From Gordius sp. MW1 (taxonomy: Eukaryota; Nematomorpha; Gordioida; Gordea; Gordiidae): a DNA stretch of 64,000 nt. Made by a program: the position numbers and the translations under genes. Positions 1 to 64,000 of the stretch are shown here, piece after piece. The DNA is taken from contig OZ038530.1 of NCBI GenBank assembly GCA_964036665.1, forward strand, positions 6,276,501 through 6,340,500, written 5' to 3'. Every line of letters starts with the position of its first letter. Position 1 is the first letter of the stretch. The notes beneath the pieces were generated by a model that ran no database searches, was not told the origin of the DNA, and saw only the letters and a list, made by a program, of their open reading frames with translations.

Positions 1-1565
1 TAGTTGGCTGTCTGTTAGACCATCTATAATAAATTTTTAGGTTATATATAAAATTTGGCCAATGGTCATTTTTTTTCATTGGTAAGCAGCCAGGACACGG
101 TAAAAGTGGTTATAAATTCATAAGTCAAAAAAAAACGAAAAAAAAATTTTCGAATCACATTTTGGCCAATGGTCATTTTTTCCATCGGTCAGGAGCCAGC
201 GGACGGCCAAAAAGTCATAATAGCAATGGTAGTAACAGGAACAATCATAATAGTCAAAAAAAACGAAAAAATAAACTCGGATTCACATTTTGGCCAATGG
301 TCATTTTTTTCCATTGGTCAGCAGCCAGCACACGGTAAAAGTGGATATAAATTCACAAGAGTAAAAAAAACGAAAAAAAAATTTTCGAATCACATTTTGG
401 CCAATGGTCATTTTTTTCCATTGGTCAGCAGCCAGCGGACGGCCAAAAAGTCATAATAGCAATGGTAGGAACAGGAACAATCATAATAGTCAAAAAAAAC
501 GAAAAAAATAATTTCGATTCACATTTTGGCCAATGGTCATTTTTTTCCATCGGTCAGGAGCCAGCGGACGGCCAAAAAGTCATAATAGCAATGGTAGTAA
601 CAGGAACAATCATAATAGTCAAAAAAAAACGAAAAAATAAACTCGGATTCACATTTTGGCCAATGGTCATTTTTTTCATTGGTCAGCAGCCAACGGACGG
701 CCAAAAAGTCTTATTATCAATGATAGTAACAAGAACAATCATAAAAGTCAAAAAAAACTCCGGGATTCTAACCCAAAAACTAGTTAAATTGCATAGCAAT
801 TAAAAGTAAACAACTTTTATTTATGTTTATTATATAACATTGGTCAGCAGCCAGCGGACGGCCAAAAAGTCATAATAGCAATGGTAGAAACAGGAACAAT
901 CATAATAGTCAAAAAAAACGAAAAAAATCATTTCGATTCACATTTTGGCCAATGGTCATTTTTTTCATTGGTCAGCAGCCAGCGGACGGCCAAAAATTCT
1001 TATTATCAATGATAGTAACAAGAACAATCATAAGAGTCAAAAAAAACTCCGGGATTCCAACCCCAAAACTAGTTAAATTGCATAGCAATTAAAAAGTAAA
1101 CAACTTTTATTTATGTTTATTTATAACTAGTTAAATTGCATAGCATTAAAAGTAAACAACTTTTATCTATATTTATTATATAACCAAAACTAGTTAAATT
1201 GCATAGCAATTAAAAGTAAACAACTTTTATTAATGTTTATTATATAACTAGTTAAATTGCATAGCAATTAAAAGTAAACAACTTTTATTTATGTTTATTA
1301 TATAATAGATAATTTAACAAATCTTATATATAACACACCGAGAGAGATAGAGATGAGGGGTGGGGCACCTCTTATGCATTAATTCAAAAAATAACACAGC
1401 GAGGGAGATAGAGATGAGGGGTGGGGCACCTCTTTCTCATCCATTAAGTTAAAAAAAGCGATAACCTAATATACCCAATGCAAATAGATAGGGAGGGTAA
1501 CGGACGACGGACGACGGACGACGGACGGACACCAAAAAACGATCCCATAAATTGCATAGCAATTA
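1..1565 (-). mobile_element. HLE-A element, copy 1 (Helentron-like, non-autonomous; cut by window start)
   Basis: This is the first of three long copies of one repeat-rich family. Only the end equivalent to the 5' terminus (read on the minus strand) is present: it closes at 1565 with the ATAAATTGCATAGCAATTA terminal motif. Inside are about six units of a ~120-bp repeat (about 56-770 and 838-1010), about four units of a ~60-bp repeat (about 1065-1305), two GAGATAGAGATGAGG...CACCTCTT boxes and a short run of ACGG/ACGACGG repeats near 1500-1530. The first ~50 bp do not match the other copies, so the left boundary is unknown. I see no coding capacity; open frames across the array are products of the repeat. 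Classification rests on the complete copies at 7658-9427 and 25033-26917. Confidence 0.7.
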
Positions 1566-2507
1566 ATATAAGTCCCCCTTGATTGCTATTTTACTTTGTT
1601 CCTTACTTAAAATGTTTTTAAGAAATATTGATGTTATAATGAATTTGGGGGAATTTTCAAATCGGCACTTTTCCAACCCTCTCAGATTTTATTGAAATTT
1701 AATAATTGTTGATATTATGAATCTTAGCTCATTTGGACCACAACTTTTTAAGGTGGGTGCTAGGTCAAAACTCGTCATTTCGATAAATTTTTTAAGGTAT
1801 TCAGCCACTAATCATAAGATTTGGCTATAATGACAGGTAAGACCTGATCACATATCTATTGGTCATCTAATAATGGCCAAAATGTAATTTCTATCATTTC
1901 CCAGTCCCAAACCTTTTGAAATTTAAAGCAAATGTTTTTTATTTCCTATATAACTATTTAAATAAAAATTCGAGTTGGACTACCATCTGAAAGTGGGCAA
2001 ACAAGGCAAAATATATACTTTTGGTGCCAAAAGGGCCACCCAAAAATCTATAATTGCTATTAAATAGCACTACTACCGCAATCCTTTCCCCACATTCTCC
2101 ACCAATTAAAACAAATCAAGATAGCGAATACCTTTTTTGGGGCAATAATTTTATACTTCTTTAGAAAAAATAGAGTATTCGATGTCACTCTAATTTCGCA
2201 CCATAAAATATTTAATGCACACACAAGAACAGATATAAATCTTTATTGGCAAGTACTTATTTTTGCAGCCTCTTTTTGAAAACCTTGAAATTTTTTATAC
2301 ATTAAATAATTTTGTTGAAATTTTGCAAGATAGTTTTCAATAAATCATCAAAATATTAATAAAAACCAATTTTGTAGCTTATTCGTGACAAAAAAAGTCA
2401 CACGCTTTTTGATTTTATTTGTTTTGATTATAAATTTATAAAGATTGGGAGGGGGAGGGTTGGGTTAGTAGTGCTAATTCGTGACAAAATTATTATCATA
2501 ATGAATA
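1566..2507. other. AT-rich spacer, nothing recognised
   Basis: No coding exon, RNA gene or repeat terminus was recognised here. It is presumably intronic sequence of the Smad2/3 gene whose last exons begin at 3884, because the preceding MH2 exon is not found anywhere to the left in this window. Confidence 0.4.
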
Positions 2508-2515
2508 CTAATAAT

Positions 2516-3100
2516 TAGAGATGCACCGATACCACTATTTTGTGCCGATACCGATACCAGTCGATACTTAAGATTTTTTTGCCGATACCGATACCATGCC
2601 GATACTTATAATAAAAAAATTTTTATACTAAATGTCTAGTTTTTAAATGTTTCCTTAAATTTGAAGTGTTAAAGGAATGTTTGTCTTTGCCCCCACGACT
2701 TATTTTAGCTTTGCATAATTCACTGATTACAATTTTTTCATCTGCTGACACAACAAAATAACTCCATAGTGTATCTAAAGAATCCATCTAAGGCTTAATA
2801 TATAATAATTTTTAAAATAAAATAATATTTACTTAAAAGCGCAGTCGGAACAGATGGTCAATGAGTTTATTATACTCCACATAGAAATATTTATAGCAAT
2901 CAAATGAAACAATTTTCAAAAAATTTGAAAAGTCCTCTATTTTTTAATCGTAGGAGATACTATAAGTATTATTTTTTGAGTTTCATATTAAAAAAGGTAT
3001 CGGCTTGGTAATTGCCGATACTAGCAAAGTATCGGGCCGATTCTTTTGGCAAGGTATCGGCGCCGATACCATGCCGATACTTGGTATCGGTGCATCTCTA
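2516..3100. mobile_element. hAT-type MITE, CCGATAC family (585 bp, 8-bp TSD)
   Basis: Terminal inverted repeats TAGAGATGCACCGATAC and its complement lie at 2516 and 3100. They are flanked by perfect 8-bp target duplications CTAATAAT at 2508-2515 and 3101-3108, the length that hAT transposases make. Both ends are packed with copies of CCGATAC/GTATCGG, at about 2520-2610 and 2995-3090. The middle is AT-rich and encodes nothing visible, so the element is non-autonomous. Confidence 0.9.
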
Positions 3101-3108
3101 CTAATAAT

Positions 3109-4417
<1,309 letters not shown>

Positions 4418-5400
4418 CAGCAGCATAAACACTGCTTTTTAATCTCCCCCCCCCCTCCCCCACACTCATTTTCTGTGTTTTAATACATATATGTATTACA
4501 TGCTTATGGATGGCGATGTAGAATTGAAATTCAGGTTTAACTCATAACATGCACCTATGTTGTTTATACCTTATTTGAACCGGTAAACTTGTGAATTAGA
4601 TTTTCTCTGATAATATATTTGTAAATTAACGTTTTATTTGTATCAGCGTGTCATCATTGTTACCTACCAAAATATTATTAAGCTCACTATTATTTCACGT
4701 TTTTTTTTGGCTTTTATAACAAGCTTCAACACTATCACTGTTTCCCATTTTATAAATTCCTCAGTTTTCGCACGTGTCTTATTTATTTACACTGGGAAAT
4801 TTATTTTTCTGTACAATATCTACTATTACCACTCAATACATTGTGATAAAATATATATTTACCCTTAAAAAAGAATTTTGTAGATTTGTTTTTAAAGCTT
4901 CATTTAAACATATATGCATCTACTTTTTTAATTGATAAAGTATTTTTTAAAGTTAAAATTTAATGACAATCAAATTTTAGGCTAGCGAATGAGTTATAAG
5001 ATTTTTGTTATTTATTGAATTTATGAATATCAGCCAGAAATACGTTGTAGTGGTGGTTGAGCTTGTGTACTCTCGTGATCCAAGAAGCTATACCTTTGGT
5101 AGCCAAATACAATTTTTGTGTTTGTTACTGGTGGGGTCACCCTATTGGCAAGGTTCGTGGTGAAGGGTAAGACTAAGATTTTTGGGCTTTTTGAGGGAGT
5201 ACTAGTGAAATGGAAGTGCTAGATTAAGCCTATCAATACGAGTGGTCTAAAGAAAAACTTAATTCACCAAAATGACGGCATCATAAAGAATAGTAGGTAG
5301 TCAAGCGCCAAAATCTAACATAGTTCCGTCAGGATTGAAAGGCCGAGATATCAATACTCCCATATAAACCAAAATGTATACTACAATAAAGAAGCAGCAT
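4418..5400 (+). other. Smad 3' flank/UTR and spacer
   Basis: Directly after the Smad stop there is a CAG run and a C-rich tract (about 4446-4465), then AT-rich sequence. No consensus AATAAA was seen close to the stop. The 5030-5400 part may be untranslated 5' sequence of the LINE that follows, but I could not place its boundary. Confidence 0.4.
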
Positions 5401-5516
5401 GAAAACCAAGCTAGGGCGTCCCCTTGACGCGCGCATTCTTCGCCTGGAATGTGTGGGAAATAAACGAAGGCTACCGCTCTCTTAACAAACGGAAGCGGTT
5501 AAAGACATTAGTTTGC

Positions 5517-6240
5517 GTAGGATAAAGTTTGGGTCATGGAATATTGGTACAATGACTAGCAAGAGCAGAGAATTGGCAGACGTTTTAAGGAGGAGAAAAA
5601 TCGATATCGCTTGTATACAAGAGACCAAATGGAAGGGCCAAAAATACAAAATACATAGGTGACGGATACAAATTATATTTTAACGGTACGGAAACTCATC
5701 GGAATGGCCAGTATAGTGCTATCGGAAGGATTTTAACAAACTGTCGTCGACGTTAAAAGAATCATGACAGAATTATGGCGATACAGCTTTGTTATATATC
5801 GACTACGATAAACGTTTTATCAGCACACGTCCCTCAAAGTGGATGCTCTGAGGCGGAAAAAGAGTGTTTTTGGAAGGAGCTTGAAGCTGTTCTATCCCAA
5901 TTCAGTAAAGAGGGACTAATAATTATCGGAGCGGACCTCAATGGACACGTGGGCACAAGGGAAGGTTTAGAAAGAAATCACGGTGGTTGGGGTTACGGCC
6001 TAAGAAATGTAGGAGGTACGGAAATTCTAGAAATTGCTCAAGCTTTTGACCTAGCAATAGGAAATACCTTCATCAAAAAGAGACAGGAACATCTTATAAC
6101 GTACAAAAGCGGCAGCAGTACCTCAGATAGATTTCATTCTAGTCAACAGAGCGCACTTAAAGTATGTTCAAAATGTTAAGGTAATACCGAGTGAAATATT
6201 AGCCTGCCAACACAAGCTGTTGGTGATGGACTTTATATTA
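5517..6240 (+). pseudogene. RTE LINE endonuclease domain (broken)
   Basis: Frame fragments read FGSWNIGTMTSKSRELADVL and DIACIQETKWKG, the N-terminal block and catalytic Glu block of APE-like LINE endonucleases. After a frame break comes ISAHVPQ-type sequence, then IGADLNGHVGTREGLERNHG (the GDxNxxVG block, here with Ala replacing the usual Gly/Asp neighbour) and the G-Y-G-x-RN block. The HGGWGYGLRN pattern is typical of the RTE clade. It would nick the target for target-primed reverse transcription, but at least two frame breaks make this copy non-functional. Confidence 0.8.
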
Positions 6241-8082
6241 AAGGGCTAAAGGTACAAAGAGTAGCGGCTACTATACAATGGAGAAAACTAAAGGATAATA
6301 TTCAACATTTTCATGAACAAGTAATTGAACATGTTGAATTTAAGGAAAATAATTCATGTGAGGATCAATGGAATGGTATAGCTGCCACAATGCGAAAAGC
6401 GGACGACAAATACTAGTACTAGGTGAAAGCAAGCCCACTAAAAGATCCCAAGGAGACGTGGTGGTGGAATGAAAAAGTGCAAAATTGTATCAAGGAAAAG
6501 AAGTGATTGTACAAAGTTTGGTATAAAAGCAAGGATAGTAATGATAAGCAAGCTTACCAAGTAGCTAAAAGATCGGCTAAAAAATTTGTAGCAAAAAGGA
6601 AGGTGTACGACGATATAAATGTAAACCTAAACTCAAAGGAAGGAGAAAAATAGAACTACAAAATCGCAAAGTTAAGGGCCCGAAATTCTAACGATCACCT
6701 AGAATGCCGGCTAATCAAGGGTCAAAAGGGAGAAATACTAACACACGACAGCCATATACTACAAAGATGGTACGAATATTATAGCGATTTATCAATTGAA
6801 GGGGGGCCTGTATTCGAAGGTATTAACCAGAAAAACACAATAGGAGAATTAAACACAGCGGACTGGATCACGGAAACGGAAGTCAAAGTTGCTATGGGTA
6901 AACTAAAGTCAGAAAAAGCTCTTGGACCAGACAATATACCAAAAGAGGGTTTTAAAGCGTTAGGCAATACTGGTGCAAAATTCCTCGCCAACCTTTTAAA
7001 CAATATCTTGAAGGGTATAATGCCTAAGGAGTGGAGAGATAGCTACATGATCCCTATATACAAGATGAAAGGGGACATTCAGGATTGCAACAATAACAGA
7101 GGGGTAAAACTTATGAGTCACACTTTCAAAATGTGGGAAAAAGTGATCGAAAAGCGGCTTCGGAGTTTGGTTCAAATTCGAGATAACCAATTCGGATTCA
7201 TGCCGGAGAGGTCTACAGCAGACGCTCTAAGCAGTGTTAGAAGATTAATGGAACGGTTTAAAGAAAGGGAAGAGGATTTGCACATGTGTTTCATCGATCT
7301 AGTAAAAGCGTTCGAGAAAGTTCCTCGTACTTATTGTGGAAATGTCTTAAAGATAACAATGTCCCAGAATTACACGTCAGAGCAATAAAAGATATGTATA
7401 CGGGAAATATAACGTACGTTAGAACAACGGTGCAATTAACACTGGAGTCCATCAAGGTTCAGCTCTTAGTCCCTCCTATTTATAATGATAATGGATATTA
7501 TTACCAAGGGTTTGGGCGAGGAAGCTCCTTGGGCAAAGATCTTTGCAGACAATATAATCATCTGTGCCAAAAGTGAACAAGAATTGGCTAATACTATAAA
7601 TAGATGGGTAATGCAATAGAAGAAAGTGGTCTCAGGGTAAATCGAAAGAAAACAGAAAACTCGGGCCTTCGGCCCTCGTGGGATGGGGGAGAAGGGAAGG
7701 GAAGAGGGGAAGGGAAGGGGGGACGACTCATCTGTACTTCGTATAAATGTATCATATTTGCTATGCAATTTATGGGCGAGAAAGGTGGGAAGGGGCGAGA
7801 ATGCCTATAGGGGGGTATTAAATGCCTAATGATTAATTAATTATTTTTACAAATTTTCCATTATAGGCAAAATGTAATATAGGCAAAATGTAATATAGGC
7901 AAGGGTTAGGGTTAGATTTAGTGTTTGCATCTAGTTGCGTATTACATTAGTTTTTATGGCCTTTAGTGATTATGGGTCTGACAAACATTATATTATAAAA
8001 CAACACAATGTTAAGAATTCGCAGAATTGTTGGGAGAAATTTTTTGTTGAATTTGAACAATTTTTAATTAAAAAAATCAAAA

Positions 8083-8760
8083 ATTTGGCCAATGGTCACT
8101 TTTTCTCTATTGGTCAGTACCAACAGATACTCTATAAGTCAATGATAGCCAAAAAAACGGGAAAAAAAATTTTGATGCTCACTTTGGCCAATGGTCATTT
8201 TTTTCCATTGGTCAGCAGCCAGCACACGGTAAAAGTGGATATAAATTCATAAGAGTAAAAAAAACGAAAAAAAAATTTTCGAATCACATTTTGGCCAATG
8301 TTCATTTTTTTCCATTGGTCAGCAGCCAGGACACGGTAAAAGTGGATATAAATTCATAATAGTCAAAAAAAACGAAAAAAAAGTTTTCGAATCACATTTT
8401 GGCCAATGGTCATTTTATTCCATTGGTCAGCAGCCAGCGGACGGCCAAAAAGTCATAAAAGCAATGGTAGGAACAGAAACAATCATAATAGTCAAAAAAA
8501 AACGAAAAAAATAATTTCGATTCACATTTTGGCCAATGGTCATTTTTTCCAGCGGTCAGGAGCCAGCGGACGGCCAAAAAGTCATAATAGCAATGGTAGT
8601 AACAGGAATAATCATAATAGTCAAAAAAAAACGAAAAAATAAACTCGGATTCACATTTTGGCCAATGGTCATTTTTTTCATTGGTCAGCAGCCAACGGAC
8701 GGCCAAAAAGTCTTATTATCAATGATAGTAACAAGAACAATCATAAGAGTCAAAAAAAAC
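8083..8760 (+). repeat. ~120-bp minisatellite with nested palindrome (HLE-A interior)
   Basis: About six units. Each contains TTTTGGCCAATGG, a T-rich loop, CCATTGG, CAGCAGCCAGCGGAC and GGCCAAAA. The CCAATGG/CCATTGG and TTTTGGCC/GGCCAAAA pairs are complementary, so one unit can fold into a two-level hairpin. Units vary in the CAGCGGAC segment, where some carry CAGCACAC or CAGGACAC. The same array recurs at about 56-770, 25438-26110 and 63585-64000. Confidence 0.85.
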
Positions 8761-8774
8761 TCCGGGATTCTAAC

Positions 8775-9185
8775 CCAAAAACTAGTTAAATTGCATAGCA
8801 ATTAAAAGTAAACAACTTTTATTTATGTTTATTATATAACATTGGTCAGCAGCCAGCGAACGGCCAAAAAGTCATAATAGCAATGGTAGAAACAGGAACA
8901 ATCATAATAGTCAAAAAAAAACGAAAAAAATAATTTCGATTCACATTTTGGCCAATGGTCATTTTTTTCATTGGTCAGCCAGCGGACGGCCAAAAATTCT
9001 TATTATCAATGATAGTAACAAGAACAATCATAAGAGTCAAAAAAACTCCGGGATTCTAACCCCAAAACTTGGTAAATTGCATAGCAATAAAAAGTAAACA
9101 ACTTTTATTTATGTTTATTATATAACTAGTTAAATTGCACAGCATTAAAAGTAAACAACTTTTATTTATGTTTATTATATAATAG
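8775..9185 (+). repeat. ~60-bp minisatellite repeating the element's own terminal motif
   Basis: Units read ACTAGTTAAATTGCATAGCA, then ATTAAAAGTAAACAACTTTT, then ATTTATGTTTATTATATA. Each has two hairpin stems, AATTGC/GCAATT and AAAAGT/ACTTTT. The first stem is the same word found at the element's terminal inverted repeat. More units are present at 1065-1305 and 26130-26660, where the array is longer. Confidence 0.85.
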
Positions 9186-10570
9186 ATAATTTAACAAATC
9201 TTATATATAACACACCGAGGGAGATAGAGAGCGGTGGGGCACCTCTTATGCATTAATTTAAAAAATAACACAGCGAGGGAGATAGAGATGAGGGTGGGGC
9301 ACCTCTTTCTCATGCATTAATTTAAAAAAGCGATAACCTAATATACCCAATGCAAATAGATAGGGAGGGTAACGGACGACGGACGGACGGACACCAAAAA
9401 ACGAGCCCATAAATTGCATAGCAATTAATACATGAAGACAAAGTGTAAATCGGATGAAAACCAGCTAAGTGCATCCCTTACCTTAGGGAATTGGCAACTT
9501 ATAAGCGTGGATTCCTTCAAATATTTAGGATCAACACTTCAATCGAATGGTGGAATGGATAAAGAAATCCAAGTAAGGATAAATTCCGGATGGCTCAAGT
9601 GGAGGGACTTGACAGGCGTGCTGTTTGACAATAATATTCCGAGAAGACTAAAAGGCGCACTGTATAAATCCATCATACAGCCAACAGTCCTGTATAGCTC
9701 GGAATCATTGGCTATACGTAAAAGAGAAGAACTGCGTCTTGCGGCCATGGAGACGAGAATGCTAAAATGGATGCTAGGAGTAAGCAAAGGAACCTAGGCG
9801 AAATGAAGAAATAAGAAGAATTTTGGGTACTACATCTATTACGACAAAGCTCCTAACCAATAGACTAAGATGGTATGGCCATGTAAAAAGGGATGATAGC
9901 TACGTTGGAAAGGAAATTGAGATGATAAATTTCGTAGGAAAACGAAGAGAGGAAGACCCAAGCTTACCTGGATTCATAAAATAAGGCACGATATAAAAGT
10001 CCACAAGATAAAGAAAAATCTATGTAAACATAGAAACAAATGGAAACGAATGCTGAAAGGACTGACTACCAGCTTAGGTGACAAACAATCATAGAAAGAA
10101 GAAGTTAAAATCGAGATAAATGTTATTTTTTAATAAAAACAATAACAAGGTGCCCTTTTACTTTGAAAATTGTACCCGATTTAAGATTTTGTTTATGTTT
10201 TTCCTTTTTGTAAATTAAATTCAAAATGTTTTATCAGACTTGTCAGTAGAGTCCTGCATGGGCTGGTTTTTGCCGGCCCAGCCCAACTCAACCCATGTTC
10301 AGGTCGACCCAACCCAACCCAGCCCATGCTCACAAACTTTTTTTAAGCCCAGCCCAACCCATGCCTAACAAAACCCAGCAGAGCCCATCTAAAATATTTT
10401 ATCTTCCTAAATTTAATTCACACTTTACAATGTATAATTAATTATATTTATATTAGACTAGCTGACCCGGCAAACGTTGTTTTGCCCTATTAAAAATATT
10501 TAAAAAATAGAAAATTTAAATAAGAAAAAAACTACCAATTAATATCTATATGTTCTACTTTTATTTTTTA

Positions 10571-11100
10571 AAACTTACATAAACGATGAAAATAAATCCT
10601 TTATGCGCCCGCCATCCCTCCTCTCCACCCCACCGTCCTACGATTGGAAGATCTGGAAAAACATAATTTTGACAATTAAGATTATCATAGTTTATAAACA
10701 GGAGAAATTTTGTCTATTTTTACATTTTATGAAACTTACATAAACGATGAAAATAAATCCTTTATGCGCCCGCCATCCCTCCTCTCCACCCCACCGTCCT
10801 TCGAATGGAAGATCTGGAAAAACATAATTTAGAGGATTTAGATTATCATAGTTTATAAACAGGAGAAATTTTGTCTATTTTTACATTTTATGAAACTTAC
10901 ATAAACGATGAAAATAAATCCTTTATGCGCCCGCCATCCCTCCTCTCCACCCCACCGTCCTTCGATTGGAAGATCTGGAAAAACATAATTTAGAGGATTT
11001 AGATTATCATAGTTTATAAACAGGAGAAATTTTGTCTATTTTTACATTTTATGAAACTTACATAAACGATGAAAATAAATCATTTATGCGCCCGCCATCC
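10571..11100. repeat. ~163-bp tandem repeat inside the Helitron (three full units and part)
   Basis: Units start AAACTTACATAAACGATG at 10571, 10733, 10896 and 11056. They share a CGCCCGCCATCCCTCC stretch and GGAAGATCTGGAAAAACAT. The units are nearly identical, which suggests recent expansion. Confidence 0.85.
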
Positions 11101-11149
11101 CTCTTCAAAAGCATATATGTAATTAATTGGTAAAGAGCATATTAAAACA

Positions 11150-12150
11150 TATTAACCCCTCAAAAACTACTGGACCGATTTGGCTTGAACAAATTTTAAA
11201 ACATACTCCGGAGTATAGGGAATAAAGTATGAAATTTTAAGCGAAATCGGTCCAGTAGTTTTTGAGGGACGTCTTTATTAAGTGTCAAAACGTATAAACC
11301 AACGTATAAAACAAAAAAACGTGACCCCTCGAAAACTACTGGACCGATTTGGCTCGAACAAATCTTAAAACATGCTCCGAAGTATGGGGAATAAAGTATG
11401 AAATTTTGAGCTAAATCGGTCCAGTAGTTTTTGAGGGTAACCCAAATAAGTTTATCCAATAATATAATTTACACGGAAAAGCATCTTTTATCATATGGAA
11501 TAAAAAGCATATATGTAATTATTTGGTAAAGAGTATATTAAAATTTATTAACCCCTCAAAAACTACTGGACCGATTTGGCTTGAACAAATTTTAAAACAT
11601 GCTCCGGAGTATAGGGTATAAAGTATGCAATTTTGAGCCAAATCGGACCAGTAGTTTTTGAAGGACGTCTTTATTAAGTGTCAAAACGTATAAACCAACG
11701 TATAAAACAAAAAATCGTGACCCCTCAAAAACTACTGGACCGATTTGGCTCGAACAAATCTTAAAACATGCTCCGAAGTATGGGGAATAAAGTATGAAAT
11801 TTTGAGCCAAATCGGTCGAGTAGTTTTTGAGGGACGTCTTTATTAAGTGTCAAAACGTATAAACCAACGTATAAAACAAAAAAACGTAACTTCTCAAAAA
11901 CTACTGGACCGATTTGGCTCGAACAAATTTTAAAACATGCTCCGAAGTATAGGGAATAAACTGTGAAATTTTGAGCCAAATCGGTCTAGTAGTTTTTGAG
12001 GGACGTCTTTATTAAGTGCCAAAATGTATAAAACAAAAGAACGTGACCCCTCAAAAACTACTGGACCGATTTGGCTCAAACAAATCTTAAAACATGCTCC
12101 AGAGTATGGGGAATAAACTGTGAAATTTTGAGCCAAATCGGTCTGTTAGT
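11150..12150. repeat. ~169-bp hairpin-forming tandem repeat inside the Helitron (about six units)
   Basis: Each unit carries CTCAAAAACTACTGGACCG...TTTGGCTC and, about 60 bp later, the inverse GAGCCAAA...CGGTCCAGTAGTTTTTGAG. A unit can therefore form a stem of about 28 bp. Between units is a TTTATTAAGTGTCAAAACGT linker. The open frames across it on the minus strand repeat with the unit and are not genes. Confidence 0.85.
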
Positions 12151-12675
12151 TTTCCAAATTTGGTGGTGGCATAGATACAAACAAACACAATTAAACAAAC
12201 ACACAAACATACATACATAGTTTCATTTTTATATATAAGATATATATTAAAATACAATAAAATGATAAGCATTACAGAACCGGCATTTAACTTTTCCAGT
12301 TGGTTTGTTGTTATCTCCTACTTCCAACATAAATACTTTCCATATATTTGAGGTGCTTTTAGCATTGTCGTTATCAATATATTTAAAAGTTGGCGGTTTT
12401 AACATGTTAATCGAATAAAATAAATTAGTAAGAAGCGACGGATGTTAATTAAAATTTAGAATTGCAAAACTTAATTAGAATTTGAATTAAAATATTAATT
12501 TTATAATTAAATTTTTATTATTTAAGAATTCTCAGCCCACCCCATCAAATTTATTTAGGCCCAACCCAGCCCAGCCCATTAAAATATTTATTTTCCTCGA
12601 CCCAGCCCAACCCATCATGGGCTGGGCTGGGCGGATTGATGGGTTTACTGGCCCATGCAGGACTCTACTTGTCAG

Positions 12676-13739
12676 TACAAATAATGAACTTTATATAAAC
12701 CGCAGAAATTATTCTTTACCAAAGCCCGAGTCGATACAAATATCACTTGTACCTGTGTCCCTAAAAATTTTAAGCTCTTGTTCCCGTATTAATAGCAAAA
12801 TGTTATTGAGCGCGCCCCTTCAAAAATATCAAAACATAAGTTTTATAAAGCAACAAATGGATTTATTTTATTATTGGACTAAAATACCAGACACTTCTTT
12901 TGTGACAAAAATTAAGTAAAACCAAAAAATATACCTAATTGTGAATGCTTATTTGTAACAAACACTTTAATCTGCAAAAACTATTGTTTCTAATTATATA
13001 ATATCACATTAAAAATAATAAAAAATCTGTCAAAGGTTTGATTTTTACAATACAAAATTCCAACCCTCTGCAAACACATTAAAGCCTTGGAATTTGAATG
13101 CCACACCTGAGATTCAACATGAAAGTTCGGAATAGAAGGATGGTATTCAGGTCTAGTCCGTTGATTACCTCTTATTGAGCAACGATGAAAGCCAACATTA
13201 CAATCTTAGGTCCCTCTCTTTTGATGGTTCCGGTCACGAGTGGCTTGAAGTTTATTCCAGCAAACTTTTGGTAATGCTGCTTGACGGCTTTCAGCTTTCA
13301 TATTCCATAGCTTAAAGGTTGGGAATTGGTTATACGAAAGAATTTTCATGTCATAAGTGTCTTACCCTAGTAGACGAATACTGGCACCCTCTCCACTAGC
13401 GACCAGCAAAGTCACTTTTTTCAACCCGAACCCTACCCGACCCGAATTTTTTTTTAAAGTTTGTAACCCGAATTCGATCCGGCACTAAAACATTTTAAAA
13501 TTTTGAACCTGACTCGAAAGCGCTTAATTTTTTAACCGAATCTTTTCCGAACACGTTTTAATTGATATTCGACGCAAGAGTAAGAAAAATTGCGTTGTGT
13601 AAAATTTAAAAGACGATTGAAGTGTGATTTAGATATTAATTAATGCCTCTGATTTTGACTACTAAATTTAATTGAATGATTTATTATAGTGATGTTTAAA
13701 TTTGATAGCATCTTCAATATCGGGTCTCAACCTCTATTT
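12676..13739. other. Spacer; degenerate repeat scraps only
   Basis: No exon was recognised. The part at 13410-13500 has several CCCGAACCC/GACCCGA words, resembling one end of the word-array hAT elements seen elsewhere in this window, but no inverted partner or duplication was found. Confidence 0.35.
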
Positions 13740-14060
13740 TCGCTTTGGCTTAATATTCTTGTGTCCTATTCCATCATTATTTAATTTGTTCCTAGCAGTC
13801 GTTGTTGTAAGATCCCCGGGCCCTGTCCTTAAAGAGTTATAACCAAGCTTATCTTCCTATCTCCATCAAAGTATGCTAGAAGGGGGGCTGTGAAAGAGGA
13901 CTTGATGCGATCATATGCAGCTTGTTGCTCTCCATCTCAGTGATAAATCATATTTTTCTTAATTAGAGTCTGGATAGGGTACAATTCTTGGCTTAGTTTT
14001 GGTTGAGCATTGGGAATATGATGATAACCCAAGAAAAAACTTAATTCTATTTGTTGAATG
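13740..14060 (-). pseudogene. Gypsy reverse transcriptase scrap
   Basis: Minus-strand frames read GDIQQIELSFFLGYHHIPNA, then a DGEQQAAYDRIKSSF block and TAPLLAYFDGD. This is the connection between RT and RNase H in Ty3/Gypsy polyproteins, and it aligns by eye with the same segment of the Gypsy element near 20480-20570. Flanks on both sides are lost. Confidence 0.6.
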
Positions 14061-14797
14061 TCTCCTTTGCTTTACTAGTTGCAATTTACTTTATCGCAGG
14101 AACCGGTCAAAGTAGCACAGAAAAAGCGTCGAATTTTGTCACATTTCATCAAAATTCACCAGAATTCATCAAAATTTAATATTTGCATTTTGATATTGTA
14201 GAATCATAAGCAGTAAAAGTAAGATTATATCTATAAAATTATGTTTTTTGATAATCCTGATGTTTTCTATATACTATATGAAAGTTTTAATGTTTTATGT
14301 TGTCCATATACATCATTGATATACATACAATAAAATTCATTTATAATTTTAAAAGTATATAAATAATTAGGTGTTAACATTTTAATATAAGTTTCACTCC
14401 CCATTGTTTTTTATTGGAATTTTAAATTGCTGATAAATTTATTATATCTAAATTCTTTAATTTTCACTCATTTGTGCTACTTTTTTAAGTGTGTGCTTCT
14501 TTGACGCCTATTCTTTTATTGCTACTGATTTCAATCCCTCCGTTCATCAACTATCTTAAAGATGTTTCTTCTTTAGGTCAAAAAGGCTATTGTGCCGAAC
14601 CCCCTTTTTGATTTTTTTATCCGTCATCAATATTACATTTACGCCTCTGGATTTCGAAAAGAATCGAATATTTTTGGTATTTGAATTCGATGGGGGTTTG
14701 CCGAATATTAAAATAGGATTCGATTCGAATATTTTCATGGTTCTTTTATTACTAATTATTGCATTAGTTTATTAATACCTTATATTTATTTAAAATT
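14061..14797. other. AT-rich spacer
   Basis: Nothing coding was recognised. 14095-14180 resembles, weakly, the AGCAGAAAAA...CAGAATTGG end of the MITE at 54422. 14640-14745 is a TCGAATA/GATTCGA-rich patch. Confidence 0.3.
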
Positions 14798-14805
14798 ACA
14801 AAGAT

Positions 14806-16377
14806 TAGTGTTTCGAGCTCGTCTCGGTCTCGAAAACAAATTTGGTCTCGTCTCGGGAGCGATTATGAAAATCTCGTCTCGTCTCGGTCTAAAAAAATCT
14901 CGGTCTCGTCTCGATGAGAATTCTCGTCTCGTCTCGACTTTTTTTAAAAAAATATATACGGAATAAAAATTTCCTTGTTTTATTAAAAATGTTAAATAAT
15001 GGTAAAAAATTCAAATGGCAAACTTTTATATTATTTAGAAAACTTTAATACACAAACTTTTTAAAGTTTTAGCGGGACACGACGTCCCACTGACAATCTA
15101 AAGATATGAATTAATTTATAAAGATAGCATTTTCTATAAAAAGTGCAGACTAAAAAAACTATAAATAAATTTGCAATATAGAAAATTAAATTTTATTGAT
15201 CTAGCAAATTATAACATTTGTATCAAATTCACTGTGTCTGTCAACTATAAATAGACTTAGAAAATTATAAGTTCGCTTATAGTTGACTTAGTTGCATAAT
15301 TGAGCAAATTGAGACCCTTTATTAGCCCTTGCTAAAGCTTCAAAGTAGACCTTAACATATTTAAGGCAAACGTTTAAGTCCATTGATATTACCATTATCA
15401 ATTATAGCCCATAGTGTTTATTGCATATTTATTATAGCGCTATAAACCACAAAGTGCGAGTGACTTTAATGATATTATTATTATTTACAGAATTGATTAC
15501 TAGTTGCACAAATTCAAACGTTGTAAAAACAACATAAAAGCAGCATTATTATAGGATTAAGAACATTAGGTTTTAAACTTTAAATTAAAGTGCACATATT
15601 TAAATTTGTGACAAAAATCATTATAATCAAATTTATATACCAAATAATTACCTTACAATCCTAACTAACTTTGCCATATTTATTTATTGAATACAGTATA
15701 GGTTCGTGTATTTATTTTATATTGCACAATTATAGAAATTATGGTAAATTTGAATGGACTTAGTTAAGCATAAAAACTTCTAAGAGACTTATGATTTAAG
15801 ATTTAATCTATTACGGTTTCATTAAATTCTCTATTGTAGTTTTGAAATCGTTAGGCGGGTGCTCAAAAATCTCGAGCCATCTTAGCTCAACTTGTATAAT
15901 TATTCAAACTGTTTGACCACCAATTTATAATTAACGCATCATGCAGGATGAGTAATTGCGAAATACAAATATGCTTTAGTAATATTTACTATTCCATCAG
16001 AACTCATTCTAAGCCTAAAATTTTGTAATATAATAATGCTATGGATACTTATATGTGAGAAATATATTATAAAATTATTCACATACCCTTAGGGTTAACC
16101 ATGTTAAAATAAATGATTGACAAATTTTAATTCTTTTGCAAAAATGTATAATATTTACTACATTTAGGAATTTTTTAATATAGAATATATTCCATACATA
16201 TTGATTTACACTTAATACCTTAAATGTAAATCATGTAAACTAAAATACACAATAATTACTAAAATCTAACGATCAATAAAAAGTCGAGATCTCGCCGAGT
16301 CTCGTCTCGATCTCGACTCAATTTTTTATATTCTCGTCTCGTCTCGGTTTTTCGAGACCAATTTTTCCGCATCACTA
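14806..16377. mobile_element. hAT-type element, TCTCG family (1572 bp, 8-bp TSD)
   Basis: The element is bounded by TAGTG...CACTA and flanked by perfect 8-bp duplications ACAAAGAT (14798-14805 and 16378-16385). Its first ~130 bp and last ~90 bp are dense in TCTCGTCTCGGTCTCG words. The 1.3-kb AT-rich interior shows no transposase that I can recognise. The exact inverted match is short because the word arrays differ in phase. Confidence 0.85.
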
Positions 16378-16533
16378 ACAAAGATTGAATATAAAAATAT
16401 TAAAGGCAAAAAAGCTAAAATATCGATTTCTCTGATACAATGAAGAGACGTTATTAAGTCAGTTTTTGTTTGCTATGTACGAAAAATTTTACAATGATCG
16501 CATGTAGCATAATTCGATGATTTATAAACAAAG

Positions 16534-16555
16534 CATATTTGCTATGCAATTTATG
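16534..16555 (-). repeat. Isolated 22-bp copy of the HLE-A internal inverted repeat
   Basis: This 22-bp stretch is identical to 7753-7774 and 25109-25130, the internal 3' inverted repeat of HLE-A. Here it lies on the downstream side (minus strand) of the Helitron Rep fragment, in the orientation expected for a 3' end. Confidence 0.75.
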
Positions 16556-16570
16556 ATTAAATCGAGAGGA

Positions 16571-17044
16571 GCATCGTGGAGAATTGGCATCCATTTTTTC
16601 GATTGAGCCCACGTAAATTAGCGTGGGACTTCTGAATAGAGTAGTGTTCGCGCAAAGGCACCAAAAGCATCGGCACGATTACCCAATTCAAAAAAAACGG
16701 TGAGTGTAGTTTTTGGTTGATTTACAACACCATCAATCGCTGTCTCGTTGGTGAAAAATACACGATGGCCGTTTTCAAGATGGACAGCTAAATGGATAAC
16801 TGCTGGTTCCAGTTTATGAATTGGGAAATCAAAAATACGCCAAAGCTTCATTGGAGCTGATGTACCGGCCAATTTGGTAGTTCATTATTTCATCATTGTT
16901 ATTAAATGGAGGAGCAATCACATTGGTATTATTAGTTTTAAATACAGCCATATCACTTCCTTTATTCACATACTTGCATATATATTTGATGCTCTTCATC
17001 GAACTGCAGACAACATTAATATGAGCATTGTAAAGGTGAAACAT
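16571..17044 (-). pseudogene. Helitron-type Rep/replication-initiator fragment
   Basis: Two overlapping minus-strand frames together match the Helitron_like_N/Rep region. The first includes SIKYICKYVNKGSD and EIMNYQIGRYISSNEAL. After a frameshift the second continues WRIFDFPIHKLEPAVIHLAV, NQPKTTLTVFFEL and ARTLLYSEVPR. These are characteristic blocks just C-terminal to the HUH nuclease motifs. The nuclease residues themselves are not present, and neither is the helicase, so this is a small remnant. Its upstream side is cut by the LTR of the Gypsy element at 17140. The start is arbitrary. Confidence 0.8.
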
Positions 17045-17057
17045 TAAACTAATATTT

Positions 17058-17090
17058 TATTTGTTAATTGCATGCAATGCAATTAATGAT
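17058..17090. repeat. Palindromic AATTGCATGCAATGCAATT patch
   Basis: A dyad related in sequence to the AATTGCATAGCAATT terminal word of HLE-A. It lies between the Rep fragment and the Gypsy LTR. Its role is unknown. Confidence 0.4.
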
Positions 17091-17139
17091 TTATTTTCAT
17101 TTGACAACCCTATTGCTGATATGTTAATTATTACAGTTG

Positions 17140-17321
17140 GGGATCTTTATTTACTACAGACAGGTTTCAAAGCGATACAATAATAGAAAGTGAGTAAAAA
17201 CGTGTATATCTAACGTATATAATACATTCCGCATATAACCAATTAACGATAATTTGATTGACAACACATCGGTAAATAACATATCCCCTGAGGCACTTCG
17301 CGCTCCAATTACCTCTCTACA
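17140..17321 (-). repeat. Gypsy 3' LTR
   Basis: 182 bp, near-identical to 22438-22619. On the minus strand it starts TGTAGAGAGG. It cuts into the Helitron Rep fragment region. Confidence 0.9.
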
Positions 17322-17335
17322 GTTCCCCCCTTTTC
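17322..17335 (-). promoter_or_regulatory. Polypurine tract (plus-strand primer site)
   Basis: Minus-strand AAAAGGGGGGAAC lies directly before the 3' LTR, where reverse transcription needs the plus-strand primer. Confidence 0.8.
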
Positions 17336-18736
17336 ACAGACAAAATCCTTAAGGAATGCTGGCGGTTTCCGACTACGCTGCGGGTATCTAGGTTCTTCTC
17401 TAGGCGTCCCTGACTGTTTTTGAATTTGTTCCCTTTTAGGTTCTTCTCTGGGCGCTCCTGACTGGTTTTGCATTTGTTCCCTTATAGCACTTGTTCCCGC
17501 TTCCCTTTCTGATGATATCCTTTGCGGCCACCCGTTCTCTTGTCCCAGTGTGGTCCAATCCAAGATTTTCCGTTTCCTTACTTGATCTACGTGTCGGTGG
17601 TGTTTTCTTCCCTGTGCCCATACATCGTAGGACCGACTACCGTGCTTGGCTTTTATCGTGCCTTCTACCCATTTGCTTGGTCCTAAAAACATACGTACAC
17701 AAACCAAGCCTCCTACGTTGAACATCCGCGGGTTCCCGGTCTCTACCCATTGTTGTGGTACGGTTTCCCTCAATACCTCCCATTCGGTTCGCATACGCCT
17801 TTTTAGCATCACCTCTGCTGGGCTTTTATTGGTTGTGGGGTGTTTTGTAGATCTGTAGTTTTCTAAAGTTCTACTTAGCCCTACTTACGACTCGTTTCTA
17901 ATAATGGCTTCTTTAATTAATCGTACATATCTTTCTGCCAGACCGTTAGACGCAGGATGGTAAGGAGCTGTCTATCGCTGATTAATCCCTCTCATCTTGC
18001 AAAAATTTTGTAATTCCTGCCCTTTGAATTGCGGGCCGTTATCTGATATTAACCATGGCGGATTTCCAAATCTAGCAAACGTTTCGGCAAGGTTTTTTAT
18101 AATGGTGGTCGCTGTGGTATCTTCTAATTCAAACACTTCTACCCATTTCGAGCTATTGTTCACTATCACCAGGTATGACTTACCCTTGAGAGGACCCATG
18201 ATATCGATATGTACTTGAACCCACGGTTTATGGCTAGGTTGACACTCTATAAACGGTGCCTTCTTCGCCGCCGCGGCAGTGTAATTGCAATTCCGGCACC
18301 CTTTCGCTATGCTCAATAGGTCATCGTCGAGAGTAGGCCACCATATATACTGCCCCGCCACTTCTTGCATCCGCTTGATACCCACGTGGCCCCTGTAATC
18401 TTTGGAGTACCGCTCCTCGTAACTTAGCCGGAATTAATATTCGTCGTCCTTTGTAAACATTATGCTTTTGGCTTCGTGTAACTTTGGCAGGTGCGTAAGA
18501 GCGTTTTAGCCCATACGTGACCATTTACCTCTAATCCACTCTTTTAATTGTCGCAGCCCCGGGTCGTCCAAGGTGTGTTGTCTTACTACGTCCAATGATA
18601 TAAACGGATTCGTCGAGTCTTCTGGCATTTCCTCGCTAACCTGATACGCGTTTTCGTTCGGTTTTCCAGACAAGAAATCTGCCGCGTTTTCGGATCCCTT
18701 GTTGTACACAAACTTGGTCGTGTAGCCTGATACCAT
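17322..18736 (-). pseudogene. Gypsy integrase (broken)
   Basis: The piece at 18385-17972 has a Cys pair CRNCNY from the HHCC zinc-binding region, HIDIMGPLKGKSYLVIVNN with the first catalytic Asp, and WLISDNGPQFKGQELQNF with the second. The frame breaks before the catalytic Glu block. The C-terminal piece (17812-17309) holds PSKWVEGTIKAKHGSRSYDV, a chromatin/DNA-binding tail, and ends in a basic, proline-rich region containing YPQRSRKPPAFLKDF. 18736-18506 is the RNase H to integrase linker. This enzyme would insert the cDNA; this copy cannot. Confidence 0.85.
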
Positions 18737-18988
18737 GAGCGCCCACCTAGTTAGACGTGGACCATTGTTCCTTGCCCCTTTTGCTCTGATCGAATATATA
18801 TACTAGGGGTCTATGATCCGTCATGATTAACGCTTCGTCTTGTAATGTATATATTCATTGAACTTTTTTAGTCCATAAACCACCGCAAGGGCCTCTCGTT
18901 CGATCGTCGAATACCGGCTTTCGCTATCGTTTAACGCTCTTGAAGCATAGGCCACCACTCTCCAGGCCCCTAACCCTGTACCAGAGGC
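18737..18988 (-). pseudogene. Gypsy RNase H, C-terminal part
   Basis: Reads ASGTGLGAWRVVAYASRAL and ESRYSTIEREALAVVYGLKK, the RNase H core after the first Asp. The domain is split: its start (VVDA, near 20475) is on the far side of the palindromic insertion, and the first catalytic Asp sits at the duplicated GTAGAC target site. Confidence 0.8.
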
Positions 18989-18994
18989 GTCTAC

Positions 18995-20465
18995 GCATAG
19001 ACTAAATAGACTGCTCATTATACGTACACACGTACCGAAAAAGTGATGCCAATTTTACCGCCATCTTGAAGATACATTAGCAAACCAGCTATTTCAACGT
19101 TATAAAGGGATTCTATATATACTCTCTATCTTTTACACTCTTTCTCACCCGGAAGGGGGGGTGTTTCACCCCCCCCCCAATTTTTTACCCTCTTTCTGAT
19201 GCGGGTTTTTTACCCTCTTTCTCACCCGGAGAGAGGGGGGGGGTGTTTTGCCTCCCCCCCCCTAATTTTTTACCTTCTTTTTGATGCGGGGGAGAGGGGA
19301 TGGGCAAGGGGGGGTTTTGCCCCCCCCCCTTGTTTTTAACCCTTTTTCTCACCCGGGGAGTTCCCCCCCCCCTAATTTTTTACCCTCTTTTTGATGCGGG
19401 GGAGAGGGGGGTGTTTTGCCCCCCCCCCCCCAATATTTTTACCCTCTTTCTGATGCGGGGGAGAGGGGGGGGCAGAGGGGTGTTTTGCCCCCCCTTTGTT
19501 TTTAACCCTTTTTCTCACCCGGGGAATTCCCCCCCCCCTAATTTTTTACCCTCTTTCTAATGCGGGGGAAAGGGGGGGGGCAGGGGGGTGTTTTGCCCCC
19601 CCCCTCCCATTATTTATTACCCTCTTTCTCACCCGGAGGGGGTAGGGGGGGTGTTTTGCCTCCCCCCTAATTTTCTACCCTCTTTTTGATGCGGGGGAGA
19701 GGGGGGTGTTTTGCCCCCCCCCCCAATATTTTTATCCTCTTTCTCACCCAGGGATTTTTTATCCTCTTTCTGATGCGGGGGAAAGGGGGGGGGGGGGTGA
19801 TTCGCCCCTCTTCTTATTTTTTACCCTCTTTGTCACCAGGGGGGGCCGAAAAGCCCTTTTTAACCCTTTCAAAATATTTTTGTGAATTTTTGCGGTCACA
19901 ATGGTGACAAATGTCATAATCAACATTTTCTATTAAATTTTTTTTTTAAATTGACTATCACCCCCCCCCCCCCTTCTCCCCGGCATCAGAAAGTGGGTAA
20001 AAATAAGGGGGGGGGAACACCCCCCTGCCCCCCCTCTCCCCCGCATCAAAAAGAGCCCCGGGTGGGAAAGAGGGTAAAAAATAATGGGAGGGGGGGCAAA
20101 AAACCCCCCTGCCCCCCTCTCCCCTGCATCAGAAAGGGGGTAAAAAATTAGGGGGGGGGAACTCCCCGGTCGAGAAAAAGGGTTAAAAATACCCTTCTCC
20201 CTCGCATCAGAAAGAGAGTAAAAAATTAGGGGGGGGGGGGCAAAACACCCCACCCCCCCCCCCCTCCCAGGGTGAGAAAGAGCGTAAAAAATAATGGGAG
20301 GGGGGCAAAACACCCCCCTTCCCGGGTGAGAAAGAGGGTAAAAGATAGAGAGTATATATAGAATCCCTATAACGTTGAAATAGCTGGTTTGCTAATGTAT
20401 CTTCAAGAGGGCGGTAAAATTGGCATCACTTTTTTATAGGGAATGAGCAGTCTAATAGTCTATGC
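18995..20465. mobile_element. G/C-rich palindromic element with ~150-bp inverted ends (1471 bp)
   Basis: Both ends begin GCATAGACTA and stay complementary for about 150 bp (18995-19150 and 20315-20465) apart from a short divergent patch. The flanking GTCTAC (18989-18994 and 20466-20471) is a 6-bp direct duplication, and removing one copy plus the element restores the Gypsy RNase H frame. The interior is a minisatellite of poly-G/poly-C runs spaced by TTTTTTACCCTCTTTCTGATG and TTTCTCACCCGG words, in plus orientation to about 19850 and in inverted orientation from about 19960. The whole element is therefore one large imperfect palindrome around a ~110-bp AT-rich centre. No coding capacity; open frames in it are repeat artefacts. 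The superfamily is not assigned. Confidence 0.85.
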
Positions 20466-20471
20466 GTCTAC

Positions 20472-21540
20472 GACCAGGCCAGTCTCCCAATCTCCATTAA
20501 AGTATGCCAGTACTGGGGCTTTAGTAAGCGCGGACTTGATGGCTTCGAATGCGTCTTGTTGTTCTCCACCCCAGTGGTACAACATGTTTTTTTTCATGAG
20601 TTTCTCAATCGGGTGCACGATTTTGGCGTAATCCTTAATAAACTTTGAAAATATGCTGTTAACCCCAGGAACGATTATATTTCATTTTTGTTTGCTAAAT
20701 TTTTCCACCTTGACCAGTTCGGCTTTATTGTCGTTGATTTGAATTCCCTTGTTACTTATTACGTATCCCAAAAATATTACTTCCTTCGCCCACAAGATGC
20801 TCTTGGAAATGTTTGGCACCAAACCCCATTAACCGCTCGTTGTGGAATTCTTCCGTTTCCCCCGCAATTAGTATATCATCGATGTATACCGCTACCTTCT
20901 CCATGCCTCCTAATATCTGATCCATTGTTTTTTGGAAAATCGCCGCGGCTCAATTTAAGCCAAAAGGCATTCGGTTAACTTTAAATAGGCCCTTGTGCGT
21001 GGAGATAGTCAATGTTTCTGGACCTAATTCGAGTTATAGTACGCTTTCGTTAGGTCCAGCTTAGTAAAACAACACGCGTTATCGAGTTTATTTAACAAAT
21101 CGTCGATTTTGGGTAAGGGGTACAACAATCCTTGAGCGTATTTGTTTATAGTAAATCGGTAATCAATACATAATCGAAGAGTTCCATCGCTTTTTTTCAC
21201 GGGTACCACTGAACTGGCCCATCTTGAGAAATTGATCGGTTCTATCACCCCGTCTCTGACCCATTTGTCTAGCTCTTTTTCTACTTCTTTCTTCCACGCC
21301 ATCGGCACCCTTCGTGCGGGGATAAATACGGGATCGATGCCCTCTTTTAACGGTACTTCCATCGTTATTCCCTTGACTGCTTTTGAAAATTTGATTAGCT
21401 GCCCCCCCCATTGCTTCATCACGTGCCGGATCGCGGACTTGGAATCCTTCGGTCTTTCTACGTAATTTACCGCGAACCATTCCGCCGCAGCTCTGGAGTT
21501 CCAACGAATTCGTCGCCAAATTTCGGGCTCAAATTCTTGG
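20472..21540 (-). pseudogene. Gypsy reverse transcriptase (broken)
   Basis: Minus-strand blocks in order: ARRVPMAWKKEVEKELDKWV, VIEPINFSRWASSVVPVKKS, DGTLRLCIDYRFTINK, the palm entry CCFTKLDLTKAY, then after a frame break RLNRMPFGL-like sequence, the intact catalytic VYIDDILIA at about 20870-20900, ILWAKEVIFLGYVISNKGIQ and finally ALTKAPVLAYFNGDWETGLV. All core Gypsy RT motifs are visible, with frameshifts between about 20500 and 21030. Confidence 0.88.
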
Positions 21541-22016
21541 ATCCAATCGATTTCACACAACGGCGGCCCAGCTACGTCTGCTATCAATAACGACAGCTGT
21601 TTTCTCGTGTCCCCCATTCGGACATCAGCTTGCACCTTGGCTACGATCTTTATTTCCTCGTGGCCGTACGCGTACACCGTCGGGAAGGGCTCTTTGTTGC
21701 GTGGGATCTCCTTCGCCCATCTACGCGCCGGTATTATCGATACCGTGGCGCCGGTATCGAAGATGCATTGGTATAATTCGTTATTAATATATATATCTAC
21801 AGTTAACACATCTAAAGCATGTTTTAACCTGGGAATTCGGACCGGCCCAGGCCACGCTTCTCGTCCCGCCACTACGCTCCACGCCTCTTCGGACCCGTCT
21901 TGCAAAGTGCTTAGCCCCCCGTTTATCGTCTCGGCCGTTAACGCCATCTCGCGTAGGCGGTCCCATTTGATGTCATTTTCTGCCAACAGTCTCGCCTGTA
22001 AGCTTCTATCGCGCAA
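21541..22016 (-). pseudogene. Gypsy aspartic protease region
   Basis: The frame 22016-21024 is open through the protease into RT. The catalytic motif is visible as IFDTGATVSIIPARRW. Protease and RT are fused in one frame; gag lies directly upstream in the next frame, overlapping by a few bases. The sequence before the DTG block does not show a clear CCHC knuckle. Confidence 0.8.
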
Positions 22017-22018
22017 TC

Positions 22019-22437
22019 CTAAATGAATTGGTCGACGATTCTGTTCTGCAATTTTTCGTTTCCGAAGTTGCAGCTGTTAGCTCCGGCCTTGAGTCTATTA
22101 GCGTACGTGTCTAACGTCCCTCCCTGGCCTTGTCGGACCTTTGAGAATTCATACCTCTTTGCCCCCGCGCATGAATTCCTTTGGAATAATTTTTTTAACC
22201 GATTTTTAGCTTCTTCATATGTAATTCCTGTCAACTCTTGAGGTCTATAATCCTCTAGTATTAATTGTAATGCCTCCCCATCAAGGCTGGTTAATAATAG
22301 ATTTTGCTCATCTCTCTCCGTCTTATTGCTCCTTAGGAATAGCTCAAATTGTGTTATAAAAGCGTCGATGTTAGCCGTTGTTTTATATTTCTGCATTCCC
22401 GCGTAAGCTTATCGTTTACGTCGCCACTATTAAGTTC
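22019..22437 (-). pseudogene. Gypsy gag (capsid-like) remnant and primer-binding region
   Basis: 125 residues are open, with ANIDAFITQFELFLRSN, LLTSLDGEALQLI, ITYEEAKNRLKKLF and TLDTYANRLKAGANSC. This is the helical pattern of Ty3/Gypsy capsid (retrotransposon gag) domains. It is short of a full gag and there is a frame change into protease. The stretch 22400-22437 next to the 5' LTR would hold the tRNA primer site; I could not match it to a tRNA with certainty. Confidence 0.75.
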
Positions 22438-22619
22438 GGGATCTTTATTTACTACAGACAGGTTTCGAAGCGATACAATAATAGAAAGTGAGTAAAAACG
22501 TGTATATCCAACATATATAATACATTCCGCATAAAACCAATTAACGATAATTTGATTGACAACACATCGGTAAATAACATATCCCCTGAGGCACTTCGCA
22601 CTCCAATTACCTCTCTACA
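22438..22619 (-). repeat. Gypsy 5' LTR
   Basis: 182 bp, partner of 17140-17321. It differs at roughly five positions. Confidence 0.9.
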
Positions 22620-22859
22620 TTAATAAATAGAATACTTTTTATAAATAGAATAGTTTAGTCTTTTTATAGATTATCAGAAGCAGTTAACCATTATGAGTTA
22701 GAAATGCACGCCGAAATAAATGGCAAAAAATTATGTAATATTTCATAAATCTCTACCTTCGAATAAAATAAAATGCAATGATATTTTTTCACTTATTAAA
22801 ATTTTACCCTCAACAGTGTTTGCAAATTTTATTATTTTGATTAAATTAATTTTCACTAT

Positions 22860-23060
22860 CCCAATAAGTTTATGTCCATGCGAAAGTTCTCATTGCTAAA
22901 ACGGATTAAAACTTTTTTTCGTTCTACAATACAATAGTACAAGATTGGTTATCTTCCTTAGCTTTGTTGAGCTTAGAACATGACTTTATTGATGTTATTC
23001 CCCCGGATGATATTATAAATTTATTTGCAACATCGAATAAAAGGCGTAATGAATTTCTAT
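22860..23060 (+). pseudogene. hAT transposase C-terminal scrap (ZMYM1-like group)
   Basis: With one frame slip it reads LFTIPISLCPCESSHC, then LLKRIKTFFRSTIQ, LALLSLEHDFIDVI and ATSNKRR. This is the dimerisation-region pattern (IPVTS..ERSFS.LRRIKTYLRS / LALLSIE) of hAT transposases of the zinc-finger MYM type. The rest of the protein is absent on this strand. Confidence 0.65.
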
Positions 23061-23143
23061 AATCTAAAGACTAATTTTAATATTTACTGAGGAAATATCA
23101 AGGCTTTGAAACTCGTTTTAAACTTTTTAACACTTAAATATTA

Positions 23144-23500
23144 TTAAATGCACGATAATCTCATCCCGGAATTCAATTTATTAATCCGCTTATTTTTTAG
23201 CATATCTATCATATTTTTATGTGCCCACTGACATATAAAGCCAATAATTTTGGAAAAATAGCCTGCACACAATTTTTTCCTCCTTATTAATAATACCCCA
23301 TCATAATTTTGTGCAGCACATATTGATTTTAAATTTATATTACTAAAAAATTCCTGAATTTTATTGACATTTGTTAATGCATCAAAACTTTCAAGGCACA
23401 AAAATCTAAGAAAAAATTCTTTATGTGTCTCATTGGATTCAACAAAATGTACACAAACACTAAGTTGTTCTGTGCATCTCACATCTCTAATTTCATCTAA
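23144..23500 (-). pseudogene. hAT transposase central-domain scrap, opposite strand
   Basis: The minus frame reads EIRDVRCTEQLSVCVHFVES, a block ending FFLRFL, then SICAAQNYDG. Family members have RY....VFV.ECENI.GE.L and GQ(N/G)YDGA at these places. It resembles the N-terminal half of the same class of transposase as 22860-23060 but points the other way, so the locus was rearranged or holds two insertions. Confidence 0.55.
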
Positions 23501-24159
23501 AATTTTTAAATAAAATTATAATTCATTTAATTTTCACAGAATATTTTTAAGGGTCATTTTAGCTTTTAAATTTATTAGTTCATTTTAAATTTTGGGGGTG
23601 TAAAGGGGGTTTGTGCAAATAAATCTATAATATCATCAGGGACAATAACTTTTAAATACTCATTCTCGCATTTGCGAATTATGATTTCACAATTAAGTTT
23701 ATTTTTATTTTTATGTCATAATTTCGTTTTTTGAGGATCTAACCGTAAAAAAGGCTTTTAAATGTTGTCATTGTTTTCCCGATATAAATGCTGTCTGAAA
23801 CTGCCAATATCGCATATGCAAAATTTGATTTGTTTAAATATGGGCAAGATTTTTTGGGGGTTGTGGCAATACAAGATACTTTGTTTTATAGTTCTTTTAC
23901 TATTTGTATTATTTTTTGTAATATCAAAGTTTTCTTGTCAATATCTCCGTTCCACTTTGTGCTCTTACAATACAATGCAGTTATACACAAACTTACTATA
24001 CTTGTGAATTTTTTTATATTGTCTTGATATAATCGTTTCAACTTTTATTTTACTTATGAATAAATTTTATTTATTATATGCCCTAAAAAGACGAGAGATC
24101 TGAGACATACCAGTGTGATGTTATAAGGAAAAATACACAAAGTAGCGGTTTCAATTGCG
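23501..24159. other. AT-rich spacer
   Basis: No gene or repeat end was recognised. The open frames at 23762-24027 have no family resemblance. Confidence 0.35.
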
Positions 24160-24410
24160 TTTGACCCATGGGCATAGCAAAGATTTTGAATTGGGGGGAG
24201 GGCGAAAATGTTTTAAGTTCAATTAGGGGGGGGGGGGGGGGGGGGAGCAAAATATAAATTTTTTCATTTTTTAAGGGTTTTTGTATTAATTTTTTTTGTA
24301 ATTTAGGGGCTGGCTGCGCCCAGGGTTTGACCCCTTCCCACTTGTGTTAAATCAAAGCTCGGCTCCTCCCCCCCAAGGCAAAGGCTAGCTACGCCACTTT
24401 AAGTAAGGTT
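24160..24410. mobile_element. Degenerate GGCGTAGC-type hAT MITE with poly-G tract
   Basis: The left side GGGCATAGCAAAG and right side GGCTAGCTACGCCACT resemble the CAGTGGCGTAGCCAG ends of the element at 27009-27287. There is a long G run at 24227-24246. No matching flanking duplication was found. Confidence 0.4.
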
Positions 24411-24789
24411 AAAAAGTAGTAGATAAGAGTAGACTAGTTTTCGTCAAAAGTTAGTGTAAAGAAATAATTTACCTAAAAAAGTATAATTCATTATTGCTAA
24501 TTTGAACACAACACAAACAAGTAATCACGCCTAAAATAAGTAAAATAAGTGTAAAATTTTGAACTAATTGTGGGGGGGGGATGTTCTAACCCTAGACTAT
24601 GCCCCCTTCCCTAGGCCTCTGATGGTCTCCATACGTTAGATTTCTGTCTAACTACTACCGCTTGCCCCTAAGCTGATATGCATTTTTGTTTTTTAACAGT
24701 TATACGGTTGTGAAATAATGAGATTGATTTGGGTACATCCAGTAAAATTTTTGTATGCATGAATCAGAAATTCGGATCATATGAAATAT

Positions 24790-25032
24790 TTAATTTGTAC
24801 GTATAAACATATGGATATTATAATAGATTTTAATTATATAGACTCAATAAATTAGATTTAATTGTTAATGATGATAATAATTAATAAACATGTATTATTA
24901 TCAATTGGTTTAATGTGTATATAAAGCATAATTAAAGTTAGAGTAAGGCTATAAAACGTTTATAATTATATTTAATGTTATATAAAACATTTCACATTGT
25001 AACAAATCAATTAGATTTAACTGTTAATAATA
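24790..25032. repeat. AT-rich repeat, left part (continues after HLE-A copy 3)
   Basis: Loose tandem AT-rich units with AGTTAATAAT, TATAAAAC and GCTATAAAACGTT words. The same words continue at 26918-27540, so HLE-A copy 3 landed in the array. Confidence 0.5.
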
Positions 25033-26917
25033 AACTCGGGCCTTCGGCCCTCGTGGGAAGAGGGGAAGGGAAGGGGGGACGACTCATCTGTACTTCGTAT
25101 AAATGTATCATATTTGCTATGCAATTTATGGGCGAGAAAGGTGGGAAGGGGCGAGAATGCCTATAGGGGGGTATTAAATGCCTAATGATTAATTAATTAT
25201 TTATACAAATTTTCCATTATAGGCAAAATGTAATAAAGGCAAAATGTAATATAGGCAAGGGTTAGGGTTAGATTTAGTGTTTACATCTAGTTGCGTATTA
25301 CATTAGTTTTTATGGCCTTTAGTGATTATGTGTCTAACAAACATTATATTATAAAGCAACACAATGTTAAGAATTTGCAGAATTGTTGGGAGAAATTTTT
25401 TGTTGAATTTGAACAATTTTTAATTAAAAAAATCAAAAATTTGGCCAATGGTCACTTTTTCTCTATTGGTCAGTACCAACAGATACTCTATAAGTCAATG
25501 ATAGCCAAAAAAACGGAAAAAAAATTTTGATGCTCACTTTGGCCAATGGTCATTTTTTTCCATTGGTCAGCAGCCAGCACACGGTAAAAGTGGATATAAA
25601 TTCATAAGAGTAAAAAAAACGGAAAAAAAATTTTCGAATCATATTTTGGCCAATGGTCATTTTTTTCCATTGGTCAGCAGCCAGGACACGGTAAAAGTGG
25701 ATATAAATTCATAATAGTCAAAAAAAAACGAAAGAAAAGTTTTCGAATCACATTTTGGCCAATGGTCATTTTATTCCATTGGTCAGCAGCCAGCGGACGG
25801 CCAAAAAGTCATAATAGCAATGGTAGGAACAGGAACAATCATAATAGTCAAAAAAAAACGAAAAAAATGATTTCGATTCACATTTTGGCCAATGGTCATT
25901 TTTTTAATAGGTCAGGAGCCAGCGGACGGCCAAAAAGTCATAATAGCAATGGTAGTAGAACAATCATAATAGTAAAAAAAAACACGAAAAAATAAACTCG
26001 GATTCACATTTTGGCCAATGGTCATTTTTTTCATTGGTCAGCAGCCATCGGACGGCCAAAAAGTCTGATTATCAATGATAGTAACAAGAACAATCATAAG
26101 AGTCAAAAAAACTCCGGGATTCTAACCCAAAAACTAGTTAAATTGCATAGCAATTAAAAGTAAACAACTTTTATTTATGTTTATTATATAACATTGGTCA
26201 GCAGCCAGCGGACGGCCAAAAAGTCATAATAGCAATGGTAGAAACAGGAACAATCATAATAGTCAAAAAAAACGAAAAAAATAATTTCGATTCACATTTT
26301 GGCCAATGGTCATTTTTTTCATTGGTCAGCAGCCAGCGGACGGCCAAAAATTCTTATTATCAATGATAGTAACAAGAACAATCATAAGAGTCAAAAAAAC
26401 TCCGGGATTCTAACCCCAAAACTAGTTAAATTGCATAGCAATTAAAAAGTAAACAACTTTTATTTATGTTTATTATATAACTAGTTAAATTGCATAGCAT
26501 TAAAAGTAAACAACTTTTATCTATGTTTATTATATAACAAAAACTAGTTAAATTGCATAGCAATTAAAAGTAAACAACTTTTATTTATGTTTATTATATA
26601 ACTAGTTAAATTGCATAGCAATTAAAAGTAAACAACTTTTATTTATGTTTATTATATAATAGATAATTTAACAAATCTTATATATAACACACCGAGAGAG
26701 ATAGAGATGAGGGGTGGGGCACCTCTTATGCATTAATTCAAAAAATAACACAGCGAGGGAGATAGAGATGAGGGGTGGGGCACCTCTTTCTCATCAATTA
26801 ATTTAAAAAAGCGATAACCTAATATACCCAATGCAAATAGATAGGGAGGGTAACGGACAGACAGACGGACAGACGGACGGACAACAAAAAACGAGCCCAT
26901 AAATTGCATAGCAATTA
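25033..26917 (-). mobile_element. HLE-A element, copy 3 (complete, 1885 bp)
   Basis: Same ends as copy 2: minus-strand start TAATTGCTATGC at 26917, internal inverted repeat at 25109-25130, hairpin GGGCCGAAGGCCC and GAGTT at 25033. The flanks again give T on both sides and no duplication. It differs from copy 2 by losing ~20 bp of the G/A-rich tract near the hairpin and by having more ~60-bp units (about five, 26130-26660). A GGGTTAGGGTTAGA spacer is at 25258-25272. Confidence 0.82.
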
Positions 26918-27540
26918 ATAATAGTTAATATAGCATATGTAAAGCTAAAGTAATGCTATAAAACGTTATACATTTTATATCTGTTGTAATATGTATCTTA
27001 TATAACTACAGGCGCGTAGCCAGGATTTTTTCAAGGGGGGGGGGAAAAAAAATTTCAAAAATTTAAGAACTTGATCGGGAGTAGGAGCTAACTCCCGATG
27101 AATTGTCAATAAAGCCAATCCATTCAATCTATTCTTAGACATGGTATTTCTAATGTCAGTTTTTAGCCTCCTCAGCGTTGAGAAGCTATAAAATTTTTTT
27201 TAATCTTTGCCAAGGGGGGGGGGGGGGGGGGAAAGAGGGGGGGGGGAATTTCCCGTTTCCCCTCCCCCCCCCTTATTTACGCCACTGTATAACTAACATA
27301 TAACAATAGTTAATGATACATATAAAATAGATAGATATTATCACTTGTGCACATTCTATCTGTTGTAATATCTATGGGATTTAAATAACAGATAATAATA
27401 GTTAATGATATATATAAAATGAATAAATATTATCACTAGTGCATTTTATATCAGATATAACATCTATTTTATATAACTAACATATAATAATAGTTAATTA
27501 TATCTATAAAATAAATAAATATTATCACTAATGTGTTTAA
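26918..27540. repeat. AT-rich tandem repeat (~95-bp units), interrupted by a MITE
   Basis: Units contain TAACTAACATATAATAATAG, TTAAT.ATATATAAAAT and TATTATCACTAGTGC. Three or four diverged units are visible around the MITE at 27009-27287. Confidence 0.6.
27009..27287. mobile_element. hAT-type MITE, CAGTGGCGTAGCC family (279 bp, 8-bp TSD)
   Basis: Ends CAGGCGCGTAGCCAGG and ...TTTACGCCACTG, flanked by perfect TATAACTA (27001-27008 and 27288-27295). The middle has long G runs and a C run. Related ends occur at 24160, 32507, 60650, 61888 and 63293. Confidence 0.88.
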
Positions 27541-28373
27541 TGTACAATAGAGTATAAGTAAAATAAGCTTAATACAATAAAACATACTATTGTTACATTT
27601 AAAAAAAATTAAATAGTGTGTAAAATAATGTATGAAAATAGTTAAAAAAGTTAGGATAAATTTTTTATAGTTCTTGTTAGGTTATGTTAGAATTAGCTAG
27701 AATCAACCTAGACAATTTATTAATTTTTGTATATTTATTGATAATAAACATAATAATGTCTTAGTCAACTTAAATAACGTCTATTGCCATATTTATCTTT
27801 AGTATCAGGAAACTTAAATGAGTATCGCCATGATCTGTTAAGTATTTATAGGTAATTAAAATTTCCTTGCGTTACTTTTATAGAGCTTTCTCATATTTAA
27901 AACGTGAATATTATATATGCTATCTTTTAATATATGCCCAGAAGTATTAAATGTATCATTTCAACATCCCACATTATGGGCAAGCATTTGTTTAGACATG
28001 CAAATGAACCGTTAAAGATTATTTTACACCATAAGTTATTAGCATCTAGCCAATATATTAAAGCCGTTTCAAACTATTTATAAGTTTGAGCATCAGCAAA
28101 AGTAATTTAAATTATTATTTTGACATGGGCCATCAAAAGATTTTTTAGAGCGTAAAATTGAAACGTTTAATAATAAAGATCATTTACTATTGGTATGTAC
28201 CCAATTAGTAAAGACATTCCAAAAAATTTAGTGAGATGATATAATTTTCCTAAAATATACAATTAAGTCTAATAAATAATTTAAGATGGTCTATGAGTTA
28301 ATAAAAAAACACATGCAGCGCGAAATATTAACATATCTTCAAGCTTGTATTTAAAAATTAAAATTTATATTTA
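27541..28373. other. AT-rich spacer before the MULE remnant
   Basis: No exon was recognised. Part may be the 3' untranslated end of the transposase on the minus strand. Confidence 0.35.
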
Positions 28374-29840
28374 TTATTGTAAATCAATTTCATCATATAA
28401 AGGGGCATCGTGACCTTGTAAGTGCATATAATTAGAGATGGCATCAACATATGAAAATAGGGGCATAGGGTTAGATATAATTGTATATTGAGCTATAAGA
28501 CGATTTATATTATAATTTATAGAAACGTATTTTTTATTTGTTTCATACACTCTCTTGCCCTGAGAGATGTGTAGCAAATCAACATTAGTTTTTTCTTGCA
28601 GGTCCAGGAAATCAACAAACATATATAGTAGGGTGGGTTTGTTTGAGCCCACTTCTAATAGCATTATGAAAACCTTCTAGGTGGTTGTTGGTAGGGGGCC
28701 CCTCTGCATCAAGCCGTTGCCACATATCATAGGGTAACAAGGGGTCCCTCCCAAGCCCAACCCAGGTATTGTGGATGTACAAAAAAAACTCTCCATTTCT
28801 CTATCGCCGCGCACATTGGGCTGGACCATGCAAAGAATCATGTCACGGATGTGCCTTCTCTTCACAAATGGCAACGCTAGAAGACGACGCACACTGCGCC
28901 TGAAATCAGCATCTGATGAATAAAGATTCTTCATTTTGCCAGACCCAGCGTGTTGATAGATAGACTGTCCAAAATGAAACAAGCAACCTAAAAATTATAT
29001 AAACAAAACTTTAAATTTTACCCTTTATAATAATATTAGGGAAACAGGCTACCAAGGCCCGATGTTTGCCCGTTCGAAATCAACCTGTGCATAGTTTAAG
29101 GCGAAAACTAGCTGCAAGGTAGCACAAATCTGAATAAGTTTCCTGAACACTTTTTTATATGTATCTTCCGTTTTATCAGGCAGAAGTGTATATACTACTG
29201 AAACCATATGATCCCGGTAATAGGAATGAATTGTATAAATCTAAAAACAACGTTACGGATATATTATAAAACTGTAAATACTCGAGTAAAATGTTGTGGG
29301 CAACATTTAAAAGTACCGTTGCAATACATATTTTTAAAATTCACACATTATCTTTAACAGGTGAGCTGTCCCAAAAATAAAAATCCTATTGTCCTCAAAG
29401 CAAAAGTGATCGCCATCATGAGTTTTTAAATGATGGGGCTTAAGGATAATATCATCATTATCTCTAGGCGTGTCGTACCTCACTGGATCCATTTTTTTAA
29501 ATTTTTTTTTTCACCGACCTTAAAAGCGGGATGGAATCGGGATGGTCCCTGAGGTCGGGATTTTCCCTAAGCCTCTCATCACTTTGTAATATAATTTGCT
29601 TATCCTTTCTTTAGGGTCATTCAGAACCGCATTTTTTAATAAAATGTTTGTGATTATTTTTTCGTATTCCCCAATAGGGGGCGCGTGATAATGGGGACGC
29701 ATTTGAGAAAAAATTCCTAAAACATCTTTTGCTCTGCAAGAACATGAAAGTTTCCGGCATCCGTAGTAAACGGTACCATTCTTTTCCATATTTTTACGGT
29801 AAAGATAGTTTTCAAAATAAAGCAAAGTTCCATTGTTTGA
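28374..29840 (-). pseudogene. Mutator-like (MULE) transposase with FLYWCH zinc finger
   Basis: On the minus strand, from high to low coordinates: a FLYWCH-type finger (29825-29520; KNGTVYYGCRKLSCSCRAK followed by a PHYHAPP block); the MULE core at about 29225-29040 (IYTIHSYYRDHMVSVVYTLL, PDKTEDTYKKVFRKL, YAQVDFERANIGP); a possible short intron (about 29039-28984) with GT...AG; LFHFGQSIYQHAG, FRRSVRRLLALPFVKRRH (28982-28677); and a C-terminal part (28664-28374). The Asp of QVDFE and the CLFHFGQ block are signature features of the MULE DDE domain. At least two stop/frame breaks separate the pieces, so it is probably inactive. TIRs were not located. Confidence 0.75.
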
Positions 29841-30149
29841 CGGAAAAACTCGGGAGCATTGACTAAAAACTGTGATATAATATACATTAAAAGAATATTA
29901 CTTTGGTTATTTGTCTGGATTCTTTAGCAAGCATCCAATAATATTTGAGCACTTCAAGTGAACCTTACATTGATACATTAAATCATTTAAATGATTAACT
30001 TTACTTGATGTAGGAGTAACGTTATCAAGTGTTGATTCAGTCATTATGTTTATTGGCCCTTTATTAAAAATTAAATATATTTGATATATTTTTACTTTGA
30101 AAAAGACATAATATTATTTGAGATATTGTTATCAATTGTCATGGAAGGT

Positions 30150-31120
30150 AGAGAGTCTGGTCTTATAAAAAATATATTCACAATATATTTAAATACTTGA
30201 GAATGTGAGAATAGGTAAGCTTTGGGTAATTGTATGGCTGGTAACAGAGCTGGTCCTATATAAAATATATAATTTACAATATAAATACTTAAATACTTTG
30301 GAATGAGATCATAGGTAAGTTTTGGGCAATTGTATGGTCACAGAGGCTGATCCTATAAAAAATATATAATTTACAATATACTTAAATACTTTGGAATGAG
30401 ATCATAGGTAAGTTTTGGGCAATTATATGGCTGGTCACAGAGGCTGGTCCTATAAAAAATATATAATTCACAATATATTTAAATACTTGAGAATGAGATC
30501 ATAGGTAAGTTTTGGGCAATTGTATGGCTGGTCACAGAGGCTGGTGCTATAAATAATATATAATTCACAATATATTTAAATACTTTGGAATGAGATCATA
30601 GGTAAGTTTTGGGCAATTGTATGGCTGGTCACAGAGGTTGATCCTATAAAAAATATATAATTCACAATATACTTAAATACTTTGGAATGAGATCATAGGT
30701 AAGTGTTGGGCAATTGTTTGGCTGGTCACAGAGGCTAGTCCTATAAAAAATATATAATTCACAATATATTTAAATACTTGAGAATGAGATCATAGGTAAG
30801 TTTTGGGCAATTGTATGGCTGGTCACATAGGCTGGTCCTATAAATAATATATAACTCACAATGTATTTAAATACTTTGGAATGAGATCATAGGTAAGTTT
30901 TGGGCAATTGTATGGCTGGTCACAGAGGCTGGTCCTATAAATAATATATAATTCACAATATATTTAAATACTATGCAATGTGAGAATAGTAAGATTTGGG
31001 CAATTGTATGGCTGGTCACAGAGGCTGGCCCTATAAAAAATACATAATTCACAATATATTTAAATACTTGAGAATGAGATCAAAGGTAAGTTTTGGGCAA
31101 TTGTATGGCTGGCCACAGAG
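30150..31120. repeat. ~96-bp minisatellite, about ten units, each with a splice-donor-like site
   Basis: Each unit contains GAATGAGATCATAG, then GTAAGTTTTGGGCAATTGTA, TGGCTGGTCACAGAGGC and CTATAAAAAATATATAATTC. Phase marks (GTAAG) occur at about 30212, 30316, 30408, 30504, 30601, 30699, 30796, 30892, 30989 and 31085. Central units are nearly identical and outer ones diverge. The array runs into the frame of the FLYWCH-like ORF at its right end. Confidence 0.9.
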
Positions 31121-31344
31121 GCTGTTCCTTTAGATGGGGGTGTTGATGCTGATAAAGAGCATTTACTTAAATCATGTTTACTTGTAAAGGAAAAGGAACC
31201 ATTTGACATAGTTCCTTTTCCCTTACAATTGTAATTTATACATTTATAATATACTTTATGCTCAGTCTCATTAACTTGAGCATATTCATGATTATTATAA
31301 ATTAAGATTCTTTTTTTCTGCCTTGAGAGTTTCCAGGAGATCAT
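31060..31344 (-). CDS. Small ORF with FLYWCH-like zinc finger (transposon-derived)
   Basis: 94 codons starting with ATG at 31344. Residues 12-60 read LIYNNHEYAQVNETEHKVYY, KCINYNCKGKGTM and a final KHDLSKC: the tyrosine/cysteine spacing resembles a FLYWCH finger, a DNA-binding domain often found before MULE transposases. The last ~25 residues (ASVASHTIAQNLPLISFSS) come from the first unit of the neighbouring minisatellite. It may be the displaced N-terminus of the MULE gene at 28374-29840, or a second copy. There is no evidence that it is an independent host gene. Confidence 0.45.
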   Translation of the reverse strand: MISWKLSRQKKRILIYNNHEYAQVNETEHKVYYKCINYNCKGKGTMSNGSFSFTSKHDLSKCSLSASTPPSKGTASVASHTIAQNLPLISFSSI

Positions 31345-31741
31345 TATTTTATAATAATTAAATCGAATGTATATGAATAGGAAATGTTTGATTGGCAGCG
31401 AACCGAGTTATAAATTAACAATGAAAAATCATGCATATTATAATCTTTATGAAGGTTACTTTGTTTAATCCAATATTTGTTAATACTAATAGTTTATATT
31501 ATTATAAGGCGTTAATTAAACAAAAATAAATTGATTATAAATTGTCATAATTCTAGTTTTTAAATAAAATCCGAGTTTTTATGTCTTGTTTGTATGGTTG
31601 GCAATCAAGTTAACAATGAATCAAGCTAAACATTCTCCACTTTTGGGTGACATTTTTCCTATCGTAAATACGCGTTGCTTAAACGTTCTCCTACCGAACG
31701 AAAATAAACAACGCATCCGCGTTCGTAAATTTGCTTGTTGA

Positions 31742-32031
31742 CTACAAATAAACAAACAACAATGCGCCATTTTTTAATTTTATTCTTATTTAGTTTCACC
31801 CATAACATTTTTTTGCTCAATTTAGTTATTGTGCTGTGCAATGGTAAGAACAATTACACATATTTTAAATATTTTTTAGATACAATATAGATATTGTAAG
31901 CCTCAATGGAACTTTTGATGGTGGAAATGTGAAAAATATTATCTTGCCTCTAAAATTTAAGAGAAGTTCAGGTTACAACAGGATAGAAAGTAATAATAAT
32001 ATTTTGTTAATATATTTTGTACTTAGGGAAT
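31742..32031 (+). other. Possible two-exon ORF in the left foldback arm
   Basis: On the minus strand nothing is open, but on the plus strand an ATG near 31761 opens MRHFLILFLFSFTHN followed by a hydrophobic run to LCN, signal-peptide-like. It meets a GTAAGA donor near 31844 and, from an ATATAG acceptor near 31888, continues DIVSLNGTFDGGNVKNIILP, KFKRSSGYNRIES to a TAA near 32030. The right arm (minus strand) keeps the second exon open with three conservative changes but has a stop in the first. The family is not recognised and the splice model is a guess. Confidence 0.3.
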
Positions 32032-32506
32032 AATTACATATTGAACCAAAAAAGACAAGAGCCTCTAACAATATCTTTTGTGAACAAATCTGTACCACGT
32101 GTTTTGAATTTCAACTTATTTAAAATGATGTATTTTTATATAGAATAAACTATTTGTTATCATCATTTGTTAGTTCAAACATGGAAATTATTAAAACTGT
32201 ATAATTTATAAAGGTTCTATAAGCTCTAAGTCTTATAAGCAAGCCCACTAAAAATAGAGGGTCAATAGAGAATAAAACATAGATTTAAATTGATAACTAC
32301 AATTCAGGTTTTATAAATCATTAATATGCTACATTGTTATTAATAAGTACAAATAACCTAAAAATGCATAGCAATAAGTTGTTTAAATGAGTGTGACACA
32401 TTTTTAAGTAATACTTTTTTCTTAAAAAGTATGTATTTAGTTTAAAATTAATGTAACTGACAATTGATTTCTTTTCATCTCTTATCTGATCTTTCTATAG
32501 CTGATA

Positions 32507-32647
32507 AACATGGGCGTAGCCAGCATTTAAATTAGAGGGGGCAAAAGCTATTTAGAAACTTTTCACAATTTTAGCTGTATTTTTGTAAAATTCTTGCATT
32601 TTTTTAGATTTAGAGGGTGGTAGTCATCCTCCCCTGGCTATGCCCAT
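32507..32647. mobile_element. Short MITE, GGGCGTAGCCAG family, nested in the foldback loop
   Basis: Ends ACATGGGCGTAGCCAG and CTGGCTATGCCCAT are complementary. The flanks repeat GCTGATA (32500-32506 and 32648-32654). It has G-rich and T-rich interior segments like the element at 27009. Confidence 0.7.
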
Positions 32648-33563
32648 GCTGATATATGTATAATCTTATATAAACAAAGATATTAAAATGTGGACATGAT
32701 TTAAAATTACTTTATTAATAATGAATATAATTTTTATATTACTTTTAAATTAAGGTTTGTATTTATTCTGATATATAAATTAATGCAGCAAATGTAAATA
32801 CCAACAATTTGTTTCTCTTACCTCAAATCTAGCTTTTTTATAGGTAATAAATCTGACATCTAATTTTTTTATATTATATGATACTTAGAATAAAATTTGA
32901 ATAATATAAAAATGTAGACATGAATCATGAAATACTTTATTAGTACAAAACAGTTGTATATAAATTTGCTATATTGCTGTTAAAAAATACAATTGGTAAA
33001 TATATATTAATTTGAGTAAACACTATCTTCATATTCTCTCTTTGCAAGGGGCAATTTATCAAAAAATTTCTTCTCTAGAATTTCATGTAAAAATCTTGAT
33101 TATACATATAATAGTTCTTACCAATGCGCAAAATAGCACTTTCTATTCTGTTGAAACCTGAACTTCTCTTAAATTTTAGAGGCAAGATAATATTTTTCAC
33201 ATTTCCACCATCAAAAGTTCCATTGAGGTTTATAATATCTATATTGTATCTAAAAAATATTTAAAATATGCTTAATTGTTCTTACCATTGCACTGCTCAA
33301 TAACTAAATTGAGCAAAAAAATGATATGGGTAAAACTAAAATGGGAATAAAATTAAAAAATGGCGCATTGTTGTTATTTGTAATCAGGCAAGCAAAAATT
33401 TACGAACGCGGATGCGTTGTTTATTTTCGTTCCGTAGGAGAACGTTTAAGCAACGCGTTTTTACTATAGGAAAAATGTCACCCAAAAGTGGAGAATGTTT
33501 AGCCTGATTCATTAACGATCAAGTTTTGACCCGAAGGGCATTTTACCGGTTGCCCCAAAACGA

Positions 33564-34622
33564 ATGAGATTGTGTAATGTATGCTGTTTATTTATAAAAC
33601 GCACAATATCCGTGCGCATACAAGATTTTAAATCCAAATCTTTGCAGTTTTCAGAATACGGACCTCCATTAGAGCGACTTACTTTAATCGAAAATGACAA
33701 CGTATTTGATAGCAACTCTAAAGTGTTAATTAAGCTCCTAGCTGCACCCATTAACCCATCCGATATCAATAAGATAGAAGGTCATTATCCTCATAATCAG
33801 AAGCTTCCTGCTATTGGTGGAGGAGAAGGGGTAGGAAAAGTTGTTGCTGTTGGGCAAAATCAAAAGTTTAAAGTAGGGGAAAAAGTAATATTTTTAGGCA
33901 ACTCTGTAGGGACCTGGCGAAATTATGGAATTTTTGAGCCCCATGAAATTTATAAAATCCCTCCCCTTCCTACAATAGCAGCATCAATGTTGCTTATAAA
34001 TCCCTGCACTGCTTATTCTTTACTAAAAAATATAATCAATTTCAAACCTGGAGAGGTTATTATTCAAAATGGGGCAAACAGTGCTGTTGGACAGTTTGTT
34101 ATACAATTAGCACATATATTTGGTATTAATACCTTGAATATAATCAGAAATAGACCTGGTGTAGATGAATTGATAGGTTATTTGCAGAGATTAGGAGCTA
34201 ATTCTGTTATTCTTGAAGAAGAATTGAATACTATTAGAACAAAGGATATAATAACCAAGTTTGGGAATCCAAGATTAGCACTCAATTGTGTTGGAGGAAC
34301 AAATTGCTTACACATGATTCAATACCTTCAAAACAATGGAATTTTGGTTACATATGGTGGGATGTCAAAAAAACCAGTAATCTTGCCAACTAAATATTTA
34401 ATCTTTAAAAATATCAAAGCAATAGGATTTTTTTTTAGCTCAAGCTATGAAAATAATTTAACAAATTTTGATCATATGATAATTGAAATATGTAAATATT
34501 TTAATACGAAGCTGTTAACATTACCCCATTATAAAACATATAAATTAGATGATTATAAAAATGCTTTAACAAACTCATTACTACCTTATAACAATAATAA
34601 AAGTATATTCTTATGTGATTAA
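33564..34622 (+). CDS. MECR: Mitochondrial enoyl-[ACP]/trans-2-enoyl-CoA reductase
   Basis: A complete 352-residue MDR-superfamily reductase on one exon. The family catalyses the NADPH-dependent last step of mitochondrial fatty-acid synthesis, needed for lipoate and respiratory-chain assembly. Visible: a basic N-terminus (RLCNVCCLFIKRTISVR) suited to mitochondrial import; the catalytic-domain block LLAAPINPSDINKIEGHYP, whose Tyr matches the conserved catalytic tyrosine of this family; IGGGEGVGKVVAVG; the Rossmann motif GANSAVGQFVIQLA; NIIRNRPGVDEL before the second beta-alpha unit; LALNCVGG; and VTYGGMSKKPVILPT near the substrate site. Length fits the family (about 350-380). The ATG at 33564 is the first in frame after the foldback element ends at 33517, so promoter or 5' UTR may lie in that element. 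No zinc-ligand cysteines of alcohol dehydrogenases are present, as expected for MECR. Lack of introns could mean a retrocopy or simple intron loss; the open frame argues that it is functional. Confidence 0.93.
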   Translation: MRLCNVCCLFIKRTISVRIQDFKSKSLQFSEYGPPLERLTLIENDNVFDSNSKVLIKLLAAPINPSDINKIEGHYPHNQKLPAIGGGEGVGKVVAVGQNQKFKVGEKVIFLGNSVGTWRNYGIFEPHEIYKIPPLPTIAASMLLINPCTAYSLLKNIINFKPGEVIIQNGANSAVGQFVIQLAHIFGINTLNIIRNRPGVDELIGYLQRLGANSVILEEELNTIRTKDIITKFGNPRLALNCVGGTNCLHMIQYLQNNGILVTYGGMSKKPVILPTKYLIFKNIKAIGFFFSSSYENNLTNFDHMIIEICKYFNTKLLTLPHYKTYKLDDYKNALTNSLLPYNNNKSIFLCD

Positions 34623-34803
34623 ACAATTCTAAATTAAATATAAATTACTTAATTATTAACCTTTGCACATATTTTTAAGGAATGGCTAATATTAAACAGA
34701 ATTTTATTTAATTGCCTATGGCATTCCTACTATAATCTATTTTCAAACAAGACCATATAATAAACTATAGGATTTTACAAAATTTAGTATTGTCATACCT
34801 TGA

Positions 34804-34809
34804 AATAAA
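34804..34809 (+). promoter_or_regulatory. Possible poly(A) signal of MECR
   Basis: AATAAA about 180 bp after the MECR stop. In AT-rich sequence this can occur by chance. Confidence 0.4.
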
Positions 34810-34969
34810 TTAAAATATTAAGTTTATTTATTCTTTTGTATTAATCAGGATTTAAATAAAAAGATGCATGCTCTAAAGCTTAACTATTTTTTAGCAGATC
34901 ATTTTGGCAATTTTTTTTTAAATTATAAGCATTATTGGTTAAATTATAAAGTAAAAGTGCATTAGGTAT

Positions 34970-35100
34970 TAGAGACCTGCAACGGGCCTATTTTTTCTTG
35001 GTCGGCCCTCCCGCTTCAAAAATTTCTAAGCCCGACCCTGGCCCGCTGAAAAAAAATTTGGCCCGGGCCCGTAGGAATTTTTTTTTGCAAATTTTTTAAC
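34970..35100. mobile_element. One end of a word-array hAT element (GCCCG family)
   Basis: Starts TAGAGACCTGCAACGGGCC and continues with GGCCC, GCCCGACCC and GGCCCGGGCCC words. This resembles the ends of the elements at 10247 and 44786. The other end was not found within several kb, so it is a fragment. Confidence 0.5.
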
Positions 35101-36020
35101 GATTGTTATTTTTTTATTAAAAAGTTAATTCAATATTCAGTAGTATATGTTAAAAACATCAATAATAACACTAGACAACAAATATTGACCTTGTGAAATC
35201 AACTAGAAAACGGGTAACAGATTCTGATAGAGTTTTTTGTGGGGATCACGAATATGTTTTTCTTTTTTGTTATATACGAGAAGTTTTTGAAATAATTGGT
35301 CTCAAAGTTGTAAAAGGTCGTTTTTGACCCTTTTTGACGATGAATACTGCGAAGATGAATCGAGAAAGTTAAAAAGGTAAAGTTCTAAACGATATTACAA
35401 TTTGATTTTAAAAACTTAAAAAAAAATTTTAATCTACCTGCAATAGTTTTAATTTTATGACGAAAATTCAATTACCCCCTTGTTAAATTCCCCTCCCTTA
35501 TATGCATACATAACACTATACCGCAAGTGCATGTGCGTAGTGTGAAAGAGCTAAATAGTAGGTCACTACTCTTACTACTATAGTTGTTAAATTGCTAAGC
35601 AGCTTCAACTAAAAACTCGAGCACGAACACTAGCTGGGTAATATGCTAACACAATGAGTGCTAAGCTAACTGTTCGGTGCAATAGTTTTAACAGTAGCAC
35701 ATAAAAATGCTCGAGAGGTTAGTCGATAGCAGCCCGATCTGTTAAAAAATTTTAGCAGGAGCTCGAGCAGTAAATTCGAGCAGATAGTAGATTGAATTGC
35801 TTTTGTTAAACTATTTTAGTTTCTTACAATATTTGCTCATGGTATATTATAAAGTTATTATATTATAGTTTTATAAGAAATTAAGCATGTTGAGCGTAAA
35901 TGATGGATTGCACGATAATAAGATGAGATTGTATATTTGATTTTTTACCTACATGTTATTATATACATTTTGAGTTTTTACGTATAAATATTTTGTACAG
36001 GTGGTTAAATCAATATATAG
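35101..36020. other. Spacer with repeated GCTCGAG words
   Basis: No gene recognised. 35610-35790 contains several CTCGAGCA/GAGCTCGAGC words and GTTAAAAAATTTTAGCAGG, but no repeat ends. Confidence 0.3.
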
Positions 36021-38010
36021 GGTAAATGTCAAAATCTATGTTTATGATGCGATTTAAATTTTTTTTTGAAATTGTGACTCACTAAGAGCTTAAAAAATGT
36101 TTTTCATTTTTGAAATTAAGATTTTTAAAAGTTTAGCGGTCGTCCAGGTGACAAATGTCATAATCTATGTTTATGATGCGATTTAAATTTTTTTTTCAAA
36201 TTGTGACTCACTAAGAACTTAAAAAATGTTTTTCACCTTTGAAATTAAGATTTTTAAAAGTTTAGCGGTCGCCCAGGTGACAAATGTCATAATCTATGTT
36301 TATGATGCGATTTAAATTTTTTTTTCAAATTCTGACCCACTGAGAGCTTAAAAAATGTTTTTCACCTTTGAAATTAAGATTTTTAAATGTTTAGCGGTCG
36401 CCCAGGTGACAAATGTCATAATCTATGTTTATGATGCGATTTAAATTTTTTTTCAAATTCTGACTCACTGAGAGCTTAAAAAATGTTTTTCACCTTTGAA
36501 ATTAAGATTTTTAAAAGTTTAGCGGTCGCCCCGGTGACAAATGTCATAATCTATGTTTATGATGCGATTTAAATTTTTTTTTGAAATTGTGACTCACTAA
36601 GAGCTTAAAAAATGTTTTTCACCTTTGAAATTAAGATTTTTGAAAGTTTAGCGGTCGCCCAGGTGACAAATGTCATAATCTATGTTTATTATGCGATTTA
36701 AATTTTTTTTGAAATTGTGACTCACTAAGAGCTTAAAAAATGTTTTTTACCTTTGAAAATATGATTTTTAAAAGTTTACCGGTCGTCCAGGTGACAAATG
36801 TCATAATCTATGTTTATGATGCGATTTAAATTTTTTTTTCAAATTGTGACTCACTAAGAACTTAAAAAATGTTTTTCACCTTTGAAATTAAGATTTTTAA
36901 AAGTTTAGCGGTCGCCCAGGTGACAAATGTCATAATCTATGTTTATGATGCGATTTAAATTTTTTTTTCAAATTGTGACTCACTAAGAACTTAAAAAATG
37001 TTTTTCACCTTTGAAATTAAGATTTTTAAAAGTTTAGCGGTTGCTCAGGTGACAAATGTCATAATCTATGTTTATGATGCGATTTACATTTTTTTTTCAA
37101 ATTGTGACTCACTAAGAGCTTAAAAAATGTTTTTCACCTTGGAAATTAAGATTTTTGAAAGTCTAGCGGTCACCCAGGTGACAAATGTCATAATCTACAT
37201 TTATGATGCGATTTAAATTTTTTTTTCAAATTGTGACTCACTAAGCGCTTAAAAAATGTTTTTCACCTTTGAAATTAAGATTTTTGAAAGTTTAGCGGTC
37301 GCCCAGGTGACAAATGTCATAATCTACATATATGATGCGATTTAAATTTTTTTTCCAAATTGTGACTCACTAAGAGCTTAAAAAATGTTTTTCACCTTTG
37401 AAATTAAGATTTTTGAAGTTTAGCGGTCGCCCAGGTGACAAATGTCATAATCTTCATTTATGATGCGATTTAAATTTTTTTTTCAAATTGTGACTCACTA
37501 GGAGCTTAAAAAATGTTTTTCACCTTTGAAATTAAGATTTTTGAAAGTTTAGCGGTCGCTCAGGTGACAAATGTCATAATCTTCATTTATGATGCGATTC
37601 AAATTTTTTTTTCAAATTGTGACTCACTAAGAGCTTATAAAATGTTTTTCATCTTTTAAATTAAGATTTTTGAAAGTTTAGCGGTCGCCCAGGTGACAAA
37701 TGTCATAATCTATGTTTATTATGGGATTTAAATTTTTTTTTCAAATTGTGACTCACTAAGAGCTTATAAAATGTTTTTCAACTTTGTAATTAAGATTTTT
37801 GAAAGTTTAGCGGTCGCCCAGGTGACAAATGTCATAATCTACATTTATGATGCGATTTAAATTTTTTTTTCAAATTGTGACTCACTAAGAGCTTAAAAAA
37901 TGTTTTTCACCTTTGAAATTAAGATTTTTGAAAGTTTAGCGGTCGCCCAGGTGACAAATGTCATAATATATGTTTATGATGCGATTTAAATTTTTTTTTC
38001 AAATTGTGAC
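36021..38010. repeat. ~130-bp satellite-like tandem array (about 15 units)
   Basis: Units contain GTTTAGCGGTCGCCCAGG, then TGACAAATGTCATAATCTA, TTTATGATGCGATTTAAA, a T run, AAATTGTGACTCACTAAG and TTAAAAAATGTTTTTCACC. Internal units differ by a few bases. The dyad TGACAAATGTCA is present in nearly every unit. The array runs directly into a hAT-type terminus at 38011-38024. Confidence 0.93.
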
Positions 38011-38024
38011 GTTGCCTACCCCTG
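38011..38024. mobile_element. hAT-type terminal inverted repeat capping the array
   Basis: GTTGCCTACCCCTG is the complement of CAGGGGTAGGCAAC, a common hAT terminus. The last array unit runs into it and Gypsy gag-like sequence resumes after it. The left partner terminus was not found near 36000, so the element is one-sided or has lost that end. Confidence 0.55.
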
Positions 38025-38435
38025 CTCTAATGGCAAAGCTGACTTCGTGCTTATCCCTTTTGGAGGTTTTGGCATCTGGGTCTTATATCAATTTCTTAAG
38101 ACTCTTGCAGTGTCTTTTGATGCCGGCCCGTTATGATCTCTATTCTAGGGGCTGATTATTGACAGTCAATGGCGGATCTGGAGGCTTTGGACGTCCATAT
38201 ACTGCTAATTTGTTTTGCATTTGCTGCATGAGGATTTCAGTTTGCTTTCGATGCGATTCGGCTTGTTTTATAGCCTGCGTCGTGGTTTCGTGCATTTTTG
38301 TTAATCGGGCCAGGAAATTTTGCATGACGTTATCGGAGGTACCCGGGTTAGCGGCGGTGTCAGTGGTGAAGCCATTGTGTTGTCCGGCGTTAAGAGAAGA
38401 AGCTGGAATTGTCTTGAAACCGCGTAATGGGCATT
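38025..38435 (-). pseudogene. Retrotransposon gag-like scrap
   Basis: The minus frame 38325-38140 reads MQNFLARLTKMHETTTQAIK, a segment ending LMQQMQNKLAVYGRP, then PKPPDPPLTVNNQPLE. It is preceded in frame by NAGQHNGFTTDTAANPG. Beyond a stop the frame resumes as DPDAKTSKRDKHEVSFAIR. A coiled, Gln-rich start with a proline hinge resembles Gypsy gag N-termini. No LTR was confirmed in the adjoining 38440-38640. Confidence 0.4.
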
Positions 38436-38639
38436 AACTAGCAAATATATAAAAGCAAAACAGCTTAAGGCTAACCCAAAATTATACGGTTAGGAATGCA
38501 CCCAACGTCGGGGTGGTAAGGGACGTATAAAGGGCTGTAGGGAAAAACAGGTTGAATATCACCCTGAGGCAAGAACATGCTTTATATACTGAATAGTCAC
38601 GTCATTGCATATGGCTTCTTCTTTATCATGTATTAGGTT

Positions 38640-40370
38640 TAGCGTTGTGGTATTTGTTTAAATAAATTTCTTCCGTCTTGATAGCGTAAGCGCGCCTAAT
38701 TTATCTTCTTAGTTTTTATCACTTTGTCTCCTTACCCTTTCCATGTGACACGAGGTCGTCTTCTCCTATCTTCCTAACCCCTATTCCAGTACTTTCCGAT
38801 TTACATCATTCGTCTCCCTTCTTAGTATATGCCCATACCACCTTAGCCGTTTTCGTTAATCAAGTAAGCTATAGGTTGGATACCCATTTTGCCTTGAGAG
38901 TCAGTCTCATTTGTCATATGGTCAAGCTTACCTTAAGCTCAATCGTATCTTTCTCATCTTCCTGGTTTGTTAGCTCATATCTTTTTCAGTTCGTATTTTA
39001 TGTTTCAGTGTCAGCTTAAGTCCCTCTCTTTTGCTAATCTTGCATCTTATTTGTACGATTTATCAGGTGACTTTCCTCCCGTCCATCCAAGCGGCCATAC
39101 CGTCTTAATCTTCTTGCAACCAACTTTCTTTAATTTATTCCTTATTTATTGATTTCATATAAGGTCTCTCTATCTCATTTCCAAGATCAATCTTAACATT
39201 CGAAACTCATTTGTATCCAAACTTTGCTCTTCCTTTGCCTTAATTGTGCATGTCGCCGATCCATACATTCCCTTCACAAAAGGTATTATATAATAGTCAT
39301 GTTTTTTTCACATAGTAAGCCACTCAGCTCACTGAATTTTTGCCATCCTGCGTTTAATCTTATTTATACGCATCGCATTGTGCCCTTGAACCAAGATATT
39401 TGAGTTCTTTTTTGTTGCGTAAGTTTCTTTGTATTCATTTTCCGACTTCAAGCATATGTATTCAGTTTTATCTTGGTTGACTAAGGTTTCCTTTTTGCTC
39501 CAGCAACACTTGAACTTGCGTTGCTGATTCCACATTTAAAACTGCGCGCCACTATATCTTCCACAATGGGCATCGCCAGATTTGCGTTTCAGGACCTTAT
39601 TTTTCCAATCATTATTGATATGAAGAGGAATGTACTTAGTCCCGATTCTTGATATACACCGATGTTTAGGATTAATCCATTTTAAATATTACTGGATTCT
39701 CGTACTTTTGTTTTGCGTGACCATCGTCAGTACTGCTGTAGCTCGCCTTTTCCCACACTCGTTATCTCCTTGATTTTCACACACTCTTACCCATTAATTA
39801 TCTAGTTTAATATTCCCACACTCTCACCAATTAATTATATCATTAGTTACTTTCTCTCGTAGTTTTTAGACGTTAGGATTACATCATCCATCAGTTTTGT
39901 ACTTGTAAACAAGTTGACCTTCGTTATTTTAAGTACATTAATGATTCCTACTATTCCCTATATATTGACAATTTATCGCATATATTGATTCTGCTTTTTT
40001 CGCATTTGATAATTCTTCGTTCTTGTAATCGAAGATATAAAAAGTACACTATTGGAACTCAGGCAATCCCATAGCAACTGCCTTGGGACATCGAATTATC
40101 AAGATTTAAAAAACACATATGTGGTTTTCCTTATATAGTTCAATAAGTATCATGAGGCATGTATTGCGTCTGTAGATTAACCTAAATTGTCGTTCATCTA
40201 TTGAACTTACTTTTATAAGTCTAGCAATGACCCTATTCTGTACCTTCATTGCATGACTCGTTGACTTTATGCTCTGATAGTTATTGCACTCTTGTTCTTC
40301 TCCTCTCATTGTATAGGTTGGATGATTTGTTGGTCCAAAGTGAGTGTTGTAAGATCATGGTAATAAGGCT
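38640..40370 (-). pseudogene. RTE-type LINE remnant (RT and C-terminus)
   Basis: Minus-strand pieces: EEQECNNYQSIKSTSHAMKV and SIDERQFRLIYRRNT (40309-40106), comparable to the EC.NYRGI.L.SH...K and I.E.QFGF.P.R.T blocks; TLVNQDKTEYICLKSENE (39535-39329), comparable to VN..KTEYM; and at 38850-38700 sequence matching the RRRGRPK..W C-terminus. It is much older than the LINE at 47365-50795, as the frame is broken every few tens of codons. Confidence 0.65.
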
Positions 40371-41670
40371 AGTGCATAACAAAATATATTATTTATAGTG
40401 AAATAATATATGTTAAAGTATTATGATAACAAAAATGATATTAAACATTAAATAACCATTAACCTAAATTGCTGGCCAAAACATTGGAAATTTTTCGGAA
40501 ATTTGAGCCCATATATGTTTAAACCAATTCAAAAATATAATTTGCATGCTTATAAAATTTAATTTTAGTGATTGGGTAAATAACTTAAAAGGTAAAATTG
40601 CTTGTAATACTTTAAATGAAAGTGAAAATGACATGAAGAGGTAATATATAAATAATGACCAAATATAGGATTACACTTGGCTCGACTTGATCAACAAACA
40701 AATCTCTGATTATATTTCAGCAAGAACTTTTGAATTCATGATTGATGGAATTGAGGAAAAACTTTTATTTTACAATATCAGGGTAATAACAACTATTATA
40801 TTCGTCGCGTCTATTTAAATAAATTTGAAGTAATTTTTAAAATCCTTTTTTAAGATCAATTCTCAAATCTCAGCAGTTAAATTGTTTCTAAATTTACACA
40901 TAGGGGGTCAAATTCGATTAATTTCGAATGGAATCTGAATTCAATCGAATCTCGAATATTTCCCAGAAGCGTATCTACTAGCTCTAAACGATTTTCCTCA
41001 TATAGTAGGCATGGTTTTCCCATTTAGGCTGTCCTCAGTTAATGATTATAAATTCTGTGCTTTGGATCGGGAACATAAATTATTAACAGATACCTGTATT
41101 TGGGTTAGAAATAATCTTAAAAAGCGAAAGAAAAAATGAAGAGAAAGCAAGAGCGTTAATAGAGAGTGGAAGAAATAATCGGGGAGATGTAGATAATCAC
41201 AACCTATTTTGCCGGAATCAATAATAAGGATTGAAACTTAAATTCGTAACAATATAAACCAATTTAGTAAAAGAGTTCATAGAAGAGCCTATAGGACAAA
41301 TAACATATTACTTTTTCAATTTTAATACATAGTTCTTAGAATAGAGTGTCTGGTGTTTCTTTAATACTATTATTTTTAATAAAATTTAGGACTGGAATAT
41401 TTTATGCGTTATTCCTCATATATCATATCTTAACAAATTTTTAATGATGAGGACGACAAAACATTGGTCAAGTACAATTTTTTATTTATATCTAAGCTGT
41501 GACCGCTTTTTTGCTTATACCATGTTAAAAAATGAATCCATATAAGAACTTATATATCAATTCGATTCATAGAGTTTGGATTTTAACATGTCATCTGTTT
41601 TTTTGACTAAGCCCATCCTACTTAGAAAGACAAAGATTTTTTACTTTTTGGGACTTGGACTTGGAGCGAA
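40371..41670. other. BRPF upstream region; AT-rich with one exon-like duplicate
   Basis: Apart from the duplicate at 40591-40788 no coding exon is recognised. The promoter of the BRPF gene should lie between here and 42122, but no motif stands out. Confidence 0.35.
40591..40788 (+). pseudogene. Duplicate of BRPF exon 1 end, intron 1 and exon 2
   Basis: Closely matches 42660-42863 over about 200 bp, including AATACTTTAAATGAAAGTGA, the intron, CTTGGCTCGACTTGATCAAC and the donor after AATATCAG. Differences break the protein: three bases of the GATGAAGAG end are missing and WLDLINKQ becomes shifted to [11 protein letters not shown]. It is 2.07 kb upstream of the genuine copy. Confidence 0.85.
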
Positions 41671-41961
41671 GAACCAGGCTATGTATTCTCGATTTTAAGT
41701 GATAAATAACAAAACGTAAAACGCATTTCTTAAACGTTCCATTCCCGAGCGCAATCATCGCGTTCGAATTTGTGTGTTATTGTTTAAAAATAATCCTTTC
41801 AAGTCAAAATTATCTTTAAGGGACAGGGTTAAGGTTCGGGGTTAGGGTTTTAGGTCAGCGTTTTAGGTTAGGGTTAGGATTAGATGCAATGGAACGTTTA
41901 AGAAATGCGTTTTACGTTTTGTTATTTATCACTCAAAATCGAGAATACATAGCCTAGGCCT
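41671..41961. mobile_element. MITE with ~70-bp inverted ends, related to the foldback element
   Basis: The arms beginning AGGCTATGTATTCTCGATTT (41676) and the inverted copy ending 41955 match over about 70 bp with one or two differences. Flanks GGAGCGAA (41663-41670) and AGAGCGAA (41962-41969) are an imperfect 8-bp duplication. The spacer has GTTAGGGTTTTAGG-type telomere-like words (41830-41880). The arm layout ..ATTCTC..TTTT..GTGA..ACGC..TTAAACGTTC matches the 31612 element. Confidence 0.8.
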
Positions 41962-42122
41962 AGAGCGAACATGCATACATACTCTATGAAAAAACCATGA
42001 TATTCTTTGTAATAGGAACTTATGTTAGTCATCTCGATAATTTATTAAGGGCCATTGCAAATTGGAGGAGAAAGTAGATTGCAGACGCTTTCATTTGCCT
42101 TTGGTTAGATGTGAACATTTAT

Positions 42123-45100
42123 ATGGGATTAAAACACGATATTATTAATTCACATTTTTTTCACACAAAAACTACAAACCAAATATATTGCACCGTATAT
42201 ATTGATATAAAAAGGTTTTTAAATATGAAAAAATCCTTTAAAAACCTAAAACTAAAATACAAACGATGGAAAGTACACAAGGCGCATAAATTACAAAAAT
42301 CTCCAAAGAATATAAATTCTATATTTAAGCAAATGTCAAGCTCTATGGAATTAAATCATTTTTTGCCAGAAGATCAAATACTTTTGCAAGAACTCAATAC
42401 ATCAATTAAAATTATTATAGATGAGACAAAATGTGATAAACTTCTTATAGAATCAGACACAATTCTATCACAATTAGGAAATTTTGCAGATAATATTTAT
42501 TTGCCCAATTCTATTATGAAAAATAATTATCAAATCACATCTATTTCTCATACTAATATTAGCACCCCAACACCTATATTTACAGTTATTAATAATAGAG
42601 CATCAGTGTCACCAAAGCAGAAAAACAATGATAAAAATGAATATTTTAAATTCGAAGATAAAATTCTTAGTAATACTTTAAATGAAAGTGAATATGACAT
42701 GGATGAAGAGGTAATATATAAATAATGACCAAATATTGATTTTTAGGATTATGCTTGGCTCGACTTGATCAACAAACAATTTTCTGGTTCTATTTCAGCA
42801 AGAACTTTTGAGTTCCTGATTGATAGAATTGAGAAAAAAGCTTTTATTTTACAATATCAGGGTAATATACATATTATTTTTCTAACATTTTAAAATAGAA
42901 AAGTCTTATATGAAGAATATCATATTGAATAAGGAGGATATGAAGTTTACTAATATATTGCCTATAAAAAATATGATTGTTGATAATGATGAAGATGCAG
43001 TTTGTTGCATATGCAATGATGGTGAATGTTCCAATTCAAATGTTATATTATTTTGTGATGCATGTAACATAGCTGTGCATCAAGAATGTTATGGGGTCCC
43101 TTATATTCCTGAGGGCCAATGGCTTTGTCGTGTCTGTTTACAAGAATCCTCAACTTCTCCTGCACATGTAAATTGTGTTTTGTGTCCTAATCGAGGAGGA
43201 GCCTATAAAAGGGTTCATGATATATCAAACACAAATTTTAAGTTAAGTCCTGAAGGATTAAAAGGTGAAAAGCCATTAATATTTCAATTAATTTTGAGAA
43301 ACATTTAACACTTTTTTTAAACTGTCTTCATTTACAAATGTCTTTTATTTTCATGTTTGTTAGATGAAATGCCTGAGCACATACTTAACCCTTCAGCTAT
43401 ATGTTTATGGTCTCATGTTGTTTGTGCTTTATGGATACCAGAAGTGTCATTTGGTATTAATTCATTAAATTGTTTTTTATTATTAGTTAGATTATTTAAA
43501 TACTGCTTATTTTTGTCTAGGAAATATGGTGTTTTTAGAACCTGTAGATAATGTAGAACGCATACCAGCAGCACGATGGAGGTTAACTTGCTACATTTGC
43601 AGGCAAAAAAATGTGGGTGCCTGCATCCAATGCCATAAATCAAATTGTTATACCGCATTTCATGTAACATGTGCCCAACAGGCTGGTCTTTACATGATTC
43701 TAGAAACAAGCAACAATCATGAACCCAAAAGTTCCAACACGCACGTAAATTGCTTTATACTAACTACATATTATATACTTACACTCAGTATAAAAGTACA
43801 CATAATAATTGATTATGATGAATGTGTTTTACTTGATGGAAATGTAGCAACATTCAGCACCCATGTCACCGATGACGATTAGAAAGATAGCATATTGTGA
43901 CATACATCTTCCACCCAACCTTAACAAGGAGGACTGGGCCAAATCTTGGTCAAGCAAATTGTTTCTCGACTCCTTTTCCTCTCCTAAACATTCGTCCCAC
44001 TCCCACTCCTCAATACTCAAGTACTGCACCCCAACTGCCACCTGCTTAAAAAGGGTATCTACCCTTAACAACAATCTTAACCTCATAAAACGGGCTCGTA
44101 AGGTGTTGGCAGAACGAAGAGCCAAAAAACCGATACCGCCCATCGTCGTCTTACCCCAAATACCGGTTAAAAGGTAAATTCTCTCTTTCTTTGAATGGGA
44201 GGATAAATGCTCTGATCGTTGTGTATGTGTGTGTTTTTTCATATCTCAGCCTCACAACCCTGTGTCGAATGGAATGGCCTACCAGCCCAACCTCGTATCC
44301 TCCTCCTGCCCCTGCCTTCCTCGACAAGGAAAGATTCCTGCGTAGTCTGTTAGGGTATTGGAAGTTGAAGAGGCAAGCACGCAACGGGTTCCCTCTCATC
44401 AAAAGGCTACAATCACAAATGCACGGCCCTAACCTCGCCGCCACACTCAAAGAAGTTTGTCTAATCACCACCATTATCTATTCCATACCCATACATTTTT
44501 ACATTTTCCTTTAACGTTTTTCTCAAATGCTTCCTTCAATATAATTTATGTTTTATACGATTATCGCGGCGCGGGCCTTAAGGCATGTTTAAAAATATGG
44601 TCTAATTTATGATCTCACAACGCGTTTAACGCATCTTCTCCTAATTAACTCCGAGAAGGTATTATTTGATAATTTAGCAGCGATTTATTCCCTTTTGCCT
44701 TCTCTGCAATATTTTTGCAATATCACCTAAAGGTGATTTAAGAATTGAGGTTTTTAAAGAATAGGTAACTTGATGTCGTGAGAACCAGAGGTCAGATTTG
44801 TTAAAATTTTTCAGCCCGAACCCGGCCCGGCCCGATTTTATAATTAATCTGCCCGCCCGAGCCCGCCCGAACCCATCTAAGTGTCCGCCCGGGCCCGCCC
44901 GAATCGTTAAAGCTGCCCCAATTGCCCGGCCCGAAATATTAAATTTGCCCGTTAGTCCCGAATTTGTGAGGTCGCAAACAGAGGTCGTATTTGTTAAAAT
45001 TTTTCTGCCCAAACCCGGCCCGGTCTAAATTTTTAACTAAATTCCCCGCCTGAACCCTTCTAAGTGTCCGCTCAGCCATGCCCAAACCATTAGAGCTGCC

Positions 45101-48100
45101 CGGCCTTATTAATAAAATTTGCCCGTTAGACTAGAAATTATCCAATCCCAAAATCTTTTAACCACTATTACAAAATAAGCATTAAATAATGGCATATTGT
45201 TCAGAACAAAGATGACAATATTTTATTATTCATAATTATTATGTAAAAATAACAAATCGTCGACAATTTCCGGGGATAATCTTGTGCGTCTTTCCTCTAT
45301 TAATCTTCCTGCGATAGAGAAACTTCTTTCACTTGCAGCACTCGTCGCCGGGATGGCAAAGAGTATTTTTGTTAATCTTGCTAATTTAGGATACCTAAAA
45401 TAGTTATAATTTTAGATAACTTTAATGTGACTTGTTTTCTTTATTTTTCCACCATATTAAAAGGGAAAATTTTTCATCCACGTCCTTGTCTAAAACATCA
45501 TTTAAGTATGAATTGATCTCATCTAATGCTGTATCATCTTCATCATCAGCCCATAGCGAATTTTTCTTTTTTCGAGGAAAATCAATTTGATAAAATTTTT
45601 GGCATGCCCGAATTGCCCGAATCTTATCAGCGTGCCCGCCCGGGCCCGTCCGAAAAGTAAAACTTAAGACAGTTGCCCGGCCCGGCCTGGCCCGTGGGCC
45701 GGGCGGGCCGGGCAGCGGGCCGGGCCGGGCATTTCTGACCTCTGGTGAGAACTATATATTTGTTATGGTTTAAAGCCTCATGTCACGATGCATAAGCAAT
45801 ATATTCAATAAATATTAGCTAATAGTGTGTGAACAGGAGAGAGAAGCCAACCTTTCCCCCCCTCCTCCACCAATTTCCCCTAAACGGTCGTCGAAGATGA
45901 AAAGTAAAGGGACGCTCTTACAGGACCTTAGAGGCTCGAACAGAGCACCAAATATCACGGCCCTTGATCAAGATGGAGATCTGCTCAAGCCTTGGCTCAA
46001 ACTGAGACAAGATCTGGAGAAAGCCCGGCTTCTCGTAGAACTCATTCAGAAGCGGGAAAAAATGAAGAAAGAACAAGTGAGTCCATGTCATCCTTTTATT
46101 AGCTATATATTAAATCACATTGTTATATGCTGCTCTTTTTGTTGTGACAGATTAGCCTATACCAACGTTTGCTAGAACAGCGCCTTGTCCCTCTCACAAC
46201 ATTTTTGCGTAGAATTTTAACCTATCTCGAAGGCGTAGACTCCGATAAGATTTTCAGTCGGCCGGTTAATTTAAAAGAAGTACCATCTTGTACATTTTAT
46301 CATTATGTTTTAACATTTTAAACTTAACATAAATTATGACGATTTTATTAGGTTCCGGATTATTTGGCATTTATTAAAAAACCTATGGATTTCGCTACGA
46401 TGAGAAAAAAGTTGGAAACGAATGAGTACAACACCTTTCAGGACTTTGTCACCGATTTTAAGCTAATATTGTCAAATTGTAAAACGTACAATCCTCAAGA
46501 TAATTTTTATTACAAGACGGCGGTGAATTTGGAAGAAGAGGTTAAATTTTATTACCTCATGCATGTGCTTCACTTTTGGGATGATACTTTAATTCAGTTT
46601 TTTGTAATTAATAGACAAAAGAAATTATATCTGAGGCCGCAAATGTTTTAATTAATACCACAAACATTAGCAACCAAGCTGAAGGAGGAGATGAAATTTT
46701 TACACTGGTTGATCCTTTGGTTACAAAAAATCAATTTAAAAATAGTGCTGAAGCTAAAAGTAATACTCAAGAATCTGAACACCCATGCTTTACACGTAAT
46801 AATTTATGTGACATATTTTAACATATGTAAATACATCATTTAAATATATAGGATATACAAATGGTTTTAATTTAGTCCCTTCAGGACGCCAAAAGATCCA
46901 CGAATTAGAGGATGAAATTGCTGGTATTCAAGCACAAATAAGGGAGGCTAAACAGCATTCTTCAAGTATTGTAATAAAATCTTTTATTCGATTATTATAA
47001 GGAATAATGTATAAATGTATGTATTCGTGTGACTACTGATTGGGTAGGAGGGAATCGATCATCGCCCTCATCCACCACTTCTCTTTCTCGCACACGTCAC
47101 CTGAGAACTTTGATGCTTCACAAGCATCAAGCTTTGCACCACGAAAAGAAAAGAATAGCCCGACTTGCACCTGCCCCCTCAACCGATCCCACCAACCCTA
47201 CTGCACCAAGTAAAACGATATTACCATTACACCCCTTACACAATCAATTATATTCTCTTTTCTATATTTCCCTGTTTATTTAACCCTATTTGAGTCATCC
47301 TCTGGCTTATATAGGCGTCATTTACTTTTCTTAATCCCTTGCTCTCTTTTTCATATCATTATCTTCTTCTTCTTCGTCGTTTTAAGGCCGTTTTCCAGGA
47401 TCTCCTGGGTTGGCCTGTTTTCTCCTAATGCATTTCCTCCATTTTATCCGGTCATGAGAATCGTGTTTTGTCAGGCCCATTTTTTCCATGTCGTTAGCGA
47501 GAACAGAAGACCATGTGGATTTCGGCCTCCCGCGCGGTATCTTTCCAGATACCTCCATAAAAGTACATTTCTTCACCCAGTCGTCGTCATTCTTCCGCTC
47601 CACATGTCCAAACCATCTTAGCCTATTTTTCCGGATGACCACGTTGATTGGCTCGATCCCAATTCTTTCTCTGTTTTTATTGCTTGTTATTCTTTCCTGT
47701 AGCGACACGCTTGACATTCATCTTATCATACGCATTTTTGTGCTTTCCAATTTGACTTTATTTGTCGACATTAGTGGCCACGTTTCACTTCCATATACAA
47801 GACAACTTCTAATACATGCCGCGTAGACTTACCCTTTAAAGTGAGTGAGACACCTTTTCCGGTAAAAAGTGGGGCCATCTCTCTAAACTTCTTCCAGGCT
47901 TGTCGTATCCTTGCTGTAACTGCCGAGTCAACCTTCCCATCTGCACTGAAAGAGTCCCCGAGGTAGGTAAAGGTGTCAACTTTTCCTATCGTCTCCCCAT
48001 TACCAATGTTGAAGTCGGTTAGGGCATTATCCGGTAGAGGTCCTTTGGCGCAAGGCTTGCAGTTAAACGTACGACTTGCCAATAAGAGGCTTCCTCTCAC

Positions 48101-51100
48101 ACCGCTACATTTTTTGTGGACCCATCCTAGGCATTTTGTGCATTGTATAGAGTTACTAGCCACTCCTTTGTGACATACGCTACAGGGCCAGGCGCAAGTT
48201 GGCTCGACGCTCTTCATACTTTTCCCGACTAACATCACCTTTCTTTTTCCCATGTTAACTTTTAAGCCCTTTGCCTCCATTCCGTTTTTCCAGTTAGTAT
48301 CTTTATAAAGAGATCAGCCTCACTCTCCATTATCAAGAGATCATCGGCGTATAAAAGTTCCCGTTGGAGTTTTTCTCGCAGTTGTTTTGTCACCATCTCC
48401 ATTACGAGTATGAAAAGTAGAGGGCTTAAACGGAACCTTGGTGTAGCCCAACCTTCACTTCAAAGCTTTCGCTATCGCCATCATGGGTCCTCACTGCCGT
48501 TTGAGATTCGTCATACATAGTCATCACAGCCGTAACCAACCATTCTTCCACACCTGTTTTTCTAAGAGCCCATTTTACAACTTCCCGCGGCACACGGTCG
48601 AACGCTTTCTCAAGGTCTACGAAGGCATAGTAAAGTCTTTTGCCTTTAGCTTGATATTTTTCTTGCATCTGTCGTAATATAAAGATGGCATCGGTGGTTC
48701 CTGTCCCTGGTTGAAATCCGAACTGCATTGCGTCGATGTTCGTTTGTTCCCGGATTCTTTTCTCGAATACCCTCTCGATAACTTTCATAGTTTGGTCAAG
48801 GAGCTTAATTGCCCGATATGATCCGCAGTCAAGTGGATCACCATTTCCTTTGTATATTGGTAAAAGAACACGTCGCTGGGTATAGTCCCTTCCTGGATTA
48901 TGGCATTACACAGCTGTGTAAGCCAAACGACTCCCAAATGTCCAGAAGCTTTTACCATTTCCGCCACTATTCCTGTAGGGCCTGCCGCTTTACCTTGTTT
49001 CAATTTATTTATTGCATTCTTCGTCAGTCCCAATCCAACAGCAGGGTCCCTCCAATTTATTGCAATCGACGTCATTGTCCCAGGTATTCTATTCGTTTAA
49101 GAGTCGTCTCATGTAATTTTTCCAAACCTTTTTGATTCCATCGCCATGGGAGATGATGTTACCCGCGGGAGTTTTAACGCATGTAACCGCCCCAACATCA
49201 AGTCTTTCTTTCGCAATTTGGTTAGCTACTCGAAACATGTGTTTCTTTCCTTCCTCTGAGTCAAGGCGTTTAGCAAACTCGCAACTTTTTGTTTCCTTTA
49301 TTCTGTCGACGGTCCTTCTTGCAATTCTTTTAGCCTCTTGATAGGTGACCTTGTCGGACCTTTGTTGGGATTCATGCCAGAACTTGGGGGCCCCTTTGTC
49401 CAACCACAAATGCGCGCTGTTGTGTCAAGCCAAGCATTCTTCATAGCCGTCCATTTGTCGTTAACGTTCTTCGCCGTCGCAACTGAGGTTCCATCAAGTG
49501 CTTCGGCAAATCCCTCTTTTGAGTACCATCTTTCAAGCACCACACCTTTAGCCTAGGGATATAACGTTTCTTTGGGTTTATAAGCCCCTTCATTACGAGA
49601 TTCCCAACGATAAGACGGTGTTGTGTCACGCATTCTTCCCCGGGGAAAACCTTGACGTTTTTCACAATACATCTGTCCGATTTTTTGACTATCATCTAGT
49701 CGACAGTACTTTTGAGGGTACCCGATTCATAGGTTATAAGTTTCCTGTCTTCTTTCTTGAAGAAAGTATTGCATATAACCATCTGAGTAGCGTCCCCAAA
49801 ATCCAAAATGCGTTCCCCCTCCGGATTCCTGGTTCCATAGCTGTGACCACCATGAACCCCTTCATAACCATCGATATTCGCGCCAACATGTCCGATCCCC
49901 GCCTAACATAATAGATTCTCTAGGGTGAAGGTGGGAAGTAATTTCCATCAGACGATCCCAGAAAATGTCTTTCTCTTCATCGCTTCTTCCTACTTGAGGA
50001 GCGTAGGCCGATATAACGTTGTATAGCCTTTCTCCCATCGCCATCTTAATAGCTATGATCCGGTCGTTACATCGCTTGACATCGATAACTTTGTCCACCC
50101 ATTTCTCAGCGACAAATATCCCTATACCAGCTTTTCCATCCTTGTGCCCTTGCCAGTAGAATTTATACCGCGCATCAATGGCTCCCATCATCCTAGCACC
50201 CTCTCCTTTCCACCTTGTCTCCTGTATGCAGCAAATATCTATCCTTCTCCGATTAAGTGCTTCCACTACCTCGCCCGCTCTTCCCGTCATGCTCCCTATG
50301 TTCCAGGTTGCAACCCTTAGCGTGTCGCCTTTAGACCGGCCTCCTCGAATATTTTCAAGTCGATGACCATCATAAGAAGAGAGTCCTTGCGGGGTTCCCA
50401 AAACGATTTGGCCTCTATCCTCATCTTTCTTTTTGACGTAGGTCGATGAGTTAACCCACGGGATACTTAGGGCTGTACCCCGCCCATTTGACTTTGTATT
50501 CATAGGGGGTTGGAGCCGTTTTTACAGCCGGATGCCCTTCCTGACGCCAACCTCTTCGTCGGTTTGTACGACTCGCGAGGAGCGGAGATCCTATTCTGAC
50601 CCCAGATCACAGGGGTTTGAGTCGTTTTCCTTCAGAGGGTGAGTTTTAAAGGACGATTCTTTTGAAACCTTTCTATATAAACGAATCCAAGTATGGAAAG
50701 GTCTGAGGCCGTGGAACTTTAACGTTTTCAGCAATCTTTCTAAGTAACACGGACCGCTTCTCCTTTAGCCAGATGTTAGAAGCTGTTGTGCAGGGTTTCA
50801 TATCATTATCTATCTATAATATACATCCCACCTTGAATGGGTCCTTATTTTTTGTCTCTCCCCCTTTATACAGCGTCTAACAACTAAATATATTGCTGTT
50901 ATATATAATAGTAAATTATGGTAAATGGCAACTTGATGTAACTATTTTTTTTTAAAAATCAAGCCCAAACTTAGTTTCAAGTTTCCTACCCTTAAGAAAA
51001 CAAATTGATATTATTCACACTTTTATTTTTTAAGTTTAGGGAACAGTTGTTCAAATTATACGAGTCGAGGGTCGCGCAAATTTCATAGAGAATACAACGA

Positions 51101-53016
51101 TTCTTTAATCTTATAATAATAAATTTGCGCCTACTCATAATATTCATGTAAACGTTTATATAAGATTTTAAATGAATTGGAACTGGTTAATATAGATTAT
51201 GTATCTATATAATTACTAAAATTTCTTCTCGAGGGAAATTTTTAGAATTATTTTACATTGATAAATTAAAATCTTTATATATAAAAATCAGCAGATTTAC
51301 AAGACAATTTTATGAATAATTAGTATCAGATATTATATGAGTAACGAATTATTTAAATTAAACCTTAGTGAGACGTGCTTTAAGAAATCTCAAATAATAT
51401 TTTAATTGACTTTCATACATGTTCAAGTAAAATTATCATTTTTATATGATCAATCGTAAACAAGAAACTTTATCGAAACAAGTTCCAATAAAATGAGAAC
51501 AAGTATTTCGTAATTACTAAAATTATTTAGGGAATCAAGGTATAAATATATTTTAATTTAATACTAGAGAGACAAAGTTCAAAGAATTGCAAACCTATCG
51601 CTATCAGATGCCCTCCTTCGAGTTCCTTCAGGCATTGCGAACCCCCTCTACCAGTTAATGTTGAATTAGATGGTAGTAACCTTGTCGATATAACTCCTTC
51701 CTTGCTTCTTCCTGATAAAATTGTAGTCACCTTTCCCCTATGCTATTACAAAAACGTGGAAAAGAGTGAGTCACCCAACTCTTATTTATCCAATGCCACG
51801 CCTTACGTCTTGTCTCCCTCACCTTATGACCAAATCACGCGAGGTAAGACTAACATGTTCATTCTATATTTAAATGAATCTAAATTAACAACTGCACTCG
51901 TTTTACAGGATTGTCCCTTAGCTGTTCCCAATCAAACCCGCCTCCCTCTCAACATAGTTTAAAATTTAGTTCGGCAAGGTTTGGAGAAGAATATCACAAT
52001 AAAACAAATATGTATAATTATATGTAAATAAATTTATCGTTGGTAGTATACCTTTTTTTGTTTTTAATTCATAAGGAGTCTCTTTAACAAGGCGAGATCG
52101 GATAGCATTGAATCCATAGCTACGTTAGAAGATGTTAAATTACGCGTAACCGTTGTAAAGCCTTCCGAAGAAAGTCCGGTAAAGTTTAAGCAAAACCGCT
52201 TAGAAGTTGGTAAATCTAAAGTTGCTAATAAAGTCATTCCTCATCTCAACGAAATATCATCGATGTCTCATCTATTAGAATGCAACGCAACGAAAGATGA
52301 ATCCACTCTTAGGGAATCAAATTTGGGAGGAAACTGTAACGAAGTAAGAGAAGGTCTATCTCAATACTAAAATAATTTCTAATAATTTTAGCTTTTGCAG
52401 CATTGCAATGGTCGCGAGGTGCGTCTCCCGATTCCCGATAGTATTGCTTGTCCCGCTCCTTCATTAAAGAATCTTAGCAAACCATTCAAACCTCTTGAAA
52501 ATGGCATTGAGGCAAAACAACAAACCCCTTTTGAACCAAGATATAATACTAAGCTATTTGGAGGAATGGTGCATAGTTTATTAGAACCCTTCACGTTAAA
52601 CCCAAATAAAATTTTGGAGAATGATAATAAGCAAGGCGGCTTAGAAACGCCGCTGAATAAAGAAAGTTTCAAAGTAAAGTTCATATGCACGACATTTCGT
52701 TAACTGCCACTATTTTTAGGTATATCGTAATGAAGATAATGATCAAGCATTGTATCCCGATAATGAGGAAAAGACTCAACAAAATGGCGATAATAATTAT
52801 GGAGCCAGGTTGCACGAAGATATGAGCGAATTATCGAATAGTAGTAGTAGCAGCAATAGTAGTGGTAATCAAAATTTGGGGGCGGATGGGGAAGGGGACG
52901 CGGCTGGCGACCTAGCATTAGCTTCGGGCCTGAAACAGAGAGCCAGGGATGATAATTCGCACAGTAGCCCCCATCAAATATTATGTGTAAAAAGTAATGG
53001 ACATATACATAATTGA
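42123..53016 (+). CDS. BRPF: BRPF-type bromodomain-PHD finger protein (peregrin family), 18 exons
   Basis: BRPF proteins scaffold MOZ/MORF (KAT6) histone acetyltransferase complexes in the nucleus. Exons: 42123-42710, 42747-42861, 42899-43264, 43364-43453, 43521-43744, 43860-44173, 44250-44454, 45837-46076, 46151-46279, 46352-46540, 46615-46795, 46852-46965, 47048-47209, 51568-51843, 51909-52023, 52076-52343, 52401-52673, 52720-53016; all GT/AG, phases agree, 1381 codons plus TGA. Landmarks: [16 protein letters not shown] (residues ~190-205, EPL-like); PHD1 [14 protein letters not shown]...ILFCDACN...[14 protein letters not shown] (~265-310); Zn knuckle and extended PHD2 ([57 protein letters not shown]) to ~480; [28 protein letters not shown]; bromodomain (~715-825) with [17 protein letters not shown] and acetyl-lysine Asn in CKTYNP. 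Exons 11-18 are low-similarity, ending with KESFKVYRNEDN. No PWWP domain. Start: ATG 42123 (MGLKHDI; other BRPFs start MGVDFD); exon 14 acceptor is the least certain. Confidence 0.92.
44786..45744. mobile_element. hAT element, GCCCG family (959 bp, 8-bp TSD), in BRPF intron 7
   Basis: Ends CAGAGGTCAGA and TCTGACCTCTG, with perfect GTGAGAAC duplications at 44778-44785 and 45745-45752. Both ends are dense in GCCCGGCCCG/CCCGCCCGA words, and the left end is partly duplicated (about 44793 and 44975). It retains a transposase C-terminus on the minus strand. Lies wholly in the intron between exons 7 and 8. Confidence 0.92.
45245..45600 (-). pseudogene. hAT transposase C-terminal (dimerisation) remnant
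   Basis: The minus strand reads [33 protein letters not shown], then after a frame slip [40 protein letters not shown] and PEIVDDLL. The WW-K...YP.L...A...L.IPATSA.SER.FS pattern is the signature of hAT transposase C-termini. It links the MITE around it to an autonomous relative. The rest of the gene is missing. Confidence 0.9.
47382..48330 (-). pseudogene. RTE LINE C-terminal region
   Basis: 48280-47771 has [17 protein letters not shown], a Cys-rich segment ([36 protein letters not shown]) that looks like a small zinc finger, and [20 protein letters not shown]. 47717-47382 continues with [20 protein letters not shown] and [20 protein letters not shown]. The Cys/His cluster just after the RT thumb recurs in RTE-like LINEs annotated in invertebrates. 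A frame break lies near 47770-47820. Confidence 0.85.
48331..49409 (-). pseudogene. RTE LINE reverse transcriptase
   Basis: Blocks in order on the minus strand: [20 protein letters not shown] (49409-49089), [40 protein letters not shown] (slightly corrupted), [40 protein letters not shown] with intact motif A, VGLHQGSV, and [17 protein letters not shown] near 48360-48330 with intact catalytic YADD. The two catalytic motifs survive, while frameshifts at about 48785 and 48425 separate them. Confidence 0.88.
49410..50520 (-). pseudogene. RTE LINE endonuclease
   Basis: 50503-49862 is open for 213 codons: [80 protein letters not shown] and [20 protein letters not shown], reaching SIMLGGD before a frame break. 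These match the APE-like endonuclease of RTE elements and of the RTE-derived vertebrate CFDP2 protein. The remaining part (DFNAHVG onwards) lies in 49860-49440 in other frames. Confidence 0.88.
50812..51567 (+). other. Remainder of BRPF intron 13
   Basis: AT-rich, no repeat or exon recognised. It ends in a T/A-rich tract and the inferred acceptor ATACTAG at 51567. Confidence 0.5.
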
Positions 53017-53105
53017 TTGTTGTTTACACCTGTCTCTCTCCATTCATATGTAACATAGAAAATTAGTTGATATTACCAAAAATTATATACGTGTAATCTT
53101 TGTAA

Positions 53106-53111
53106 AATAAA
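53106..53111 (+). promoter_or_regulatory. Poly(A) signal of BRPF
   Basis: AATAAA 90 bp after the BRPF stop, in a T-rich downstream context. It supports exon 18 as the last exon. Confidence 0.65.
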
Positions 53112-54240
53112 AATATGTTTTTCCTACTCTATTTATAAAGCATTTTAGATAAGTAAATTTATAACATGCAATTAAGATATATTTGTATTGTTGATCGACC
53201 CTTTGTTTTCAATTATTTACATATTTATTGTTAAGAATAAATACATATTAATAGCTTTTTTAATCAAAAATTTGCTAGGCATAGACTTTTAATTATTAAT
53301 TGTTAATACGATTTATGTATGATAATAAACCAAATTTCACCGTATTAAAAACAAATTAATCCTACTAATTGTAGATTACTATTTAACATAATTCTTTTTC
53401 CTTAAAGTAAGCTATCATTAGGATATTATGTAAGAATTGTTTAACTAATTTTCGAGCACAAAAAGTTTATAAATTACTAAATTTTTTGCACTTTATAAGA
53501 CCGTACTCTCCTAGGCAATGAAAAAAATTATGCCTCGTGGCAAGTGTTACCTGAACTTGTCTTTATTAAGCCCTACCAGCTAAATAGAATAGTGTTTAAC
53601 TGATGGGCTGGAAAAAACGAGGGTGTCATCTGTTTTATTCTTAAATACTTAATTGGTTAATAAAATTTCCTTTATTTTGCAAATGAAAATATAAACTTTA
53701 GCTTAATCATTGCTCATTTTTATATACATTGTTCGCTAAATTAAAATATACTAAATTGCTATTGCTTTCCTAATATTGATATTTAAGCTTTACATTAGAA
53801 CTTATTTACACCATTATTGAATAGAATTTAAACACTACATTAAAGGTTACAAAAAATCAAATTAAATATTTTGTATTATATTTGTTGTTAAAGTAGTAAG
53901 GTAGGATTGATGAAATAATGAGTTAAGTTTATTTGTCAGGCTACTCAACCCAATCAGGAAACCAAAAGTGATTGCAGCAATATTGTGGTGATAAAATTCC
54001 ATGTTCAAAAAGTTTTAGCACATAAAAAATTAAATTTAAATGTATGCAAGATTAATATTAAAACAAAGCTTGAAGTTCCGCTTTATAGTTTATTTAAATA
54101 TAACATAAGATCATAATAATGAGCAATTGATTACATTGTCACGTGTTAATGCCATGTTGTTTTATATAAATATGTTTAGGTAATAACATTGTATAATCAT
54201 TTATTACATTTCCCTTCGCTAATTTAAGTTAGAACTAAAT
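53112..54240. other. AT-rich spacer
   Basis: No exon was recognised; in particular I found no PWWP-like sequence on the plus strand. No repeat boundary is evident. Confidence 0.4.
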
Positions 54241-54251
54241 TTCTTGAATAA

Positions 54252-55480
54252 GCCGCTTAGGAGTATGGCCCTGTGCTTTCTGTAACGATATCTTCAACGC
54301 CTTCGTCATCGCAATTTATTTCGTCATCGCTCTCTTCTCTAACATTCTTGGTTGGCTGGTATCGTTCCCTTAGCTGGTCACTATGCTTTTTCACGGTTCT
54401 ATTCATCGTATCGACGAATCGGGGTCAAAATAGCAGAAAAAAAACAGCAGAATTGGTCAGAACTGGTCACAACAAGATTTTAGATAATCAATATATTAGA
54501 ATTAAATCTCAAATGGGGAGGGAATTTGATGTGCATCTAATCCTAACCCTGACCCTAACCTAAAACGCTGACCTAAAACACTAACCCGAACCTTAACCCT
54601 CCTGACCAATCTTGATCTGACCAGTTCTGACCAATTCTGCTGTTTTTTTTCTGCTATTTTGACCCGGTCCCGTATCGACCACGTAGGAATAAGGTCCATT
54701 TCGCTTAAGAACTTTCCCCAGCCGCCATCCTTTTTTGATCTCATTTTTTACCCATACAGCCTGACCTGGAATAAACTCTCTGGTAACAGCTTTGTCCCTT
54801 TGCCTGTTTTCACTTTTCTCTGTCTTTTGTTCTATGTAATTGCCGACTGTTGGTTGTATCCAATCGAGTGACGTTTTTAGGTTTCTCCCCATCATCACTT
54901 TCGACGGTGTTCTTCCAGTTGATGAGTGTTCACTGATTCTATACCTCATCAACACGTCAAGCATACATGACTCGGGATCTTTGGTATATTCCCTGCATGC
55001 TTGATATCTGCTCTTTATAGTTCTAATAGCTCTTTCCACCAATCCATTTGTTTTTGGATGATATGGCGTAGATCTGATGTGTTTTATGTTTAAAGATTTG
55101 CAAAATTGTTCCATTTCATAATTTCGGAACTGAGGACCGTTGTCTGTAACAATCTGTTTTGGAACTCCCCATCTTGCAAACCATTGGCGCATGGTTTTAA
55201 TGGTCGTTGTAGTGGTGGAGCTATTTTGTAGCTGCACTTCGACCCATTTTGAATATGAATCAACAGCAATGCACCAAAAATATCCATCTATGGGACCCGC
55301 GTAGTCCATATGTATACGTTCCCAAGGCTGTTCTGTTACATTCCACAAATACAGTGGAACTTCGGGCTTGTTGCATCTATTTTTTGACATCCGATGCACT
55401 TCTGTACGTAAGTTTCAATATCCTTATCTAACTGAGGCGGTAACATAAAGTCGTGCAATCGATTTCATTGAACTAATTCC
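54252..55480 (-). pseudogene. Gypsy integrase
   Basis: 55399-54670 reads ERIHMDYAGPIDGYFWCIAV (first Asp), QIVTDNGPQFRNYEMEQFCK (second Asp) and TPYHPKTNGLVERAIRTIKS with the catalytic Glu, so the D,D35E triad is intact. Then FIPGQAVWVKNEIKKGWRLG and PYSYVVDTG of the C-terminal SH3-like part, the MITE, and beyond it VDTMNRTVKKHSDQLRERYQ to the stop. 55480-55400 has the zinc-binding CHRMSKNRC-type end out of frame. Confidence 0.85.
54422..54665. mobile_element. 244-bp MITE with ~50-bp inverted ends and telomere-like spacer
   Basis: GGGTCAAAATAGCAGAAAA...GGTCAGAACTGG and its inverted copy form the ends. The middle (54537-54600) has TAACCCTGACCCTAACC words. Removing the element plus about two bases restores the integrase frame, so the target duplication is very short or absent. 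Confidence 0.85.
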
Positions 55481-55485
55481 TGGGT

Positions 55486-56530
55486 GGCCCTTGTGGATGA
55501 GTTTTAAAATAGAAAGTCTTAAATAAGTTGGAATGACAGGTAATCCGTTGGCGTAAATGATGCCTTTATCTTCTTCTATCTCATTTCTTTTGTTATAATA
55601 AAAACTTAGTTCTTTAGGTATCATATTTTTGTTCAACGGCCAACCTTTATTTACAAATGTTTTTCTTTCTTTAAAACTTTGTCTTTTTGAGATTCTTCCA
55701 TTAAAATGTCCCTGTCTAATTGCATGTCATTGAGATTCAGTATACGAATGTGACTAATGGAATTACTTCTACACTCTTTGATTTCTAACTCATTGGCAGT
55801 AACTGGTAGTCGTGAAAGTGCATCAGCAATTTTGTTTTCTTTACCCGGAATATACTCAATGGTGTAATCATATGCCGACATCTTCCAGGCCCATCTAATA
55901 AGTCGATTATTGCTTATTTGTGGCAAGTCTCTTGACTCGCCAAACAATCTTTCAAGTGGCTTATGGTCAGTTCTTAACACAAATTTTCTCCCATACAAAT
56001 ACATATGGAACTTTTCAACACCATACAGTAGGGCTCTTGCTTCTCTATCAATTGGGGCATAATGCTTTTCACCATCGATTAAAGTTCTTGAAGAGTATGC
56101 TCTTAGCCTTTTACCCGAGTTCACTGTGTGATATAAAACAGCTCCAAAACCATTTTCGGACGCATCACATTCTAAAATTATTGGAAGAGATTTTGAATAC
56201 GGAATTAATGTCGATTGATCGGAGAGCAATGATTTTACTTTCTCAAAAGTTTTTGTGTGCTCTACTGTCCAATCCCACTTGGTTCTCGTACCAGTCAATT
56301 GATGTAATGGCGCTAAGAGGCTATGTAAGTGGGGAATAAATTTTTCATGGTAGTTAACAAGTCCTAAAAAAGATCTCAGTTCATGGATGTTTCGAGGTGT
56401 TGGACACTGTTTGATTGCAAGGACTTTATATCCCGATGAACGAATTCCATTTTTATCAATTATGTGCCCCAAAAACGAAATAGTGGTTTTACAAAACTCA
56501 ACTTTAGAAAGACGAGCTTTCATCCCTGCA
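55486..56530 (-). pseudogene. Gypsy RT C-terminus and RNase H
   Basis: 56530-55651 reads LSKVEFCKTTISFLGHIIDK, the PTPRNIHELRSFLGLVNYHE connection, ILECDASENGFGAVLYH (RNase H first Asp), KHYAPIDREARALLYGVEKF (Glu), LRTDHKPLERLF and IEYIPGKENKIADALSRLP. The frame is clean but lacks fingers and the YxDD palm motif. 55636-55424 continues the linker with RLSILKLIHKGHPGISSMKS, the HHCC start, in another frame. Confidence 0.88.
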
Positions 56531-56591
56531 GATAGACGTATGAAGTGATTAAAGGAAAAAGGGAAAGATGAGAGAAGACAACACACACACA

Positions 56592-57289
56592 CACATTTGT
56601 TCTTATGTAGTGAGGCATTCGAATATTTTTAAGGTTGTCTTTGTCTCGTGAATACTGCATACATATTATTTTTTGTATATGGTGGATTCGATTATATGTT
56701 TTATGTCTTGGTCTCGTGAATACTGGAATAAACTAATTTTTATTTGTGAGGTCTTGTGATATAATAAATTTGATTCCCTGAACTGAACAGTGATATTCCC
56801 TGAACGGAACACTAAGCAGTAGTGCAGTCAAATGTTTGTAACCGAAACACTAATAGCAATAAAAATAGATAAAGATAAAATGGAGAATTAATAAGAAAAA
56901 GAAAATTAAATTAATAAAACGTTAGGTATCTATGGAAGGGGGAAATTTTCTTTGGTGGGGTTTTCGCGGTTTTAATTTTTCGTTTACGAGTGGGGGCTCC
57001 AGCAGGGTGATTCTCTGCATCATTTATCAGTTATTGGTTAATTAACCTGGTATTGTGGAAAAAGAGTTTAAAACAAATTGGTAAAATATCAAGTTAAGTT
57101 ATCGGGGGTTGAATTATATTTTCTTTCAATTAATTTAATTTGAAAAGGGCACTAAAATTTTAGAAATATGTACTTATTAATTAAAAAAAATTTAAATTTG
57201 AAACGGCTAAAATTAAGCTAATCCTCAAGGTTTAAATGTAAACTAGCAAATTGGCATAATGCGAGCATACCTATGAGATCGGAAAGAAC
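56592..57289. other. AT-rich spacer
   Basis: Has a (CA)n run at 56579-56594 and nothing else that I recognise. Confidence 0.35.
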
Positions 57290-60200
57290 TTAGAGGCTTC
57301 CCTCGGGGGGACCGGTAATAGTAAAGACTGGACGATGATAGCTAAAGTAGCTGATATAAGATTTGCTAACTAAGGGTATGGTGTTGCGAGCGAAAACACC
57401 ATCAAGACATGCGCCACCCCTTGTAGTCGGAGTCTTCGGCGAATGCAATCGCAGGTCAAACGTTGATTCCATGAAATTAAAAATTCTTTCATTAGCTATA
57501 TCGCTAAAATCGACATTAAAATCTCTGGATAATATAAAAGGTATATTGAGATATCCGCGGGTGCACGTATCAGTTGTTACCCCGGGTACACGAGCGGTGT
57601 ATGGCAATAAATAGGCTTCGAAAGCGCGAATATTTGCGTGCTACTGTGAGAAACATACACCGTTATCAATAAAACCCGTTCCCCTTGGATCGTGCGTTCT
57701 ATGGCACATATGTCCCCGCACAAAGCACTTGTGTCCAAACTTGGGTCTAGCGTTTGTGTGTTCCTGTTGTACTTAAGCAGTTCGTGGGGCGTATATGCCA
57801 GAGTACAACCGTTTTTCGCATAAATAGCAACACCACCAGCCCGTATTGTGGACCGTTTAAATTGTTTACTACACGTATAGTTGGGTAGGTCGACATGGTC
57901 GTGATCGTCAAGCCAGGTTTCGCAAAACGCCAGAATATTAGCCGTCAGAAGCAAAGGCCGCACCTTGACATCTTCCTGATGACGTTTTAAACTCAGTACG
58001 TTGAAAGTTAAGAGCGATAAATCCTCGACACCGATAGGGGCTAAGAAAGTGGCGCATTCATCGGATAGCAAGTGCAAAGGGTTGGTTTCTAATCTGGCTA
58101 TTCCGGCCATTAAGACAGTATTAGGTTTACCGCGTGCGTGGTAAAATTCGTGATCGTCAAACACGTTAGTCATGGTTAAACCAGCGAGACTCGTAGCACG
58201 CGAGAGCGCAACGTAAACTAGCTGATGCTCGTGGCTCCTATTGTAATCGTGGATAACCCTGTCGTACGAACTATCTTGCGCTTTGTGTACAGTAATTGCG
58301 CTAGCTTCGACCAAGGGAAATTGAGTTCGTTTACAGCGCACAGTACTCTTTAAATTAATATGAGCGGTTCGTTGAAGTATCGGCACCCATGATTTTTGTA
58401 AATATGGATGCTCCTTAATATATGGGCCGTACTTGATGTTAGCTATTAAGCCAACACGAGATTTGGGAGGAAATTGAAGCCAAAGTTTAATTACATTATT
58501 ATCATCTATCTGACGTATCAATGTATTGTAAAGTCCCGACGTGCCATTAACAAGACCGTCTTTCACATCTACATTAGTGCGTATCATGTACGGTTTATTT
58601 AGCAGTAATATAAGAGAGCTCGGGAGAGCAGCCGTTTCGTCTAATTTCATTCTGGCGACTTTATGTTTGGCACTCTCCGATTAAGACGCACTTGTATGCC
58701 CGGAGTAAACATCAAGGGCTTGGTGTACCATTCCACCTGCAAACGCGCTCCGATTAAACCTATCAACGTCTGCAGCCATGTAAAAAATCCTTATGGCCGT
58801 ATCAGCAAGGGATAAAGCATTGTTAGCAACGAATCGACTTTCAATAAGGTTTTTTTCCTCTAAATTTAAGGCCTGCCGCCTGCCCGTCCCCCACTTTTAT
58901 TAGGATATCGAAGAAGGTTTTTTCTGTTTGACGCAAAATATCCGTAAGCGGATAATAAGCCAAAGAGCGCCAGAAAGGTGGACCTATAAGGGTATGGCGT
59001 GGGTGCTTATAAATCGGAGTTTGTCTAACAGGTGGCAGTTGCCGTAAATCGCCACAACAATATTCATTCCACCAAAGAGTGTATCATAGTTAGGGTGAAT
59101 TGCTGTAGTCTAGCATTAATTTTAGTTAACATGTCTGCACCTATCATACTTATTTCATCGATGAATACCGTGTCTATACCGCGGAAAACGACGCGAAGCG
59201 AATTTAGCGATTCTCTAGAGATATGGTCAGCAACGCTTGCAGTTACTTGCTTAATGCCGAAGGCAGAGTGGACGGTAACACCATCTATTGCACTTGCAGC
59301 CATACCGGTGGAAGCCGCTGATAGAAACGCATTATAACCAGCAACACCTTCCGAGTAACGATTACATGATTCCATCAGCAGTTTGAGGGTAAAGGTTTTT
59401 CCACTACCTGCTGGTCCGGTAAGGAAAATCTGATGGGGTCACTATTGCCTCCAGGCCACTTCCGATGTATGAACTCTTCGACCAAAGACAACTGACGCCC
59501 GGTAGCACGGCGAACTTGTGAACAATATTCTTCGTGGGTAAGTATGTTAGCACGTTTTTGAATGATCGCTGTGTTTTGCAGAGCAAATTTACGAATGTCA
59601 TAAGTATCAGCGACTGCCAACATGGCTACCATCGCTGTATCATCATCAATTCTAGTGCGCTCCCGGTCGGGCTGTTCGTTAGGGAATTCGTCTATACAGG
59701 CGACGACATTCGGACATGGTTAGTTCTATATCAACGTCTGATACGTAACGTTTTCGAGCCTCAAAAATTTCGCGCTCGTGCGAGTCGTAAATTGCAAATT
59801 TGTCGTTGTTTAATAGATCTACGCGTTCGTTACGGAATGGTATCTACAAAAGCGTCATTTCTCGTTTGTAGTCCGTAAGCTCGTTTAGATTATAGCGTCT
59901 GTAGCGTATAATTTTAGGAAGTTTCCGTTTAACATATTCGCCATTTTGACGAACATAGTAGTGCCACAAAATCAGCTAGACAAACGCTGGTAAGAGCATC
60001 GGGTCGTTGCGTTTATCGATCGAATAAACTGTCTTGCCAAATATTTGTGGCTTCTGGATCAAGATATTCGGTATCCATTTGGGACTGACTCTTTACCACA
60101 CGTTGCCTATCGTGTGCCAAACCGTGGGTATGTAAACTATCTTACGGCTCGAGGCCGACATGCCTAACCGCAACAAATACCATGCTGCTTCTTGGCTACT

Positions 60201-60410
60201 CATTTAAATTGCGTTAAGTGTGCGAGTTCCCAGTTCACGCATGCAATCAAAAAAATCTTGATCGGGATACTCTTCTCGCAATTTTATTAAATCTCTATGA
60301 AGGGAGCTAAGGCCATGCTCGGCTTTGTTCACGTATTCGGCGATGTACGCTGGTACACGAATATTCATCGAGGATAAATTGTATATCCATGTTAGATTTA
60401 AGAGTCATCG
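57290..60410 (-). pseudogene. Helentron helicase plus AP-endonuclease (broken, N-terminus missing)
   Basis: Order on the minus strand: Rep-to-helicase linker (60400-60130: EYVNKAEHGLSSLHRDLIKL, FDCMRELGTRTLNAI, SSQEAAWYLLRLGMSASSRK); KRKLPKIIRYRRYNL and EIFEARKRYVSDVDIELTM (59930-59690); helicase motif I, FLTGPAGSGKTFTL, near 59420-59390; DTVFIDEISMIGADML (motif II, 59375-59064); an out-of-frame middle; motifs V/VI AITVHKAQDSSYDRVI and QLVYVALSRATSLAGL (58650-58100). An endonuclease domain follows: LLTFNVLSLKRHQED, ILAFCETWLDD, AGGVAIYAKNG (58000-57577), then IPFILSRDFNVDFSDI and LHSPKTPTTRGGACLDGVFA (57607-57290). A PIF1-like SF1 helicase fused to an APE-type endonuclease is the hallmark of Helentrons. 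Stops and frameshifts are present and the HUH Rep domain is absent. Confidence 0.88.
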
Positions 60411-60519
60411 ATACCCATGGATTCATAGTATTATTCCATAGTTGATTCATGCCTCTACTTTATAACACTTTATAAAGAGACATTAGTAATTAGTCTATTA
60501 AATCGCAGGCGTATTAATA
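60411..60519. other. Spacer at the Helentron 5' side
   Basis: AT-rich; the break point of the Helentron lies here. No terminal motif was seen. Confidence 0.3.
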
Positions 60520-60720
60520 TATGGAGTAATTTTAGGAAATAGCGAGTCCAGTTATTCTTAAATCAAACCCCCCCCCCCCCCCGCCCCTTCTTCAAAACCA
60601 AATTGTGTTCAAAAAATTTGGATTATCCTAGTTAACATGTGCGTAGCCAGCATTGGAATTACAGGGGGACAATAATGATTTAGGGAGGGGCAAAATGATA
60701 ATTTTTGAAATTTTAGCCTT
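60520..60720. repeat. Dispersed repeat, copy 1 of a pair
   Basis: Shares with 61765-61925 the words TTAATATATGGAGTA, AAATAGCGAGTCCAGTTATT, a C run, TTCAAAAAATTTGGATTATC and GTGCGTAGCCAGCATT. The last part is a GGCGTAGCC-type MITE end. This copy has a longer C run (60569-60582). Confidence 0.75.
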
Positions 60721-61764
60721 TACTTCAAAATATTCATTTAAGCTGGTATAACCTTTGGAATTAATTAACAAGTGCAGAGGATAATTTAATTGAGAGTGAA
60801 TTGATTAACCAGATAAAATAGTGACATTAAATATAACAAATTAATAATTAAGTGTTAGGGCTTCGCCGGTTTCTGCCTTGCCAGCCGAGTGACGCGCATT
60901 TTCGGCAGCCACTGCGGGTTGAGGAGTTAAGGCCTTGTCAGCTTCATCCCCGGACAATGTTATTTTAGGGGCATCCAGAATAGTGTAGTATATATGAGCT
61001 ATTTAAAAATAGAAATTGCGTTTTTTAACAATAACAAAAGTAATGAGTGTCGTCTAGCCTGAAGAAAATGCTACATTTTTCAATTTATGATATATTAATT
61101 AATTCAACACCTTCTAGGACTTTGGACACGTTATTCCTTATCAATTTATGATCTCAAGATATGAAAAATTATTAATTAAAAATATTTAAGAATGGTAAGT
61201 ATAAAGGTAAAATGTCTAAAATCGCAATTTTTATATCGTCGAAAATCGTTAAAATTTTAGATCCAAATTTTATAAATTATCGTCATTACGTCATTAATCC
61301 TAAAAATTTTAAATATGTCTTTAACTCCCATTTGACATAGCTATTAAAAAATTTTTTAAGATATTTGCCTAACTTTAGTTGAATGCCAATAATGTTTCGT
61401 TCTTCTCTAAAGTTAGTTCGAGACGGCTTTAAAGTGGCATAATTCATAACTACGACTAACGTATATGGAAAATTTAATAGATTGGCTGGCAAAAGTTCTT
61501 GTGGTAATTTATTTTCTTAGATGATTTTAAAAAACGTGTAAATTTGCACTTTTTATATATAACTTTATAATCATGATCTTATAAGGCGGCTCTCCTTCCT
61601 AAACTAAAATAGTGGACTCATCTATAGACCTATAAATCCTTGAATGTTTCTACTGATGCAAAGTATTTTATCACTGACAATACTACAATCAACGATGATC
61701 CATTGTTCTTTGTTGGTTGTTGTTGGATAAGGGGATAAAAAAATATCTGTTCATAGAGGATGGC
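60721..61764. other. Spacer between the repeat pair
   Basis: AT-rich except for a GC-rich island at 60857-60975 (TTCGCCGGTTTCTGCCTTGC, CCACTGCGGGTTGAGGAG). I could not assign the island to a gene or element. Confidence 0.35.
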
Positions 61765-61925
61765 ATACAGGCATATTAATATATGGAGTATTTTTATGAA
61801 ATAGCGAGTCCAGTTATTCTTCAATCAAACCTCCCCCCTTCTTCAAAAACCAAATGGTATTCAAAAAATTTGGATTATCCTAGCTAGCATGTGCGTAGCC
61901 AGCATTGTTACAGGGGGGCAATAGT
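61765..61925. repeat. Dispersed repeat, copy 2 of a pair
   Basis: Partner of 60520-60720. Its left flank (61728-61765, GGATAAAAAAATATCTGTTC) recurs at 62593-62630 without the rest, so three partial copies are present. Confidence 0.75.
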
Positions 61926-62263
61926 TTTAAATTTTTGGGCATCTAATGGGACCACTTGATAAAATTTCTTTCTATATTTATATATCATCTTCAGACAAAA
62001 AATATCAATATATAGCACTTTTTAATGTTAGATATGTTTAAATATCAAAGTGCACAGGAAGATTTAAGAAAATGAGCACTTTGAAATACCACTAGGAAAA
62101 ATAAACATGTTAAAATCTGAGTTTAAATTTAAATATTTCAAATAAAAGGAATTGTTTAGAAAAAATTTCTTTACAAATATATTAAGATTAATGGTTTATG
62201 ATAAGAATTTCAAAAAAAAAATTGTTGAAATTTTTTTTTAGTTTCATATTGTAGAAGGTGGGG

Positions 62264-62467
62264 TCCTGGAAGACCCCGGGCATCTAAAACACGCTGTATT
62301 TTAAAAACTATTTGATAAGAACAAGCCAAATTTTGCAGAGATATTATAGGATACATTTTATTAAGCTACTGAAAAAATTAAATTATAACAATCACTAACT
62401 TAATCTGTACAACATTTATAAACCGTTTGAGGTCCTCATTGACCCCACCTAGCCAACGTAGTGTTAA
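62264..62467. mobile_element. Possible piggyBac-type MITE end
   Basis: The right side ends CCCCACCTAGCCAACGTAGTG followed by TTAA at 62464-62467, and it contains GAGGTCCTCATTGACCCCAC. The left side has GGTGGGGTCCTGGAAGACCCC. GGGGTC near the end and a TTAA target fit piggyBac-like elements, but a left TTAA was not found. Confidence 0.4.
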
Positions 62468-63580
62468 TAATTACGTGTAAATAATATTTAACTTGAATAT
62501 AAGGGAACTGGGTATATATAATTATTATAGCGTTGTAGGATAAGGGGATGAAATTGAATATAAGGGAATTGGGTAAATAAATATATTGTAAGGGATAAAA
62601 AAATATCTGTTCATAGAGGATGGCATGCAGGCATAGACATGTGGGGTGGGAAGTTTGCAATAATAACAACATTAAAGAATACAGTGTAGATAGGGACCTG
62701 CAAATAAATTATTTATCTCGCTTGCAGCATGTGGGGTGACACCCCAACACAACCCTAGAACGCCTCATGCCTGCTGAAATTAACTCTTCCCCTCCTAAAT
62801 TTATTTACTTGTTAGCAATAGCATGCGCGAGATTGAATCAGGGAAGGCGTGCGTGCGGTGCGTGCGTGGGTGGGTAAAATTCTTGCAATGCACGATAGCG
62901 CTTCTACTTAATGTTGTTGCTTAATAAAAATCTAAGGAGGGAAAGAATCAATTTAATTTTTTAAATTTTCTAAATGAATAAACTTATTAAAAAATGTTTT
63001 TTCCCCACAACCACAAGTATGAAATTTCTATATTTCATGTAAAATAAACTTAGGGTGATTTTTAATACTTTACAATTTTTAAATACATTAATCTAAATAA
63101 AAAAAAATTAGAGTATTTATTATTTAATATATTGAGAAATTATTATTAATAAATAAATTGCGTTTTGATAGCATGCTGGATATTTTATATAAAAATTTAA
63201 CGATTAACGTATTTATGTGAGATGCCTAGAAAAGTTTCTAATTTTGTTTAAAATTTGCGAAAAATAAATGCATCGTCAACTATATGGTAAAACAGTGGCG
63301 TAAATGGGGGGGGGGAATTTCCCCCTGTTTGTTGATTAAAATTAAAATGGTTAAAATATTATCGTTAAGTTACATCAAAGACTTTAAAGCAGTTATTTAA
63401 ACTTTATAAATACATGTAATTTTTTTGATTACATTTTTGACAAAATGCGAATTTTAATTTTTGAAAAAATTTTTAGTTATGCCTTATGGAAAAATACATA
63501 TATGGTTTAAATTTTAATTTAATGTCATTATTATTTTAAAAAATAATTAGAAAGATACTTTAAAACAATCTGAACAATAA
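62468..63580. other. AT-rich spacer
   Basis: 62840-62875 is a GCGTGCGTGCGG/GTGGGTGGG patch. 63293-63330 is a CAGTGGCGTAAATGGGGGG end of the 27009 MITE family with no partner. No gene seen. Confidence 0.35.
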
Positions 63581-63584
63581 TCAT

Positions 63585-64000
63585 TTTTTTCAATGGTCAG
63601 TAGCCAGGACACGGTCAAAAAGGATGTAAATACATAATAAACGAGAAAAATTTCAAATCACAATTTGGCCAATGGTCATTTTTTTTATTGGTCAGTACCA
63701 AGAGACGGTCTATAAATACATAAAGGTCCAAAAAAACGAGAGAAAAAAATTCGATTTACACTTTGGTCATTGGTCATTTTTTTCCATTGGTCCGTAGAGC
63801 GGACGGCCAAAAAGTCATATTATCAATAGTATTATCAAAAACAATATATTAATTTAAAAAAAATGAAGAAAAAAAATTTCGAATCACAATTTGGCCAATG
63901 GTCATTTTTTCATTGGTCAGTAGCCAGCGGACAGCCAAAAATTCATCTTATCAATGGTACTAACAAGATCAATATATTAATTTAATTAAAAAAAATAAAA
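63585..64000 (+). repeat. Fourth ~120-bp HLE-A-type array (diverged, runs off the window)
   Basis: Four units of TTTGGCCAATGGTCATTTTT...CATTGGTCAGTAGCCAG with more substitutions than in the other copies. The CCAATGG/CCATTGG stem is kept in most. Neither HLE-A terminus is inside the window. Confidence 0.75.

Follow-up and report, generated by a model that had tools for sequence, protein, structure and literature searches.

The repeat family HLE-A was identified as a non-autonomous Helentron (HINE), an assignment to which we give a probability of approximately 0.93. It has recurring ends of defined geometry, a preferred insertion site, no target duplication of fixed length and a high copy number, and the Helentron-like identity proposed in a preliminary description of this DNA passed the tests of end geometry and insertion. 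In the window (the whole 64,000-nucleotide stretch analysed, C4:6276501-6340500 within a 212-Mb assembly of 12 contigs) HLE-A is oriented on the minus strand and is represented as follows:

7657..9427, minus strand: HLE-A copy A, complete; both end patterns with 0 mismatches, 5' end at 9427 and 3' end at 7657, these coordinates being uncertain by 1-2 bases in the assignment of T's
25033..26917, minus strand: HLE-A copy B, complete; end patterns with 0 mismatches
50..1566, minus strand: HLE-A copy C, without its 3' part; alignment to copy A begins at 50, and the 5' end pattern has 1 mismatch
63575..64000, minus strand: diverged array D, related to the long-unit repeat; 77% identity to copy A over 456 columns, D being cut by the window edge

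Copies A and B are 96% identical across their longest shared block (pairwise alignment, 1,532 columns) and have the same order of parts, with a greater number of intact 58-bp units in copy B. In copy C the region equivalent to 7657-8079 of copy A (approximately 420 bp, the Helentron 3' end) is absent. The extents first proposed for the two complete copies (7658-9427 and 25033-26917) were confirmed almost to the base, with both ends matched, and the array placed at 63585-64000 is indeed a diverged relative of the long-unit array; the truncated copy, placed at 1-1565, is real, but it starts at approximately 50 rather than 1 and its 3' part is missing.

Along the minus strand the 5' terminus TAATTGCTATGCAATTTATGGGCTCGTT is followed by a GTCC microsatellite, a two-copy repeat, 58-bp units and 107/129-bp units, and then by a unique stretch of approximately 420-490 bp leading to the 3' terminus CCCACGAGGGCCGAAGGCCCGAGTTT (window position 7657). 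In copy A the parts are:

9400..9427, minus strand: 5' terminus with the palindromic inverted repeat TAATTGCTATGCAATTTATGGGCTCGTT; 9,928 genome matches with up to 3 mismatches
9373..9392, minus strand: (GTCC/GTCY)n microsatellite, by direct reading; found at the starts of 11 of 11 complete copies
9207..9329, minus strand: two-copy tandem repeat close to the 5' end (TRF)
9066..9189, minus strand: 58-bp-unit tandem array (TRF); units diverged in copy A, four intact in copy B
8780..8838, minus strand: single 58-bp unit among the long units, by sequence reading; it holds TTTTAATTGCTATGCAATTTA, an exact copy of the HLE-A 5' terminus
8151..8759, minus strand: long-unit tandem array with units of approximately 107 and 129 bp (TRF)
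7758..7777, minus strand: inner (3') copy of the inverted repeat, matching 9405-9424 at 20 of 20 positions
7660..7678, minus strand: 3' terminal hairpin CGAGGGCCGAAGGCCCGAG, inside a 24-mer with 4,980 genome matches with up to 3 mismatches

HINEs, as described by Thomas and co-workers, have palindromic subterminal repeats, a 3' palindrome, TT insertion and a variable number of T's (PMC4067079). In HLE-A the inverted repeat is terminal at the 5' end and internal at the 3' end, as had been claimed, the two copies forming a perfect 20-bp pair (9405-9424 and 7758-7777) with the inner one approximately 100 bp inside the 3' end. The short 3' palindrome is GGGCC-GAA-GGCCC, with a 5-bp stem; thus the sequence of the GC hairpin reported before the 3' end is there, but its predicted DNA fold (5-bp stem, −5.2 kcal/mol, z −1.4) is not clearly above that of shuffled sequences, 19 of 200 of which were as good. 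A GTCY-type microsatellite is present in the left module of all 11 complete copies, and the segment initially called 'ACGG-rich' is this (GTCC)n microsatellite on HLE-A's own strand, while the 'telomere-like' segment comes down to GGGTTAGGGTTAG at 7903-7915 and nothing beyond that.

The ends are fixed across copies, as proposed, their patterns recurring by thousands in the 212-Mb assembly: with up to 3 mismatches, 2,501+2,479 = 4,980 matches were obtained for the 3' end 24-mer and 4,970+4,958 = 9,928 for the 5' end 28-mer, so that 5' ends are approximately twice as numerous as 3' ends, and the two patterns read backwards gave 0+0 matches each. In C1:0.13-5.06 Mb, for 39 of 100 exact 3' ends a correctly arranged exact 5' end lay no more than 4 kb away (median length, 1,857 bp), as opposed to 10 of 100 when pairing in the wrong geometry was counted in the same region. 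Of 63 exact 5' ends in C1:0.07-4.85 Mb, 27 were closest partner to none of the exact 3' ends listed, and some 5' ends were clustered. Clusters in one orientation, with 5' ends 29 to about 480 bp apart, were seen at L031, L029 and C1:4058428/4058457, and such clustering suggests tandem copies without a 3' part. At L024 (approximately 1571-1624), a diverged HLE 3' end, a few T's and an HLE 5' end follow one another head-to-tail, a junction that reflects either an adjacent insertion or a rolling-circle tandem.

The insertion site was read from 48 distinct 5' junctions and 49 distinct 3' junctions. The former have the form T-(A, T or G)-T|TAATTGC, with T at the junction in 48 of 48 and two bases further out in 46 of 48; in the latter, CGAG is followed by T at positions 1-4 in 49, 47, 44 and 41 of 49, and then by mixed bases. 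The target is TWT|T, in line with the insertion between T's that had been claimed. The T-run on the left is exactly 2 long in 33 of 48 junctions and that on the right is at least 4 long in 38 of 49, so the T's do not form a symmetric duplication; since the right run is shorter than 4 in the other 11 of 49, the number of 3' T's varies. When the flanks of the 11 copies available with both sides were compared, no target duplication of fixed length was found, again as expected from the preliminary description: the longest identical flank words were 2-8 bases long, against 2-11 in 110 shuffled pairs, and words of 7-8 bases occurred in 2 of 11 copies, both AT-rich and of low complexity, against 2 of 110 shuffled pairs with words of at least 7.

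These data also bear on the possibility, which we consider very improbable, that HLE-A is a MITE-like element moved by cut-and-paste by a DDE transposase. It has inverted repeats, coding capacity was not seen, and comparable elements carried MITE annotations in earlier work (PMC4067079); however, at the 3' side of HLE-A the inverted repeat lies inside the end rather than at it, and none of the 11 copies points to a target duplication of fixed length.

Two sites give a view of the DNA before insertion. At L004/L012 one HLE-A is nested inside the 58-bp array of another, and the uninterrupted unit reads CAAC-TTTT-ATTTATG at this position in 156 of 156 matches (124 distinct contexts), so that it serves as an empty site; the filled site has four T's on either side and no further duplicated base. 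Taken by itself, this nested site could be read as a TTTT duplication, the T's being ambiguous there. The second site is that of copy A, which lies within a reverse-transcriptase gene: the frame 6654-7388 immediately upstream matches RVT_1 (4.4e-10). Across copy A the reverse-transcriptase frame GLRVNRKKTEYM is continuous given 2 (or 5) A's before insertion, and with two A's the four T's were brought by copy A. Both sites fit an element TAATTGC...CGAGTTT placed between T and T and, most simply, approximately four T's were brought at each, one at the 5' end and three at the 3' end. The joined flanks of the 11 copies, searched within the retrieved locus DNA, yielded no empty sites. L062, where by eye a Pif1-like helicase gene seemed to be interrupted by an insertion, was set aside, as it was without confirmation by family search.

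That HLE-A is a dispersed satellite, spread by recombination or extrachromosomal circles with its edges kept by chance, is even less credible. Tandem repeats of variable array size make up 23-66% of the 11 complete copies with both flanks (TRF; length, 1,260-1,884 bp), as such a satellite would have it, but both edges recur thousands of times and fall at one fixed base across 48 and 49 different flanks, and a reverse-transcriptase gene is interrupted by copy A. The least probable alternative, a canonical Helitron (5' TC, 3' CTRR, A|T insertion), shares the 3' palindrome and the lack of duplication and can be practically dismissed, the ends of HLE-A being TAATTG and CGAGTTT, not TC and CTRR, and its insertion T|T.

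For a non-autonomous Helentron, Helentron biology allows inferences on the enzyme, on strand transfer and on what the hairpin does. By this analogy, a Helentron Rep-helicase-endonuclease acting in trans would nick at the palindromic 5' terminus, the nicked strand would be peeled off up to a stop at the 3' hairpin, and the copy would be joined between two T's of a TWT|T site, leaving no target duplication.

Recent spread, as suggested initially, was supported within samples selected for an exact end match or for similarity to copy A. Among 32 3' regions (30 loci picked by the exact 24-mer, plus copies A and B), 24 are within 2.5% of the consensus, and the remaining 8, which differ by 19-38%, are subfamilies, truncations or nested elements. 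Among 5' regions, sampled as the 30 best matches to copy A plus copies A, B and C, 26 of 33 rows are within 2.4% of the consensus, these rows corresponding to 32 distinct copies in that L019 is copy A again. Because both samples favour young copies, they demonstrate that many young copies exist but not what share of the family they represent. In L043, L048, L050 and L067 only the last 200 bp or so are common with HLE-A, the divergence from the consensus being approximately 30% over the last 430 bp, and these are probably other subfamilies.

An autonomous copy with HLE-A ends was not found in what was a thin search. Rep-domain genes do exist in the assembly, where 714 candidates for Helitron_like_N (Pfam PF14214) included 150 scored matches; the 3 Rep-domain matches listed on C1:0-5.06 Mb had no matching exact-end pair nearby when the lists were compared by eye. 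The window itself contains one related gene:

57293..60404, minus strand: decayed Helentron gene, with a Pif1 helicase followed by an endonuclease-like domain (Pfam), in several broken frames

In this gene PIF1 was scored at 4.5e-13, UvrD_C_2 at 5.4e-7 and Exo_endo_phos at 0.0027, under the Pfam cut-off; an end scan of the window revealed no HLE-A ends near it, and the Helentron frames of the window had 0 matches in 68 loci (tblastn, 1e-5). Candidates with little of the HLE-A interior were drawn from the 30 loci picked by exact 3' end, and three were rejected: L047 and L055, with frames of 170 and 236 aa and 0 Pfam matches at 0.01, and L056, with no frame longer than 89 aa.

The kind and order of the parts of HLE-A fit those of published HINEs, with differences in distances and unit lengths. 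Among the latter, Vojvoda Zeljko and co-workers described eleven in oyster, several with a GTCY-type microsatellite, their tandem arrays being single or, in exceptional cases, two in succession (PMC7492417). HLE-A resembles Cg_HINE of Crassostrea gigas in its left module with an inverted repeat and GTCY/GTCC microsatellite, its tandem array(s), its right module with an inner repeat and 3' palindrome, and its TT or T-rich insertion with no duplication, no partner being identified in either case (PMC7492417, in the passages on this family). In contrast, in the left module of Cg_HINE the subTIR is accompanied by a distinct short complementary repeat, where in HLE-A the repeat itself is palindromic, and Cg_HINE units are mostly 140-180 bp long versus 58 and approximately 107/129 bp. 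A unit that reproduces the 5' terminus of its own element, as the 58-bp unit does in HLE-A, is not among the features of Cg_HINE in the descriptive passages of PMC7492417. With respect to HINE-Mo, HINE-Cq and DINE-1, the inner 3' repeat of HLE-A is farther from the end (approximately 100 bp versus approximately 38-60 bp), and, unlike them, HLE-A is without a demonstrated autonomous partner (PMC4067079). The interior had been considered elaborate for a non-autonomous element, a view that does not hold, since filling by tandem repeats is a described HINE trait (PMC4067079; PMC7492417) and amounts to approximately half of some HINE copies (PMC4067079); thus, the interior of HLE-A is not new. A literature search, with subscription papers mostly outside its reach, found no published account of the family. 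HLE-A adds to a known class a very abundant family with many young copies, approximately 5,000 by 3' ends, for which the TWT|T target has been measured and in which a satellite unit duplicates the 5' end of the element.

Eighteen bases of the 58-bp unit, TTTTAATTGCTATGCAATTTA, match the HLE-A 5' end, as compared with a maximum of 13 in 500 shuffles, and from its letters this segment could be derived from the 5' terminus. A survey in which 127 palindromes were classed assigned 57 to the array, 49 to the 5' terminus, 16 to the inner 3' repeat and 5 to other contexts. None of these 5 was a clear insertion starting within the array, and no clear use of the TTTTAATTGCTATGCAATTTA of the 58-bp unit as an alternative start was seen among the 127, L042 being a suggestive hybrid. 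The tandem arrays of HLE-A are most simply regarded as passenger repeats amplified within the element. Two further tandem arrays in the window, 36024-38010 (129 bp x 15.4, 95% matches) and 30133-31129 (97 bp x 10.3), lack HINE ends in their 300-bp flanks, as judged by eye.

The 3' hairpin of HLE-A (7661-7678) is identical over 18 contiguous bases to the 19-bp box of the CenH3-associated tandem repeats of Meloidogyne incognita, the original paper on the box being Despot-Slade 2021. The resemblance emerged from a literature text search with six 15-17-mers of HLE-A, in which GGGCCTTCGGCCC was found printed only in PMC10630426, the source of the letters of the box, and the 11-mer CGGGCCTTCGG in two further papers. 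The box is a centromere motif of tandem repeats, not a reported transposon end, and its relation to HLE-A is unproven; the literature passages dealing with it contained no link to Helentrons. It is common to five divergent repeat families (PMC9673304), which could be what HINE families sharing one end look like; recognition by a single Rep-helicase would then be the reason that the end alone is shared. A parallel might be seen in Rhynchospora, where some Tyba holocentromere repeats have been linked to Helitron (PMC10048060). We regard it as unlikely, on balance, that the Meloidogyne box is a Helentron 3'-end hairpin, with holocentromere repeats seeded by HINE families of which HLE-A would be a living counterpart; were the likeness due to homology, a holocentromere repeat motif would gain a concrete and testable origin.

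As an alternative, convergence has to be taken seriously. The HLE-A 19-mer CGAGGGCCGAAGGCCCGAG was found in 15 IMG/VR stretches (L069-L083), which by eye represent approximately 9 separate and unrelated viral contexts, and the Meloidogyne box in 4 stretches, all within those 15; in the same collection the 19-mer read backwards gave 0 matches, as did each of two 19-mers with the same stem and rearranged outer bases, all three controls having the composition of the 19-mer. The motif arises repeatedly, which weakens the case for homology with the Meloidogyne box, and the hairpin seems to be favoured for its own sake, so that a convergent origin is likely. Both of its arms read CGAG, so that, judging from the letters, tandem G.A pairs could form below the stem, with a GAA loop above it, and hairpins with these two features can be unusually stable.
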